A program made the translations under genes and the position numbers. The notes under the pieces are model-generated. The model was not told the DNA's origin, searched no databases, and was given only the letters and a program-made list of their open reading frames with translations. Shown here piece by piece: positions 1 through 64,000 of a stretch of 64,000 nucleotides of DNA; position 1 is the stretch's first letter; each line of letters begins with the position of its first letter. The stretch comes from Haliea salexigens DSM 19537 (GTDB lineage: Bacteria > Pseudomonadota > Gammaproteobacteria > Pseudomonadales > Halieaceae): NCBI RefSeq assembly GCF_000423125.1, contig NZ_AUHJ01000008.1, forward strand, positions 124,001 through 188,000, read 5' to 3'.

Positions 1-295
1 GTCTGCCCGGTGACAGGCGCTCGGCGAACAGGGTATCACCACAGAATACCGGCAGCAGCTCACCCTGGTGGGCCGCCACGCCAAGCACCCAGTTGCAGGT
101 GCCCGGAATACGGGTCAACGGCGGCAGGGCAATCACGGTATCCACATCGCCGTGGGCAATCACCAGCGGCACGCCGGCGATGCCGATTGCCGCGCCGGAC
201 CAGGTTGGTTCTTCCGCCGCCACGGGGGGCAGCACCGGAGTACGCTGGGCATATCGCTGATGCAACGCCTGCAGGGCAGTGAAGGCCCCGTCCAT
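1..295 (-). CDS. pilI: CheW-like adaptor PilI of the type IV pilus chemosensory system (3' part missing)
   Basis: Reading the minus strand from an ATG at 295 gives an open frame of 98 codons that runs off the left edge. The visible part has a CheW-fold pattern, with the run RIPGTCNWVLGVAAHQGELL followed by PV, typical of the CheW beta-barrel core and closest to PilI. PilI couples the PilJ receptor to the ChpA kinase that controls twitching motility. The start lies one base after the pilG stop (TGA-G-ATG), so the two are surely cotranscribed. The C-terminal half lies outside the window. The family call rests on CheW motifs and the pilG neighbour; a generic CheW is the alternative. Confidence 0.75.
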   Translation of the reverse strand, partial: MDGAFTALQALHQRYAQRTPVLPPVAAEEPTWSGAAIGIAGVPLVIAHGDVDTVIALPPLTRIPGTCNWVLGVAAHQGELLPVFCGDTLFAERLSPGR

Positions 296-296
296 C

Positions 297-707
297 TCAG
301 GCCGCCTCGTGCGCCCGGGTGTGTTCATGAATCAACTGGCGCAGCACCGGGTCAGGCGGAATCTTGCTCACGTGTGCGTTGGCGCCGCGCGCCTGGCCTC
401 GGGCAATATCGAAAATGCCGTCGGAGGAGGAGAGCAGTACCACCGGCAAATCGCGGGTGTCCTCTGCGTGACGGATCAGGCTGCAGGTCTGGTAGCCGTC
501 CAGCTCCGGCATGGTGATATCCAGAAACACGATATCAGGCTTGAAGCGTCGCAGCAGGGCGAGCCCCTGATAGCCATCCTCGGCGGTTTCCACCTCGCAG
601 CCCATCTGCTTGAGCGTATGCGACATCATCATGCGGATGGTCTTGGCATCGTCGATGATGGCCACGCGGATGCCACTGACATCCTGGGCCTCATTGTGAT
701 CAGGCAT
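297..707 (-). CDS. pilG: Twitching-motility response regulator, PilG type
   Basis: A 136-residue single-domain receiver protein without an output domain. The acidic pair is D19-D20 in IIDDAKTIR and the phosphoacceptor is D63 in IVFLDITMPELDGYQTC. The DGYQTC and SSxDGxFDxARG stretches match PilG better than PilH. In this family the receiver is phosphorylated by ChpA and controls pilus extension. The usual K-P-F loop is altered: K115 is followed by I-P-P, so the conserved proline is displaced by one residue. It is directly followed by pilI. A possible sigma-70 promoter (TTGCAG ... TAAAAT, spacing 15, weak) lies between about 735 and 765. Confidence 0.85.
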   Translation of the reverse strand: MPDHNEAQDVSGIRVAIIDDAKTIRMMMSHTLKQMGCEVETAEDGYQGLALLRRFKPDIVFLDITMPELDGYQTCSLIRHAEDTRDLPVVLLSSSDGIFDIARGQARGANAHVSKIPPDPVLRQLIHEHTRAHEAA

Positions 708-776
708 AACTTCTCTCGCTTGTTACTGTGCGTCACAGTATTTTAGTAGTGCCTCCGCGACTGCAAGCACTAATTT

Positions 777-796
777 GCCTTTTTTCGGTAAAAGGC
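777..796. other. Weak inverted repeat after the RNR operon
   Basis: GCCTTTT and AAAAGGC form a 7-bp stem with a 6-base loop between the end of the unknown gene at 813 and pilG. No clean U-tract follows on the minus strand, so a terminator role for the nrdJ operon is only a possibility. Confidence 0.25.
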
Positions 797-812
797 GCAG
801 CTCGCGTACGTT

Positions 813-1448
813 TCAGGAGGTTTCCGGGAAAAGCACGCTGCGAAACGGCTCCATGTGGCCGGCCTGGAAGTCTTCCCACTCGTAGATATTGAATTGCTGC
901 ATGAGCTTGAGGCAGCGCTGGAAGACCAGGTCGGCGTCGTAGCTGGAGGGGGGAATGGCGTACTGCTCTGTCAGCAGGGCAAAGATGCGCGAGGCGATGT
1001 CGCGGCGCCCGCGGTCCTCGCGATACAGCAGGTGTTCGACGGGTGAGCCCACAATCGGCGAGCCGTAAACCAGAAACGCCTCCCAGCGCAAAGCGTCGTG
1101 TTCCGGCCCCAGCTGTGCGACAAGCAGCTTGACCAGCCGGCGCAGTTCAGCGCGATCGGGCAGCTGGTCCTGCTGCAGCCAGCGGCGCACTTCGAGCTCT
1201 TTCCACGCGGGATTGATCGCGAGCACACCGAGCACACGGCCTTCGATGCGCGCGGGCACCACCGCCGCCAAATCCAGCAACAAGTTCAGCCGTGCGGAAA
1301 AACCCAGGGGAGGGGCAGGCGGCTCCTCACCCAGTGTGGCGAACGCGCTCGCGAGTGCCGCCGGCGTCGGGCTGTCGCTGCCCGGTGTGGGCTTCGGCGC
1401 ATTGCCGCCGGTGGTGGGCGTACTGTGGACCCGCGGCTTTCTAGCCAT
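813..1448 (-). CDS. Protein of unknown function, last gene of the nrdJ operon
   Basis: A 211-residue protein starting at ATG 1448, overlapping the end of the upstream regulator-like gene by 8 bases; the longer frame starting at 1553 would sit wholly inside that gene and is unlikely. The first 45 residues are basic and rich in Pro, Thr and Ser, like a disordered linker. The rest looks alpha-helical, with NPAWKELEVRRWLQQD and a WEAFLVYGSP segment. I recognise no family, signal peptide or membrane segment. Tight coupling to the degenerate AAA+ protein suggests the two work together. Confidence 0.7.
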   Translation of the reverse strand: MARKPRVHSTPTTGGNAPKPTPGSDSPTPAALASAFATLGEEPPAPPLGFSARLNLLLDLAAVVPARIEGRVLGVLAINPAWKELEVRRWLQQDQLPDRAELRRLVKLLVAQLGPEHDALRWEAFLVYGSPIVGSPVEHLLYREDRGRRDIASRIFALLTEQYAIPPSSYDADLVFQRCLKLMQQFNIYEWEDFQAGHMEPFRSVLFPETS

Positions 1449-2697
1449 GGGCCACCGCCTGCGCAGCGTGACCTTGCGCCTGCAGACGGCGACTGTAGGT
1501 CGGGCGGGAGACCCCGAGCAGGTCGGCGCGCTGCGCCATGGTCGCCTGCTCACGGCAGTCTTCCAGAAGCGTCAGCAACAGCGCCTCGGCTTCGTCGAGC
1601 GGACTGTTCCCGCCCTGGCCCAGGCCGCGCACCCAGTCCGTTACCAGGCGGGCCGGCTCCACCCACGCCGCGCAGCCGCTGCGCTGCGCCTGGCGGCCTT
1701 CTATACCCGGGCGCCAGCGCGACAGCTTGCGCCGCGGCACCTGCAGGAAACGGGCCGCGAGCCCGCTGTCGCCGGCGTAACGACCCAGCGCGGCAAGCAC
1801 CACCTCGTCCTGCAGCCAGCTGCCCAGGGGCAGAGCCTGTTCATTGTGCACACACTGCTGCAGCAAATCAGCCAGGGCCTGCCTCAGCTCTTCCAGCGCA
1901 CTCGGCGTGTAACCCTCCGTCTCGCGGTCGCGCCGCCGCAGCGGTGACGCGACGCCGGCACTGCGCGAGCGGTCACCAAGCGCCAGCTTCAGTTCCACCG
2001 GCGTCAGCCAGGCGCCGCCGGGGCGACGCTCCAGCGCGTGCACCACCCGCTGGCGAATCTCGCTGATATTGCCGTGCCAGGGGTGTTCACGCAGTGCCTG
2101 CTCCGCTTCCGGCGTAAAGCCCTTGACCACCACATTGCGCAGGGCGCACTCCTGGGCAAGGATCTTGTGTGCCCAGCGCAGAATGGCCTGCTGGCGGTGG
2201 CGCATGGGCGGCACCCGAATCGGGTAGGCCGCGAATACACTCGCCAGCCGCGGCTGCAACTCGCCGCTGGCGAGCAGGTTGCTGAGGCTATCCGGAAACA
2301 GCGCCACGAAGCGCATGGCGGGTAGGTAGGTCGGCGGCTCACTGTCCAGAACCTGACGCGTGGCAATCTGGCGGGCAAGGCGCAGCTGGGCATCGGCGCT
2401 CATCAACTGGGGCGATTTGAAAACCAGGGTTTTCCCCGCACCGCCCTGCAGGGCGTGGCGTATGCGCCGATTGGCATCGTCACGGTTGCGGAATTCGCGG
2501 CAATCGATGGCGACCAGCGTGTCCGGGCTCAACCCTGCGCGCGTATGGAAAATACGCGCGATATACATTTTACCGGTGCCGCGCGCTCCCACGATCGCCA
2601 CCGGCGTGTCAGTACGTGCGAGAAAAGCCGCCAGGTCGACCGCGCCCTCCATGTTGTCGAGTACATAGCCATCCAGGTTGTCGCCCCGCCCCGGCAA
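1441..2697 (-). CDS. Degenerate NtrC-family (sigma-54 activator-like) AAA+ protein with Fis-like C-terminus
   Basis: A 418-residue protein beginning at TTG 2697, 6 bases after nrdJb. Near the N-terminus it has a Walker A-like GARGTGKM followed by IARIFH, as in the sigma-54 interaction domain. The position of Walker B (normally LFLDEI) reads LVFKSP, so the catalytic Asp-Glu is lost. No GAFTGA loop is present. The sensor-II-like EHPWHGNISEIRQRV segment is kept. Two Fis-like helix-turn-helix stretches follow, one ending in LQVPRRKLSRWRPG and one containing ADLLGVSRPTYSRRL. It probably binds DNA but cannot remodel sigma-54 holoenzyme. The TTG start has no strong ribosome site; ATG 2652 is an alternative. 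Confidence 0.7.
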   Translation of the reverse strand: MPGRGDNLDGYVLDNMEGAVDLAAFLARTDTPVAIVGARGTGKMYIARIFHTRAGLSPDTLVAIDCREFRNRDDANRRIRHALQGGAGKTLVFKSPQLMSADAQLRLARQIATRQVLDSEPPTYLPAMRFVALFPDSLSNLLASGELQPRLASVFAAYPIRVPPMRHRQQAILRWAHKILAQECALRNVVVKGFTPEAEQALREHPWHGNISEIRQRVVHALERRPGGAWLTPVELKLALGDRSRSAGVASPLRRRDRETEGYTPSALEELRQALADLLQQCVHNEQALPLGSWLQDEVVLAALGRYAGDSGLAARFLQVPRRKLSRWRPGIEGRQAQRSGCAAWVEPARLVTDWVRGLGQGGNSPLDEAEALLLTLLEDCREQATMAQRADLLGVSRPTYSRRLQAQGHAAQAVAHG

Positions 2698-2703
2698 GCG
2701 CGG

Positions 2704-3411
2704 TTACCCGCACTTGGAATCGGCACAGTTGAGACAGGTCATGCAGCCATCCATCAACACCACGGCCTGGGTGTTGCACTTGTAACAGAGGCTGGCACCG
2801 GGCGGGAAGGCGGGTGCATCGCCTGCCGCCTCGTCCGCGGCCCCATTGGCGCTCTCGCCCATGAGCTCGCGGCGTTTTTCCTCGAGGAATTTCTGCTGGT
2901 GTTCATCCAGCTTGCTGTCGATAAGGCCGATGTGCTTCATGTGGTCTTCGATGGCATAGCCAATCTCCGCCACGATCGATGGCATGAACACCCCGCCTTT
3001 CTTGAAGTAGCCGCCGCGCGGATCGAACACCGCCTTCAATTCCTCTACCAGGAAGGTGGCATCGCCACCTTTACGGAATACCGCGGAAATCAGGCGGGTG
3101 AGGGCAACCACCCACTGAAAGTGCTCCATGTTCTTGGAGTTGATGAACACCTCGAAGGGCCGGCGCAGCTCATGCTCGGTACCCTCGTTGAGAATCACGT
3201 CGTTCACCGTAATGTAGAGCGCATGCTCGGACATCGGCGTCTTGACCTTGTAGGTCGACCCCACAAGACGCTCGGGGCGCTGGAATGCCTCGTGCATGTG
3301 CACCACGTTGCTGGCCGGCACTGCCTCGCGGTCGCCGGACACCGGTTCCGGCGTTGCGCCCTTGGGCACCACCTTATAGCCTACTATTTTGCTGCCAATC
3401 TTGACCGTCAT
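2704..3411 (-). CDS. nrdJb: Class II ribonucleotide reductase, C-terminal subunit NrdJb
   Basis: A 235-residue protein matching the C-terminal part of vitamin B12-dependent ribonucleotide reductase, separately encoded as in Pseudomonas. It carries the TSCPD-type region (residues about 55-150, with VALTRLISAVFRKGGD). It ends in a cysteine-rich tail, CYKCNTQ...CMTCLNC...CG, expected to bind zinc and shuttle reducing equivalents to the active site. The ATG at 3411 follows nrdJa by 14 bases with a GGAGA ribosome site. The protein acts with NrdJa to make deoxyribonucleotides from ribonucleotides with adenosylcobalamin as radical source. Confidence 0.9.
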   Translation of the reverse strand: MTVKIGSKIVGYKVVPKGATPEPVSGDREAVPASNVVHMHEAFQRPERLVGSTYKVKTPMSEHALYITVNDVILNEGTEHELRRPFEVFINSKNMEHFQWVVALTRLISAVFRKGGDATFLVEELKAVFDPRGGYFKKGGVFMPSIVAEIGYAIEDHMKHIGLIDSKLDEHQQKFLEEKRRELMGESANGAADEAAGDAPAFPPGASLCYKCNTQAVVLMDGCMTCLNCADSKCG

Positions 3412-3425
3412 CGCTGTCTCCGGGC

Positions 3426-6400
3426 TCAGAACTTGCCGTAATAACCTTCTTTCAGGGCATCGAACAGATTCGCGGCCGTGTGCATTTCGCCGTCGTACTC
3501 CACCTGTTCATTGCCTTTCAGCTCCACCGTGGAACCATCCTCCAGTGTGAACTGGTAGAGCGTATTCTCGAGGTCCTGCTCTTTCACCAGCACGCCCTGG
3601 AATGCCTCGGGGTTGAAGCGGAACGTGGTGCAGCCCTTCAAGCCCTCGCCGTGGGCGTACAGGTAGATGTCCTTGAAATCCTCGAAGGGATAGTCCGTGG
3701 GGACATTGGCGGTTTTGGAGATGGAGGAATCCACCCACTTTTGCGCCGCCGCCTGGATATCCACGTGCTGCTTGGGGGTCACGGCGTCGGCCACGATGAA
3801 GTAGTCGGGGAGCTTCTCCTCGTCATGCTCGCTGTAGGGCATGGCGCGGGGGTTCACCAGGCTGCGATAGGCCAGCAGTTCGAAGGAGAACACGTCCACT
3901 TTTTCTTTTGTCTTGCGCCCGGAGCGAATCACGTTGCGGGCGTAGTGGTGCGCGAAGCTGGGCTCGATGCCATTGCTGGCGTTATTTGCCAGCGACAGTG
4001 AAATGGTGCCCGTGGGCGCAATCGACGAGTGATGGGTAAAGCGCGCACCGCGCTCCGCCACGCGCTCCACCAGCTCCGGCGCCACCGCGGCAACGCGCTG
4101 CATGTAGCGGCTGTAACGCGCATGCAGGACCCGCCCTGGCAGGCGGTCACCCACGGCAATGCCGTCGCGCTGCATTTCCGGGCGCGCCGCCAGCATTTCG
4201 GGTGTGACCTCGAACAGGTCGTCCATGATCGGCGCAGGGCCTTTTTCCTCGGCCAGTTGCACACCCTGTTCCCAACCCACCAGCGCCATTTCTCGCGCCA
4301 CTTCCTCAGTGAAGGTCAGGGAATCTTCATCGCCGTAGCACATGCCGAGCATGGTGATGGTAGACCCCAGGCCCAGGAAACCCATACCGTGACGACGCTT
4401 GTAGGCGATCTCATGGCGCTGCTGCTCCAGCGGCAGACCGTTGATCTCCACCACGTTGTCAAGCATGCGGGTAAACACGGCGACCACATCGCGATAGCGA
4501 TCCCAGTCGAACCGGGCCTTGTCGGTGAACGGGTCCAGCACCAGGCGGGTCAGGTTGATGGACCCCAGCAGGCAGCTGCCGTAGGGGGGGAGGGGTTGTT
4601 CGCCGCAGTTGTGGGCGTGCAGGCCATTGGCGTCAAAGGTATTGATGCCCGGAACCTGCACGTCGTACACATCCTCCACGCCATCCGCTTCGACAGCCGC
4701 CACAGTGGCGACAAAGCGCTCCCTGTTCAAACGCCGTTCGTAGCGCGCCAGCGCCTCGTCCAATCGCGCCTGTTTGGCCGTGTCGGCAAAACCTACGCGT
4801 TGCGCGAATTCAGCCATGTTGGCGCCGCTGATCACCAATTCGTGCTGCGCACGGGTGGGATACAGAGCACTGCCGCCACGACCGTCGGGCAGCAAGGCCT
4901 CGCCCGCGGCTCGGCGCTCGCGGTACAGGGTAGAGTTGATACCCAGACGCAAAAGCATGCGCTGCACCGCCTCCAGTGTGGCAACGTTCGACTGTGCCAG
5001 CCGCACGCTGACACCCTTGGCCTGAGAACCCTGGACCGAGCCATCGGCATCAAACAGGCCGCGCAACAGGCCGCAGTGGAAATCGCTGGAAGACGTCTCC
5101 ACCTGCGGCGTAATGGCTTTTGCGCCCGGTGTCATGCCGAGCCCATGTGCCAGTTGGCGCAGTGCGCCGGTCGCAAGCCGGTATTCGTCGCGCCCTGCCA
5201 CTTTCTGCCAACCGGCAAAATCGGCGCGGTGCGGCAGGCTGCGCGCAGCTGCCAGCGCTGCGGCCATGACCCCTTCCACCCCGTCGGCGCAGCCACCCTC
5301 ATTGACTGCAAGGGGGCGGGTCCACACCGAGAGCACGGCCTTGTCCGCCTTCAACGTGCCATCGCCAATCAGCAGCCCGATCAGGTAACCCTCGTCACGA
5401 GTATAAGCGCCGGGCCACTGTGCGGCACTGCGGTGGTCGTTGAGCAACACCTGGTCGCCGGGAGACAGTTCGCCCGCTGCGCACCATTCGGTTTCCACGC
5501 GCCAGCGATTCAGGCTGGAGACGCGACGCACACGGTGGTCGGCAGTAAGGCGCAGCGCCGGCCCTTCCCGGGTCTGCAAACGAACAACGGGTTTGGTTGC
5601 GGTGCGGAAAAAGCCTTCCGCGCCACTGGCGTGGTCACAGCCGTCCACACGCGCAAGAAAAGGAGAGCCTGTGAGCGCGGCAACCTGCCGGGGACCTTCG
5701 CCGGTCTGCACCCAGGTATCCGCAGTGACACAGGGATTGGTCGCGCGGATATCTTCCAGCCACCAGTTGTTGTTCATCTGGTTGACGCGGTCGATGAGAA
5801 TGAAGCCCGGCTCGGCGAAGTCGTAGGTCGAGGCCATGATCATGTCCCACAGCCGGCGCGCCGGGACGGTCTTGTAGATGCGGCACGCCACCTCACCCCG
5901 GTCATTGCTGACGTAACCCTGGGTGACCGGGAAGTGCCGCCACACAATGCTGCTGTCGTTCTGCAGGTCGAGCCCGGCGCCCTCCACTTCTTTCACCGTC
6001 ATGGGGAAGCTCAGCGCCCAGTCCGCCTCCGCCTTCACCGCTTCGATAAACTCATCGGTAATCAGCAGGCTCAGGTTGAACTGCCGCAACCGGCCGTCTT
6101 CGCGCTTGGCGCGAATAAAGTCCATGACATCGGGGTGGTGGATATCGAAGGTGCCCATCTGGGCGCCGCGACGCCCGCCGGCCGAGGAAACGGTAAAACA
6201 CATGCGGTCGTAGATATCCATGAAGGACAGCGGGCCAGAGGTGTAAGCCCCTGCACCACTCACGTAAGCACCGCGCGGACGCAGGGTGGAGAACTCGTAG
6301 CCGATGCCACAGCCGGCCTTGAGCGTCATGCCCGCCTCGTGGTTTTTCTGCAGGATGTCATCCATGGAGTCAGTGATGCTGCCAGACACCGTGCAGTTGA

Positions 6401-6698
6401 TGGTGGAGGTGGCGGGCTTGTAGGCCTCGGCGCCGGCATTGGAAATGATGCGGCCGGCAGGCAGTGCACCATTCTGCAGAGCCCACAGGAAGCGCTGGTA
6501 CCACTGTTTGCGTGCAGCGTCGGTGTCTTCAACGTCCGCAAGCGCACGGGCGATGCGTTTCAGGGTGTCGGCGATGTCCTTGTCGACCGGCTCGCCAGTG
6601 CGGTCCTGGAGGCGGTATTTCTTGTCCCAGATATCCAGCGATGCGTCCTGCAACCCGATATCGACCACCGTGTGTAACGCCTTGACCACTTCTCCCAT
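3426..6698 (-). CDS. nrdJa: Class II (adenosylcobalamin-dependent) ribonucleotide reductase catalytic subunit NrdJa, intein-containing precursor
   Basis: The precursor has 1090 residues from ATG 6698, which has an AAGAGG ribosome site. The longer frame from 6803 would begin inside a regulatory palindrome and is rejected. Residues 1-322 and 698-1090 are the exteins: the first conserved cysteine in STINCTVSGS, the glycine-rich KAGCGIGYEF, then TNP joined to CGEQPLPPYGSCLLGSINL, which holds the N-x-C-x-E radical triad. Residues 323-697 are an intein. The spliced enzyme would be about 715 residues and depends on NrdJb for the C-terminal cysteines. It reduces ribonucleotides using a cob(II)alamin/thiyl radical and needs no oxygen. 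Confidence 0.93.
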   Translation of the reverse strand: MGEVVKALHTVVDIGLQDASLDIWDKKYRLQDRTGEPVDKDIADTLKRIARALADVEDTDAARKQWYQRFLWALQNGALPAGRIISNAGAEAYKPATSTINCTVSGSITDSMDDILQKNHEAGMTLKAGCGIGYEFSTLRPRGAYVSGAGAYTSGPLSFMDIYDRMCFTVSSAGGRRGAQMGTFDIHHPDVMDFIRAKREDGRLRQFNLSLLITDEFIEAVKAEADWALSFPMTVKEVEGAGLDLQNDSSIVWRHFPVTQGYVSNDRGEVACRIYKTVPARRLWDMIMASTYDFAEPGFILIDRVNQMNNNWWLEDIRATNPCVTADTWVQTGEGPRQVAALTGSPFLARVDGCDHASGAEGFFRTATKPVVRLQTREGPALRLTADHRVRRVSSLNRWRVETEWCAAGELSPGDQVLLNDHRSAAQWPGAYTRDEGYLIGLLIGDGTLKADKAVLSVWTRPLAVNEGGCADGVEGVMAAALAAARSLPHRADFAGWQKVAGRDEYRLATGALRQLAHGLGMTPGAKAITPQVETSSSDFHCGLLRGLFDADGSVQGSQAKGVSVRLAQSNVATLEAVQRMLLRLGINSTLYRERRAAGEALLPDGRGGSALYPTRAQHELVISGANMAEFAQRVGFADTAKQARLDEALARYERRLNRERFVATVAAVEADGVEDVYDVQVPGINTFDANGLHAHNCGEQPLPPYGSCLLGSINLTRLVLDPFTDKARFDWDRYRDVVAVFTRMLDNVVEINGLPLEQQRHEIAYKRRHGMGFLGLGSTITMLGMCYGDEDSLTFTEEVAREMALVGWEQGVQLAEEKGPAPIMDDLFEVTPEMLAARPEMQRDGIAVGDRLPGRVLHARYSRYMQRVAAVAPELVERVAERGARFTHHSSIAPTGTISLSLANNASNGIEPSFAHHYARNVIRSGRKTKEKVDVFSFELLAYRSLVNPRAMPYSEHDEEKLPDYFIVADAVTPKQHVDIQAAAQKWVDSSISKTANVPTDYPFEDFKDIYLYAHGEGLKGCTTFRFNPEAFQGVLVKEQDLENTLYQFTLEDGSTVELKGNEQVEYDGEMHTAANLFDALKEGYYGKF
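4608..5732 (-). mobile_element. Intein with LAGLIDADG homing endonuclease inside NrdJa
   Basis: A 375-residue insertion begins at Cys (CVTADTWV, codon 5730-5732) and ends at Asn (GLHAHN, codon 4608-4610). The next residue is Cys of CGEQ. Block B is LRLTADHRV, with the T-x-x-H motif. The two LAGLIDADG motifs are GYLIGLLIGDGTL and LLRGLFDADGSV, both with their acidic residue. Block F/G is VYDVQVPGINTFDANGLHAH-N. All residues for self-splicing (Cys1, block B His, His-Asn, Cys+1) are present, so it should be active. It sits immediately before the thiyl-radical cysteine of the host enzyme. Confidence 0.93.
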
Positions 6699-6769
6699 GA
6701 CCTCTTCCCCGTGTGTGCTGGCAGCGTTACTAGTGTGCGGGAAGGCGGCGGCCAAGAGCAAGGCAAAAG

Positions 6770-6815
6770 CCCCATATGGGGGGCACTTTTTTAGGGCGGA
6801 CACCAGATATAGTGT
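6770..6815 (-). promoter_or_regulatory. Paired NrdR-box-like operators upstream of nrdJa
   Basis: On the minus strand, ACACTATATCTGGTGT (6800-6815) matches the NrdR box pattern ACAC-w-ATAT-n-GTGT. A second palindrome, CCCCATATGGGG (6770-6781), lies closer to the gene. The centres are 32 bp apart, the spacing typical of NrdR box pairs (about three helical turns). NrdR represses RNR genes in response to dATP/ATP. The second box has the ATAT core but non-consensus arms, so it is weaker evidence than the first. Confidence 0.7.
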
Positions 6816-6903
6816 TACGCGGGGTGGACAGACTGGCCGGAATCGACCGCATCAGAGGTTGGCAGTCCACAGGGCAGCGGCCCTGCGCCATGCGCGAGGT
6901 CAA

Positions 6904-6937
6904 GAAAACGGCGCCCCGCCGGGCCCGGCGGGTTTTC
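6904..6937. other. GC-rich perfect palindrome flanked by A and T tracts
   Basis: The 18-base core CCCGCCGGGCCCGGCGGG (6915-6932) is a perfect palindrome, with GAAAA to the left (after a 6-base interruption) and TTTTC immediately to the right. It resembles an intrinsic terminator read on the plus strand, but no gene on that strand ends here. A structural or attenuator role is possible. Confidence 0.4.
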
Positions 6938-7075
6938 TCCACGATCGGTTCATTGCGTCAAGCCGACCGGGCCTTTTACCGGTCCACCAGGGCCGCAGGG
7001 CTTGGGTGCGGTGCGGTTCTGTCCCATGATGCCCCACGGAATCAACCGCGGCGTGCACCGGGAGGGGAGACGCGA

Positions 7076-8287
7076 GTGAGCTTGACAGGCAAGGCGGCGA
7101 TTGTGGGCTGTGCCCAATATCGGCCGGAAAAATACACAACTGCGCCACAGATGTTTCACCTTGAGCAGATGGCGGACCTGGCTCGCATGGCATTGATTGA
7201 CGCCGGGCTTGCGCTGCAGGACATCGACGGCCTGGCGGTGAACGGCGCGCACTTCAACGAGGCCACTGCCTTCGTGCCAGCGGTGGTGGCAGAGTACCTG
7301 GGGTTGCAGGTTGGCTTCGCCGAGACTGTGGACCTTGGCGGTACCAGTGCCGTAGCCATGGCCTGGCGCGCCGCCGCCGCCATTCAGCTCGGGCTGTGCC
7401 GCGCTGTTCTCTGCGTGATACCCGGGCGCCTGACGCCGCCGGACCCGGACGCCGACCCTGCCGCCTTCGCGGCGGCAATGCAGCTGGGCGGCCACAGCCA
7501 GCGCTTTGGAGCGCCCGAGGCGGAGTTCGACCTGCCGTACGGACACATGGGCCAGAATACCGGCTACGCCATGATCGCCCAGCAGTATGCACACCGCTAC
7601 GGCTACGACGTCGCCGCCATGGCGGGTATCGCGGTGGCCCAACGCAGCAACGCGCAGGCCAACCCGGATGCGCTGTTCCATGGCCAGCCCATCACCGTGG
7701 ACGATGTACTGAACAGCAAGGTGGTGGCAGACCCACTGCATATTCTTGAAATCGTCATGCCCGTTGCCGGGGGTGCCGCTTTTATCGTCGCCGCCGACGA
7801 CCTGGCGCGCGATTGCCGCCACCGGCCCGTGCGCATTCGCGGTTGTGGCGAACAGCTGGACTTCAAGTCACCCAGTTACGCCCGGGACATGACCGTGACC
7901 CCGATTGCCCGCGCGGCACAGCGCGCTTTCGGTATGGCGGGGCTGACGCCCGCCGATATGGACATGGCGCAAATCTACGACTGCTACACCATCACCGTGT
8001 TGCTGAGCCTGGAAGATGCCGGGTTCTGCACCAAGGGTGAAGGCATGGCGTTTCTGCGCGAGCACGATCTCACCTGGCGCGGCGACTTTCCCCTCAATAC
8101 CCACGGTGGCCAGCTGTCCTTCGGCCAGGCAGGCGCGGCCGGGGGTATGTCGCAACTGATAGAAGCGGTCACCCAGATTCGCGGCGATGCCGGTGAGCGC
8201 CAGCTGCGTCAACACGATACCGCCTTCGTCTCCGGCACGGGTGGCGTGATGAGTGAGCAGGGTGCATTGATCCTGACAGGAGCCTGA
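7076..8287 (+). CDS. Thiolase-fold protein (SCP-x/Ltp2-like), probably lacking the nucleophilic cysteine
   Basis: A 403-residue protein starting at GTG 7076 behind GGAGGGGA; the upstream extension to 6776 is intergenic. Thiolase-like features are KAAIVGCAQ at the N-terminus, AQIYDCYTITVLLSLED and NTHGGQLSFGQAGAAGGMSQL near the C-terminus, and the closing GTGGVMSEQGALILTG. At the position of the thiolase nucleophile (normally C-x-S/T-G) it reads VDLGGTSAVAMAW, with no cysteine. This pattern is seen in thiolase-like lipid-transfer proteins and Ltp2-type aldolases that work with a DUF35 partner, and a DUF35 gene follows by 2 bases. An acyl-CoA or steroid side-chain substrate is inferred, not shown. 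Confidence 0.75.
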   Translation: MSLTGKAAIVGCAQYRPEKYTTAPQMFHLEQMADLARMALIDAGLALQDIDGLAVNGAHFNEATAFVPAVVAEYLGLQVGFAETVDLGGTSAVAMAWRAAAAIQLGLCRAVLCVIPGRLTPPDPDADPAAFAAAMQLGGHSQRFGAPEAEFDLPYGHMGQNTGYAMIAQQYAHRYGYDVAAMAGIAVAQRSNAQANPDALFHGQPITVDDVLNSKVVADPLHILEIVMPVAGGAAFIVAADDLARDCRHRPVRIRGCGEQLDFKSPSYARDMTVTPIARAAQRAFGMAGLTPADMDMAQIYDCYTITVLLSLEDAGFCTKGEGMAFLREHDLTWRGDFPLNTHGGQLSFGQAGAAGGMSQLIEAVTQIRGDAGERQLRQHDTAFVSGTGGVMSEQGALILTGA

Positions 8288-8289
8288 AG

Positions 8290-8691
8290 ATGAACGCTAT
8301 GATCCCCCGGCCCACCGACATTAGCCGGCCATTCTGGGATGGACTGCGCGAGCAACGCATTCTCATCCCGCGCTGCCAGCGTTGCCGCGGCTGGGTCTTT
8401 TATCCGCGCCGCCACTGCACACATTGCGCCTCTCACGACCTGGCCTGGACGCCAGTATCCGGCGCGGCAACCCTGTGCTCCTTCACTATCGCGCGGGTCC
8501 CCACGCTGCCCGGGTTCGCCGGCCCCGAGCTGCAGAACCTCGCCATCGTCACGTTCAGCGAGGGGTTCAACATGAACAGCGCACTGACCGGCGTGACGCC
8601 GGATGACATGTGTATCGGTATGCCACTACGCCCGGTGTTTGACGTGATGGACGACGCAGGTCACGCGCGCCTGTTGTTCACGGCGGCCTGA
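8290..8691 (+). CDS. DUF35/OB-fold protein with zinc ribbon, partner of the thiolase-like protein
   Basis: A 133-residue protein starting at ATG 8290, 2 bases after the thiolase-like stop. An N-terminal helix (SRPFWDGLREQRI) is followed by a rubredoxin-like zinc ribbon with C29-x2-C32 and C43-x2-C46, then an OB-fold region (GAATLCSFTIARVP ... LAIVTFSEG). Such proteins form complexes with thiolase-fold or hydratase partners and are thought to help bind acyl-CoA substrates. Adjacency and the matching family pair argue for a heteromeric enzyme. Confidence 0.85.
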   Translation: MNAMIPRPTDISRPFWDGLREQRILIPRCQRCRGWVFYPRRHCTHCASHDLAWTPVSGAATLCSFTIARVPTLPGFAGPELQNLAIVTFSEGFNMNSALTGVTPDDMCIGMPLRPVFDVMDDAGHARLLFTAA

Positions 8692-8692
8692 G

Positions 8693-9466
8693 CTAGACCG
8701 ACAAACCCGCGCTGCTGCCGAGCAGCGCATCGACCGCCTGCCACAGCAGACGCAAGGCCAATACTGTCAGCACAACATTAAGCAGACGGCTGAAACGCCG
8801 ATCACTGACAGTGCCCAGCAGACGCACGCCGAGCCAAGTGCCCGCAAAGCCCGCGGCGATCATGGCCAGGGCGAACGCCAACCAGTCGCGAAAAATAAAA
8901 CCAGCGGTGCCGAACACCAGCAACTTGGGCGCGTGTTGCAGCACCATGGCAAGCGCAAAGGTCGCCACCGTGCGGTAGCGGTCTGTCTGGGTCTGCTTCA
9001 CGAAGGCGGCCACGAGAGGCCCAGTAGCACCGACAAACAGGCTGGCGAAGCTGGTGAGGGCGGCGGCGGCAAAAGTGCCCGTGGCCCCCAGCGCGGCGCG
9101 GGGCAGGGGCGGGCCCCAACAGAGGTACAGCACGAACAGGCCAATGCTGAGCTGCCAGATCGCAGGAGGCAAGGTGACCAGCAGCAGGGCGCCCGCCAGT
9201 ACACCCAGGGCAACACCCGGCGCGAATGCGCGCAGCAAGCGCCAATCGATATGGCGCCAGGTGAGTGCGGCGCGTCCACCGTTGGAGCCGAGCTGGATGA
9301 GACCGTGCACGGGGATGATGATGGCGGGCGGCAACCACAGTGAGAGCAGCAACAGCAGCAGTACGCCACCGCCGGCACCCAGCGTTGCGGTCAAGAGTGA
9401 CGTCAGGGTGGAGCAACCCAGTAGCAGGACGGTTGTGGCAACATCGAGCCCGGGGGGAATGATCAC
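8693..9466 (-). CDS. TauE/SafE-family membrane permease
   Basis: A 257-residue, very hydrophobic protein with about eight membrane segments and the internal duplication typical of TauE/SafE (DUF81) permeases: LTATLGAGGGVLLLLLLSLWLP in the first half and ASLFVGATGPLVAAF in the second. Members export or import sulfonates, sulfite or related anions; the substrate here cannot be told. The GTG start at 9466 overlaps the MOSC gene stop as GTGA, so the two are translationally coupled. It converges on the DUF35 gene with 1 base between stops. Confidence 0.85.
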   Translation of the reverse strand: MIIPPGLDVATTVLLLGCSTLTSLLTATLGAGGGVLLLLLLSLWLPPAIIIPVHGLIQLGSNGGRAALTWRHIDWRLLRAFAPGVALGVLAGALLLVTLPPAIWQLSIGLFVLYLCWGPPLPRAALGATGTFAAAALTSFASLFVGATGPLVAAFVKQTQTDRYRTVATFALAMVLQHAPKLLVFGTAGFIFRDWLAFALAMIAAGFAGTWLGVRLLGTVSDRRFSRLLNVVLTVLALRLLWQAVDALLGSSAGLSV

Positions 9467-9951
9467 GTCAGCTGCAGGGTGCCCTGTGCGGGTGCAGGCG
9501 CAAACCGGCCCTGTTGCCCCACCTCCAGTGCGCCATCACTCAACACGCGACAACACACCCCCCCTCGCCAGTCTGGCCTGAGCGCCGCCTGCAGCCCCTG
9601 ACAGGCGGCGTCCATGCGCCGGCACGGGTCCGTCTCGCGGGTTATCTCCAGGGTCAGGCTGCCAAAATGCAGCAGTTGGCCCACCGTCTCCGGCCCGAAC
9701 ACCATACCACTTACCAGAAGGTTGGCGCGGCGCTGTGTCCAGGGGAGCAGGGTACCGAGTTCCGCACAGGCCGCTTCCCAGCTTTCCAGGCTGAGCACGG
9801 TGACCTGCCGTTTGCCGGGGCGGCCACGGGCGTCACCCTGGACACCGGCGAGACAAGTGACAGGGGCGCTGGGTATGGTTGCCATCGGTGCGCCGGACCG
9901 CGCGCGAATGGCAATACCGCGAACCTCGATTGGCGTTGTAGTCGCAGTCAT
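9463..9951 (-). CDS. MOSC-domain protein
   Basis: A 162-residue protein from ATG 9951 (GGGAG ribosome site); the longer frame to 10158 runs into the end of gyrB. The MOSC pattern is visible: GVQGDARGRPGKRQVTVLS, then RRANLLVSGM and the C-terminal CRRMDAACQGLQAAL. Here the MOSC cysteine may be the C of DPCRRMD. MOSC proteins resemble the C-terminal domain of molybdenum cofactor sulfurase and bind or handle sulfur and molybdenum cofactor adducts. Coupling to a TauE-type anion permease hints at sulfur-compound handling. Confidence 0.8.
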   Translation of the reverse strand: MTATTTPIEVRGIAIRARSGAPMATIPSAPVTCLAGVQGDARGRPGKRQVTVLSLESWEAACAELGTLLPWTQRRANLLVSGMVFGPETVGQLLHFGSLTLEITRETDPCRRMDAACQGLQAALRPDWRGGVCCRVLSDGALEVGQQGRFAPAPAQGTLQLT

Positions 9952-9992
9952 GGGTGCTCCCGTGTTGGTCCCACCAGCCGCGGGGTGGGCCG

Positions 9993-12431
<2,439 letters not shown>

Positions 12432-12576
12432 CTACCGACGCGCCAATGCGCACTCGGCTTATAATTTCGACGCCGGATCCCGATCCCGTTGCGCGCCGCT
12501 TTGAACCCGTAACTCCAGCCCTGCGCGACCTCGCGGAATCCAGATCGCCCGCGCCCCGGGGAGCGGAGCTTTCGAT

Positions 12577-13683
12577 CTAACTCGCAGCAACCGACTTCAG
12601 CGAAACACTGCCCTGTTCCACGTGGAACATCAGGGGCTTTACGCCATCAGGCCACATACCCGCAAGGTCGGAGGCATCGACGCAGGTGATGAACACCTGC
12701 GCCTGCAGCGCCGTAAGCGCCTCGCAAACCTGCCTGCAGTGCTGTGCATCCAGCTCCGACGGCAAATCATCCACGAGGTATACGCATCCCCGTGGCTGTG
12801 CCTCGGACATAATTTGCCCTTGAGCCAGCTTCAGGCCGCACACCACCAGCTTTTGCTGGCCCCGCGACAAGGTTTCCGCCGCTGAATACCCAGACACCGT
12901 AACACGAAGGTCAGCACGCTGGGGGCCGACATGCGTGTACCCTTGCTCTCGGTCGGCGACCTCACTGGCAGCGAGGGCCGCCGCATACGCAAGTGACTTA
13001 TCCCACCCCTTGCGATAACGCAACTCCAAGCCCTCCAGCGCGGGCGAAAGTTCGGACATGATCGCCCGAAACCGCGGCGCGAGCGCCTCAAAGTAAGCCT
13101 GCCTGAACGCGTGAATCTGTTCACCGGAGGTGGCCAACTCACGGGTCCATACCGACAACTCGGACTGCTCCAGTTTACCACGCCGCAAGAGCTTGTTGCG
13201 CTGTTTTACGCACCGCTGAAATCGCTGCCATTCAGAAAAAAAGCGTTGTTCCACGTGGAACACACCCCAGTTCAGGAACTGGCGGCGCGCGGCAGGGCTA
13301 CCCGTGAGCAAGTCAAAGGACGCGGCGTTCAACACCTGGAGGGGTAAATGGGCAACCAGCTCCGCGACCGACCGTACTTTTTCACCCGCTAGTTTGATCT
13401 GTAACTCACCGCTGACATCGCGCTGCACGGCAACCGCGGCGCGCTGACCCGCAGTGGAGAACTCGGTAACCCCATACACCGTGCAACGTTGCTCACCGTG
13501 GGCAACCAGAGTGCGGGGTGTGCCGGTGCGAAAGCTGCGCGACATGCCCAGCATGTGCACAGACTCCAGAATACTCGTTTTGCCACTACCGTTGGGACCG
13601 AAGAATATATTGACCTGTCCCAGCTCGCGGAGCGCGACCTGGGACAGATTTCGGATATGGTGAATCTGCAGCTGGGTTAACAA
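12577..13683 (-). CDS. recF: DNA replication and repair protein RecF
   Basis: A 368-residue ABC-type ATPase of the SMC/RecF group. Walker A is FFGPNGSGKTSILES (around residues 28-42), the signature is ETLSRGQQKLVVCGLKLAQ and Walker B is CVYLVDDLPSELD. RecF loads RecA onto gapped DNA with RecO and RecR. The start is 9 bases after dnaN, so cotranscription is expected. The coding sequence contains two perfect parS sites, an extra constraint on its codons: both encode the same VPRGT-like reading around TTCCACGTGGAA. Confidence 0.97.
   Translation of the reverse strand: MLTQLQIHHIRNLSQVALRELGQVNIFFGPNGSGKTSILESVHMLGMSRSFRTGTPRTLVAHGEQRCTVYGVTEFSTAGQRAAVAVQRDVSGELQIKLAGEKVRSVAELVAHLPLQVLNAASFDLLTGSPAARRQFLNWGVFHVEQRFFSEWQRFQRCVKQRNKLLRRGKLEQSELSVWTRELATSGEQIHAFRQAYFEALAPRFRAIMSELSPALEGLELRYRKGWDKSLAYAAALAASEVADREQGYTHVGPQRADLRVTVSGYSAAETLSRGQQKLVVCGLKLAQGQIMSEAQPRGCVYLVDDLPSELDAQHCRQVCEALTALQAQVFITCVDASDLAGMWPDGVKPLMFHVEQGSVSLKSVAAS
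12614..12629. promoter_or_regulatory. parS: parS centromere site 1
   Basis: TGTTCCACGTGGAACA is a perfect 16-bp palindrome identical to the bacterial parS consensus bound by ParB. It lies inside the 3' end of recF, about 10 kb from parAB and 4 kb from the dnaA-rpmH gap. ParB would nucleate and spread here to drive origin segregation. Confidence 0.93.
13247..13262. promoter_or_regulatory. parS: parS centromere site 2
   Basis: A second copy of TGTTCCACGTGGAACA, also a perfect palindrome and also within recF, 633 bp from the first. Two identical 16-mers this close cannot be chance; together they form the ParB loading region. Confidence 0.93.
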
Positions 13684-13692
13684 AAACGCCTT

Positions 13693-14799
13693 TTACAACC
13701 GCATGGGCATAACAACGTAGAGCGAATCGCCGTCTTCCGATTCCTCCAGCAATGCGCTGCTGTTCGGGTCAGAGAGCGAAAGTTTGACTTGCTCACCGCT
13801 GAGCACGCCCAGTACGTCTAGCAGGTAGCTGACGTTGAAGCCTATCTCTACCGAATCACCCTGGTAATCAACGGATACCTGTTCCTCCGCCTGTTCCTGC
13901 TCAGGGTTGTTGGCGACGATTTCGATGACGTCGGGGGCGACCTTCAAGCGCACACCGCGGTATTTCTCGTTGGAGAGAATCGCGGTGCGGGTAAAGGCCT
14001 GTCGCAGCTCCAGGCGCGAACCCAACACGATCTTGTCGGCCGCGCGGGGAAGTACACGCTCGTAGTCGGGGAACTTCCCATCGACCAGCTTCGATGTGAA
14101 GGTGAAGCCGTCGGTGGTGGCTCGCAGGTGATTGCTGCCCAGCACCATCGCGATGTCCTGGTCTTCTTCGAGGAGGAGACGCGACAACTCAAGCACGCCC
14201 TTGCGCGGGAGGATGACCTGGGTGTCCTCGTCCACTGGAACGGGGGAGGGCAGAGTGCACATTGCAAGCCGATGCCCGTCGGTGGCGACCACGCGCAAGC
14301 GACCACCCTTGAGTTCCAGCAGCATCCCGTTCAAGTAATAGCGTACATCCTGCTGTGCCATCGCGAACGCGGTACGGTCAATCAGGCGCCGCAATTGACC
14401 CTGCTTGACGGTAAACCGGTGCGTACCAACACCTTCTTCGACGGCGGGAAACTCTCTGGCGGGTAGCGTGGACAAAGTGAAGCGGCTGCGCCCGGAGCGC
14501 ACCGTCACCTTGCCGTCTTCAACGGTGAACTGTATTTCGCTGCCTTCCGGCAGCGACTTGCAGATATCCACCAGCTTGCGGGCCGGTACGGTGACTTCGC
14601 CTGGCGCAGAGACCGGGGACGGCAGTGCTACGCGCCCCACCAGTTCAACTTCCAGGTCGGTCCCTGTGAGTGACAACTGGTCACCTTCCAACACCATCAA
14701 CACGTTGGACAGAATCGGCAGCGTCTGTCTCCGCTCAACCACACCGGCAACCAGGTTAAGGGGCTTGAGCAATGCATCCCGTGAAATCGAGAACTTCAT
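13693..14799 (-). CDS. dnaN: DNA polymerase III beta sliding clamp
   Basis: A 368-residue protein (366 in E. coli) beginning MKFSISRDALLKPLNLVAGVVERR, the typical clamp N-terminus, and ending MPMRL, the usual C-terminal tail that lies in the partner-binding cleft. Three repeated clamp domains are expected. The dimer encircles DNA and tethers polymerases, MutS, Hda and others. It follows dnaA by 25 bases on the same strand. Confidence 0.98.
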   Translation of the reverse strand: MKFSISRDALLKPLNLVAGVVERRQTLPILSNVLMVLEGDQLSLTGTDLEVELVGRVALPSPVSAPGEVTVPARKLVDICKSLPEGSEIQFTVEDGKVTVRSGRSRFTLSTLPAREFPAVEEGVGTHRFTVKQGQLRRLIDRTAFAMAQQDVRYYLNGMLLELKGGRLRVVATDGHRLAMCTLPSPVPVDEDTQVILPRKGVLELSRLLLEEDQDIAMVLGSNHLRATTDGFTFTSKLVDGKFPDYERVLPRAADKIVLGSRLELRQAFTRTAILSNEKYRGVRLKVAPDVIEIVANNPEQEQAEEQVSVDYQGDSVEIGFNVSYLLDVLGVLSGEQVKLSLSDPNSSALLEESEDGDSLYVVMPMRL

Positions 14800-14824
14800 A
14801 AATCCAGGTTCCTTCCGTACGCGC

Positions 14825-16315
14825 CTACGTCGTGAGTGAGCGCAGCAAGTTTTTGTAATCTTCCCGAATATCAGAGTTGGTTTCGCGAAGTTCCTTTATT
14901 TTACGGCATGCGTGCAATACTGTCGTGTGGTCTCTGCCACCAAAACTATCGCCGATTTCCGGCAGGCTGTGGTTGGTCAGTTCCTTGGCCAGCGCCATAG
15001 CCACCTGCCGTGGCCGTGCCACCGAACGGCTGCGACGCCGCGACATGAGGTCGGCAACCTTGATCTTGTAATACTCTGCGACCGTGCGCTGGATGTTATC
15101 CAGGCTGACTTGCTTGTCCTGCAGTGCCAGCAAATCCTTGAGGCTCTCCTTGACCAGGTCAACATCGACCGGCCGACCGGTGAAGTTAGCGCTCGCTATC
15201 ACTCTTTTAAGCGCGCCCTCAAGCTCCCTCACATTGGAACGAATACGCTGGGCGATAAAGAAGGCGGCATCCGGGGGCAGGATAATGCGCGACTGGGCGG
15301 CCTTGTTCATGAGAATCGCGACACGGGTTTCCAGCTCGGGTGGCTCGACAGCCACGGTGAGCCCCCAACCAAACCGCGACTTCAGGCGCTCTTCAAGGCC
15401 GTCTATTTCCTTGGGGTAGCGGTCGCAGGTGAGGATCATCTGCTGACCCCCTTCAAGCAGGGCATTGAAGGTGTGGAAGAACTCTTCCTGGGAGCGATCC
15501 TTCTTGGCAAAGAACTGGATATCGTCGATCAACAGGGCATCAACCGAGCGGTAATAGCGCTTGAAGTCGCTGATCGCATTCAGTTGCAGTGCCTTCACCA
15601 TGTCCGCTACGAAACGCTCGGAATGCAGGTACACCACCTTGGCCTCGGGGTTCTGGTGCTTCAGTGCATTACCGACAGCATGCATCAGGTGGGTTTTACC
15701 CAGGCCCACACCTCCGTAAAGGAACAGGGGGTTATAGGCCTCACCCGGGTTTTCAGCCACCTGGCGCGCCGCCGCCAGAGCAAGCTGGTTGGATTTGCCT
15801 TCCACGAAATTGTCGAAGGTATAAGTGTCTACCAGGTTCTGCTGCTGTGTGTCATCCGGGGCCGACCGACCGCGCAGGGCAGGCGCCGCCAGGCCAAACT
15901 CCTGTCGCGGTGACTGTGGCGCAACCGCCTGCATTCTCGGCGCCGCTACACTGCGCAGCGCGGTGGCACCGCCACTCACCGCATAGCCGGATACTGCCGG
16001 CGCCACAAAAGCATTATCACTGTCGACGGCGCTGCGCGCTGGCTGCACCGCGCGAGCCTGTTCAAGATCCCGACCCTGACCAATTTCCAGCGCCAACCGG
16101 GGCACCTCGGCAGGCGCGATCTGTTGCAATAGCTCCCTGATCCGCGGCGCAAACTTGTCGCTGACAAAATCCTTAATGAATCGGTTGGGCGCAAACAGTG
16201 TCAGTTGTTGACCGTCCTGGCTGCTCTGCAGCGGGCGAATCCAGGTGTTGAACTGCTGGCTTGGCAACTCGTCCTGAAGACGACTGATACACTGCTGCCA
16301 TATGACGTCTGGCAA
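14825..16315 (-). CDS. dnaA: Chromosomal replication initiator DnaA
   Basis: A 496-residue protein with all four domains: domain I ([21 protein letters not shown]), a variable domain II rich in Ala/Pro/Gln (about residues 90-150), the AAA+ domain III with [16 protein letters not shown] and LLIDDIQFF, and domain IV with the DnaA signature [13 protein letters not shown]. The start is TTG 16315 with a GGGGAG ribosome site 6 bases upstream. The long domain II makes it longer than the E. coli protein (467). A consensus DnaA box lies about 135 bp upstream, so autoregulation is likely. Confidence 0.98.
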
Positions 16316-16449
16316 AATACTCCCCTTTGAAGGCCCTTAACTGACCCTCACAACAACTTACTCGCAAATCGCGCGGCGTGTATCCGCGCGTTGGTGGCAC
16401 TTCGGGCTTTTCGATCCCGATGCCGAGATAATACTCTCCCACGGGTGAG

Positions 16450-16458
16450 TTATCCACA
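16450..16458 (+). promoter_or_regulatory. Consensus DnaA box
   Basis: TTATCCACA, the strongest DnaA-binding 9-mer, at the left edge of the AT-rich stretch and upstream of the dnaA start. It may act in both initiation and dnaA autoregulation. Confidence 0.85.
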
Positions 16459-16568
16459 CCTCAACGCGTTTTTTTTAAAACCAATTTATTCTTATAAATC
16501 ATATACTTAATAAATATATGCCTATTTTTTAGGCGCAGTTTATGAATCGTTAATGTGAATACATGATC

Positions 16569-16577
16569 TGTGTATAA
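16569..16577 (-). promoter_or_regulatory. DnaA box, R2-like
   Basis: The minus strand reads TTATACACA, a full match to the relaxed DnaA consensus, at the right edge of the AT-rich stretch. Confidence 0.75.
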
Positions 16578-16706
16578 CCTGTGCGTATCTTTGGGGCAAC
16601 GTGTGCGCTGTTTACTACAAAGCCCGCCACCACTGGCTTTCACAGCTCGCTCTGGGGCCCGCATCAGAGCGGTTATCAGGCGTGAAAATAAAGCTGCAGG
16701 TGAACA

Positions 16707-16735
16707 TTGAATTCAGGGCGCCCTTTCTCTAGAAT
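16707..16735 (+). promoter_or_regulatory. Sigma-70 promoter of rpmH-rnpA
   Basis: TTGAAT (16707-16712), a 17-bp spacer and TAGAAT (16730-16735) give a near-consensus promoter about 110 bp upstream of rpmH. It would drive the rpmH-rnpA-yidD-yidC unit. Confidence 0.75.
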
Positions 16736-16844
16736 ACCCAACCTTTTTGCGGCCCGGTACTCCACCGTGCTTGCCGTGCAGCACCATCCACGGGGCAGGC
16801 GGAGAATCAGCCTTCTATTTATTACTTCCTACTGGAACAGAGTC

Positions 16845-16979
16845 ATGAAGAGAACATTTCAGCCCAGCGTCCTGAAGCGCAAGCGCACCCACGGCTTCCG
16901 CTCCCGCATGGCCACCAAGAACGGTCGCCTGGTACTCAGCCGCCGTCGTGCGAAAGGCCGCAAGCGCCTGTCTGCCTGA
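16845..16979 (+). CDS. rpmH: 50S ribosomal protein L34
   Basis: A 44-residue, highly basic protein: [20 protein letters not shown] and the closing [12 protein letters not shown] are the L34 pattern at full family length. The longer frame from 16707 would start in the promoter and is rejected. L34 is a small protein of the large ribosomal subunit. It is the first gene of the rpmH-rnpA-yidD-yidC unit, which couples ribosome, RNase P and membrane insertion functions in most bacteria. Confidence 0.98.
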
Positions 16980-16994
16980 TGCCGGAGAGCCTTT

Positions 16995-17399
16995 GTGGGC
17001 GCAGCCACTGAGAGCGAACCGACACCTGCGGCTTTCGGCAAATGCCGGCGCCTGTTGAATGCGGCCCATTATCGGGCCGTTTTCGATGGAGCCACAGTGA
17101 AAGCTTCGCATCGAAACCTGCTACTATTGGCGCGTCCCGCGGACGGAGCAAAGAGCCGGCTGGGGTTGGTGATTGCCAAGAAGAACGTGCGCAAGGCTGC
17201 GCAACGCAATCGCATCAAACGCGTTGTGCGGGAATCATTCAGGCACCTGCCCGCTACAGCCCAGCCTCTTGATATCGTCTTTCTGGCGCGCCGCGGCCTG
17301 GACGATCTGGATAACGCTTCACTGTTCGCCACGCTGGAAGCACAATGGCAAAAGCTGTCACGACACACCGCCACCGCCCCACGGGCGCGAGACCACTGA
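16995..17399 (+). CDS. rnpA: Ribonuclease P protein component
   Basis: A 134-residue basic protein starting at GTG 16995, with GGAG 8 bases upstream and 15 bases after rpmH. The RNase P protein core is evident: [13 protein letters not shown] at the N-terminus and the RNA-binding RNR motif in [23 protein letters not shown]. It binds the RNase P RNA and aids 5' maturation of tRNAs. The C-terminus is slightly longer than in E. coli (119 residues). Its stop overlaps the yidD start (TGATG). Confidence 0.96.
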
Positions 17400-17626
17400 T
17401 GCGTCGTCTTTTTATTGCCCTGATCTCCCTGTACCGGTATGCCATCAGCCCATTTCTGGGCAATCACTGCCGATTCTATCCGAGCTGCTCGCACTACGCT
17501 CAGGAAGCCATCGAATTGCACGGCGTGGTGCGGGGCTCCTGCCTCACGCTGCGCCGGCTTGGCAAATGCCACCCCTGGCATGAGGGCGGCGCCGACCCGG
17601 TGCCGCCCTGCAAGCACACTCACTGA
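17399..17626 (+). CDS. yidD: Membrane protein insertion efficiency factor YidD
   Basis: A 75-residue protein from ATG 17399, sharing one base with the rnpA stop; the frame extending upstream lies inside rnpA. It shows the family pattern [20 protein letters not shown] with a following SHYAQEAI and GGADPVPP near the end. An amphipathic N-terminal helix associates it with the inner membrane, where it assists YidC-dependent insertion. The position between rnpA and yidC is the classic one. Confidence 0.95.
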
Positions 17627-17643
17627 CAAAGCTGATACCCGCT

Positions 17644-19374
17644 ATGGATTTCCAACGTACTCTGCTGATCGGCGCCATCGCGCTACTTTCGTTCATGCTG
17701 CTGACCGAGTGGGTCGCGTTCAAGGATGCCAAAACCACTGCAGCGCAGCCGACTGCCAGCCGCCTGATCAGCAGCGAACCCGATGGGCTGCCCGCAGCGA
17801 ACAGTGAGCTGCCACTCGCCCCTTCGGTCACCGCGCCAAGCACTGGCGACGAAGACCTGCCGCAGGCGCCTGAAGCCATTGCCGACCAGCAAACCGCTGC
17901 ACCCGTGGTAACCGAGGGCGGCACCGGCAGCGACATTATTACCGTGCATACAGACGTCCTGCAGGTTGCCATCGATCTACAGGGGGGTGACATCGTGGAA
18001 CTCGCCCTGCCGGAGCACCTGGAAGACATCGACACACCTGATCAGCCCTTCGTGCTGCTGGAACAGAACGAACGCCGTATTTATGTCGCGCAGAGCGGCC
18101 TGATCGGGCCCAACGGCATCGACAGCGAATCGCGCGCGCGCTTCACAGCCACGCAATCACGCTACGAACTGCAACCCGACGCCGACGAACTTCAGGTCGA
18201 CCTGGTGTGGCAGAACGCGCAGGGGCTCTCGGTAACCAAGCGCTTCACCTTGCGTCGCGGCGACTACTTGATGACCGTCAGCTATATTGTCGACAACCAG
18301 ACTGGCGAGCGTTGGCAGGGGAATCTGTTCGGACAGATCAAGCGTGACAGCAGCAAGCCTTCTACCGTCGATTCCAGCGGCATGGGTCTGCAACCGTTTT
18401 TGGGTGCCGCCATTACCCAACCGGAAGAGCGCTTTACCAAGTTCACTTTCAAGGACATGCAAGAAGAACCCTTCCGCGAGCAACTGCCCGGCGGCTGGAT
18501 AGCCATGATCCAGCACTACTTCCTCAGCGCCTGGATTCCGGCAGCGGACCAGAGCCACACCTACAGTACCCGGGTCACTGCCTCCGGCTTCAACATCGCG
18601 GGCTTCACCAGCCCGGCGCTGGTCGTTGATTCGGGTGAGCAAGGTGCCGTAAGTGCGGGTTTCTACGCCGGCCCCAAAGATCAATACCGACTGGCAGAAA
18701 TTTCTCCCTATCTGGATCTGAGCGTCGACTACGGGTGGCTGTGGTGGATCGCGCAGCCGCTGTTCTGGCTGCTGGTCAAGATACACGGCTTGGTCGGCAA
18801 CTGGGGTGTCGCGATCATCCTGCTTACAGTGCTGATCAAGACCGTGTTCTTCAAGTTGTCCGCCACCAGCTATCGCTCCATGGCGAACATGCGCCGCGTT
18901 GCACCCAAGATGCAGGACATTCGCGAGCAATACGCGGAAGACAAGGCCAAGCAAAGCCAGGCCATGATGGAGCTCTACCGCAAGGAGAAGATCAACCCGA
19001 TGGGGGGCTGTCTGCCGGTGTTGGTGCAAATGCCGGTGTTCATCTCGCTGTACTGGGTATTGATGGAGAGTGTCGAACTGCGCCACTCACCGTTCTTCCT
19101 GTGGATCGAAGACCTCTCGGTGATGGACCCCTACTTCGTACTGCCCCTGTTGATGGGCGCCAGCATGTGGTTCATGCAGAAGCTTAACCCGCCACCGCCG
19201 GATCCCATGCAGGCGAAGATCATGCAGTGGCTGCCGGTGATTTTCACCTTCTTCTTCCTGTGGTTTCCGGCAGGCCTGGTACTGTACTGGGTGGTCAACA
19301 ACCTGCTCTCGATGGCCCAGCAGTATGTTATTACCCGGCAAATTGAAAAGTCGGACGCCAAAGTCAAAGCCTAG
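17644..19374 (+). CDS. yidC: Membrane protein insertase YidC
   Basis: A 576-residue protein. It begins MDFQRTLLIGAIALLSFMLL, the N-terminal anchor, then a Thr/Pro/Ala-rich linker (about residues 35-95), the large periplasmic P1 domain (about 100-345), and five membrane segments with the insertase core: WWIAQPLFWLLVKIHGLVGNWG, KINPMGGCLPVLVQMPVFISLY and FPAGLVLYWVVNNLLS. It inserts membrane proteins alone or with SecYEG; F0 subunit c, encoded downstream here, is a known client in E. coli. YidD and RnpA lie directly upstream. Confidence 0.97.
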   Translation: MDFQRTLLIGAIALLSFMLLTEWVAFKDAKTTAAQPTASRLISSEPDGLPAANSELPLAPSVTAPSTGDEDLPQAPEAIADQQTAAPVVTEGGTGSDIITVHTDVLQVAIDLQGGDIVELALPEHLEDIDTPDQPFVLLEQNERRIYVAQSGLIGPNGIDSESRARFTATQSRYELQPDADELQVDLVWQNAQGLSVTKRFTLRRGDYLMTVSYIVDNQTGERWQGNLFGQIKRDSSKPSTVDSSGMGLQPFLGAAITQPEERFTKFTFKDMQEEPFREQLPGGWIAMIQHYFLSAWIPAADQSHTYSTRVTASGFNIAGFTSPALVVDSGEQGAVSAGFYAGPKDQYRLAEISPYLDLSVDYGWLWWIAQPLFWLLVKIHGLVGNWGVAIILLTVLIKTVFFKLSATSYRSMANMRRVAPKMQDIREQYAEDKAKQSQAMMELYRKEKINPMGGCLPVLVQMPVFISLYWVLMESVELRHSPFFLWIEDLSVMDPYFVLPLLMGASMWFMQKLNPPPPDPMQAKIMQWLPVIFTFFFLWFPAGLVLYWVVNNLLSMAQQYVITRQIEKSDAKVKA

Positions 19375-19419
19375 TATCGCCCCCTGCGGGGCGCTGCACG
19401 GCTGGCGTATACTGCCGCT

Positions 19420-20781
19420 GTGACCACCGAGCACGACAATTCGGAAACCATCGCCGCTATCGCCACCGCTGCCGGTCGCGGTGGCATCGGCATCGTGCGC
19501 CTGTCGGGTCCCGCGGCCGCCGCTATCGCGGAGCGCATTACCGGCAAACAGCTGATGCCGCGGCATGCGCATTTCAGTGTCTTCAGGGATTCACAGGGCG
19601 AGCCCCTCGACAGTGGAATCGCTGTCTACTTTCCGGCACCTCATTCCTTCACCGGCGAAGATGTTGTGGAACTGCAGGGGCACGGCGGCCCGGTAGTGCT
19701 CGACCTCATTGTGGCTGCCTGTCTCGCCGCAGGGGCGCGTCAGGCACGAGCCGGTGAATTTTCCGAGCGCGCCTACCTCAACGACAAGCTGGACCTTGCC
19801 CAGGCCGAGGCCATCGCAGACCTCATCAACAGCACCACGGCACAGGCTGCACGCAATGCACACCGCTCTCTGCAGGGGGCATTCTCAGCGGAAATCGATC
19901 ACCTGGTAGCGGAGGTAACACGCCTGCGCATTTACGTCGAAGCCGCCATCGATTTCCCGGAAGAAGAAATCGATTTTCTCGCCGATGGACACGTCGCTGA
20001 CTCCCTGCGAGCGTTGCAACAACAGCTGGCAGCGGTAATGGCCTCGGCACAACAGGGGAGCCTGCTGCGCGAAGGCATGAAGGTCGTGATAGCAGGAAAA
20101 CCCAATGCGGGAAAATCGAGCCTGCTGAACGCGCTCGCCGGCCAGGACAGCGCCATTGTCACGGCCATTGCCGGAACCACCCGGGATATCTTGCGCGAGC
20201 ATATCCAGATTGACGGCATGCCGCTGCATATTGTGGATACAGCGGGGCTCCGGGCCAGCGAGGACGCGGTCGAACAGGAGGGAATTCGCCGTGCCCAGCG
20301 GGAAATCGCCAGCGCCGATCGCATACTCCTCGTAATCGATATGAACGACCCCAGTCCACTGCCGGATGACCTCTGGCCCGGTTTTCCACAGACGTCGGTA
20401 CCCATCACGCGTATCCACAACAAATGCGACCTCGCCGGGGAGCCGCCAGCGATTACCGGCTCCGGTGATGACGTCACTCTGCAGCTGTGCGCGCGCTCCG
20501 GCGCCGGCATCGACCTGCTGCGTGACCACCTGAAACAATGTATCGGCTACACCGGTGCGTCGGGAGATGCCTTCAGCGCGCGGCGCCGGCATCTGCAGGC
20601 GTTGCGGGAGGCCGCCGATCATCTGGAAAACGGCCGGCTTCAACTGGAAGAGGCGGGCGCCGGCGAACTGCTCGCTGAGGACCTGCGCCAGTGCCACGAC
20701 GCCCTGGGAGATATCACCGGCAGGATGACCAGCGATGCATTGCTGGGAGAGATTTTTTCCAGCTTCTGTATTGGCAAGTAA
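19420..20781 (+). CDS. mnmE: tRNA modification GTPase MnmE
   Basis: A 453-residue protein starting at GTG 19420. The N-terminal tetrahydrofolate-binding domain has [21 protein letters not shown]. The G domain has [16 protein letters not shown] (G1), DTAGLR (G3) and NKCD (G4). The C-terminus is FCIGK, the universal ending whose cysteine is catalytically important. With MnmG, encoded next, it installs carboxymethylaminomethyl groups on wobble U34 of certain tRNAs. There is no Shine-Dalgarno sequence, and a -10-like TATACT ends 6 bases before the start. Confidence 0.97.
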
Positions 20782-21275
20782 ACCCGGCGCCATTCCCTGT
20801 ATCTGTACACCCCACTGCACACGCTATACACAACTTATACAGAGCATCGCCGCATAGAGGATGTTGAGGGTATAAACCTGTTGATAACCCGCGGTAGAAA
20901 ACGGGCATGAGCTGGGGACAACCGCCTGTGTACAATTACGGTGACGCCACCAGGGTTGTTTGGTCCCCAGCCCGTACACAGTGACAGCACGCCAGGAACA
21001 GGGTTTGCAACGGTGCTTTTCATTGCGGCAAGTGAATGAAAAATAGGGATTAATTGCCGTTACACACAGAAACGGTCGGCCTATACAATAACTACATCAG
21101 TTCTATTCTTTCATTCTCAATACCTATTTACTTAATTATTTATAAACACTGTTTTCAATCGCGAAAGCATTCAAGCACCGCGAACAAAAACACAGAACAT
21201 CTTTTGAACAACCGGGTTCCCGGACGTATAATCGCCGGCCCGGAGACGAGCTGCCGGGCCAGGAGGCGCACAGGC
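20782..21275. other. mnmE-mnmG intergenic region with a cluster of near-consensus DnaA boxes
   Basis: This 494-bp gap has no gene; a frame extending mnmG upstream to 21054 is not protein-like. One-mismatch DnaA 9-mers are visible at 20824-20832 (CTATACACA), 20835-20843 (TTATACAGA), 20879-20887 (minus, TTATCAACA), 20927-20935 (minus, TTGTACACA), 21060-21068 (TTACACACA) and 21140-21148 (TTATAAACA). They are followed and partly overlapped by an AT-rich tract, about 21080-21150. In enterics oriC adjoins mnmG, so this is a second origin-like region or a DnaA-controlled mnmG promoter. Confidence 0.5.
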
Positions 21276-23174
21276 GTGGAATACCAGCAGAACTTTGATG
21301 TGATTGTGATCGGTGGCGGCCACGCTGGCACCGAAGCCTGTCTGGCCGCCGCGCGCATGGGGTGTCGCACCCTGCTGCTGACCCACAGTGTGGATACGTT
21401 GGGACAAATGTCCTGTAACCCCGCGATCGGTGGCATTGGCAAAAGCCATCTGGTGCGGGAAGTGGATGCACTGGGTGGTGCCATGGCGCGCGCTACTGAT
21501 CGCGCCGGCATCCAGTTCCGCGTTTTGAACGCGCGCAAGGGGCCCGCCGTGCGCGCGACACGCGCCCAGGCCGACCGTGTGCTGTATCGCAACGCCATTC
21601 GCGAAATCATTGAAGCCCAGCCCGGACTGTCGGTTTTTCAGCAGCCCGTGGATGACCTGCTGGTCGAGCAGGGCCGCGTGGCCGGCGCGATAACCCAGAT
21701 GGGCCTGATTTTTCGTGCGCCCACGGTGGTCCTGACCACTGGCACATTCCTCGGTGGAAAAATCCACATTGGGTTGCAGAACAGCTCTGGCGGCCGGGCA
21801 GGTGACCCGCCCTCCATTGCCCTGGCACAGCGTCTGCGCGAAATGCCCTTCCGCGTCGATCGCCTGAAAACCGGAACACCGCCGCGCATTGATGCGCGCA
21901 GCGTGGATTTCAGTTCACTGGAAGAACAGTGGGGCGATAGCGATGCGCCCGCCATGTCGTTCCTCGGCAGTGTCAGTGAGCGGCCGGAGCAGCGCTGCTG
22001 CTGGATCACACACACCAACGAGCACACCCACGACATCATTCGCGGTGGCCTGGACCGTTCGCCCATGTATTCCGGCGTGATTGAGGGCGTGGGGCCACGC
22101 TACTGCCCGAGCATCGAAGACAAGATTCACCGCTTTGCCGATAAAGCCTCGCATCAGGTTTTCATCGAGCCAGAGGGCCTGACCACCAGCGAACTCTATC
22201 CCAATGGCATTTCCACCAGCCTGCCTTTCGATGTACAGCTGGCGCTGGTACGTTCCATTCAGGGCTTCGAGAATGCACACATCACACGGCCCGGTTACGC
22301 CATCGAGTACGACTACTTCGACCCGCGTGACCTCAGCTATTCGCTGGAAACCAGAGCGCTCCCGGGCCTCTATTTCGCGGGCCAGATCAACGGCACAACC
22401 GGCTACGAGGAGGCTGCGGCCCAGGGCCTGCTGGCCGGCCTGAATGCCGCGCTGGCCGTGCAGGGCAAGGCGCCGTGGTGCCCGCGGCGCGATGAAGCCT
22501 ACATCGGCGTACTGGTGGATGACCTCATCACCATGGGGACACTCGAGCCCTACCGCATGTTCACCTCCCGCGCCGAATACCGTTTGCTGCTGCGGGAAGA
22601 CAACGCGGACCTGCGCCTGACGGAAACAGCGCACAGCATGGGCCTGGTGGATGACCAGCGCTGGGCACGTTTCGCACGCAAACGCGACGCCATTGCCAGC
22701 GAAACCCAGCGCCTGGCGACCACCTGGCTGCATCCGGGAACGGCTGAAGCGGCAGCGCTCGCGCCCAAACTGAAAGCGCCGCTGTCGCGGGAATACTGCC
22801 TCGCGGATCTGCTCAAGCGCCCCGGTATAGGCTATGCCGATATTGCCAGCCTCAAGGGGCAGGCGCTGGAGGATGAACAGGCTGCTGAGCAGGTGGAAAT
22901 CCAGGCCAAATATGCCGGTTATATCGACCGTCAGCAGGACGAGATTGCGCGCTTGCGCCGCTATGAGGAAACGCCATTGCCGGCATCCCTGGATTACCAG
23001 GCGGTGGATGGCCTGTCTCACGAGGTGCGTCAGAAGCTCACCGATGCCCGTCCCGAAACCCTCGCCCGCGCCGGCAGGATTCCCGGTGTGACCCCGGCTG
23101 CTGTGTCGCTGCTGCTGATTTACCTGAAGAAGCGCGGCGCCCTCGAGCGCAGCAGCGACCGTATAAGCGCCTGA
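21276..23174 (+). CDS. mnmG: tRNA uridine-5-carboxymethylaminomethyl modification enzyme MnmG (GidA)
   Basis: A 632-residue FAD protein starting at GTG 21276, with AGGAGG 9 bases upstream. The N-terminal dinucleotide fold is [23 protein letters not shown], followed by the family signatures [26 protein letters not shown] and [19 protein letters not shown]. The C-terminal helical domain (about 550-632) binds MnmE. The cysteine in MSCNP is conserved. It forms a heterotetramer with MnmE for wobble-uridine modification and is followed 1 base later by rsmG. Confidence 0.97.
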
Positions 23175-23175
23175 C

Positions 23176-23829
23176 TTGGACGCTGCACTCGCGCGCCAGC
23201 TGACCTCAGGGCTCGACAGCCTGGGTGTAGCAGCCAACTTTGCGCAGCAGCAATTGCTGCTGGATTACCTCGCACTGCTGACGAAGTGGAATCGCGCCTA
23301 TAACCTGACGGCAATACGTGATCCCGCCGCCATGGTGACGCGCCATCTGCTCGACAGCCTGGCGGTGGCACCCTGGCTCACGGGAGATCGCTGCATTGAT
23401 GTGGGTACCGGTGCCGGATTACCCGGTATACCCCTGGCGATTCTGTTTCCCCAGCGTGCGTTTGACCTGCTGGACAGCAATGGCAAGAAAACCCGCTTCC
23501 TGTTTCAGGCCAAAACCGCTCTCGGTCTGGAGAACGTCACCGTGCACCACGCGCGGGTGGAAAGCTTTTCGCCAGACTGCTGCTATGATGCGGTGCTCTC
23601 CCGGGCGTTTGCGTCACTCTCCGATATGCTGGCCGGAACCCGACATTTACTCTGCCCGGGCGGGGTTTTGCTTGCCATGAAGGGCGCGCGCCCCGATGAT
23701 GAACTGGTATCGATCGAGCGCCACTGCGCGGTGCGCCATATTCGGCCCCTGTCGGTGCCGGGGCTTGACGAGCAACGCCACTTGGTAGAACTTGCCCTGT
23801 TGCCGTCAATCGACAATCTGCACCGGTAA
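23176..23829 (+). CDS. rsmG: 16S rRNA m7G527 methyltransferase RsmG (GidB)
   Basis: A 217-residue SAM-dependent methyltransferase starting at TTG 23176, one base after the mnmG stop. It shows LLDYLALLTKWNRAYNLTAIRDP, then the SAM-binding CIDVGTGAGLPGIPLAI and AVLSRAFASL. It methylates N7 of G527 in 16S rRNA; loss gives low-level streptomycin resistance in other species. The non-ATG start and close spacing imply translational coupling to mnmG. Confidence 0.96.
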   Translation: MDAALARQLTSGLDSLGVAANFAQQQLLLDYLALLTKWNRAYNLTAIRDPAAMVTRHLLDSLAVAPWLTGDRCIDVGTGAGLPGIPLAILFPQRAFDLLDSNGKKTRFLFQAKTALGLENVTVHHARVESFSPDCCYDAVLSRAFASLSDMLAGTRHLLCPGGVLLAMKGARPDDELVSIERHCAVRHIRPLSVPGLDEQRHLVELALLPSIDNLHR

Positions 23830-23854
23830 TAGGCGATTAAACGGGGAGTGGGCC

Positions 23855-24658
23855 TTGGCACGAGTTCTTGCAATTGCAAACCAGAAAGGCGGGGTGGGGA
23901 AAACCACCACCTCTGTCAATTTGGCCGCATCCCTTGCCGCAATGAAAAAGCGCCTGTTGCTGGTGGATCTCGACCCGCAGGGCAACGCCACGATGGGCAG
24001 TGGTATCGACAAGCACGCTGTTGAGCGCAGTATCTACGACGTGTTGGTGCACCGTGCCCCGGTGCATTTGATCACCCGGCGCGTACCCGAAGGTGGCTTT
24101 GATGTGTTGCCATCCAATGACGACCTCACTGCGGCCGAAGTGGAGCTGATGGGAGTGGAGCAACGCGAGCGGCGACTTAACACCGCGCTACGTGAAGTGG
24201 CATCAGCCTACGATTACATTCTTATCGACTGCCCTCCGTCCCTGAACATGCTCACCCTCAACGGCCTGGTTGCGGCGGATGGCGTCGTGATCGCCATGCA
24301 GTGTGAGTACTATGCCCTTGAGGGCCTCTCGGCATTGGTCAATACCATTCGCCGCGTGGCGGAGTCGGTGAACCCGTCGCTGCAGATCGAAGGCATCCTG
24401 CGTACGCTCTACGACCCTCGCAACAGCTTGACCAACCAGGTATCTAACCAGTTGCACGAGCATTTTGGTGAGGCGGTCTACCGCACGGTGATTCCACGCA
24501 ACGTGCGACTGGCCGAGGCACCGAGTCACGGCCTGCCGGTTATGTATTACGACCGCCACTCGCGGGGCTCGCGTGCCTATATGGCCCTGGCGGGTGAGCT
24601 CATTCGCCGCGAAGAGAAGCGCAGCATCGCCACCGGCAGTGCCGCGACCAAGGTATAG
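23855..24658 (+). CDS. parA: Chromosome partitioning ATPase ParA (Soj)
   Basis: A 267-residue ParA/MinD-type ATPase. The chosen start is TTG 23855 behind GGGGAG; the frame upstream overlaps rsmG. The deviant Walker A is ANQKGGVGKTTTSVNLAA at the very N-terminus, so it is the short chromosomal type without an N-terminal DNA-binding extension. LLLVDLDPQGN and YILIDCPPSLNMLT complete the ATPase site. It forms nucleoid-bound ATP dimers that pull ParB-parS complexes. parB follows by 12 bases. Confidence 0.96.
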   Translation: MARVLAIANQKGGVGKTTTSVNLAASLAAMKKRLLLVDLDPQGNATMGSGIDKHAVERSIYDVLVHRAPVHLITRRVPEGGFDVLPSNDDLTAAEVELMGVEQRERRLNTALREVASAYDYILIDCPPSLNMLTLNGLVAADGVVIAMQCEYYALEGLSALVNTIRRVAESVNPSLQIEGILRTLYDPRNSLTNQVSNQLHEHFGEAVYRTVIPRNVRLAEAPSHGLPVMYYDRHSRGSRAYMALAGELIRREEKRSIATGSAATKV

Positions 24659-24670
24659 GAGAGCTAGACG

Positions 24671-25564
24671 ATGTCAGCCAGAAAACGGGGATTGGGGCGC
24701 GGGCTGGATGCGCTGCTCGGTGCCGGTACCCAGCCCCGCGAACTGCCTGAAGGGGACGTGTCGGCCGCCGATGGTGATACGCCGCAACAGGTGCTGAAAG
24801 ATCTGCCGGTGGACCTGATACAGCGCGGTAAATATCAGCCGCGGCGCGATATTGACCCGGAATCCCTGCAGGAACTGGCTGACAGCATTCGCGCCCAGGG
24901 CATCATGCAGCCCATCGTGGTGCGCCCCGTTGCCGAACGCAAGTACGAAATCATTGCCGGTGAACGCCGTTGGCGGGCCGCACAGCTGGCTGGCCTCGAC
25001 CACGTACCGGCGGTAGTTCGTGACGTCAGCGATGAAGCAGCCATTGCCATGGCGCTGATCGAGAACATCCAGCGCGAAGACCTCAACCCGATCGAAGAGG
25101 CGATCGCGCTGCAGCGCCTGCAGCAGGAATTCCAGCTGACGCAGCAGGAAGTGGCTGACGCGGTGGGTAAATCGCGCTCCACCGTGACCAACCTGTTGCG
25201 CCTGATGTCGCTGCAGAGTGATGTGCGCCTGTTGCTGGAGCGCGGTGACCTGGAAATGGGCCACGCCCGTGCGCTGCTCGGCATCGAGGGTACGGCGCAA
25301 TCGCAGGCTGCCAGAACCGTGGTGGGCAAAGGCCTCTCAGTGCGACAAACCGAAGCCCTGGTGCGTGGGCTACTGGCGCGACAGGACCAGCCGGCCGAAG
25401 AGCCGCCGCGCATGGACCCGAACATCCGCCAGCTGCAGGATGACCTGTCCCAAAAGATCGGTGCGCGCGTGCAGATCCAGCACGGCGCGAAAGGCAAGGG
25501 CAAGCTGGTGTTGACTTACAACAGCCTGGATGAGCTGGACGGTATACTGAGCCATATTCGCTAG
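24671..25564 (+). CDS. parB: Chromosome partitioning protein ParB (Spo0J)
   Basis: A 297-residue protein. It begins MSARKRGLGRGLDALLG, the ParA-interacting segment, followed by the CTP-binding N-domain with the GERRWRAAQLAG motif and ENIQREDLNPIEEA. A helix-turn-helix (LTQQEVADAVGKSRSTVTNLLRLM) recognises parS. The C-terminal dimerisation domain ends YNSLDELDGILSHIR. Two perfect parS sites in recF are its expected targets. It is the second gene of a parAB pair coupled to mnmG-rsmG. Confidence 0.96.
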   Translation: MSARKRGLGRGLDALLGAGTQPRELPEGDVSAADGDTPQQVLKDLPVDLIQRGKYQPRRDIDPESLQELADSIRAQGIMQPIVVRPVAERKYEIIAGERRWRAAQLAGLDHVPAVVRDVSDEAAIAMALIENIQREDLNPIEEAIALQRLQQEFQLTQQEVADAVGKSRSTVTNLLRLMSLQSDVRLLLERGDLEMGHARALLGIEGTAQSQAARTVVGKGLSVRQTEALVRGLLARQDQPAEEPPRMDPNIRQLQDDLSQKIGARVQIQHGAKGKGKLVLTYNSLDELDGILSHIR

Positions 25565-25717
25565 CGCCCACCCTCATTACCACAGTATGTAGTGGCTCGC
25601 TGTGCGGGAACTACCAGATAGGGTGTGTGACCATCCAATCGCGGCAAAACGGGGCAAACTGGCGCCAACATGCTGCCAACGTCAGCGATATTTCGCACCG
25701 CGAACACTGTGATTCGG

Positions 25718-25746
25718 TTGAACCCGCCATCCAATGCCCCTATAAT
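25718..25746 (+). promoter_or_regulatory. Strong sigma-70 promoter of the atp operon
   Basis: TTGAAC (25718-25723), a 17-bp spacer and a perfect TATAAT (25741-25746). The transcript should start near 25753, which rules out an ATG at 25745 as the atpI start. Confidence 0.88.
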
Positions 25747-25774
25747 GCGGGCGCCCAAAACGAGGAACAATCGT

Positions 25775-26173
25775 GTGGCAGGCGTCCATCGCATAGCCCT
25801 GATGCAGTTGGCCACGCTCGTTCCTTCATGCCTGCTGGTCTGGCTGGCGCTTGATGAAACGACAGCACTGTCATGGATGTGCGGCGGTGTGGTGGCGGTG
25901 GTGCCGCAGGCGTGGTTTGCCCTGAAGCTGTTTCGCGCGCGCGGCGTGCAACCGGCAACGGAAATCGCGCGCTCTGCGCTGAGCGGCGAAGCCGGCAAGT
26001 TCCTCTTGAGCGCGGCGGGATTTGCCGCGGTATTCGCTCTGCTGCGGCCGATTGAGCCGGGGGCAGTGTTCGCCGGATACGGCGTGATGTTGGTAGTGCA
26101 AACGATAGGAAGCTGGCGGATGCTGATGTCCCGCGAGCAGAAACAAACCGAAACACCGAAACAAGAGTTGTGA
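25775..26173 (+). CDS. atpI: ATP synthase protein I (AtpI/UncI)
   Basis: A 132-residue membrane protein with four hydrophobic segments (LMQLATLVPSCLLVWLAL, SWMCGGVVAVVPQAWFALKLF, FLLSAAGFAAVFAL, VFAGYGVMLVVQTIGSW). Its position ahead of atpB is that of AtpI, which assists assembly of the c-ring or magnesium supply. The start is taken as GTG 25775 behind an AGGA, since upstream start codons overlap or precede the promoter -10. The C-terminal tail is Glu/Lys/Gln-rich. Confidence 0.85.
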   Translation: MAGVHRIALMQLATLVPSCLLVWLALDETTALSWMCGGVVAVVPQAWFALKLFRARGVQPATEIARSALSGEAGKFLLSAAGFAAVFALLRPIEPGAVFAGYGVMLVVQTIGSWRMLMSREQKQTETPKQEL

Positions 26174-27055
<882 letters not shown>

Positions 27056-27085
27056 TTCACCTTTAACTTTGGTTATTAACGCTAG

Positions 27086-27331
<246 letters not shown>

Positions 27332-27403
27332 GCACGACCCACAACGCAACCGTGAGCGGGGTAGCTCTATCGGCTGCCCCACCATATCTGTGAGGAGTAT
27401 GGC

Positions 27404-27874
27404 GTGAATATCAACCTTACGCTTATCGGACAGGTCATCGCCTTCTTCGGCTTCGTCTGGTTCTGCATGAAGTTTGTCTGGCCGCCCATTATTGCGGCCA
27501 TGCAGGAGCGCGAAAAGAAAATCGCGGACGGCCTGGCAGCCGCCGATCGTGCCAGCCACGATCTGGAACTGGCGCAGGAAAAAGCGCTGGAGCGTTTGAA
27601 GGAAGCCAAGCACGAGGCGGCCGGTATTGTCGACTCCGCCAATAAACGTGCCAGCCAGATTGTGGAAGAAGCTAAAACAGCGGCGGTAACGGAAGCGGAG
27701 CGGGTTAAAACTGCTGCGCGATCTGAAATCGAGCAGGAAACCAACCGCGCTCGCGAAGCCCTGCGCTCGCAAGTTGCCGTGTTGTCTCTGGCGGGTGCCG
27801 AGAAAGTGCTTGGTGCGACGATTGATCAGGACGCTCACGCGGACCTGGTCAACAAACTGGCTGCAGAGCTTTGA
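27404..27874 (+). CDS. atpF: ATP synthase F0 subunit b
   Basis: A 156-residue protein, exactly the E. coli length, starting at GTG 27404 behind GAGGAG. One N-terminal membrane helix ([20 protein letters not shown]) is followed by a long charged coiled coil rich in Ala, Glu and Lys. It forms the peripheral stalk that holds F1 against rotation. The 72-bp gap after atpE is the longest within the first half of the operon and contains no clear terminator. Confidence 0.97.
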
Positions 27875-27887
27875 TGGTGAGGACGTT

Positions 27888-28424
27888 ATGGCCGAACTGA
27901 CCACGCTGGCCCGCCCCTACGCGAAGGCGGCTTTCGAGTATGCTCGCGACAGCCAGAGCCTGGCCGAGTGGCTGCCGCAGCTGCAATTGGCCGCTGCCGT
28001 CAGTCGCGACAGCCGCATGCAGGCGCTGTTACGCAACCCGGAAAAAGACGGGCCGCAGCTTGCCAGCGCGCTGGCAGATGTCTGCGGTGAGCAGCTTGGC
28101 GATGCCGTGCGCAAGTTCCTGGGTGTGCTGGCGCAGAACCGGCGCCTGCTGCTGTTGCCACAGGTCACCGCGCTGTTTGCCGGTTACAAGGCGAATTTCG
28201 AAAAGTCAGTGGATGTAGAGGTTGTTTCCGCGTTTGATCTGGCGGACGACATGACCGACAAGCTGGCCTCCGCCCTGAGTACGCGTCTGGAGCGGAAAAT
28301 AAACGTGCACACCACAACAGACCCCGATCTGTTGGGTGGTGTGTTGATCAGGGCCGGCGATCTGGTGATCGATGGTTCGGTACGCGGCAGGCTGAACAAG
28401 CTGGCCGCGGCAATGAATTTGTAG
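27888..28424 (+). CDS. atpH: ATP synthase F1 subunit delta
   Basis: A 178-residue soluble protein from ATG 27888; the longer frame overlaps atpF. The family pattern is [12 protein letters not shown] at the N-terminus and [28 protein letters not shown] at the C-terminus. It links the peripheral stalk to the top of the alpha3beta3 hexamer. A GAGG ribosome site lies about 8 bases upstream. Confidence 0.97.
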
Positions 28425-28440
28425 GATTGAGGAACAGAGC

Positions 28441-29985
<1,545 letters not shown>

Positions 29986-30000
29986 CCCCGAGGACAGCAG

Positions 30001-32339
<2,339 letters not shown>

Positions 32340-32362
32340 GGCTTGCGCTAGAGGGTCTGGAG

Positions 32363-32791
32363 ATGGCAATGACAATTCACTGCGATATCGTCAGCGCGGA
32401 GGAAGAAATTTTCTCCGGGCTGGTGGAGATGCTGGTGGCGACTGCCGAGCTCGGTGAGATGGGTGTCAGCTACGGCCACGCGCCGCTGTTGTCCTCGCTG
32501 ATCCCGGGCCCGATCCGTATCGTCAAGCAGGGCGGCGACGAGGAAGTGTATTACGTCTCGGGCGGCTTCATTGAAGTGCAGCCCGGCGTGGTATCCATTC
32601 TGGCCGACACCGCGCTGCGTGCCGGTGATGTTGACGAAGCTGCCGCCGAGGAAGCGCGCCGCGAAGCCCTGCACACGCTCACCAATCAATCCGGCGATTT
32701 CGACTATGGCCGGGCGTCCGCGCAGTTGGCTGAAGCTGCGGCGCAGCTTGCCGTGCTGCGCAAAATGCGCAACCGCGCGGGCCGCGGTTAA
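32363..32791 (+). CDS. atpC: ATP synthase F1 subunit epsilon
   Basis: A 142-residue protein. The N-terminal beta-sandwich has [15 protein letters not shown] and [16 protein letters not shown], then the [22 protein letters not shown] stretch. A C-terminal helical pair (about residues 90-140) can inhibit hydrolysis. It is the last gene of the operon and is followed at once by a strong terminator. Confidence 0.97.
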
Positions 32792-32802
32792 GCACGCCTT
32801 CC

Positions 32803-32827
32803 AGGCCCTGTTCAACAGGGCCTTTTT
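32803..32827 (+). terminator. Intrinsic terminator of the atp operon
   Basis: AGGCCCTG and CAGGGCCT form a perfect 8-bp stem with a 5-base loop, followed by TTTTT. It lies 11 bases after the atpC stop. Confidence 0.92.
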
Positions 32828-32867
32828 GTTCCACTTCACACTTTTTGGTATGGCCTGAACAATCAGG

Positions 32868-32895
32868 TTGTTTCCATTTTCCCTCGCGTTAACAT
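32868..32895 (+). promoter_or_regulatory. Probable promoter of glmU-glmS
   Basis: TTGTTT (32868-32873), a 16-bp spacer and TAACAT (32890-32895) lie about 70 bp before glmU and after the atp terminator. Confidence 0.45.
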
Positions 32896-32966
32896 GCGTG
32901 TTGTTCGGTAGAGCCGCAGCTTCGGCTATTGGCTGGCTGCCTACGCTATAACAAAGGGAATCCGCT

Positions 32967-34334
32967 ATGACTCTGGAAGTTATCATTCTGGCTGCCGGCC
33001 AGGGGTCACGCATGCGCTCCAGCACACCCAAGGTATTGCACCTCCTGGGCGGCAAGCCGTTGCTCCAGCATGTTGTCGACGCTGCCCGCAGCCTCGAGCC
33101 CTCGGCTGTCCATGTGGTCGTCGGGCACGGTGCGGAAGCCGTGCAGGAAGCCATGGCAGGCAATGCGCTGAACTGGGTGGAACAGACCGAGCAGCTGGGC
33201 ACCGGGCATGCCGTGCTGCAGGCGTTGCCTGCGCTGGGTGCCGATAGCACCGTGTTGGTGCTCTACGGGGATGTGCCTCTGGTGTCGTCGGCTGTGCTGC
33301 AGCAACTGGTCGATGCGGCACAGCAGTCGCCCGCGTTGTTAACCGCCGTGCTGGAAGACCCAAGCGGGTATGGCCGCGTACTGCGCGATGCCCAGAACCG
33401 CTTCCGGGCCGTGGTTGAACACAAGGACGCCAGCCCGGATGAGCTCGTGGTCACAGAGGTGAACACCGGCATTCTCGCTGCGCCCGCGACGCTTCTGCAG
33501 CGTTACCTGCCCAGGGTGGGCAACAGCAATCAGCAGCGCGAATATTATCTTCCGGACGTACTGTCACTCTCGGTTGCCGATGGCATCGCCGTGTGCACGG
33601 CAAGCGTTGCCGACCCGCTGGAGGTGCTGGGGGTCAACGACCAGTTGCAATTGAGTCGACTGGAGCGTGAGCTGCAGCGCCAGCGGGCTGAGGCGTTACT
33701 GATATCGGGAGTGCGGCTGGCAGACCCCGCGCGCATTGATATCCGCGGCGAACTCACCTGTGGGCGGGACGTCTTCATTGATGTGAACTGCGTGTTTACC
33801 GGTGATGTGGTGCTGGGCGATGGTGTGCACATTGGTCCCAACTGCGTAATTTCTGACAGCCAGATAGCCGCCGGCAGTGAGGTGTGCGCCATGAGCCATT
33901 TACAGCAGGCTCGTGTCGGTGATTCCTGTCATGTGGGGCCCTACGCAAGGCTGCGACCCGGCACAGAGCTGGCAGCCGGTGCGCGTGTGGGCAACTTCGT
34001 GGAAACCAAGAAAGCGCGCATTGGCGCCGGCAGCAAAGTGAACCACCTGTCTTATATCGGCGATTGCGAAATGGGCGAGGGCGCCAATATCGGTGCAGGC
34101 ACCATTACCTGCAATTACGACGGCGTCAACAAGCATATTACCCGGATCGGCGATGGCGCCTTCGTTGGTTCCAACGCGACACTGGTGGCCCCTGTGGAAA
34201 TCGGTTCGGGCGGGTTTGTCGCAGCCGGTTCCACCATTACTCGTGAGGTTCCCACCGCGGAGTTGGCGGTAGCGCGGGGCAAGCAGCGCAATATTTCCGG
34301 CTGGCAACGGCCTGGCAAAAAGAACAAGGACTGA
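32967..34334 (+). CDS. glmU: Bifunctional N-acetylglucosamine-1-phosphate uridyltransferase/glucosamine-1-phosphate acetyltransferase
   Basis: A 455-residue protein. The N-terminal nucleotidyltransferase has LAAGQGSRMRSSTPKVLHLL and LYGDVPLV. The C-terminal left-handed beta-helix (from about residue 250) has hexapeptide repeats and the acetyltransferase signature YDGVNKHITRIGDGAFVGSN. It makes UDP-GlcNAc for peptidoglycan and lipopolysaccharide in the cytoplasm. glmS, which supplies the pathway, follows by 3 bases, so both steps are coexpressed. Confidence 0.98.
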   Translation: MTLEVIILAAGQGSRMRSSTPKVLHLLGGKPLLQHVVDAARSLEPSAVHVVVGHGAEAVQEAMAGNALNWVEQTEQLGTGHAVLQALPALGADSTVLVLYGDVPLVSSAVLQQLVDAAQQSPALLTAVLEDPSGYGRVLRDAQNRFRAVVEHKDASPDELVVTEVNTGILAAPATLLQRYLPRVGNSNQQREYYLPDVLSLSVADGIAVCTASVADPLEVLGVNDQLQLSRLERELQRQRAEALLISGVRLADPARIDIRGELTCGRDVFIDVNCVFTGDVVLGDGVHIGPNCVISDSQIAAGSEVCAMSHLQQARVGDSCHVGPYARLRPGTELAAGARVGNFVETKKARIGAGSKVNHLSYIGDCEMGEGANIGAGTITCNYDGVNKHITRIGDGAFVGSNATLVAPVEIGSGGFVAAGSTITREVPTAELAVARGKQRNISGWQRPGKKNKD

Positions 34335-34337
34335 ATC

Positions 34338-36167
34338 ATGTGTGGAATTGTGGCGGCGGCAGCGCGGCGTGAAGTGTCGGAGATTCTGCTTGAGGGCCTG
34401 CGGCGCCTGGAGTACCGCGGCTACGACTCGGCCGGCATGGCGCTGGTGGATAACGAGCACAACCTGCTGCTGCACAAGCGGCAGGGCAAAGTGGCGGAGC
34501 TAGAACAGGCCCAGGCCATGGACCCGAAGTACGGCTGTGTGGGTATAGCCCACACGCGCTGGGCGACCCACGGTGTGCCATCGGCGGCCAATGCGCACCC
34601 GCATATTTCCGGGGAGCGGGTTGCAGTGGTGCACAACGGCATCATTGAGAACCATGAAACGCTGCGCAAGGAGTTGCAGGACGCGGGCTACAGCTTCCAG
34701 TCCGGCACGGATACGGAAGTCATCGTGCACCTGCTGCACCAGCAACTCGACGACGGCTGCAGCCTGCTGGAGGCGTTCCGCGCGGTGGTCCCGCGCCTTC
34801 AGGGTGCCTACGCGCTTGCCGCTGTCGATACGCAACACCCGCATGAGGTGGTGGGTACCCGGGAGGGCAGTCCGCTGGTTGTCGGCGTGGGGATTGGTGA
34901 GTACTTCCTCGCCTCGGACCAGCTCGCCTTGCGTCAGGTTACCGACCGCTTTATCTATCTGGAAGAAGGCGACCTGGTGCGTATAACCCCGACCTCACTG
35001 GAGATCATGACCAGTGCGGGCGATCGGGTGGAGCGCCGCATGACACAGATTTCGGCGCTGGAGGAAACCACGGGGCTGGGTGACTACGAGCACTACATGC
35101 TCAAGGAGATTCACGAACAGCCACGGGCTCTGGCCAATACCATTCCCGTGGCGGGCACCCGCGACATTGACGACAGCGTGTTCGGCAGTGAGGCCGGCGC
35201 ATTGTTCGATCAGGTTCGCGCTGTGCAAATAGTCGCCTGTGGTACCAGCTATCATGCCGGTATGGTGGCGCGGTACTGGCTGGAGGAGCTCGCCGGGTTA
35301 CCCTGCACGGTAGAGGTGGCTTCCGAGTTCCGCTACCGCAAGCGGGTGCCCCTGCCCGGCACGCTGCTGGTGACGGTTTCCCAGTCCGGTGAAACCGCGG
35401 ATACACTCGCCGCCCTGCGCGATGCCACGGAAGAGGCCTACATCGGCAGCCTTGTGATCGCCAATGTCGACCACAGTTCACTGGTGCGCGAATCAGACCT
35501 GGTTTTCCTCACCCGCGCCGGTGCGGAAATTGGTGTCGCCTCCACCAAGGCCTTCACCACGCAACTTGCGGCCTTCCTCATGTTGACGCGGGTGCTGGGC
35601 CGCCGGCACGCACTGTCTGCGCAAGCGGCAGACGAGCTGGTATCCGCCCTGCACAAGCTGCCCGATTACGTGGAACAGACCCTCCTTCTGGACCCGGTCA
35701 TCAAGCACATGGCCACCGCGCTGATCATGAAGCACCATGCGCTGTTTCTCGGCCGCGGTATCCAGTACCCGATTGCGCTGGAAGGGGCGCTGAAGCTCAA
35801 GGAGATCTCCTATATTCACGCGGAAGCCTACCCGGCGGGTGAGCTCAAACACGGCCCCCTGGCCCTGGTGGATGCCGACATGCCGGTGATCGCCGTGGCG
35901 CCGGGTGATGCCCTGATGGAGAAGCTCAAGTCGAACCTCGAGGAGGTGCGCTCGCGCGGCGCCGAATTGTATGTGTTTGCCGACAACGCAGCGCATTTTG
36001 CCGAGGAGTCGCGGGTGCATGTTATTGCTCTGCCGAGCTGCCCGGAGCTGCTCAAGCCTATCGTGTACACCGTTGCCCTGCAGTTGCTGGCCTATCATGT
36101 TGCGGTGCAGAAAGGCACCGACGTGGACAAGCCGCGTAACCTGGCGAAGTCGGTCACCGTGGAATAA
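34338..36167 (+). CDS. glmS: Glutamine-fructose-6-phosphate aminotransferase (isomerising)
   Basis: A 609-residue protein, the E. coli length. The glutaminase domain begins MCGIVAAAARREV with Cys2 as nucleophile after Met removal, and shows HTRWATHG and HNGIIENH. Two SIS sugar-isomerase domains follow (ACGTSYHAG, VSQSGETADT), and the C-terminal tail is DKPRNLAKSVTVE. It converts fructose-6-phosphate and glutamine to glucosamine-6-phosphate. A GGGGC/GGCCCC hairpin without a T-tract lies just after the stop. Confidence 0.98.
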   Translation: MCGIVAAAARREVSEILLEGLRRLEYRGYDSAGMALVDNEHNLLLHKRQGKVAELEQAQAMDPKYGCVGIAHTRWATHGVPSAANAHPHISGERVAVVHNGIIENHETLRKELQDAGYSFQSGTDTEVIVHLLHQQLDDGCSLLEAFRAVVPRLQGAYALAAVDTQHPHEVVGTREGSPLVVGVGIGEYFLASDQLALRQVTDRFIYLEEGDLVRITPTSLEIMTSAGDRVERRMTQISALEETTGLGDYEHYMLKEIHEQPRALANTIPVAGTRDIDDSVFGSEAGALFDQVRAVQIVACGTSYHAGMVARYWLEELAGLPCTVEVASEFRYRKRVPLPGTLLVTVSQSGETADTLAALRDATEEAYIGSLVIANVDHSSLVRESDLVFLTRAGAEIGVASTKAFTTQLAAFLMLTRVLGRRHALSAQAADELVSALHKLPDYVEQTLLLDPVIKHMATALIMKHHALFLGRGIQYPIALEGALKLKEISYIHAEAYPAGELKHGPLALVDADMPVIAVAPGDALMEKLKSNLEEVRSRGAELYVFADNAAHFAEESRVHVIALPSCPELLKPIVYTVALQLLAYHVAVQKGTDVDKPRNLAKSVTVE

Positions 36168-36271
36168 ACCTGCCGGGGCTTTGGCGGAGGCCCCACCAAC
36201 CCGTCAAAGCCGCCCATAACGCCCACACCTCCACGATATGATCGCTGTCGGGTATGGGGTCATATGCGTAA

Positions 36272-36311
36272 AAAACATATATGTTTTATCGTATATCTGA
36301 TTTATGATATA
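36272..36311 (+). promoter_or_regulatory. Operator-like palindromes upstream of the arsenic operon
   Basis: AAAACATATATGTTTT (36272-36287) is a perfect 16-bp palindrome. It is followed by TATATC (36292-36297) and GATATA (36306-36311) as an inverted repeat with an 8-base spacer. The region is very AT-rich in a GC-rich genome and lies 30-70 bp before a gene with an ArsR domain, so it is the likely autoregulatory operator/promoter. Confidence 0.6.
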
Positions 36312-36340
36312 TCTTCGCTGTGTGGGCATCGAGGGCTGTG

Positions 36341-37126
36341 ATGAAGCGCGTTCTGTTCGTGTGTAGCGGGAACTCCGCTCGCTCGCAAATGGCCGAGGCC
36401 CTGCTGCGGCATTTTGCCGGCGACCAGTTTGAGGTGCACAGTGCGGGCACCCGCCCCGCCGAAGTGGACCCGCGCACCCTGTCGGCACTGGAGGGCTTCG
36501 GCCTGGAATCAACCGGGCTCGAGTCCAAATCAGTTGAGCGCTTCGCAGACCAGCCGTTCGACTTCGTCATCAGCCTTTGTGATAAGGCGCATCGTGAATG
36601 CCGCCACTGGCCGGGTAGTGGCGCGGTGATGGCGTGGGACTTCCCCGACCCCAAGGCCAGCAACGAGCCCAAGGCATTTGCGCGCTGTCTGCATGAAATC
36701 AGCGAACGCATACGCCTCTTTGTGCTGGTCAACAGCAAGAACGTTCATGCAGAGACCAGGACACCTCAGCCACTCGTCTTCTACAAGTCTCTGGCCGAGG
36801 AAACGCGGCTGCTCAGCGTACTGTTGATAGAACAGGAGGGAGAGCTTTGCGTCTGCGAATTGATGGAAGCCCTGGAACAGTCACAGCCCAAGGTGTCCCG
36901 GCACCTGAGCCAATTGCGCGAGGCTGGCCTGTTGCTGGATCGGCGGCAGGGGCAGTGGGTGTTCTATCGTCTGCACCCGCTGCTCGACGACTGGATGTGC
37001 ACTATTCTCCGAGAGACCCGCGAGCACTGTCCGCGACTGCTGGAGCAGCCTCTGCGGCGCCTGCGTGCGATGAAGGCGCGCCCGTCCCGAGGCGCCTATG
37101 CCTGTGACGTGGGGGTTGTAGCATGA
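36341..37126 (+). CDS. Arsenate reductase-ArsR repressor fusion (LMW-phosphatase ArsC at N-terminus, ArsR at C-terminus)
   Basis: A 261-residue protein from ATG 36341 behind GAGGG. Residues 1-135 are a low-molecular-weight-phosphatase-type arsenate reductase: the catalytic loop is C8-SGNSARS, with C80 and C87 (LCDKAHREC) spaced like the redox pair of thioredoxin-coupled ArsC, and AWDFPDP as the acid loop. Residues about 145-235 are an ArsR winged helix: FYKSLAEETRLLSVLL, the arsenite site ELCVCEL (C170, C172), and QSQPKVSRHLSQLREAGLLL as recognition helix. One protein would thus reduce As(V) and respond to As(III). The order is reductase first. Confidence 0.92.
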   Translation: MKRVLFVCSGNSARSQMAEALLRHFAGDQFEVHSAGTRPAEVDPRTLSALEGFGLESTGLESKSVERFADQPFDFVISLCDKAHRECRHWPGSGAVMAWDFPDPKASNEPKAFARCLHEISERIRLFVLVNSKNVHAETRTPQPLVFYKSLAEETRLLSVLLIEQEGELCVCELMEALEQSQPKVSRHLSQLREAGLLLDRRQGQWVFYRLHPLLDDWMCTILRETREHCPRLLEQPLRRLRAMKARPSRGAYACDVGVVA

Positions 37127-37257
37127 GCGATGTGTCCGGCAGTCTCCCCAATCGGTCCCCAGTTGCCAGGGCTGTTATGGCGTTTGATGACCACGACGCC
37201 GAGCGGGTAAAGAACGCCGAACAGCGGTCCGCCCCTGTGAATCAGCGCGCGATATAG
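37123..37257 (+). CDS. Small possible ORF between arsCR fusion and acr3
   Basis: A 44-codon frame starts at ATG 37123, overlapping the fusion stop as ATGA, and ends at TAG 37257, 15 bases before acr3. The product (MSDVSGSLPNRSPVARAVMA ...) is hydrophilic with no recognised motif. The overlap geometry favours translation by coupling, but there is no independent evidence of coding. It may just be a spacer that keeps ribosomes moving to acr3. Confidence 0.35.
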   Translation: MSDVSGSLPNRSPVARAVMAFDDHDAERVKNAEQRSAPVNQRAI

Positions 37258-37272
37258 GGAGGGACAAACGCC

Positions 37273-38310
<1,038 letters not shown>

Positions 38311-38371
38311 GCGGCGGCTGCTGGCGCGCAGGCCTCCGCCTATCTTTCCGTTCCCAAGCTGAGTAACTGCC

Positions 38372-39373
38372 ATGTCTATCAAAATTGGAATCAACGGCTT
38401 CGGGCGCATGGGGCGCCTGACCCTGCGCGTCCTCTGCGAACAGCCCGACGTGCGCATTGTGCAGATCAATGATCCGGTGGCTGATGCGGCCACACACGCG
38501 CACCTCATGAACTTCGATTCCGTGCATGGCCGCTGGCAACGCGAGGCAACGTCCGTTAACGAGACGCTGATCATCGGTGACCAGCGGGTCGCTGTCACTG
38601 CCAACACGGCGATCAGTGCAACCGACTGGTCCGGCTGTGATGTGGTGATTGAAGCGTCCGGAAAGATGAAAACCAGGGCGCTGCTGCAGGCGTACCTGGA
38701 CCAGGGCGTGGAGCGAGTGGTCGTCACCGCGCCGGTAAAGGATGAAGGCGTGCTCAACGTGGTCATGGGGGTCAATGATCACCTGTACGACCCCGCACGG
38801 CACCATATTCTGACAGCCGCTTCCTGCACGACCAACTGTCTTGCACCGGTGGTGAAAGTGATCCACGAGCAACTGGGTATACGGCACGGCAGCATGACCA
38901 CGATTCACAGCCTGACCAACACCCAAACCATCCTCGACGCGGCGCACAAGGATCTGCGTCGGGCGCGCGCCTGCGGCGCGAGCCTGATACCCACCACGAC
39001 CGGCTCTGCAACGGCAATTACACAGATCTTCCCCGAGCTTCAAGGCAAGCTGAATGGCCATGCCATCCGGGTGCCGCTGACCAATGCCTCGATTACGGAC
39101 TGTGTCTTCGAGGTCGAACGCGCAACCACCGCGCAAGAGGTCAATGCGCTGCTGCAAGAGGCTGCCGCGGGCGAGCTGCAGGGCATTCTGGGTTACGAGG
39201 AACGTCCACTGGTTTCGATTGATTATAAGACTGACCCGCGCTCCAGCATCATCGATGCCCTCTCCACTCTCGTGGTAGGCGGCACGCAGGTGAAACTCTA
39301 TGCCTGGTACGACAACGAATGGGGGTACGCCAATCGCACCGCCGAGCTGGCGCTGAAGGTGGGTCGTCGCTGA
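38372..39373 (+). CDS. Glyceraldehyde-3-phosphate dehydrogenase of the arsenic operon
   Basis: A 333-residue GAPDH. The NAD fold is [14 protein letters not shown], the catalytic cysteine is C152 in ASCTTNC and the base is H179 in TTIHS. INDP at residues 32-35 suggests NAD preference. Position between acr3 and arsJ, ending directly against arsJ (TGA-ATG), identifies it as the ars-linked GAPDH. With arsenate in place of phosphate it forms 1-arseno-3-phosphoglycerate, which ArsJ exports. A housekeeping glycolytic role is less likely given the context. Confidence 0.92.
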
Positions 39374-40603
39374 ATGCTGAGACCGGTGTCCCCCGCCATA
39401 CGCCAATACCTGGTGGTAACGGGCAATTATTGGGCCTTCACACTAACTGACGGCGCACTGCGCATGCTGGTGGTGTTGCACTTCCACGGCCTCGGCTATT
39501 CGCCGCTGGATATTGCGCTGCTGTTCCTGTTCTACGAAATTTTCGGGGTGATCACCAACCTGGTGGGCGGTTGGCTGGGGGCGCATTGGGGGCTCAACCG
39601 TACCATGAACATCGGCCTCGCCTTGCAGGTGGGCGCACTGTCAATGTTGCTGGTGCCTTCCACCTGGCTGACGGTTCCCTGGGTGATGGCGGCGCAGGCG
39701 TTGTCGGGTATTGCCAAGGACCTCAACAAAATGAGTGCCAAAAGTGCGATCAAGCTGCTGGTGCCGGCAGATGCGCAAGGCCAGCTCTACCACTGGGTGG
39801 CGGTTCTCACCGGGTCCAAGAACGCGCTCAAGGGGATCGGATTCTTTCTCGGCGGCGTGCTTCTGACGTGGCTTGGGTTTACGGGAGCAGTGGCGGCGAT
39901 GGCATCGGCGCTGGCTCTGGTCTGGTTGCTGAGCCTCATAATGCTGCGCCAGGATCTTGGCAAAGCCAGTAGTAAACCCGCCTTCCGCGATATTGTGTCC
40001 ACAAGCCGCGCGATCAACATTCTGTCAGCCGCGCGGCTGTTCTTGTTTGGCGCGCGCGATGTCTGGTTTGTTGTCGCCCTGCCTGTTTTCCTCTCCCAGA
40101 CCCTGGGCTGGAATCACGGCCAGACAGGTGGTTTTCTCGCTCTCTGGGTGATTGGCTACGGCCTGGTGCAGAGCCTGGCACCGCGTATAACCGGCACCAG
40201 GTCGGGAGTGGTTGCGGATGGTCGGGCCGTAACGGGGTGGGCGGCTGCGCTCACTCTCCTGCCCGGGTGCATTGCGCTCGGCTTGCTCTACAACCTCGAT
40301 CCTGCCCCCCTGCTCATCGGCGGCCTGCTGTTGTTCGGCGCGGTATTTGCCGTCAATTCAGCGCTACACAGCTATCTGATTATCAGCTATGCGCGCAGCG
40401 ACGGGGTGTCGCTGGATGTGGGCTTCTACTACATGTCCAATGCCCTGGGGCGCTTGCTTGGCACGCTACTCTCTGGCTGGCTCTTCCAGGTTGCAGGGGA
40501 GGGCAGCGTCGGCCTGCAGGCGTGTTTGTGGGCCTCGCTGGTTCTTCTGTTGCTGGCCACGGTGATTTCCGCACGCTTGCCGCAATATCCGCGGCCGGCT
40601 TGA
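39374..40603 (+). CDS. arsJ: Organoarsenical (1-arseno-3-phosphoglycerate) efflux MFS permease ArsJ
   Basis: A 409-residue major-facilitator protein with about 12 membrane segments. It opens RQYLVVTGNYWAFTLTDGALRMLVVLHFHGLGYSP, as in ArsJ, and has KDLNKMSAKSAIKLLVPAD in the first half. It abuts its GAPDH partner with no gap. The pair confers arsenate resistance: the unstable product breaks down to arsenate outside the cell. The sequence and the GAPDH neighbour together make the call firm. Confidence 0.93.
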   Translation: MLRPVSPAIRQYLVVTGNYWAFTLTDGALRMLVVLHFHGLGYSPLDIALLFLFYEIFGVITNLVGGWLGAHWGLNRTMNIGLALQVGALSMLLVPSTWLTVPWVMAAQALSGIAKDLNKMSAKSAIKLLVPADAQGQLYHWVAVLTGSKNALKGIGFFLGGVLLTWLGFTGAVAAMASALALVWLLSLIMLRQDLGKASSKPAFRDIVSTSRAINILSAARLFLFGARDVWFVVALPVFLSQTLGWNHGQTGGFLALWVIGYGLVQSLAPRITGTRSGVVADGRAVTGWAAALTLLPGCIALGLLYNLDPAPLLIGGLLLFGAVFAVNSALHSYLIISYARSDGVSLDVGFYYMSNALGRLLGTLLSGWLFQVAGEGSVGLQACLWASLVLLLLATVISARLPQYPRPA

Positions 40604-40672
40604 TCGGGTATTGTGGTGCATGGAACAAAGTAACCTTGCCGCAGACGCTGCGGCAGTTCTTCCGAGGTGACC

Positions 40673-41356
40673 ATGACCGATCGCTTACTCATCGTTGAAG
40701 ATAACCGCGACATTCTGGCGAGTGTGGTCGATTACCTTGAGCTGAAGGGGTTCAGCGTGGATGCGATTGAAAACGGCCAGGCTGCCCGTGCGCTGATTCA
40801 GGCGAATCACTACGACTTGGTGGTGCTGGATATTGGCCTCCCGGGAATGGACGGCTTCACACTTTGTGCGGAGTTGCGCCAGCGCGACAAAAGCCCGCTT
40901 CCGGTCATCATGCTCACCGCCCGCGATGCCGTGGAGGACCGTGTGCTCGGCTTCGAAGCGGGCGCTGACGATTATCTGGTGAAGCCCTTCGCGCTGCCCG
41001 AGCTGTACCAGCGCATCAAAGCGGTACTGAAGCGGACACAACGCCGTTATGAACCTGTGCTGCAGGTGGGGGATCTGGTGCTGGACACCGAGACGCGGCA
41101 GGTGACGCGACAGGGACGGCCCGTGAAGCTGGACCGCAAAGGTTACGCCTTGCTTGAACTGCTGATGAAGCGTTGTCCGGAGGTGGTTCCGCACGAGGAT
41201 CTCACCCACACCCTGTGGGGTGATGAACCGCCGGACAGCGACGCGCTGAAGTCGCATATCTACCGTTTGCGGCAGGCGGTGGATGGCGCGTTTGACCGTG
41301 CGCTGATCCGCACCGTGGCAGGTACCGGTTATGCACTAGTTTCCGATGCCCAGTAG
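40673..41356 (+). CDS. OmpR-family response regulator (PmrA/QseB-like)
   Basis: A 227-residue regulator; ATG 40673 has GAGG 9 bases upstream, and the GTG at 40667 would be too close to it. The receiver has E9-D10, the phosphoacceptor D53 in LVVLDIGLPGMDG and K104 in YLVKPF. The winged-helix output domain has LDRKGYALLELLMKR and SHIYRLRQAVD ... IRTVAGTGYAL. Genes downstream encode envelope-lipid modification enzymes, which suggests those as targets. The sensor kinase gene overlaps by 11 bases. Confidence 0.92.
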   Translation: MTDRLLIVEDNRDILASVVDYLELKGFSVDAIENGQAARALIQANHYDLVVLDIGLPGMDGFTLCAELRQRDKSPLPVIMLTARDAVEDRVLGFEAGADDYLVKPFALPELYQRIKAVLKRTQRRYEPVLQVGDLVLDTETRQVTRQGRPVKLDRKGYALLELLMKRCPEVVPHEDLTHTLWGDEPPDSDALKSHIYRLRQAVDGAFDRALIRTVAGTGYALVSDAQ

Positions 41357-42620
41357 ATTCCGCTACTCCATTCGCGCGCGCCTGCAATGGAGTGTGATGG
41401 CGCTGATCGTGGCGATCACCGCGCTGTGCGGTATTTGCATGGTGCTGTTGGTGTTCTGGTTCGAGCGCACACTGTTCTACAACCACCTGGTAGGCGATCT
41501 CGAGCGCTACATCGACGAGTACCAAAGTGCGCAAAATGCCATGCGTATACCGCGCGGGGATATCACGTTCTACAAGTTGCCAAGCACTGATCACACGCTG
41601 CTCCCGGAGGCGTTTCGCTACTATCCGGAGGGCAATTTTGAGGTGCTCAGCGGGCCTGGCGCCTACAGCCTGATCGTGCGCAACCGAAGCCCCTGGGTGT
41701 ATGTCCTGGCGCAGGACCAGAGCGACTTCGAACGGCTGGAGTTACTCGCGGTGGCCGGTATTGTGTTCGGGTTCCTGCTCATCTCGGGGCTGGGTTACTG
41801 GCTGTCGCGTTACATTGCCTCGCAAGTACTGCTACCGGTTATGACGCTGGCCGCTGCGGTGAACGCAGATCCGGGGTCGGGACGCAGTCCGGGGTTCAAT
41901 CCCGACCACTACTCGAGAGACGAAGTGGGTGACCTCGCGCAGGCCGTGCAGGGCTACGCCGACCAGGTGGCGGACCTGCTTGAGCGGGAGCGTCAGTTCA
42001 CCGCAGACGTCAGCCATGAATTGCGGACGCCGATGATGGTGATTCAGGCCGCCTCCGATGTGCTGGCGGAAAGCACCAATGACAACCCTGCACAACAGCG
42101 AGTGCTGTCGCGCATTGAGCGCGCGATCAAGGACATGCAACAACAGATAGCGCTCTATCTTGAGCTGGCGCGCGAACCCGGGGAGAGCCAGCGGGATGAC
42201 GACTGCACCTTGCCGGAAGCAGCCAATGCGGCGCTGGAGCTGTGGAAGAGCAGGGCGGATGAGCAGGGCATTGCCCTGAGGTGTTCGTGTGAGCCGGGCT
42301 CCAGTGAAATGCGCGTGTCTCGGGTACTGATCAGCGCGGTGCTTAATAACCTGCTGCACAACGCCCTGAACCACACACGGGCGGGCTCCGTGTCCATAGA
42401 AGTGACCGGTCGGAATGTTGCAGTTCGCGACACGGGCAGTGGAATCGATCCTGGCGTTGCCGCACACATTTTCGAGCGCGGGGTGCGCTCCCCTCAGGGG
42501 CCGGGCTCGCGCTACGGGCTGGGCCTGTCCATCTCCAAACGTATCTGCGACCACCAGCGCTGGCAGCTGGATGTACAGCCCAACAGTCCACAGGGCACAA
42601 CCTTCACCCTGACCGTGTAA
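41346..42620 (+). CDS. Sensor histidine kinase
   Basis: A 424-residue kinase. Two membrane segments (about 15-37 and 131-152) enclose a periplasmic domain of about 90 residues without a recognised fold. A HAMP-like linker leads to H224 in FTADVSHELRTPMMVI. The ATPase domain shows NLLHNALNHT (N box), RDTGSGIDPGVA (G1) and GLGLSISKRI (G2). It should phosphorylate the regulator whose gene it overlaps. The signal is unknown; the closest functional analogues in such contexts sense cationic peptides, metals or pH. Confidence 0.9.
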   Translation: MPSRFRYSIRARLQWSVMALIVAITALCGICMVLLVFWFERTLFYNHLVGDLERYIDEYQSAQNAMRIPRGDITFYKLPSTDHTLLPEAFRYYPEGNFEVLSGPGAYSLIVRNRSPWVYVLAQDQSDFERLELLAVAGIVFGFLLISGLGYWLSRYIASQVLLPVMTLAAAVNADPGSGRSPGFNPDHYSRDEVGDLAQAVQGYADQVADLLERERQFTADVSHELRTPMMVIQAASDVLAESTNDNPAQQRVLSRIERAIKDMQQQIALYLELAREPGESQRDDDCTLPEAANAALELWKSRADEQGIALRCSCEPGSSEMRVSRVLISAVLNNLLHNALNHTRAGSVSIEVTGRNVAVRDTGSGIDPGVAAHIFERGVRSPQGPGSRYGLGLSISKRICDHQRWQLDVQPNSPQGTTFTLTV

Positions 42621-42640
42621 TTCCTTCCCGGCCGCGTGCT

Positions 42641-42656
42641 GTGACTTTTTTGTCAC
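42641..42656. other. Short inverted repeat upstream of eptA
   Basis: GTGAC and GTCAC flank a run of six T (42641-42656), 21 bases after the kinase stop and 78 before eptA. It might be a regulator site or a weak hairpin; no function can be assigned. Confidence 0.25.
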
Positions 42657-42733
42657 TCCGCGGTTTCTAGACTCTTCTCCAGCACTGCACCTGTGGCTGC
42701 CGACCCGGCACCCACCTGCAGCCTCGAGGAGTC

Positions 42734-44422
42734 ATGGAAATGCTCGCAAAGCCTCTCGGCATGAGTCGGTTCACGTTGCTGCTGGCGGCGTATTTTGTAC
42801 TGGTTATCAATATTCCCCTTGCTGCGCGGCTGGTCACGATACTGCAGCACACCGAGGGCCTGAGCCTGGGCATGGTGCTTTCCCTGCCGCTGTTCTTCGG
42901 ATCGGTGTTCTACCTGCTGTTCAGCGTCTGGACCTTTCGCTACCTCGCCCGGCCGTTTGCCGTTGTGCTGCTGCTCGCTTCTTCGCTGGTCAGCTACGCC
43001 ATGTATTACTACGGCACCGTGTTCGACATGGACATGATCCGCAATCTGGTGGAAACCAACCCGGGTGAGGCGCGGGCCTACCTGAATGTGAACCTCGCGC
43101 TCTGGTGGCTGTTCACCGGGGTTGTGCCTGCAATAATTTTTGCCGTGTTGCCGCTGCGCAGCCAGTCCCTGACACGCGAGCTGGGCAGCAAGCTGTTCTC
43201 CATGACACTTGCGGTCGTCGTTGTACTGGGTATTGCCGCGCTCTATTACAAGGATTACGCATCCCTTGGGCGGAACAACCACGAACTGAACAAGCTCATT
43301 ATTCCCACACATTATCTCTACAGTGCCGGCAAGTTCGTGAGCCGTACCTACCTTGCGCCACCCAGGGCGCATCAGGCGCTGGGGGAAGATGCCCTGGTGG
43401 CGGACCGCGAGCATACGCGGAAAAAGCGCCTCACCGTGCTGGTGCTTGGTGAGACGGCACGCGCCCGCAACTTTGAATTGAACGGCTACCCGCGCCCCAC
43501 GAACGCGTTCACCCGGGACCTCGGTCTGGTGTCCTTCAGGCGGGTCTCCTCCTGCGGGACTGCCACTGCGGTGTCGGTGCCCTGCCTGTTTTCCCGGCTG
43601 GACCGCAGCGACTATGACCCGGCGTTGGCGAAAACACAGGACAACCTGCTGGATGTAATGCAACACGCCGGAATCCAGGTGCGTTGGCTGGAGAACGACG
43701 GCGGCTGCAAAGGCGTGTGTACGCGAGTGCCGACGAAGGCGTTTGAACCCCACCAGGGTGAGCCCTTCTGTGAAGGCGAGTATTGCCAGGACGAAGTCCT
43801 GCTCGGTGGGCTGGAGGCGCAACTGGCAGCGCTGGAACAGGAGGATACGCTCATTGTGCTGCACCTGGCCGGCAGCCATGGCCCCACCTACAACCAGCGT
43901 TACCCGGAAGCCTTTCGTCGCTTCACGCCGGACTGTCCGCGCAGTGACATACAGAACTGCTCAGACCTGCAGATCGTCAACAGCTACGACAACACACTGT
44001 ACTACGACGATTACGTGATGAGCCGGGTGATTGCCCAGCTAGCCGAACAAACACAGTGGCAGACCAGCCTGCTGTATGTCTCCGATCACGGGGAGTCTCT
44101 GGGGGAAAACGGTATGTACTTGCACGGTATGCCCTACGCGCTGGCCCCCGACGAGCAAACCCAGGTCCCGATGCTGCTGTGGATGTCTGCGGAGTTTTCT
44201 TCGACGCAGGGTTACGACGGTGGTTGCGTGGCACAGGTTGCCGCGCAGGCAAACCTTTCGCATGACAACGTATTCGACACCATGCTCGGCCTGATGCGGG
44301 TGCAAACCGGTATCTATCGGCCGCAGCAGGACATGCTCAACCCCTGTCGACAGGCGGCGTTGGTCGCACAGGCCGACCGTAGCCCGGGTGCCTCACCCGC
44401 GCTTGATGGCAACCGGAGTTGA
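42734..44422 (+). CDS. eptA: Lipid A phosphoethanolamine transferase, EptA type
   Basis: A 562-residue inner-membrane protein with five N-terminal membrane helices (to about residue 175) and a periplasmic alkaline-phosphatase-fold domain. The catalytic motif LVLGETARARNFELNGYPRPTN carries the threonine nucleophile; other metal ligands lie in HLAGSHGPTYNQRYP and YVSDHGESLGENGMYLHG. Several cysteines (SSCGTA, GGCKGVC, CEGEYC) match the family disulfides. It moves phosphoethanolamine from phosphatidylethanolamine to lipid A, lowering negative charge and polymyxin binding. Starts at 42734 and 42740 are both possible; the latter has better spacing to GAGGAG. Confidence 0.92.
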   Translation: MEMLAKPLGMSRFTLLLAAYFVLVINIPLAARLVTILQHTEGLSLGMVLSLPLFFGSVFYLLFSVWTFRYLARPFAVVLLLASSLVSYAMYYYGTVFDMDMIRNLVETNPGEARAYLNVNLALWWLFTGVVPAIIFAVLPLRSQSLTRELGSKLFSMTLAVVVVLGIAALYYKDYASLGRNNHELNKLIIPTHYLYSAGKFVSRTYLAPPRAHQALGEDALVADREHTRKKRLTVLVLGETARARNFELNGYPRPTNAFTRDLGLVSFRRVSSCGTATAVSVPCLFSRLDRSDYDPALAKTQDNLLDVMQHAGIQVRWLENDGGCKGVCTRVPTKAFEPHQGEPFCEGEYCQDEVLLGGLEAQLAALEQEDTLIVLHLAGSHGPTYNQRYPEAFRRFTPDCPRSDIQNCSDLQIVNSYDNTLYYDDYVMSRVIAQLAEQTQWQTSLLYVSDHGESLGENGMYLHGMPYALAPDEQTQVPMLLWMSAEFSSTQGYDGGCVAQVAAQANLSHDNVFDTMLGLMRVQTGIYRPQQDMLNPCRQAALVAQADRSPGASPALDGNRS

Positions 44423-44460
44423 TCCCTTCCGCACGCCTTACCCCCTGCAGGATGCTACCT

Positions 44461-46413
44461 ATGGCTAACTGGTTACCCGCCGCCGTCGAGCGCCTGATTC
44501 GACCGCTCTGGTTGTTCCTGCTCGGTGGCCTGTTGCTTACTACCGGCAGTCGCCTGGGCCTGATGTCGTGGCAGATGGAGCGCATCACTGATGCATCTAC
44601 CGCGCTCACTGTGCTCGGCTTCGGCATTCGCATCGACCTGGTAATGCTCTGTTACTGGCTTATTCCTGCGGTGTTGCTGTTGCTGCCCCTGCCTTCCCGT
44701 TACCACCGTACGCCGCTCTATCTCTGGCTGGCGGCGGGCTTCGGATTGCTGGCCTTTATGGAAGCCGTTACTCCGGGGTTTATTGCCCAGTACGATTTGC
44801 GTCCAAACCGCCTGTTCGTTGAATACCTGCAGTACCCGCAGGAAGTGTTCGGCATGTTGCTGGGTGGTTTTCAGGTGGAGCTGGTGTTCGGGTTGCTGGT
44901 TCTGCTGGCGGCGCCGTACCTGGCGTATGTCACTCTCCTGCGCTTTGCGCCCTCGGGTGGGCAGCCTGTCGCCATCGGCGTGCGGCTTGCGGTCATCGTA
45001 TTACTGTTGCCACTGCTGGTCCTGGGCGCACGGGGTACACTGCGGCACCGGCCGATCAATCCCGGCTTCACCGCGTTCAGCAGTGATGCGCTGCTCAACG
45101 ACCTGACCCTGAACTCACTGTATTCAGTGGCCTGGGCCGTGCGCGCGCTGCGCGCAGAAATCGATGCCTCCCGCTTGTATCCCCAGTTGCCAGATGCCGT
45201 GCTGTTCACCGAGGTGCGCAAAGCGATGGGCCTGCCGGAGGCGCAGTTTCTGTCGGCGCGTTACCCGACCTGGCACGCACAGAGGCCCTCGGTGGTAGCA
45301 CCGAGGTTACGCAACCTTGTTATCGTGCTTGAAGAGAGCCTCGGCGCACAGTACGTGGGCACGCTGGGCGGCGACACGCTGACGCCGTCCTTCGATGCGC
45401 TGGCGGAGACCGGTTGGCTACTGGAAGAGCTCTATGCCACCGGAACCCGTTCCGTACGAGGCATTGAAGCAGCGGTGACGGGGTTCCTGCCGACGCCCGC
45501 GCGCAGCGTGGTGAAGCTGCCGCGCTCGCAGCAGGACTTTTTTACCCTGGCCTCACTGTTTGGGACCCGCGGCTACGACACCTCGTTCATTTATGGCGGC
45601 GAAGGACATTTTGACAACATGGCGAGCTTTTTCCTCGGCAACGGCTTTCACCGGGTTGTTGACCGGCGACATTATGATAACCCCGAGTTCACGGGCTCCT
45701 GGGGTGTTTCCGATGGCGACCTCATGCGCAAGGCGCACGATGAGTTCACCCGCTTGCATGCGGAGGGCAAGCCTTTCTTTAGCCTGGTATTCAGCTCATC
45801 CAATCACACACCCTATGACTATCCGGTAGATGCGATAACACCGGTAGAGCAGCCCCCCAACACCAAGCGCAATGCCATCCGTTACGCCGATCACGCCCTG
45901 GGTGAGTTCTTTGCTCTCGCCCGGGGCAGTGACTACTGGGACGACACCCTGTTTCTGGTTGTGGCAGACCACGACGACCGTGTCTTTGGGCGCCAGCTGG
46001 TGCCTATCGAACATTTCAGAATTCCGGGGCTGATTCTCGGTAAAGGTATTACACCGCGGCGTGACCCGCGGGTGTTCAGCCAGATTGACCTGCCTCCCAC
46101 GCTACTGTCCCTGTTGGGTATTGCATCACAACACCCGATGTTGGGTCGCGATATCACCACGCTGCCTGAGGCTTACGAGGGTCGCGCCATAATGCAATAC
46201 GGTGCCAATCAGGCGTACTGGCGGGGGCAAGAGGTGGTGGTAACCCAGCCCGAGCGCCCAGTCACCACGTATCGCATGGACCGTGAGCACTTTTCCCTGA
46301 TGCCCGCGCCTGCAAACCCGGAGCTCGAGCGCGAGGCCCTGGCTCATGCCCTGTGGGGCAGCCTGGCCTATCGGCGCGGCTTGTACCCGCCGAGCATCAA
46401 CGGAGAAGACTAG
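44461..46413 (+). CDS. LtaS-type (sulfatase-fold) membrane phosphotransferase
   Basis: A 650-residue protein from ATG 44461 (AGGA upstream), with about five N-terminal membrane segments and a periplasmic sulfatase-fold domain from about residue 280. Motifs are LVIVLEESLGAQYVG, the probable nucleophile Thr in GTRSVRG, SSNHTPYDYP and VVADHDDRVFG. This is the lipoteichoic acid synthase/phosphoglycerol transferase group, which in Gram-negatives adds phosphoglycerol or similar groups to glycans such as osmoregulated periplasmic glucans. The acceptor here is unknown. Its stop overlaps the dgkA start. Confidence 0.88.
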   Translation: MANWLPAAVERLIRPLWLFLLGGLLLTTGSRLGLMSWQMERITDASTALTVLGFGIRIDLVMLCYWLIPAVLLLLPLPSRYHRTPLYLWLAAGFGLLAFMEAVTPGFIAQYDLRPNRLFVEYLQYPQEVFGMLLGGFQVELVFGLLVLLAAPYLAYVTLLRFAPSGGQPVAIGVRLAVIVLLLPLLVLGARGTLRHRPINPGFTAFSSDALLNDLTLNSLYSVAWAVRALRAEIDASRLYPQLPDAVLFTEVRKAMGLPEAQFLSARYPTWHAQRPSVVAPRLRNLVIVLEESLGAQYVGTLGGDTLTPSFDALAETGWLLEELYATGTRSVRGIEAAVTGFLPTPARSVVKLPRSQQDFFTLASLFGTRGYDTSFIYGGEGHFDNMASFFLGNGFHRVVDRRHYDNPEFTGSWGVSDGDLMRKAHDEFTRLHAEGKPFFSLVFSSSNHTPYDYPVDAITPVEQPPNTKRNAIRYADHALGEFFALARGSDYWDDTLFLVVADHDDRVFGRQLVPIEHFRIPGLILGKGITPRRDPRVFSQIDLPPTLLSLLGIASQHPMLGRDITTLPEAYEGRAIMQYGANQAYWRGQEVVVTQPERPVTTYRMDREHFSLMPAPANPELEREALAHALWGSLAYRRGLYPPSINGED

Positions 46414-46814
46414 TGCCGGAGCCCGCGGTAGTTGACACACCTGATTACACGCCGGGGCAGACCCCACGCACCGGTCTTGCGCGGGTGCTGAAAGCGTTTG
46501 TGCATTCCGGGCGTGGCCTGCGCTATGCATTCCGCCACGAGGCGGCCATTCGTCAGGAGTGCGCGGTGCTCGCCCTGGGCACAGTCATTGTTTACTGGGC
46601 AGAGCTGCCGTTCTTCAAGGCGGGCCTGTTACTGTGCAGCCTGCTTTTCCTGCTGGTGGTGGAGCTGCTGAACTCCGCTGTAGAGGCTGTGGTCGATCGC
46701 GTGGGGCTGGAGTATCACCCCTTGAGCGGCGCCGCCAAGGACATGGGCTCGGCGGCGGTTCTGCTGTGTTCGCTGGGGGTGGCGTTACTGTGGGTGCTTA
46801 CGCTGCTGGGGTGA
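46413..46814 (+). CDS. dgkA: Diacylglycerol kinase
   Basis: A 133-residue protein starting at GTG 46413, overlapping the previous stop by one base. It has the three membrane helices and surface motif of DgkA: GLRYAFRHEAAIRQEC, LLVVELLNSAVEAVVDR and AKDMGSAAVLL. It phosphorylates diacylglycerol to phosphatidic acid at the inner membrane. In this operon it would recycle the diacylglycerol left when head groups are taken from phospholipids by the two upstream transferases. An N-terminal tail of about 25 residues is longer than in E. coli. Confidence 0.95.
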   Translation: MPEPAVVDTPDYTPGQTPRTGLARVLKAFVHSGRGLRYAFRHEAAIRQECAVLALGTVIVYWAELPFFKAGLLLCSLLFLLVVELLNSAVEAVVDRVGLEYHPLSGAAKDMGSAAVLLCSLGVALLWVLTLLG

Positions 46815-46893
46815 AGGGGGCGCTCATCAAGCCAGGACAACCTGATGCTACTGTAGCCAAGTGCCAGCAGGTGTTTATATACTCGGGTGTCGC

Positions 46894-46916
46894 TGTGTGC
46901 CGGACTTTGGCACACA
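46894..46916 (+). terminator. Hairpin after dgkA
   Basis: TGTGTGCC and GGCACACA form an 8-bp perfect stem with a 7-base loop, 80 bases after dgkA. No strong T-tract follows (CATTTCTCC), so it is a possible factor-assisted terminator or leader structure of the next gene. Confidence 0.4.
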
Positions 46917-46952
46917 CATTTCTCCAACGTTGCGCCTGCAGGATCTGCCTAG

Positions 46953-47345
46953 ATGTTCAATTACGCGTTCTACCAGAAGAATATTCGCGCCCTGGGGGGC
47001 ATAGCGATCCTTGTCAGTATTGGCGCCTGGGCGCTGGACTGGTTCGATGTGGTGTATGCCTGTCCCTTCTGCCAGGTACAGCGCACGGTAATCGGTCTGC
47101 TCGGTGCGTTTATGCTGCTCGGGAGCAGTCATTTCCTCGTCAAGTATTTCGCCACCGTCATCGGCTTCTTTGGCGCCGGCGTCGCGATGATGCAACATTT
47201 CCGCGGCTGGGTGAAAATCCACAAGGGCGAGTTCAGCTGGTACGAGCCAATCTACCTCGACGCGTTTCTGTTGTCGTGCTTTGCGCTGTTCATCATTATT
47301 GCCCAAGTCTGGTTGCTGTGTTTGCGCAATGTTAAAGAACCGTAA
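46953..47345 (+). CDS. DsbB-like membrane protein with a single cysteine pair
   Basis: A 130-residue protein with four hydrophobic segments (about 14-30, 45-58, 65-82, 102-125). After the first comes ACPFCQVQRTVIGLLG, with C37-x2-C40, the quinone-reactive motif of DsbB, which oxidises DsbA. The second periplasmic loop of DsbB normally has two more cysteines; here the loop between segments 3 and 4 (QHFRGWVKIHKGEFSWYEPI) has none. It is also shorter than DsbB (176 residues in E. coli). It may be a reduced DsbB relative or a quinone-linked thiol protein of other function. Confidence 0.65.
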   Translation: MFNYAFYQKNIRALGGIAILVSIGAWALDWFDVVYACPFCQVQRTVIGLLGAFMLLGSSHFLVKYFATVIGFFGAGVAMMQHFRGWVKIHKGEFSWYEPIYLDAFLLSCFALFIIIAQVWLLCLRNVKEP

Positions 47346-47463
47346 CGGGTTTCTGCTGTGTAACAGGTCCACTGTGCGTTGCGCGCGCTGGCCATCGACA
47401 GACCGCACAGGTATTGTATCGGGCTCACTAACGATAGTTAATTAGCCTGACCGGGAGCTGTGC

Positions 47464-48294
47464 ATGAAGACGCTGGAAACCCTGCTGACGGAGACTTCGG
47501 AGAAAATATTCACCATAACGCTGAACCGCGAGAAAAACCTCAACGCGCTGTCGTCTCTAGTGCTTGAGGAGCTGGAATGCGCGCTCAATTCGGTGCGTTC
47601 GGACCCCGCGGTGTCGGTGATTGTGATCAAGTCGAAGGGCCGGGCTTTTTCGTCGGGCTACGAACTGGGTGGGGATAACTGGGTCACCTCGCAGTATCCC
47701 GGTAACGCAGACCCGATCGATCTACAGGCAGACCGCCGTGATATTCATGAACTCGTGGATTACTGGATGCGGATCTGGCGCTATCCCAAACCCATCGTGG
47801 CCCAGGTGCAGGGCGACTGTCTTTCCGGGGCGGGCGAACTGCTCGCCGTCTGCGACCTCGCCATCGTCAGTGATCGTGCGCGCTTCGGCCACCCGGCAGC
47901 CTGTGATCTGGGGATTCCACCCTCCATCATGTTCTGGCCCATACTTATTGGTCTGCGCAAAACCAAGGAGTTGCTGCTGACCTCCAAGCTGATTGACGCC
48001 CAAGAGGCCCTGAGCATTGGCCTGGTCAACGAGGTGGTGCCCCACGATGAGCTGGAAGCGCGTGTACAGGCAGTTGCGGCCAAGGTCGCGAAGGCGCCTT
48101 CTGACAACTCCATTTTGTTGAAGAGCATCTCCAACACGTGGTTCGAGAACATGGGCATGCAGCAATCAATCCGCACTGGCGCCGACATTGATGCCATCTA
48201 TCACCAGAACCGCAGCTACACGGACTTCTTCAAGACCGTGGAAGAAGAGGGTGTGAAGGCAGCCTTCGCCAAACGCGCACGGCTGTACAGCTGA
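47464..48294 (+). CDS. Enoyl-CoA hydratase/isomerase (crotonase) family protein
   Basis: A 276-residue crotonase-fold protein. KGRAFSSGYELGG and GDCLSGAGELLAVCDLAIVSD provide the oxyanion hole and the first catalytic glutamate position. The second glutamate of hydratases is not obvious in GHPAACDLGIPPSIMF, so isomerase or hydrolase chemistry is possible. It is followed 11 bases later by an acyl-CoA ligase and then an acyl-CoA dehydrogenase, so it likely acts third in a short acyl-CoA pathway. Confidence 0.88.
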   Translation: MKTLETLLTETSEKIFTITLNREKNLNALSSLVLEELECALNSVRSDPAVSVIVIKSKGRAFSSGYELGGDNWVTSQYPGNADPIDLQADRRDIHELVDYWMRIWRYPKPIVAQVQGDCLSGAGELLAVCDLAIVSDRARFGHPAACDLGIPPSIMFWPILIGLRKTKELLLTSKLIDAQEALSIGLVNEVVPHDELEARVQAVAAKVAKAPSDNSILLKSISNTWFENMGMQQSIRTGADIDAIYHQNRSYTDFFKTVEEEGVKAAFAKRARLYS

Positions 48295-48305
48295 GGAGGA
48301 CCGAC

Positions 48306-49937
48306 ATGAGCGTGGCAATGAATGGCAGCCTGCCGATATGCAGCAGTTACGAAACGTTGTGCGAGCAGTTTTCCTGGTCGATTCCGGAAATGTTCAACAT
48401 TGCGGATGCGATTTGCGACCGCTGGGCGGCTGACGAAGAACGCGTTGCCATCACCTTTGAAGATCCCGACAAGCAGATCCACCAGTTCACCTACCGCCGC
48501 CTGCAGCGCGATGCCAACCGCCTCGCGAACCTGTTTGCTTCCCTGGGCCTTGCCCGTGGCGACCGGATCACGGTGTGTCTGCCGCAGCGGCCCGAATGCG
48601 CCATTTCGCATATCGCCTGCTTCAAGTCCGGTATTGTGTCCTGCCTGGCCTCGGTGCTGTTTGGCGAGGAGGCTTTGAAGCACCGCATCAACGGTAGCCA
48701 CTCGCGCTTGTGCATAGTCGATGCCGACAATTACGCCAAGATCGAGGGAATCTTTGACCAGTGCCCGTCGCTGGAACACATCGTGGTCGTTGGCGAGGTG
48801 GATGCCGATCTGCCACTGGGCTTTTACGCCGCAACCCGTGAGCTCTCTGATGAGTGGGTCAATGTTGCCACGCGTGCGGAAGAGCCCGCCTGGATCAACT
48901 ACACCTCCGGTACCACGGGTCTGCCAAAAGGTGTGGTGATGCCGCACCGCGCCGTCCTCGGCAATGTGTCTGCCTTCGGGTATCTGTTTGACTACTTTCC
49001 GCAACCGGGTGATGTACTGTGGTCACAGGCAGACTGGGCCTGGGTTGCCGGGTTTGCCGATATTTTTCTCGTTGGCACCTTCCACGGCTGCCGCATCGTG
49101 TCCACCAGCATGAAGGGTTTTGATCCGGTCGAAGGTTTCCGCATTCTGTCAGACCACAAGGTGACGGTTTCACTGCTGACACCCACCATGCTGAAGCTGA
49201 TGCGTGAGGCCAGTGCGCGGGTGGAAACGGACAAGGTGCAGCTGCGCGTGGTGCTGTCAGGGGGAGAGGCGGTCGGCGCCGAGCTGGCTGGCTGGGCAGA
49301 CGAGCATTTCAACATGACCATTAATGAAGGTTTTGGACAGTCCGAGTGTAACGGCATGATTGGCAGCAACCCCAAGCTGATGTCGGTGCGCCACGGATCA
49401 CTGGGCAAGCCTACGCCTGGTGCGGTGTGCGCAATTGTCGACGAGGACGGGAATGAAGTTGCCGATGGCGAGCGTGGCAATATCGCGATTCAGCGACCTC
49501 ACCCGGCGATGTTCCTTTACTATCTGGATGATCCCGAGGCCACCAGCGCGAAGTTCAGCGGTGACTGGATGCTCACCGGCGACATAGGCAGCCGCGATAC
49601 AGAGGGTTACTTCTGGTTTCACGGGCGCTCGGACGACGTGATCACCAGCTCGGGATATCGCATCGGCCCCACTGAAATCGAGGATGTTCTGCTCTCTTCG
49701 CCGGCAGTCAAGATTGTCGCGGTGGTGGGAGTACCCGATGAACAGAGAACCGAGCTTATCAAGGCCGTGGTCGTCCTGGCCGAGGGCGAGCAGCCTTCGG
49801 ATGAGCTCACAGCGTCGCTGAAGGCGCTGGTCAGGAACAAGCTGGCCAGACACGAGGTGCCGCATATCATCGAATACGCCGACAGCCTGCCAATGACTGC
49901 CACAGGAAAAATCCTGCGGCGGGAACTTCGGGGCTAG
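48306..49937 (+). CDS. AMP-forming acyl-CoA synthetase (medium-chain type)
   Basis: A 543-residue ANL-family ligase. The AMP-binding motif is INYTSGTTGLPKGVVMPHRA, followed by INEGFGQSEC, the hinge region DDVITSSGYRIGPTEIEDVL and the C-terminal catalytic lysine in PMTATGKILRREL. The architecture resembles acetyl-CoA synthetase and medium-chain ligases rather than FadD. It should activate a carboxylic acid of unknown identity. It is preceded by GAGGA and sits between the crotonase and the dehydrogenase. Confidence 0.9.
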   Translation: MSVAMNGSLPICSSYETLCEQFSWSIPEMFNIADAICDRWAADEERVAITFEDPDKQIHQFTYRRLQRDANRLANLFASLGLARGDRITVCLPQRPECAISHIACFKSGIVSCLASVLFGEEALKHRINGSHSRLCIVDADNYAKIEGIFDQCPSLEHIVVVGEVDADLPLGFYAATRELSDEWVNVATRAEEPAWINYTSGTTGLPKGVVMPHRAVLGNVSAFGYLFDYFPQPGDVLWSQADWAWVAGFADIFLVGTFHGCRIVSTSMKGFDPVEGFRILSDHKVTVSLLTPTMLKLMREASARVETDKVQLRVVLSGGEAVGAELAGWADEHFNMTINEGFGQSECNGMIGSNPKLMSVRHGSLGKPTPGAVCAIVDEDGNEVADGERGNIAIQRPHPAMFLYYLDDPEATSAKFSGDWMLTGDIGSRDTEGYFWFHGRSDDVITSSGYRIGPTEIEDVLLSSPAVKIVAVVGVPDEQRTELIKAVVVLAEGEQPSDELTASLKALVRNKLARHEVPHIIEYADSLPMTATGKILRRELRG

Positions 49938-49980
49938 CACGCCACCGCTGAGTGGTGATCTTTTTTGTTAAGGATGAGTG

Positions 49981-51798
49981 ATGCACGTTGCGTTATTGAA
50001 TGACCGCGATATTGAGTTTCTGCTTTTCAAGGTATTTGACACCAACGACGTGTTACACCGTGAGCGGTATAGCGAGCACACGCTGGAAACGATCAACATG
50101 ACCTTGCAGACCGCCAAAAGCGTCGCGGAGAAGTACTTCCTCAATCACTACGCCAAGGGCGATGCCCAGGAACCGGTTTTCGATGGCAAAACCGTTACCA
50201 CTGTCGAGGAGACCAAGCAGGCCTGGTCTGCGTTCGCAGAGGCGGGTTTCTTCGCCGCCACCTGTGATTTCGAGGATGGGGGCATGCAGCTTCCCTACAT
50301 TGTGATGCGCGCGGCCAATGCCTATTTTTATGCGGCCAACCCGGGCACCGCGGGCTACTGCCTGCTCTGCATTGCGGCGGCGGACCTGCTGGAAACCTTC
50401 GGCTCCGCGGAGCAGAAGAATACCTACCTCGCGCACATGCGCTCGGGTCGCTTCACCGGCACTATGGCGCTCACCGAGCCCGCGCAGGGGTCGGCGTTGC
50501 AAGATATCTCCACCCGGGCGAAACCGTCAGGCGATGGCAGCTACCGTCTGTTCGGCCAGAAGATGTACATTTCCGGTGGCGATCACGACCTGACCGAGAA
50601 CATCATCCACATGGTTCTGGCCAAGACGGTGTGCCCGGACACGGGCAAAGAGGGCATTTCGCTGTTTATTTGCCCCAAGGTGCACGTGAACGCCGACGGC
50701 ACGCTGGGCGAGCGCAACGATGTCGCCCTTGCCGGGCTGTTGCACAAGATGGGGTTTCGCAATGCCACCTCGACCGTGCTCAACTTCGGCGAGAAGGACG
50801 GCGCGGTAGGCTACCTGTTGGGTGAGCTGAACAGAGGCCTGGCGCACATGTTCCAGATGATGAACGATGCGCGCATCGCGGTGGGGTTGTTTGCCACGGC
50901 GCTGGGCTACCAAGGCTACAACTACTCCCTGCTCTATGCGCAGCAGCGCAAGCAGGGCAGAACGTCGCGCCCTGCCAAACAGCAGGACCGGGGTGCGCAG
51001 GTTGAGATCATTGAACACGCGGATGTGCGCCGCATGTTGCTCACCCAGAAGGCCTACGCAGAAGCGTCTCTGGCGATGACGTTCTATGCCAGTGTGCTGT
51101 TTGAAGACAGCCGCTCGGCTCCGTCCACCGTTGCGCGTGAAGAGGCCGCTGCACTGCTGGACCTGGTCACTCCGATCATCAAATCCTGGCCGTCCAAATA
51201 TTGCCTGGCGGCGAACGACCTGGCGATACAGGTGCTTGGCGGCGCCGGCTACACGCGGGATCATCTGGTGGAGCAGTACTATCGGGACAACCGCTTGAAT
51301 CCGATTCACGAGGGCACGGAGGGCATTCAGGCCATCGACCTGCTGGGGCGTAAAGTGGGTGCCGAAGATGGCGCAGCGTTCCAGCGCCTGATCGCGGTCA
51401 TCGAGGGGGACCTGCAGCGTGGTGAGCAGGATGCGCATGCCACGGTTGTTGAGGTCACCGCGGCACTGCAGCAAGGCGTCACTGCCCTCGTTCAGGTCAC
51501 TGAAGCACTGCTGCCCGAAATCGGCCGCGACCGAACGGCTGCGCTTGCCAATGCGACGGTGTATCTGGATATGTTCGGACGGGTGTTTGCTGCCTGGATG
51601 TGGTTGAAGCAGGCGCTGGCTGCTGCGGAGTGCTTGCGCACTGCAGGCACCGCGGCAGCAGAAGCAGATTTCTGCCAGGGTAAACTGCAAGCCGCAAGGT
51701 TCTTCGCCCGCTGGGAGTTACCCAAGTACCAGCATGAGGCACAGATACTGCTACAGCGCTATGATGAACCCCTGAGCATGCCGGCTGAGTGGTTCTAA
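49981..51798 (+). CDS. Acyl-CoA dehydrogenase, about 600-residue type (DmdC/FadE5-like)
   Basis: A 605-residue flavoprotein from ATG 49981 (AAGGA upstream). The acyl-CoA dehydrogenase core shows TGTMALTEPAQGSALQDIST and VLGGAGYTRDHLVEQYYRDN. The catalytic base is the second Glu of HEGTEGIQ, followed by AIDLLGRKV. A C-terminal helical extension of about 150 residues follows, as in 3-methylmercaptopropionyl-CoA dehydrogenase and long-chain relatives. It introduces the alpha-beta double bond for the crotonase. Substrate is not determined by sequence. Confidence 0.9.
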   Translation: MHVALLNDRDIEFLLFKVFDTNDVLHRERYSEHTLETINMTLQTAKSVAEKYFLNHYAKGDAQEPVFDGKTVTTVEETKQAWSAFAEAGFFAATCDFEDGGMQLPYIVMRAANAYFYAANPGTAGYCLLCIAAADLLETFGSAEQKNTYLAHMRSGRFTGTMALTEPAQGSALQDISTRAKPSGDGSYRLFGQKMYISGGDHDLTENIIHMVLAKTVCPDTGKEGISLFICPKVHVNADGTLGERNDVALAGLLHKMGFRNATSTVLNFGEKDGAVGYLLGELNRGLAHMFQMMNDARIAVGLFATALGYQGYNYSLLYAQQRKQGRTSRPAKQQDRGAQVEIIEHADVRRMLLTQKAYAEASLAMTFYASVLFEDSRSAPSTVAREEAAALLDLVTPIIKSWPSKYCLAANDLAIQVLGGAGYTRDHLVEQYYRDNRLNPIHEGTEGIQAIDLLGRKVGAEDGAAFQRLIAVIEGDLQRGEQDAHATVVEVTAALQQGVTALVQVTEALLPEIGRDRTAALANATVYLDMFGRVFAAWMWLKQALAAAECLRTAGTAAAEADFCQGKLQAARFFARWELPKYQHEAQILLQRYDEPLSMPAEWF

Positions 51799-51804
51799 CC
51801 TGTT

Positions 51805-51837
51805 GCGCCTGCGCAGTCGAGCGTGTCTGCGAGGCGC
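51805..51837 (+). terminator. Hairpin between the dehydrogenase and oxyR
   Basis: GCGCCTGCGCAG (51805-51816) and CTGCGAGGCGC (51827-51837) pair with one bulged base. No T-tract; a possible terminator of the acyl-CoA operon. Confidence 0.4.
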
Positions 51838-51867
51838 AGGCACAGGTTGGAGGGCAGCTAAACGCCA

Positions 51868-52782
51868 GTGATTTCTTTCAAGCAACTACGCTACGCGCTC
51901 GCCGTCGCCCACACGCTGCATTTCAAGAAGGCGGCGGAGCAGTGCGCGATCTCCCAATCAGCGCTCAGTACGGCTATTGCTGAACTGGAATCGCAGCTGG
52001 GCGTACAGCTGTTCGAGCGCGACAACAAGAAGGTGCTGGTGACCCCGGTGGGTGAGCAGATTCTGGCACGCGCTACCGCCATTTCCCTCGAGATCGATGA
52101 TATCTACCGCCTCGCCACCATGGCTCGGGAGCCGCTGAGCTTTCCCATGACCATGGGGGTTATCCCCACGATCGGGCCTTATCTGTTGCCCAAGGTGCTG
52201 CCCGCCGTGCGCCGCGAATACCCGGAGTTTCGCCTGACCATTGCCGAAGAGCAGTCTCATGTGCTGGTGGACAAGGTGCGCAGCGGCGAGCTGGACACCG
52301 CTGTGCTCGCGCTGCCCTATGCGCATGAAGGCCTGCTGGACTTTCCGTTCTGGGACGAAAACCTGGTGGTGGTGACCCACCGTGATAATCCGCTGCACCT
52401 GCCGTCTCCGGTGCGCGCAGTGGACCTGCGCGAGGCGCGCCTGATGCTGCTGAAAGACGGGCATTGCCTGCGGGACCATGCGCTGGCCGCCTGCCATTTA
52501 CAAGCGTCCAGCCTGGATGAAACCCTGGAGGGCGCCAGCCTCTACACCTTGATCCAAATGGTCGCGGGTCACATGGGTTCCACTCTGGTACCGGAGATGG
52601 CGCTGGACCAGTTGCTGTCGGGCAGTTCGGAACTGGCCGCTATCCGCCTCGAGGAACCGGGCCCTCACCGCAGCATTGCGTTTATCGCGCGGCCCAATTT
52701 TGGTGGTGTAAGCAATATCATGTCATTGCGCGTTCTATTTCGGACCGCACTAAAAGAGCACGCCAAGTCACTGTCGGCCTGA
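51868..52782 (+). CDS. oxyR: Hydrogen-peroxide sensor OxyR (LysR family)
   Basis: A 304-residue LysR regulator starting at GTG 51868. The winged helix is KQLRYALAVAHTLHFKKAAE with SQSALSTAIAELE. The effector domain carries C200 and C209 in LLKDGHCLRDHALAACH, spaced exactly like the peroxide-reactive C199/C208 pair of E. coli OxyR, and the KDGHCLRD context is conserved. It should activate catalase and peroxidase genes. No such gene adjoins it here; yaaA lies 7.5 kb away. Confidence 0.92.
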   Translation: MISFKQLRYALAVAHTLHFKKAAEQCAISQSALSTAIAELESQLGVQLFERDNKKVLVTPVGEQILARATAISLEIDDIYRLATMAREPLSFPMTMGVIPTIGPYLLPKVLPAVRREYPEFRLTIAEEQSHVLVDKVRSGELDTAVLALPYAHEGLLDFPFWDENLVVVTHRDNPLHLPSPVRAVDLREARLMLLKDGHCLRDHALAACHLQASSLDETLEGASLYTLIQMVAGHMGSTLVPEMALDQLLSGSSELAAIRLEEPGPHRSIAFIARPNFGGVSNIMSLRVLFRTALKEHAKSLSA

Positions 52783-52797
52783 GCTGGCCGGAGGAGA

Positions 52798-52828
52798 GGG
52801 TGCCGCGGCGTGTCAGCCTGCGGCACCC
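52798..52828. terminator. Bidirectional hairpin between oxyR and the small secreted protein gene
   Basis: GGGTGCCGC (52798-52806) and GCGGCACCC (52820-52828) form a 9-bp perfect stem with a 13-base loop between two converging genes. Confidence 0.55.
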
Positions 52829-52837
52829 GGTCGTCTA

Positions 52838-53206
52838 TCAGCCGGGGTTGGCTGCGCGGAATTCGCGGATCTCGGTGTTGAACTGCCCTGCCAGTGCCTC
52901 TTCGGCAGAGACCGCTTCGTTATAGGCTGCCACATCTGCCTCATAAGCCGCTTTCAGTGACTCGGCATCTTTCGCCTTGCCTTCCTCAATCGTCTTTTTG
53001 GCCGCAGTGAACTGCGTCTCCAGGCATGCCATGTATTCCAGGTTGGCGGCCTGGAAGGTCTTCACCGCCTGTTGGCCGGCAATCATGTCGTCCATGGTGG
53101 CAGAGCCACCGTCAGGCAGGGTCGGGGACTCTGGCTGCACGCATTCGGCCATCGCCATGGAACTGCCCAGTGCCAGCACTGCCAGCAGGGATTTTGCAAC
53201 GTTCAT
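52838..53206 (-). CDS. Small exported protein of unknown function
   Basis: A 122-residue protein from ATG 53206 behind AAAGGAG; the longer frame to 53398 overlaps the SPOR gene. The signal peptide is MNVAKSLLAVLALGSSMAMA, cut before ECVQPE. The mature part is acidic and helical, with two cysteines (C22 and one in YMACLETQF), and the pattern AKKTIEEGKAKDAESLKAAYEADVAAYNEAV suggests a helical hairpin. It is presumably periplasmic. I do not recognise the family. Confidence 0.85.
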   Translation of the reverse strand: MNVAKSLLAVLALGSSMAMAECVQPESPTLPDGGSATMDDMIAGQQAVKTFQAANLEYMACLETQFTAAKKTIEEGKAKDAESLKAAYEADVAAYNEAVSAEEALAGQFNTEIREFRAANPG

Positions 53207-53279
53207 GCTCGTACTCCTTTTATTGGATGGTGGGCAAACCTTAGCAGCCCGGCGGGTCACTGCCAAGATGGTGCCCGGT

Positions 53280-54302
53280 TCATTCCTTGCCGACCCAGAG
53301 TTTGGACAGGTCATACTCACGTTCCAACTGCCGGGCAACCGTCTGCGCTGCACTGTCTGATGCCAGGCCGATAACGCGCACACGGTAGAATGTTTCACCG
53401 TCGCGTTGGGCGCTGCTTACCGTCACGCGGCCGGCACCGGGCTTGATGCGCGTGGACCAGCGCTCGGCCACGCTGCGTTCACTGTAGCTGCCGAAGTTCA
53501 CGAACCAGTCGCCGCTGGCAGCGGGCGCCGGTTTGGCGGCGGCAGGGGCCGGTTTTGGCGCCGCCGGCTTGCTCGCAGCGGCTGGTGTGGCCCGAGCCGT
53601 GGCCGCGCGCTGCGCCGTGAGCTGTTGTTCAAGGCCGGCCAGCGTGTCGCTGAGCTGACGGTTTTCATCGCGCAGGGCCGCCAGGTTATCCGACAACTGG
53701 CTGTTCTCGGCCTGCAGGGTCTCCAGGCTGGCGCGGGCATCGCTGACATCATCCGGTTTCGCTGCCACCGCCAACTGCGCCTGCAGTTCGCGAATCTGCT
53801 GCTCCATTGCCGCGCGCTGTTTCATCACGCCGTAGCCACCGGCTGCCAGCAACACCAGTGCCAGGGCGGCAACCGCGATCAGCCCAATCGGCCAGGTATC
53901 CGTGAAGCGTGCGGGTTGGGTGTCGTAGCGGACCTCTTCCTCGAACTCATCCTCTTCCCAGCCATCTTCATAATCGCTGTTCTCGGGGCTGGCATCGTCA
54001 CCGGCATCAACGTCCGGATAGCGAGTGGTTTGTGGCAGCGGCCTGGTTTGCCCGGTAACGGGCAGCACCGGTGGCACGGGCGCTATGGCGGGTGCCGGTG
54101 GGTCATCGCTGTCGTACTCGGCGAGGTCATCCAGAATGTCGTCCTCGACCGCATCGCGACGGCCCGCGTCTCCGGTGTCGTCCTCACTGTCGTGGGAGAA
54201 GCTGGGCAGGTCGTCATCGCTGGCATCGTCATCCATCCAGGGCGTCCAGTCCTGATCCGCGGAGTCTTCCTGGTTGGGATCGTCGCGCCTGTTGTCGTTC
54301 AT
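53280..54302 (-). CDS. SPOR-domain membrane protein with acidic cytoplasmic region
   Basis: A 340-residue bitopic protein. Residues 1-135 are strongly acidic (many D/E runs such as WMDDDASDDD and EEDEFEEEV) and should be cytoplasmic. One membrane helix follows (WPIGLIAVAALALVLLAAGGY), then a coiled coil (about 165-235), an Ala/Pro/Lys linker and a C-terminal SPOR domain (WFVNFGSYSERSVAERWSTRI ... FYRVRVIGL). SPOR domains bind denuded peptidoglycan at the septum, so a cell-division-site role is likely. It diverges from uvrD. Confidence 0.85.
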   Translation of the reverse strand: MNDNRRDDPNQEDSADQDWTPWMDDDASDDDLPSFSHDSEDDTGDAGRRDAVEDDILDDLAEYDSDDPPAPAIAPVPPVLPVTGQTRPLPQTTRYPDVDAGDDASPENSDYEDGWEEDEFEEEVRYDTQPARFTDTWPIGLIAVAALALVLLAAGGYGVMKQRAAMEQQIRELQAQLAVAAKPDDVSDARASLETLQAENSQLSDNLAALRDENRQLSDTLAGLEQQLTAQRAATARATPAAASKPAAPKPAPAAAKPAPAASGDWFVNFGSYSERSVAERWSTRIKPGAGRVTVSSAQRDGETFYRVRVIGLASDSAAQTVARQLEREYDLSKLWVGKE

Positions 54303-54429
54303 CTACTCACTCCGCTGTGCCGCCTGGCCTGTGCGGATAATACCAGAGGCCTGCCCGCAATGCGCTCGGCGATGCAATCTACGGGCAGGAGTTCGTTCGC
54401 GCGCGGCAGAATTTCGGTAGAATAGTGCG

Positions 54430-56580
54430 ATGGACGTATCCGATATTCTCTCCCCACTGAATGCCGCCCAACGTGAAGCGGTTGCTGACGAAAGCCCCAA
54501 TCTGCTGGTGCTGGCGGGCGCCGGCAGCGGCAAGACCCGCGTGCTGGTGCACCGTATTGCCTGGCTGATTCGCGCCCAGGATGTGTCGCCCTGGTCCATT
54601 CTCGCGGTAACGTTTACCAACAAGGCGGCGCGCGAGATGCGCTCGCGCCTCGAGGAAGTGCTGCGGCTACCTGCCCACGGCATGTGGGTGGGCACTTTCC
54701 ACGGCCTCGCTCACCGGTTGCTCAAGGCACACTGGAAAGAAGCTCGCCTGCCGCAGAACTTCCAGATTCTCGACAGTGACGATCAACTGCGCCTGGTCAA
54801 GCGCGTCTGTCGGGAACTGGATCTGGATGAGTCCCGCTGGCCGCCGCGCCAGGCGCAGTGGTTCATCAATGCGCAGAAAGACGAAGGGCTGCGTGCCGCA
54901 CACGTGGAAGTGCCGGCGGGCGACCTGTTCGGGCAAACCATGGTGCAGGTGTATCGCGCCTATGAAGCCGCCTGCGAGCGCGCCGGCATGGTGGACTTCG
55001 CCGAGCTGCTGCTGCGCGCGCACGAGCTGTGGCTGCACAGCCCGGCGGTATTGAACCACTATCGCGATCGCTTTCGCCAGATCCTCGTCGACGAGTTCCA
55101 GGATACCAACACCATTCAGTACGCCTGGCTGCGGGTGCTCGCCGGTGATCGCATTCCGGTGGTTGCGGTGGGCGACGACGACCAGTCCATCTACGGCTGG
55201 CGCGGGGCCAAGATCGAGAATATCCAGCGCTTCGGTGATGATTTTGCCCACACCCACACGGTGCGGCTGGAGCAGAACTACCGCTCGACGCAGACCATCC
55301 TGCGCGCTGCCAACGGCGTTATCGCGCACAACGCCGGACGGCTGGGGAAGGAGCTGTGGACGGACGGGGAAGAGGGGGATCCTATCGCGCTGTATGCCGG
55401 GTTCAACGAACAGGATGAAGCGCGTTTCATTGTCGAGCAGGCGGAGTCCTGGATCAATGAAGGCCGCGAACGCGCCTCGGTGGCGATTCTGTATCGCTCC
55501 AATGCGCAGTCGCGGGTGCTTGAGGAAGCCCTTATTCGCAACGCGATTCCCTACCGTATTTACGGCGGCCAGCGCTTCTACGAGCGCCTGGAAATACGCA
55601 ACGCGCTGGCCTATATGCGATTACTTACTAACCGGGGAGACGACGCCGCGCTTGAGCGCGTAGTGAACACTCCGCCCAGAGGCATCGGCAGCAAGACGCT
55701 GGAAACCGTGCGCGAGATCGCGCGCGAACGGGACGTACCGATGTGGCGGGCCATCGACATCGCGCGGGAGGAAAAGCGCCTGCCACCGCGGGCCCTGGGT
55801 GCGCTGGAGGGCTTTCAGGTACTGATCAACGAGCTGGACTCGGGTACCGATGAACTGACCCTGGACGAGCTGGCGGAACAGGTGATCACAGGCTCCGGGC
55901 TGGTGGAGTTTCACCGCAACGAGAAGGGCGAAAAGGGCCAGGCCCGGGTGGAAAACCTGGAGGAACTGGTGAGCGCTGCGAAGCAGTTCGGCCCCCAGGG
56001 TGACGAGCTTTCGCCCCTGCAGCAGTTTCTGGACAGCGCTGCCCTCGATGCCGGCGACGCCCAGGCGGACGACTTTGAAGACAGCGTGCAGCTGATGACC
56101 CTGCACTCCGCCAAGGGCCTCGAGTTTCCTCTGGTGTTTCTCGCGGGCATGGAGGAGAACCTGTTTCCGCACCGCATGTCGCTGGAGGAGCCCGGGCGGC
56201 TGGAAGAGGAGCGACGCCTGGCGTATGTGGGCATTACCCGGGCCATGCAGCGCCTGGTAATCAGCTACGCCGAGTCACGCCGCATCCACGGCAGCGAAAG
56301 CTACAACACGCCCTCGCGCTTCATTCGGGAAATCCCTGTCGACCTGCTGCAGGAGGTGCGTCTGCATACCAGTATCAGCCGGCCGGTGAGCAGCCTCACG
56401 CAGGCCACGGTGCCGGACACGGGGCTGAGCCTGGGGCAGCGGGTCTACCACCCGGTGTTCGGCGAGGGCACCGTGCTCAACTTCGAAGGTGGCGGCAACA
56501 ATGCCCGGGTACAGGTGAACTTTGACGCCGAGGGCAGCAAGTGGCTGGTGCTGCAATACGCCAAGCTGCAACTGCTGTGA
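54430..56580 (+). CDS. uvrD: DNA helicase II UvrD
   Basis: A 716-residue superfamily 1 helicase (720 in E. coli). Motif I is LAGAGSGKTRVLVHRI, Ia VTFTNKAAREMRSRL, II VDEFQDTN, III VGDDDQSIYGWRGA, IV LEQNYRST, V LMTLHSAKGLEFPLVFLAGMEE and VI VGITRAMQRL. The C-terminal Tudor-like tail (YHPVFGEGTVLNFEG) binds RNA polymerase in relatives. It works in mismatch and nucleotide excision repair. There is no ribosome site, and a -10-like TAGAAT ends 6 bases before the ATG. Confidence 0.97.
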   Translation: MDVSDILSPLNAAQREAVADESPNLLVLAGAGSGKTRVLVHRIAWLIRAQDVSPWSILAVTFTNKAAREMRSRLEEVLRLPAHGMWVGTFHGLAHRLLKAHWKEARLPQNFQILDSDDQLRLVKRVCRELDLDESRWPPRQAQWFINAQKDEGLRAAHVEVPAGDLFGQTMVQVYRAYEAACERAGMVDFAELLLRAHELWLHSPAVLNHYRDRFRQILVDEFQDTNTIQYAWLRVLAGDRIPVVAVGDDDQSIYGWRGAKIENIQRFGDDFAHTHTVRLEQNYRSTQTILRAANGVIAHNAGRLGKELWTDGEEGDPIALYAGFNEQDEARFIVEQAESWINEGRERASVAILYRSNAQSRVLEEALIRNAIPYRIYGGQRFYERLEIRNALAYMRLLTNRGDDAALERVVNTPPRGIGSKTLETVREIARERDVPMWRAIDIAREEKRLPPRALGALEGFQVLINELDSGTDELTLDELAEQVITGSGLVEFHRNEKGEKGQARVENLEELVSAAKQFGPQGDELSPLQQFLDSAALDAGDAQADDFEDSVQLMTLHSAKGLEFPLVFLAGMEENLFPHRMSLEEPGRLEEERRLAYVGITRAMQRLVISYAESRRIHGSESYNTPSRFIREIPVDLLQEVRLHTSISRPVSSLTQATVPDTGLSLGQRVYHPVFGEGTVLNFEGGGNNARVQVNFDAEGSKWLVLQYAKLQLL

Positions 56581-56669
56581 GCGCTACGCCGGGCAGTTTG
56601 TTCGCACCGTCATGGGTGCTATGCTCCCTGCCCCCAGGCAACTGATTTTCCAAACATAAGCAGAACAAT

Positions 56670-57839
56670 ATGCCGCAGTCCCGCACTGAACGTCGCTACA
56701 CCCCCGCAATCATTCTGTTACTGCTGGCGGCCTTGGTGCTGGTGATTGGCTTGTGGGCCGCAGAGCGCGCCGGGGGTGTGAGTGCCCTGGCGGGGCGCGA
56801 TGGCGTACAGGTGGGCAGCGGTGGCGAACAGGCCCACTACAGCTGGAAAATCGTCACCACCTGGCCGAAGAACTTTCCCGGCCTGGGTGCGGGTGCCGAG
56901 AATTTCGCACGCATGGTGGCCGAGATGAGCAACGGTCGCCTCACGGCACGGGTGTACGGTGCTGGTGAGATGGTGCCTGCATTTGAAGTGTTTGATGCCG
57001 TCAGCCAGGGTGTGGCCGACGCCGGGCATGGCGCCGCCTACTACTGGAAGGGCAAGATCCCGTCTTCAGTCTTCTTCACCGCCATCCCCTTTGGCATGAC
57101 TGCCCAGGAAATCAACGCCTGGTTGCACTACGGTGGTGGCCTGGAGCTCTGGCGGGAGGCCTACGCGCCGGCCAATATCATTCCCTTTGCCGGCGGTAAT
57201 TCCGGGGTGCAGATGGCGGGCTGGTTCCGCACGGAAATCAACTCACTGGCGGATTTGCAGGGCCTGAAAATGCGCATTCCGGGCCTGGCGGGCGACGTGT
57301 TTACCGCTGCCGGAGGTACGTCTGTGCGCATATCGGGCGGTGAACTCTATACGTCGCTGCAGACCGGCGTGATCGACGCCGCCGAGTGGGTAGGCCCCTA
57401 TAACGACCTGGCACTGGGCCTGCACGAGGTGGCCAAGTATTACTATTACCCCGGCTGGCACGAACCGGGTGCCATGCTGGAACTGATTATTAACAAGGAT
57501 TCCTACGAGGCCCTGCCGCCAGACCTGCAGGCCATTGTGACCGCGGCGGCACGCGCGGCCAACCAGATGATGCTGGACGAGTTCACCGCGCGCAATAACG
57601 CGGCGCTACAGGAACTGGTTGATAAACATGGGGTGCAATTGCGGCAACTGCCCGACGATGTCATGCGGGCGCTGCAGCGGGCCAGCGAGCAGACCATGCA
57701 GGAGCTGGTGGCCAGCGATCCGCTGGCGGCGCGCATTTACGCCTCGTTTCTCACGTTCTATGAGGGCGTAAGAGCCTACCACCACATTTCCGAGCAGGCC
57801 TACATCAACGCCCGGGATGAGGTGCTGGAGGCGCAGTGA
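56670..57839 (+). CDS. TRAP transporter substrate-binding protein, DctP/TakP type
   Basis: A 389-residue protein with an N-terminal signal anchor (IILLLLAALVLVIGLWAAE) and a periplasmic DctP fold: TTWPKNFPGLGAGAENFARMV, AWYW-like GAAYYWKGK, and GGNSGVQMAGWFRTEINSLADLQGLKMRIPGLAG, with the carboxylate-binding arginine in MRIPG. The W/F-rich pattern resembles TakP, which binds 2-oxo acids. Membrane subunits DctM and DctQ are encoded nearby on the opposite strand, with a thioesterase gene in between. The stop abuts that of the thioesterase (TGATCA). Confidence 0.9.
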   Translation: MPQSRTERRYTPAIILLLLAALVLVIGLWAAERAGGVSALAGRDGVQVGSGGEQAHYSWKIVTTWPKNFPGLGAGAENFARMVAEMSNGRLTARVYGAGEMVPAFEVFDAVSQGVADAGHGAAYYWKGKIPSSVFFTAIPFGMTAQEINAWLHYGGGLELWREAYAPANIIPFAGGNSGVQMAGWFRTEINSLADLQGLKMRIPGLAGDVFTAAGGTSVRISGGELYTSLQTGVIDAAEWVGPYNDLALGLHEVAKYYYYPGWHEPGAMLELIINKDSYEALPPDLQAIVTAAARAANQMMLDEFTARNNAALQELVDKHGVQLRQLPDDVMRALQRASEQTMQELVASDPLAARIYASFLTFYEGVRAYHHISEQAYINARDEVLEAQ

Positions 57840-58232
57840 TCAGCGCTTGATGGCGCGGGTGCGGCCCTTTTCGTCGATCGCCACGAACACGAACTCGCCC
57901 TCGGTCACTTTTATCGGCTCGCCATCGTGCTTGGAGTTGATCCACACCTCGACCACGATACGCACCGAGCTGCGCCCCACTTCCAGCACATCGCTGTAAC
58001 AGCTCACCACCGCGCCCACGTGCACCGGCGTCAAAAACGCCATGCCTTCAATGGCCACTGTGGCAACGCGGCCACCGGCCACGTCGGCAGCGGTGATGGC
58101 ACCGGCCATATCCATCTGCGACAGCAGCCAGCCGCCAAAAATGTCGCCCTCGGCGTTGGTGTCCTTGGGCATGGCCACGGTCTGGATGGACAGTTCGCCC
58201 TGGGGTACCGGTGTGTCGTCTATGTCGTTCAT
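57840..58232 (-). CDS. Acyl-CoA thioesterase, YciA family
   Basis: A 130-residue hotdog-fold thioesterase. The signature PKDTNAEGDIFGGWLLSQMD, with the catalytic Asp in EGDIFGG, matches YciA, and VATVAIEGMAFLTPVHVGAVV and FVFVAIDEKGRTR complete the fold. It hydrolyses a broad range of acyl-CoA esters. It is transcribed in the same direction as dctM and dctQ but downstream of them, 46 bases after dctM, so it may be the last gene of that unit. Confidence 0.93.
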   Translation of the reverse strand: MNDIDDTPVPQGELSIQTVAMPKDTNAEGDIFGGWLLSQMDMAGAITAADVAGGRVATVAIEGMAFLTPVHVGAVVSCYSDVLEVGRSSVRIVVEVWINSKHDGEPIKVTEGEFVFVAIDEKGRTRAIKR

Positions 58233-58278
58233 GTGTTGCCCGAGTTCGTTTGCCAGAAAAGTGTATACGCAGCAGGCG

Positions 58279-59640
58279 CTATTTCAGCACAGCCGGCAAC
58301 CAGGTCGCCAGCGGTGGCCATATCCAGAGGGCGGCCAGTACCAGCAGCTGGATCAGTATAAAAGGAATGACTCCGCGGTAGATAGCGCTGGTGTGCAGAG
58401 CCGCCGGTGCGACCCCTCGCAGGTAAAAGAGGGCAAAGCCGAAGGGGGGCGTGAGGAAAGAGGTCTGCAGGTTGAGGGCGATCATGATGCCCAGCCAGAT
58501 GGGGTCCAGCCCCATCATTAGCAGCACTGGCCCCACAATGGGCACCACCACGAAGGTGATTTCGATAAAGTCGAGAATGAAGCCGAGCAGGAAGATGACC
58601 AGCATCACAATGAGCGTAGCGCCGAACACGCCGCCGGGCATGCGATCAAACCAGTGATGGATGAGGTCCTCACCGCCGAAACCGCGGAACACCAGTGAGA
58701 ACACCGCGGCGCCGATCAGGATCATGAAGACCATGCAGGTGACCTTCATGCTGTCGATAACCGTCTCCCGCAGCCGGGCGAAGGGCATCTCGCGCTTGAT
58801 CCAGGCCAGCAGCAGCGCGCCCGTTGCCCCCACACCGGCGGCTTCCGTGGGGGTGGCGGCGCCGGCGAGAATCGAACCCAGCACCAGGCTGATCAGCGCC
58901 AGCGGCGGGGCCAGGCTGCCCAGTATCTCCGCGGTCGAAACCGGCTCCGTTTCCACATTGGGTGCCCGCCTCGGGTTCAGGTGGGCAACCGCGATGATAT
59001 AGGCCAGGTACAGCGCCACCAGCAACAGGCCAGGCAGCAGCGCGCCCATGAACAGGTCGCCCACGGATACGGTTTTCGGGTTGAAGATACCGACGTTGAG
59101 CTGCGCCTGTTGATAGGCGTTGGAGAGCACGTCCCCCAGCAGAACCAGCGCGATAGAGGGCGGAATGATCTGCCCCAGTGTGCCGGTGGCGCAAATGGTG
59201 CCTGCCGCCAGCGCGGGGTCGTAGCCCCCTTTGAGCATGCTCGGCAGCGACAACAGCCCCATGGTCACCACCGTGGCCCCGACAATGCCGGTACTCGCCG
59301 CGAGCAGCATGCCCACCAGCACCACGGCAATGCCCAGTCCCCCGGGGAAAGCGCCGAAGCTGCGCGACATGGTGCCCAACAGTTGCTCCGCAATGCGCGA
59401 CTTTTCCAGTATCACGCCCATGAGAATGAACAGGGGGACGGCAATCAGGGTGTCGTTGTTGATGGTGCCGAATATCCGCGCGGGCAAGGCGGCAAGAAAG
59501 GCGGGGTCAAAATGTCCGGCAATAATGCCTACCGCAGCGAAAGCCAGCGATGCCCCCGCCAGCGTGAAGGCCACGGGAAAGCCCAGCATGAGCAGCAGGC
59601 AGATGCAGGCAAACAGGTACAGCGCGATGGTACCGTCCAC
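58279..59640 (-). CDS. dctM: TRAP transporter large membrane subunit DctM
   Basis: A 453-residue protein with about 12 membrane helices, beginning at GTG 59640 and overlapping the dctQ stop by one base. Family stretches include PLFILMGVILEKSRIAEQLL, GIVGATVVTMGLLSLPSMLKGGYDPALAAGTICATGTLGQIIPPS and DFIEITFVVVPIVGPVLL. It is the translocating subunit of a sodium-driven tripartite transporter that takes substrate from a DctP-type binding protein, probably that at 56670-57839. Confidence 0.95.
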   Translation of the reverse strand: MDGTIALYLFACICLLLMLGFPVAFTLAGASLAFAAVGIIAGHFDPAFLAALPARIFGTINNDTLIAVPLFILMGVILEKSRIAEQLLGTMSRSFGAFPGGLGIAVVLVGMLLAASTGIVGATVVTMGLLSLPSMLKGGYDPALAAGTICATGTLGQIIPPSIALVLLGDVLSNAYQQAQLNVGIFNPKTVSVGDLFMGALLPGLLLVALYLAYIIAVAHLNPRRAPNVETEPVSTAEILGSLAPPLALISLVLGSILAGAATPTEAAGVGATGALLLAWIKREMPFARLRETVIDSMKVTCMVFMILIGAAVFSLVFRGFGGEDLIHHWFDRMPGGVFGATLIVMLVIFLLGFILDFIEITFVVVPIVGPVLLMMGLDPIWLGIMIALNLQTSFLTPPFGFALFYLRGVAPAALHTSAIYRGVIPFILIQLLVLAALWIWPPLATWLPAVLK

Positions 59641-60152
59641 TACTCGCTCTCCCCGACGAGGTACAGAGTGTTGCGAACGGTTTCCGCCAGTGCCTGCAAA
59701 AACAGATTTACCGCCAGCAATGGCAGCAGGGATTTGAGCAGGAAGACCGCCGGAATCCCGCCGGGTTCCGGCGACGTTTCACGGATAGCCCAGGCAGCCG
59801 CCACGTAGTCCCAGCTCATGAACAGCATGAAGGCGCACAGGGGCAACAGGCAGGTGACACCCCCCACGCTGTTGATCCACGCTTTGCCGCGGGGGGAAAA
59901 CTGCCGGTAGAAAATATCCACACGGACATGGGCATCATGCTTCAGCGTGTAGGCGGCACCCAGCATGAACAGGCAGCCGTGCAGGTACATGATGGCTTCC
60001 TGCGCCATGATCGAACCGGTGTTCAAGCCGTAGCGCAACACCACGACAGCCGTGGTTAGCAGGGCCATCGCCAGTATCAGCCAGGCGAGCAGGCGCCCGG
60101 AGGCTTCGGTAAACCGGTCGATGAAATGGGCCACACGGGCGAGCAGACGCAT
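59640..60152 (-). CDS. dctQ: TRAP transporter small membrane subunit DctQ
   Basis: A 170-residue protein with four membrane segments and the DctQ core TTAVVVLRYGLNTGSIMAQEAIMYLHGCLFMLGAAYTLKHDAHVRVDI. It starts at ATG 60152 and is directly coupled to dctM. It forms the membrane complex with DctM. The conserved HVRVD motif is intact. Confidence 0.94.
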   Translation of the reverse strand: MRLLARVAHFIDRFTEASGRLLAWLILAMALLTTAVVVLRYGLNTGSIMAQEAIMYLHGCLFMLGAAYTLKHDAHVRVDIFYRQFSPRGKAWINSVGGVTCLLPLCAFMLFMSWDYVAAAWAIRETSPEPGGIPAVFLLKSLLPLLAVNLFLQALAETVRNTLYLVGESE

Positions 60153-60253
60153 CTGTTATTGGTCTTTTTGAACAAACCGGTGCAGGGTATCATAGGCCGC
60201 TGTTTCAGGCGAAAGCTGTGTTCCCGGCACGCGCCATCCACGGATAACGTTCC

Positions 60254-61033
60254 ATGCTGACACTCATCTCACCAGCCAAAACGCTGGATTTCGAAACACC
60301 CCCACACACCCGCAAGACGACGCAGCCCCAGTTCCTGCAGGAGGCCGCTGCGCTGGTTGAGGATGCCCGCAAGCTCGCCCCGGATGATATCCGAGAGCTG
60401 ATGGGGGTAAGCGACAACATCGCCCAACTCAACCATGCCCGCTTTCACGATTGGGCGCCGCCTTTCACCCTGGACAACGCCAAGCAGGCGTTGCTGGCAT
60501 TTCGCGGAGATGTCTACACCGGCCTTGATGCGGATACGCTCACAAGTGCCCAGCTGGCCTTCGCGCAGCAGCATCTGCGCATTCTGTCTGGCCTGTATGG
60601 ACTGTTGCGCCCGCTGGACCTGATGCAACCCTACCGGCTTGAGATGGGCCTGCGCTTTGCCAACCGTGGCGGCAGCAACCTGTACCAGTTCTGGGGCGAT
60701 GCCATCACGCGCAATCTGAATGCCCAGTTGGGCAAGAGCGGCAGCCCGGTGCTCGTGAACCTGGCGTCCAACGAGTACTTCAAGGCCGTGCGGCCGCGTG
60801 CACTCGACGCGGAGGTGATCACGCCGCAGTTCAAGGAGCTGCGAAACGGCAAGTACAAGGTCATCAGTTTTTATGCCAAGAAAGCCCGCGGGCAGATGGC
60901 GCGCTTCATCATCGAGAACAGCCTGAACGAGCCCGAGGCGCTACGCGATTTCCGGGCCGATGGCTACCGCTACAACCGCAAGGAGTCAGGGCCGCGCGAG
61001 CCCGTGTTCACACGCGAGGCGGCGCCGAGCTGA
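60254..61033 (+). CDS. yaaA: Peroxide stress protein YaaA
   Basis: A 259-residue protein of the YaaA/UPF0246 family: [20 protein letters not shown] at the N-terminus, [45 protein letters not shown] in the middle and [13 protein letters not shown] and [16 protein letters not shown] later. In E. coli it limits intracellular iron and DNA damage during peroxide stress under OxyR control. It is a single gene, divergent from dctQ. Confidence 0.95.
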
Positions 61034-61075
61034 CGGCACACGGCCGCTGTAAAAAAAGCATAACAGGAACAGTGC

Positions 61076-62539
61076 ATGAGTCACTCGAACAGCCACCAGG
61101 TCATTATTATCGGCGCGGGCATGTCCGGCATCTGCATGGGCGTGCGCCTCAGGGAAATGGGCATCGATGATTTCGTGATTCTGGAAAAATCCGCGGGCGT
61201 GGGTGGAACCTGGTACGACAACACCTACCCCGGCGCCTGCTGTGACGTGCCCTCGGTACTTTACAGCTACTCGTTTGAGCCGAATCCGAACTGGTCGCGC
61301 AAATATTCTCCCCACGATGAAATTCGGGCCTACTTTGAACACTGCGCGGACAAGTACGGCCTGCGTGACCGGCTGCGCCTGTCGACTGCAGTGCACAGTG
61401 CCGAGTTCGACGAGGCCGCCGGCGGGTGGCAGGTGACGCTGGAAGGCGGCGAGGTGCTGCGTGGCCGGGCGCTGGTCAGCGGCCTGGGTCAATTGAACAT
61501 TCCCAGTACCCCGGCGTTTGCCGGCGCTGAAACCTTCGTCGGCGAGCAGTTCCACTCCGCGCGCTGGCGCCACGATATCGACCTGCAAGGCAAACGCGTC
61601 GCGGTCGTCGGCAACGCCGCCAGCGCATTGCAGTTCATTCCGCATGTGGCGCGCGAGGCGGCGCAGCTCTATGTCTACCAGCGTAGCGCGAACTATGTGG
61701 TGAAACGCAACGACAGTGATTACTCCGAGGGCGCCAAGCGTCGCTTTGCACGTTGGCCCTGGCTGCAGAAACTGCACCGGGCCGCTGTGTATCTGCGCGG
61801 AGAGCTGCTGTTCTACCCGGTGTTGCGCAATAGCCGCCTGCTGCGCCCCCTGTGGGAGAAATGGGCGCGCGATCACCTGCAGGAACATATTGATGACCCC
61901 ACCCTGCGCCGTAAGCTGACGCCAGACTACCCGGTCGGCTGCAAGCGCATTCTGGTTGCGGATGATTACTATCAGGCATTTGCCCGCGACAACGTGGAGC
62001 TGGTGACTGCGGCAATCACCGGTGTGGATGTCGACGGCGTGGTGTCGGCGGATGGCGAGGCGCGCCCTGTCGATGTGATTATCTACGGCACGGGTTTCAA
62101 CACATCGGCCATGTTGTCTGGCGTCAACTTTGCGGGCAGCGGCGGGCGCAGCCTGGCCGAGGCCTGGGCGCAGGGCGCGGAAGCCTACCGCGGCGTGTGT
62201 GTGGCGGGCTTCCCCAACCTGTTCATGCTCTATGGCCCCAACACCAACCTCGGCAGCAACTCGATTATCTTCATGGTGGAGCGCCAGGTGCGCTACGCGG
62301 CGGCCTGTATCGAAAAACTCCTCACGCATGATCTGCATTCACTGGACGTGAACGCCGCGGTGATGCGTGCCTACAACGACCACATGCAGGGAGAGCTGGC
62401 GGGTACGGTGTGGGTAGCCAATTGCGACAGCTGGTACAAGAACGCGGCGGGTAAGGTGGTCAACAACTGGCCCAATTCCACGCTTTATTACTGGTGGCAT
62501 ATGCGCGGGCCGGACTTCGCCGACTTCGATATGCGCTGA
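61076..62539 (+). CDS. Flavin-containing monooxygenase of Baeyer-Villiger type
   Basis: A 487-residue FAD/NADPH oxygenase. The FAD fold is VIIIGAGMSGICMGVRL, followed by GGTWYDNTYPGACCDVPS, as in cyclohexanone monooxygenase-type enzymes. The fingerprint F-x-G-x3-H-x3-W is met by FVGEQFHSARW, followed by a second nucleotide fold VAVVGNAASALQF. The C-terminal NTNLGSNSIIFMVERQVRYAAACI fits the same group. It should insert oxygen next to a carbonyl (ketone to ester). The substrate is unknown. Confidence 0.9.
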   Translation: MSHSNSHQVIIIGAGMSGICMGVRLREMGIDDFVILEKSAGVGGTWYDNTYPGACCDVPSVLYSYSFEPNPNWSRKYSPHDEIRAYFEHCADKYGLRDRLRLSTAVHSAEFDEAAGGWQVTLEGGEVLRGRALVSGLGQLNIPSTPAFAGAETFVGEQFHSARWRHDIDLQGKRVAVVGNAASALQFIPHVAREAAQLYVYQRSANYVVKRNDSDYSEGAKRRFARWPWLQKLHRAAVYLRGELLFYPVLRNSRLLRPLWEKWARDHLQEHIDDPTLRRKLTPDYPVGCKRILVADDYYQAFARDNVELVTAAITGVDVDGVVSADGEARPVDVIIYGTGFNTSAMLSGVNFAGSGGRSLAEAWAQGAEAYRGVCVAGFPNLFMLYGPNTNLGSNSIIFMVERQVRYAAACIEKLLTHDLHSLDVNAAVMRAYNDHMQGELAGTVWVANCDSWYKNAAGKVVNNWPNSTLYYWWHMRGPDFADFDMR

Positions 62540-62545
62540 CGCGCA

Positions 62546-63724
62546 TCAACGCTCGCGGCGAAACGGCAGCAGGCTTGCGGCGTCTTCCCGGTAGGCCTCG
62601 ATATGCGGACGCTCCCGGCGGGTGAAATCCGCGACCGCCTCGGCCAGCCGCGGGTCTGCTATCCAGTGGTTGGAGTAGGTGTGTACCGGCTGAAACCCGC
62701 GCTGAATCTTGTGCTCGCCCTGGGCGCCCGGGTCAAAGCGCTGCAGCCCCTCGGCAATACAGTACTCGATGCCCTGGTAGTAGCAGGCTTCGAAGTGCAG
62801 GCAGTCGAAGTCTGCGCTGCAGCCCCAATAGCGGCCATACAGCGTGGTGGAGGAGCGGAAGTAGAGCGCGGCGGCCACCGCCTGCCCGCTGTGCCGCGCG
62901 ACCACCATGATGGCCTGCTCCCCCAGCGAGGGCGCCGTTTGCAGAAAGAAGTCCCGGGTGAGGTAACCGCCGTGGCCGCTGCGCCGCGCGTAGGTGGTCT
63001 GGTAGAAACGGTGAAACTGTTGCCAGTCGGCTGGCGATATCTCTGCGCCGCGCAGCAGTTGCAGGCTCAGCCCCTGTTGCGCCACGCGCTCGCGCTCGCG
63101 GCGCAGGTTCTTGCGTTTGCGGCTGGCAAATTCGGCGAGGAAATCATCAAAGCTGCGGTAGTTGGCGTTGAACCAGTGGAATTGTGTGGTCATACGCTGG
63201 GGCAACCCGGCCGCCAGTAGCCGGTTGGAAGTGTCCTCATCCGGGAACAGCAGATGCCAGGAAGACAGGCCACGTGCGCTGGCGAACTGCTCGATAGCGG
63301 CCCTTGCGGCTGGCCACAGGTTAGCGGCATCTTCCCCGTCGGCCACACACAAGCGCGGCCCGGTGGCCGGGGTGAACGGTACGGCAGACACCAGTTTGGG
63401 GTAGTACTCCAGTCCCGAACGTTGCCAGGCGTCCGCCCAGGACCAGTCGAAGACGTATTCGCCGTAGGAGTGCGCCTTCAGGTACAGCGGTAACAGGCCA
63501 ACCAGCTTTGCGCCACGGCGCAGCAGCAGGTGGCAGGGTTGCCAGCCGGTGTCAGCGGTTGTGCAGGCGGTTGTTTCCATGCCGTATAAAAAGCGGTGTT
63601 GCAGAAACGGGTAGTCGCTGCCGGCCACCGCATCCCACTCGCTGGCGTTGACCCGCTCAAGGCTGTCAATGAACTCCGCGCCTGGCGGTGGGGGTGCTGC
63701 GCCTTCGGTGTTCACCTCGCTCAC
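62546..63724 (-). CDS. FemAB/GNAT-like acyltransferase family protein
   Basis: A 392-residue protein starting at GTG 63724 and overlapping the ubiA stop (GTGA). It shows the two-lobed GNAT pattern of the peptidogalycan biosynthesis/recognition family: VNASEWDAVAGSDYPFLQHRFLYGME, FASRKRKNLRRERERVAQQG, AAALYFRSSTTLYGRYWGCSADFDCLHFEACYYQGIEYCI and GAQGEHKIQRGFQP. Related proteins are widespread in Proteobacteria and mostly uncharacterised. The downstream gene on the opposite strand is the monooxygenase, converging. Confidence 0.8.
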   Translation of the reverse strand: MSEVNTEGAAPPPPGAEFIDSLERVNASEWDAVAGSDYPFLQHRFLYGMETTACTTADTGWQPCHLLLRRGAKLVGLLPLYLKAHSYGEYVFDWSWADAWQRSGLEYYPKLVSAVPFTPATGPRLCVADGEDAANLWPAARAAIEQFASARGLSSWHLLFPDEDTSNRLLAAGLPQRMTTQFHWFNANYRSFDDFLAEFASRKRKNLRRERERVAQQGLSLQLLRGAEISPADWQQFHRFYQTTYARRSGHGGYLTRDFFLQTAPSLGEQAIMVVARHSGQAVAAALYFRSSTTLYGRYWGCSADFDCLHFEACYYQGIEYCIAEGLQRFDPGAQGEHKIQRGFQPVHTYSNHWIADPRLAEAVADFTRRERPHIEAYREDAASLLPFRRER

Positions 63725-64000
63725 GCGGCGGCGCTGAGGAAATAATGCAGTGCAATGCCCATGAATATTGCCAGCCCTACCCAGTTGTTGTGACGGAACG
63801 CGCGGAAGCAGGCGGCGCGGTCGCGCCCGCGTATCAGGTACTGGTGATAACCGAATAGCAACGCGGCGACAAGGACGCCCAGGTAATAGGCAGCGCCCAA
63901 CCCGAAACGCTGCCCGGCCAGCAGCCAGGCGAGCAGGCAGAGCGCCTGCAGGGCACCGATGACCAGTCGGTCCGCCTCACCGAACAGGACCGCTGTGGAT
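63721..64000 (-). CDS. ubiA: 4-hydroxybenzoate polyprenyltransferase UbiA (C-terminal part)
   Basis: The minus strand from the right edge to a TGA at 63721 encodes at least 92 residues of a membrane protein: STAVLFGEADRLVIGALQ, three hydrophobic helices, and the ending CFRAFRHNNWVGLAIFMGIA. This is the C-terminus of UbiA, which prenylates 4-hydroxybenzoate in ubiquinone synthesis. The second Asp-rich motif lies beyond the window. It is coupled to the FemAB-like gene by a 4-base overlap. Confidence 0.85.
   Translation of the reverse strand, partial: STAVLFGEADRLVIGALQALCLLAWLLAGQRFGLGAAYYLGVLVAALLFGYHQYLIRGRDRAACFRAFRHNNWVGLAIFMGIALHYFLSAAA

Follow-up and report, generated by a model that had tools for sequence, protein, structure and literature searches.

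The interrupted nrdJa gene and its intein

The window analysed here, the whole 64,000-nt stretch of contig NZ_AUHJ01000008.1 from Haliea salexigens DSM 19537 (whose own genome is labelled G000), carries on its minus strand an interrupted nrdJa gene (3426..6698) encoding the catalytic subunit of a split class II ribonucleotide reductase (RNR). The host protein was identified by Pfam (Ribonuc_red_lgC, E=8.6e-121) and NCBIfam (NrdJ_Z, 541.9 bits vs a cut-off of 399.95); its start was predicted at the ATG at 6696-6698 (minus strand), and the frame stays open further upstream. The N-extein (5733..6698, minus strand) ends in RATNP, while the C-extein (3429..4607, minus strand) begins with CGEQPLPPYG. 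Next on the minus strand is nrdJb (2704..3411), the split enzyme's second piece, which encodes a TSCPD domain and a cysteine-rich tail. The locus therefore has the make-up of a split class II RNR: a NrdJa with NPCxE, then a NrdJb with TSCPD and C-terminal cysteines. In gammaproteobacteria the split NrdJa is the usual form, according to the available portion of PMC4520616.

A gene for a sigma-54 activator-like protein (1444-2697) lies directly downstream of nrdJb on the strand shared with it, and past this gene come a protein that Pfam did not match (816-1553) and, at 300-707, a response regulator; gyrB (9996-12410, minus strand) is found ~3 kb upstream of nrdJa. Within the window, neither a B12 riboswitch nor any other known RNA was matched by Rfam at the gathering threshold. 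Elsewhere G000 also encodes class Ia NrdA and NrdB. Searches for NrdD gave no match in G000 nor in the genome of its congener G007, and thus, of the reductases found, NrdJ alone is oxygen-independent in G000 and probably also in G007.

Between TNP and CGEQ lies an intein of 375 residues (4608..5732, minus strand), which starts with Cys1 (codon at 5730-5732), ends with His374-Asn375 (last Asn at 4608-4610) and is followed by the +1 Cys (4605-4607); none of its 375 codons is a stop. The N-terminal splicing (HINT) part, with limits drawn by eye from the structural model, covers residues ~1-110 (5403..5732, minus strand) and includes T63-A-D-H66 (5535-5546, minus strand). The LAGLIDADG endonuclease part, likewise delimited by eye, covers residues ~112-330 (4743..5399, minus strand) and holds two motifs, each with an acid at the catalytic place: LIGLLIGDG (5358..5384, minus strand; D124) and, as located by the intein alignment, LRGLFDADG (5040..5066, minus strand; D230). 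The C-terminal splicing part (residues ~338-375; 4608..4721, minus strand) ends in NGLHAHN.

When the insert was scanned alone, Pfam returned LAGLIDADG_3 (E=2.8e-23) and Intein_splicing (E=1.2e-9, 38.7 bits vs a cut-off of 35.8), the latter scoring 35.1 bits, slightly under its cut-off, in the whole protein; the short NCBIfam intein models both scored below cut-off (intein_Nterm, 16.9 vs 24.5 bits; intein_Cterm, 13.3 vs 15.6 bits). Residue conservation was counted over 81 aligned inteins, i.e., that of the window plus the best 80 of 101 related loci: C1, T63, H66, D124, D228, D357 and N375 were kept in all 81, and H374 and D230 in 80 of them. All residues of a class 1 intein are present (C1, T63-x-x-H66, H374-N375 and the +1 Cys; the motif names block A and block B follow PMC7765530, in the portion available). 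Thus codons, Pfam matches and motifs confirmed the initial annotation in its reading of a full-length 375-residue LAGLIDADG intein, with exact coordinates and frame, and both endonuclease acids, which it had described as retained, are indeed so in the window's intein and in at least 80 of the 81 aligned.

An AlphaFold2 model built from 31 aligned inteins had a mean pLDDT of 92.5 and a pTM of 0.91. In Foldseek this predicted model matched the TliVMA intein (6.2e-18), PI-PfuI (8.3e-15) and PI-SceI (1.9e-12), and its endonuclease part matched I-DmoI; the predicted fold thus matches the known HINT/LAGLIDADG intein type. By sequence, PDB yielded short matches only, the best being DnaB and RecA inteins (lowest E=6e-4).

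In an alignment with Thermotoga maritima NrdJ (chain 1xje), the first residue of the C-extein falls on residue 322, which we take to be the thiyl-radical cysteine. Moreover NPCxE around the catalytic cysteine is the class II finger-loop motif, found in 3,175 of 3,347 sequences (PMC9669993, available portion), and the +1 codon (4605..4607, minus strand) falls within such a loop, NPCGE. From the 1xje alignment and the finger-loop motif, the +1 splicing nucleophile and the radical cysteine are one and the same residue; the insertion at TNP/CGEQ is, as first proposed, exactly in front of it.

Empty sites and distribution of the intein

Distribution of the intein among near relatives is patchy. In a set of 117 genomes (own included), a full or nearly full NrdJa was found in 41, and the intein was absent from 36 of these; the five carriers are G000, G004, G010, G024 and G055. 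Within the genus, seven of the eight genomes have nrdJa and two of the seven have the intein. The junction was read in 13 genomes: five carry the intein, while eight (G007, G001, G003, G005, G006, G017, G021 and G096) show an uninterrupted TNP-CGEQ. This comparison with intein-free relatives, which the initial annotation had proposed as a check, gave the opposite of what is expected if the segment belonged to the folded enzyme.

The closest contrast is with G007, in which GCGACCAATCCC runs without interruption into TGTGGCGAACAA. Its exteins are 98.5% (N-extein) and 99.2% (C-extein) identical to those of G000, and the 94 of 2,148 extein bases that differ (4.4%) are scattered over the whole length. 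In blastn, blocks of 4.2 and 6.6 kb abut at the junction, leaving one clean 1,125-bp insertion in G000. Two Haliea records carry double labels (G004 is L048, and G024 is L003), and G004 is congeneric with the window. At positions -4 and +26 from the junction G000 agrees with G007 and differs from G004; at -34, -13 and +2 it agrees with G004 and differs from G007, but other intein-free congeners share those bases. A co-conversion tract from a G004-like donor thus found no support in the flanking bases of the three genomes and their congeners.

A scan of one genome per species detected 101 relatives of the intein, of which the best 80 were examined. All 80 occupy the site TNP/C...N/C(G or A)EQ, and the intein ends in His-Asn in 79 of these best 80 of 101 loci and in Ser-Asn in one (L077). 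Placement at the radical cysteine is therefore a family property of window-type inteins. Calling this placement notable, as had been done at first, overstates it: the site is shared by 80 of 80 (best 80 of 101), the split NrdJa is the usual form, and a NrdJa intein in this position was already reported in 2015 (see below).

Hosts among the best 80 of 101 include Pseudomonadota and Bacillota. Across these 80 loci the inteins are 48-83% identical to that of the window, while host identity is 36-46% in Gallionellaceae, Acidovorax, Azospirillum and Roseovarius and falls to 25-30% in Moorella and other Bacillota-type rows; in Moorella, for example, the inteins are 60-62% identical to the window's and the exteins only 28-30%. 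Such excess of intein over extein similarity indicates lateral spread.

Trees were built by a quick method from 82 extein and 83 intein rows (L072 being too short for the extein tree), and the two broadly agree. The branch parting 47 NrdJa-type rows from the rest measured 3.27 changes/column in the extein tree vs 0.19 in the intein tree, a comparison that, like the extein tree itself, carries long-branch warnings (long branches meet). L020, L023 and L026 stand together in the extein tree but were rejected as an intein clade (p-AU 0.013; AU test on 72 rows after removal of 11 divergent or short ones, with a group picked when the trees were already at hand). Within Halieaceae, on the other hand, the intein tree is without conflict with the extein tree: the window groups with L048 (SH-aLRT 90-91), and L127 stands next to this pair at 81 in the 72-row tree, its place being without resolution in the 83-row tree. 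The dS between G000 and G004 is also alike for intein (1.12) and extein (0.94). In this family, inheritance of an older intein followed by losses is thus as good an explanation as recent homing.

Among viral sequences, 21 IMG/VR loci were retrieved, and junctions were read in eight of them. One is a viral NrdJ relative at 42% identity (L131), 12 are of SPbeta type at 25-27%, and the other eight are short matches to other inteins. Named phage and plasmid records added 17 phage and two plasmid matches, all below 60% identity. Carriage of the window clade itself by phage was therefore rejected, since viral, phage and plasmid matches are all distant (<60%). In three viral contigs (L145, L146 and L150) a 1,383-residue ORF holds two intein-like inserts, each ending in VHN and followed by Ser, and in L143 and L144 a viral ORF, by eye a putative phage terminase, holds an intein-like insert ending SHN/T.

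Other inteins at and near the RNR radical cysteine

The taxonomic class was sampled evenly with 369 genomes, and in 174 of them the C-extein of NrdJa found a match at E<=1e-60. At least 26 of the 369 genomes hold a member of the window clade (53-100% identity), at 27 places or more; 22 of the 26 are among the 174, and for five of these 22 (G000, G376, G449, G451 and G373) the junctions were read, the rest being full-length matches with long open frames. A second intein clade occupies the same NrdJ codon: its members are 26-34% identical to the window's intein and end in Gln (TGQ, TAQ or SGQ), not His-Asn. It was found in at least nine further NrdJa genomes plus one unsplit NrdJ (G222) and G384; the last was missed by the identity search, and the clade counts are therefore lower bounds. 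Junctions of the second clade were read at L152-L159, L161, L169 (start masked) and L174. At L174 (G384), a His replaces the acid in the first endonuclease motif.

In a quick tree of 30 inteins the second clade stands away from that of the window and joins two SPbeta-type inteins of NrdE (SH-aLRT 94, not starred), yet this join is not secure because L160 is a long branch and the SPbeta-type rows have an odd letter make-up. The viral NrdJ L131 carries its window-type intein (42%) at the radical-cysteine site.

Neighbouring positions are occupied as well. A further intein sits at LKAG/C...HN/CGIGYEF in 11 of the NrdJa loci retrieved (L152, L153, L156, L162, L163, L165, L166 and L170-L173). Alongside it, the NrdJa of G262 and G468 (L170 and L171) has an intein at PPYGA/C...HN/CLLGS; this intein stands immediately in front of the next conserved cysteine, which aligns with T. 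maritima NrdJ 333 and is probably one of the redox-active pair. In the class Ia NrdA of G255 (L160) an intein lies one codon past the radical cysteine (SNLC/C...KN/TEITLN), and the same genome carries a window-clade intein in an unsplit NrdJ (L167).

These cases raise the possibility, to which we give somewhat less than even credence, that the finger-loop cysteine of RNR is an intein harbour across enzyme classes. On this tentative reading at least two deeply separated clades share one codon, and one of them has both class II (NrdJa) and class Ib (phage NrdE) hosts; other inteins stand in front of a conserved cysteine nearby or a codon past the radical one, and several use the enzyme's conserved cysteines as nucleophiles; transfer between classes would rest on the N-x-C-x-E codons. 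The presence of several intein lineages at the radical or a neighbouring conserved cysteine bears on the preference of inteins for catalytic residues, which may arise because the host cannot lose or alter such a target and the target supplies the nucleophile.

Splicing, homing and comparison with known systems

We are confident that the insert is an intein of full length that includes a LAGLIDADG homing endonuclease of its own and belongs to the family of the class II RNR finger loop, and, judging from its sequence, it is probably an active and ordinary representative of a known, widely spread kind. From this anatomy we infer splicing, endonuclease cutting and transfer by homing. At the protein level the intein would excise itself by the ordinary four-step reaction: an acyl shift at Cys1, attack by the +1 Cys, cyclisation of Asn375 and a final acyl shift, giving an intact NrdJa in which the +1 Cys would then serve as radical cysteine. 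On the DNA, an nrdJ without intein would be cut by the endonuclease where the TNP and CGEQ codons are joined, and repair of the cut would copy the intein in. Since these codons rank with the most constrained of the enzyme, targets would be available in many lineages, and imprecise loss would inactivate the enzyme. For the single congener pair G000/G004 (dS ~1.1, near saturation), dN/dS was 0.088 in the endonuclease part, 0.104 in the splicing part and 0.064 in the extein; such purifying selection suggests that the endonuclease is kept, and the earlier suggestion that homing may still occur is plausible.

Three other explanations were weighed. The view that the 375-residue segment is an insertion folded with the enzyme fits its being in frame and GC-rich like the host (65.1% vs 61.5%; third codon positions 71.5% vs 80.9%), but the eight intein-free alleles already refute it, the intein motifs and predicted fold oppose it, and the radical loop would be split by such an insertion; we assign it virtually no probability. 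An old intein, passed on vertically in Halieaceae with a dead endonuclease and made patchy there by loss only, is unlikely but deserves more weight: the intein and extein trees without conflict for the window, L048 and L127 and the similar dS of both parts argue for it, while the endonuclease domain is complete and retains its two acids, selection in the compared pair is purifying, and the intein is widely spread across NrdJ types.

The initial annotation had further suggested that splicing could control dNTP synthesis or work on it as a redox switch, whereby oxidation or another signal would slow splicing so that active NrdJ forms only when conditions suit. It follows from the insertion site that before splicing the radical cysteine is not in place, and in G000, where no NrdD was matched, no oxygen-independent reductase besides NrdJ was found. 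Precedents are consistent with the idea: the A. aeolicus NrdB intein affects maturation of an RNR subunit (PMC8772380, available portion), mycobacterial DnaB inteins splice conditionally (PMC6195587 and PMC7360933, available portions), and in an intein precursor a disulfide joining the catalytic cysteines is on record, as far as a reference title tells. With Cys1 and the +1 Cys both present, a disulfide between them is possible. A cysteine within the last 10 residues of the N-extein is absent from the window and present in 67 of 80 relatives (best 80 of 101). A redox trap via extra intein cysteines found no support, as none but Cys1 is conserved in the 81 inteins (C84 in 44 of 81, C32 and C220 in three each, C148 in one). 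Besides these cysteine counts, several observations speak against a switch: i) the intein is missing from 36 of 41 NrdJa genomes, including G007 with its 99% identical C-extein and no NrdD match; ii) the host also has class Ia NrdAB; iii) in the single congener pair, the endonuclease and the splicing part are under equally strong purifying selection, which fits a homing element. The regulatory reading is thus without support so far, and we regard it as very improbable. The window offers one more well-documented case of a known intein kind, for which a near relative supplies the empty allele, and G000 and G007, with and without the intein, form a natural pair for testing cost or regulation.

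Among known systems, the best NCBIfam match of the intein alone is PRK08332 (E=4.4e-18, residues 42-375; far under the cut-off set for the whole protein, as a part of it would be), which we take to be a profile of the thermococcal-type B12-dependent RNR containing several inteins. In class Ib, SPbeta-type NrdE inteins, whose junctions were read from two IMG/VR contigs (L132 and L136), occupy the homologous codon (SNL/C...TGN/CSE) and, like that of the window, stand before the radical cysteine; they differ in their class I host, in lacking the penultimate His and in being deeply split from the window clade, and named SPbeta-like phages match the intein at 24-25%. In the available portions of the literature searched we found no statement that this NrdJ intein precedes the radical cysteine, although one may be in print. 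A close published counterpart is the NrdJa intein of Azotobacter chroococcum NCIMB 8003 (Achr_580, residues 321-690; PMC4465626, 2015, available portion), which by description rather than by sequence resembles that of the window in position, length and LAGLIDADG_3 domain; according to the same source it is missing from the A. vinelandii orthologue. In Aquifex aeolicus NrdB a LAGLIDADG intein likewise lies within an RNR active site, but there it interrupts the radical-generating subunit, between iron ligands, and its splicing was shown experimentally (PMC8772380, available portion). The intein-containing construct of that enzyme was twice as active, and by analogy an effect of the Haliea intein on NrdJa maturation is possible.
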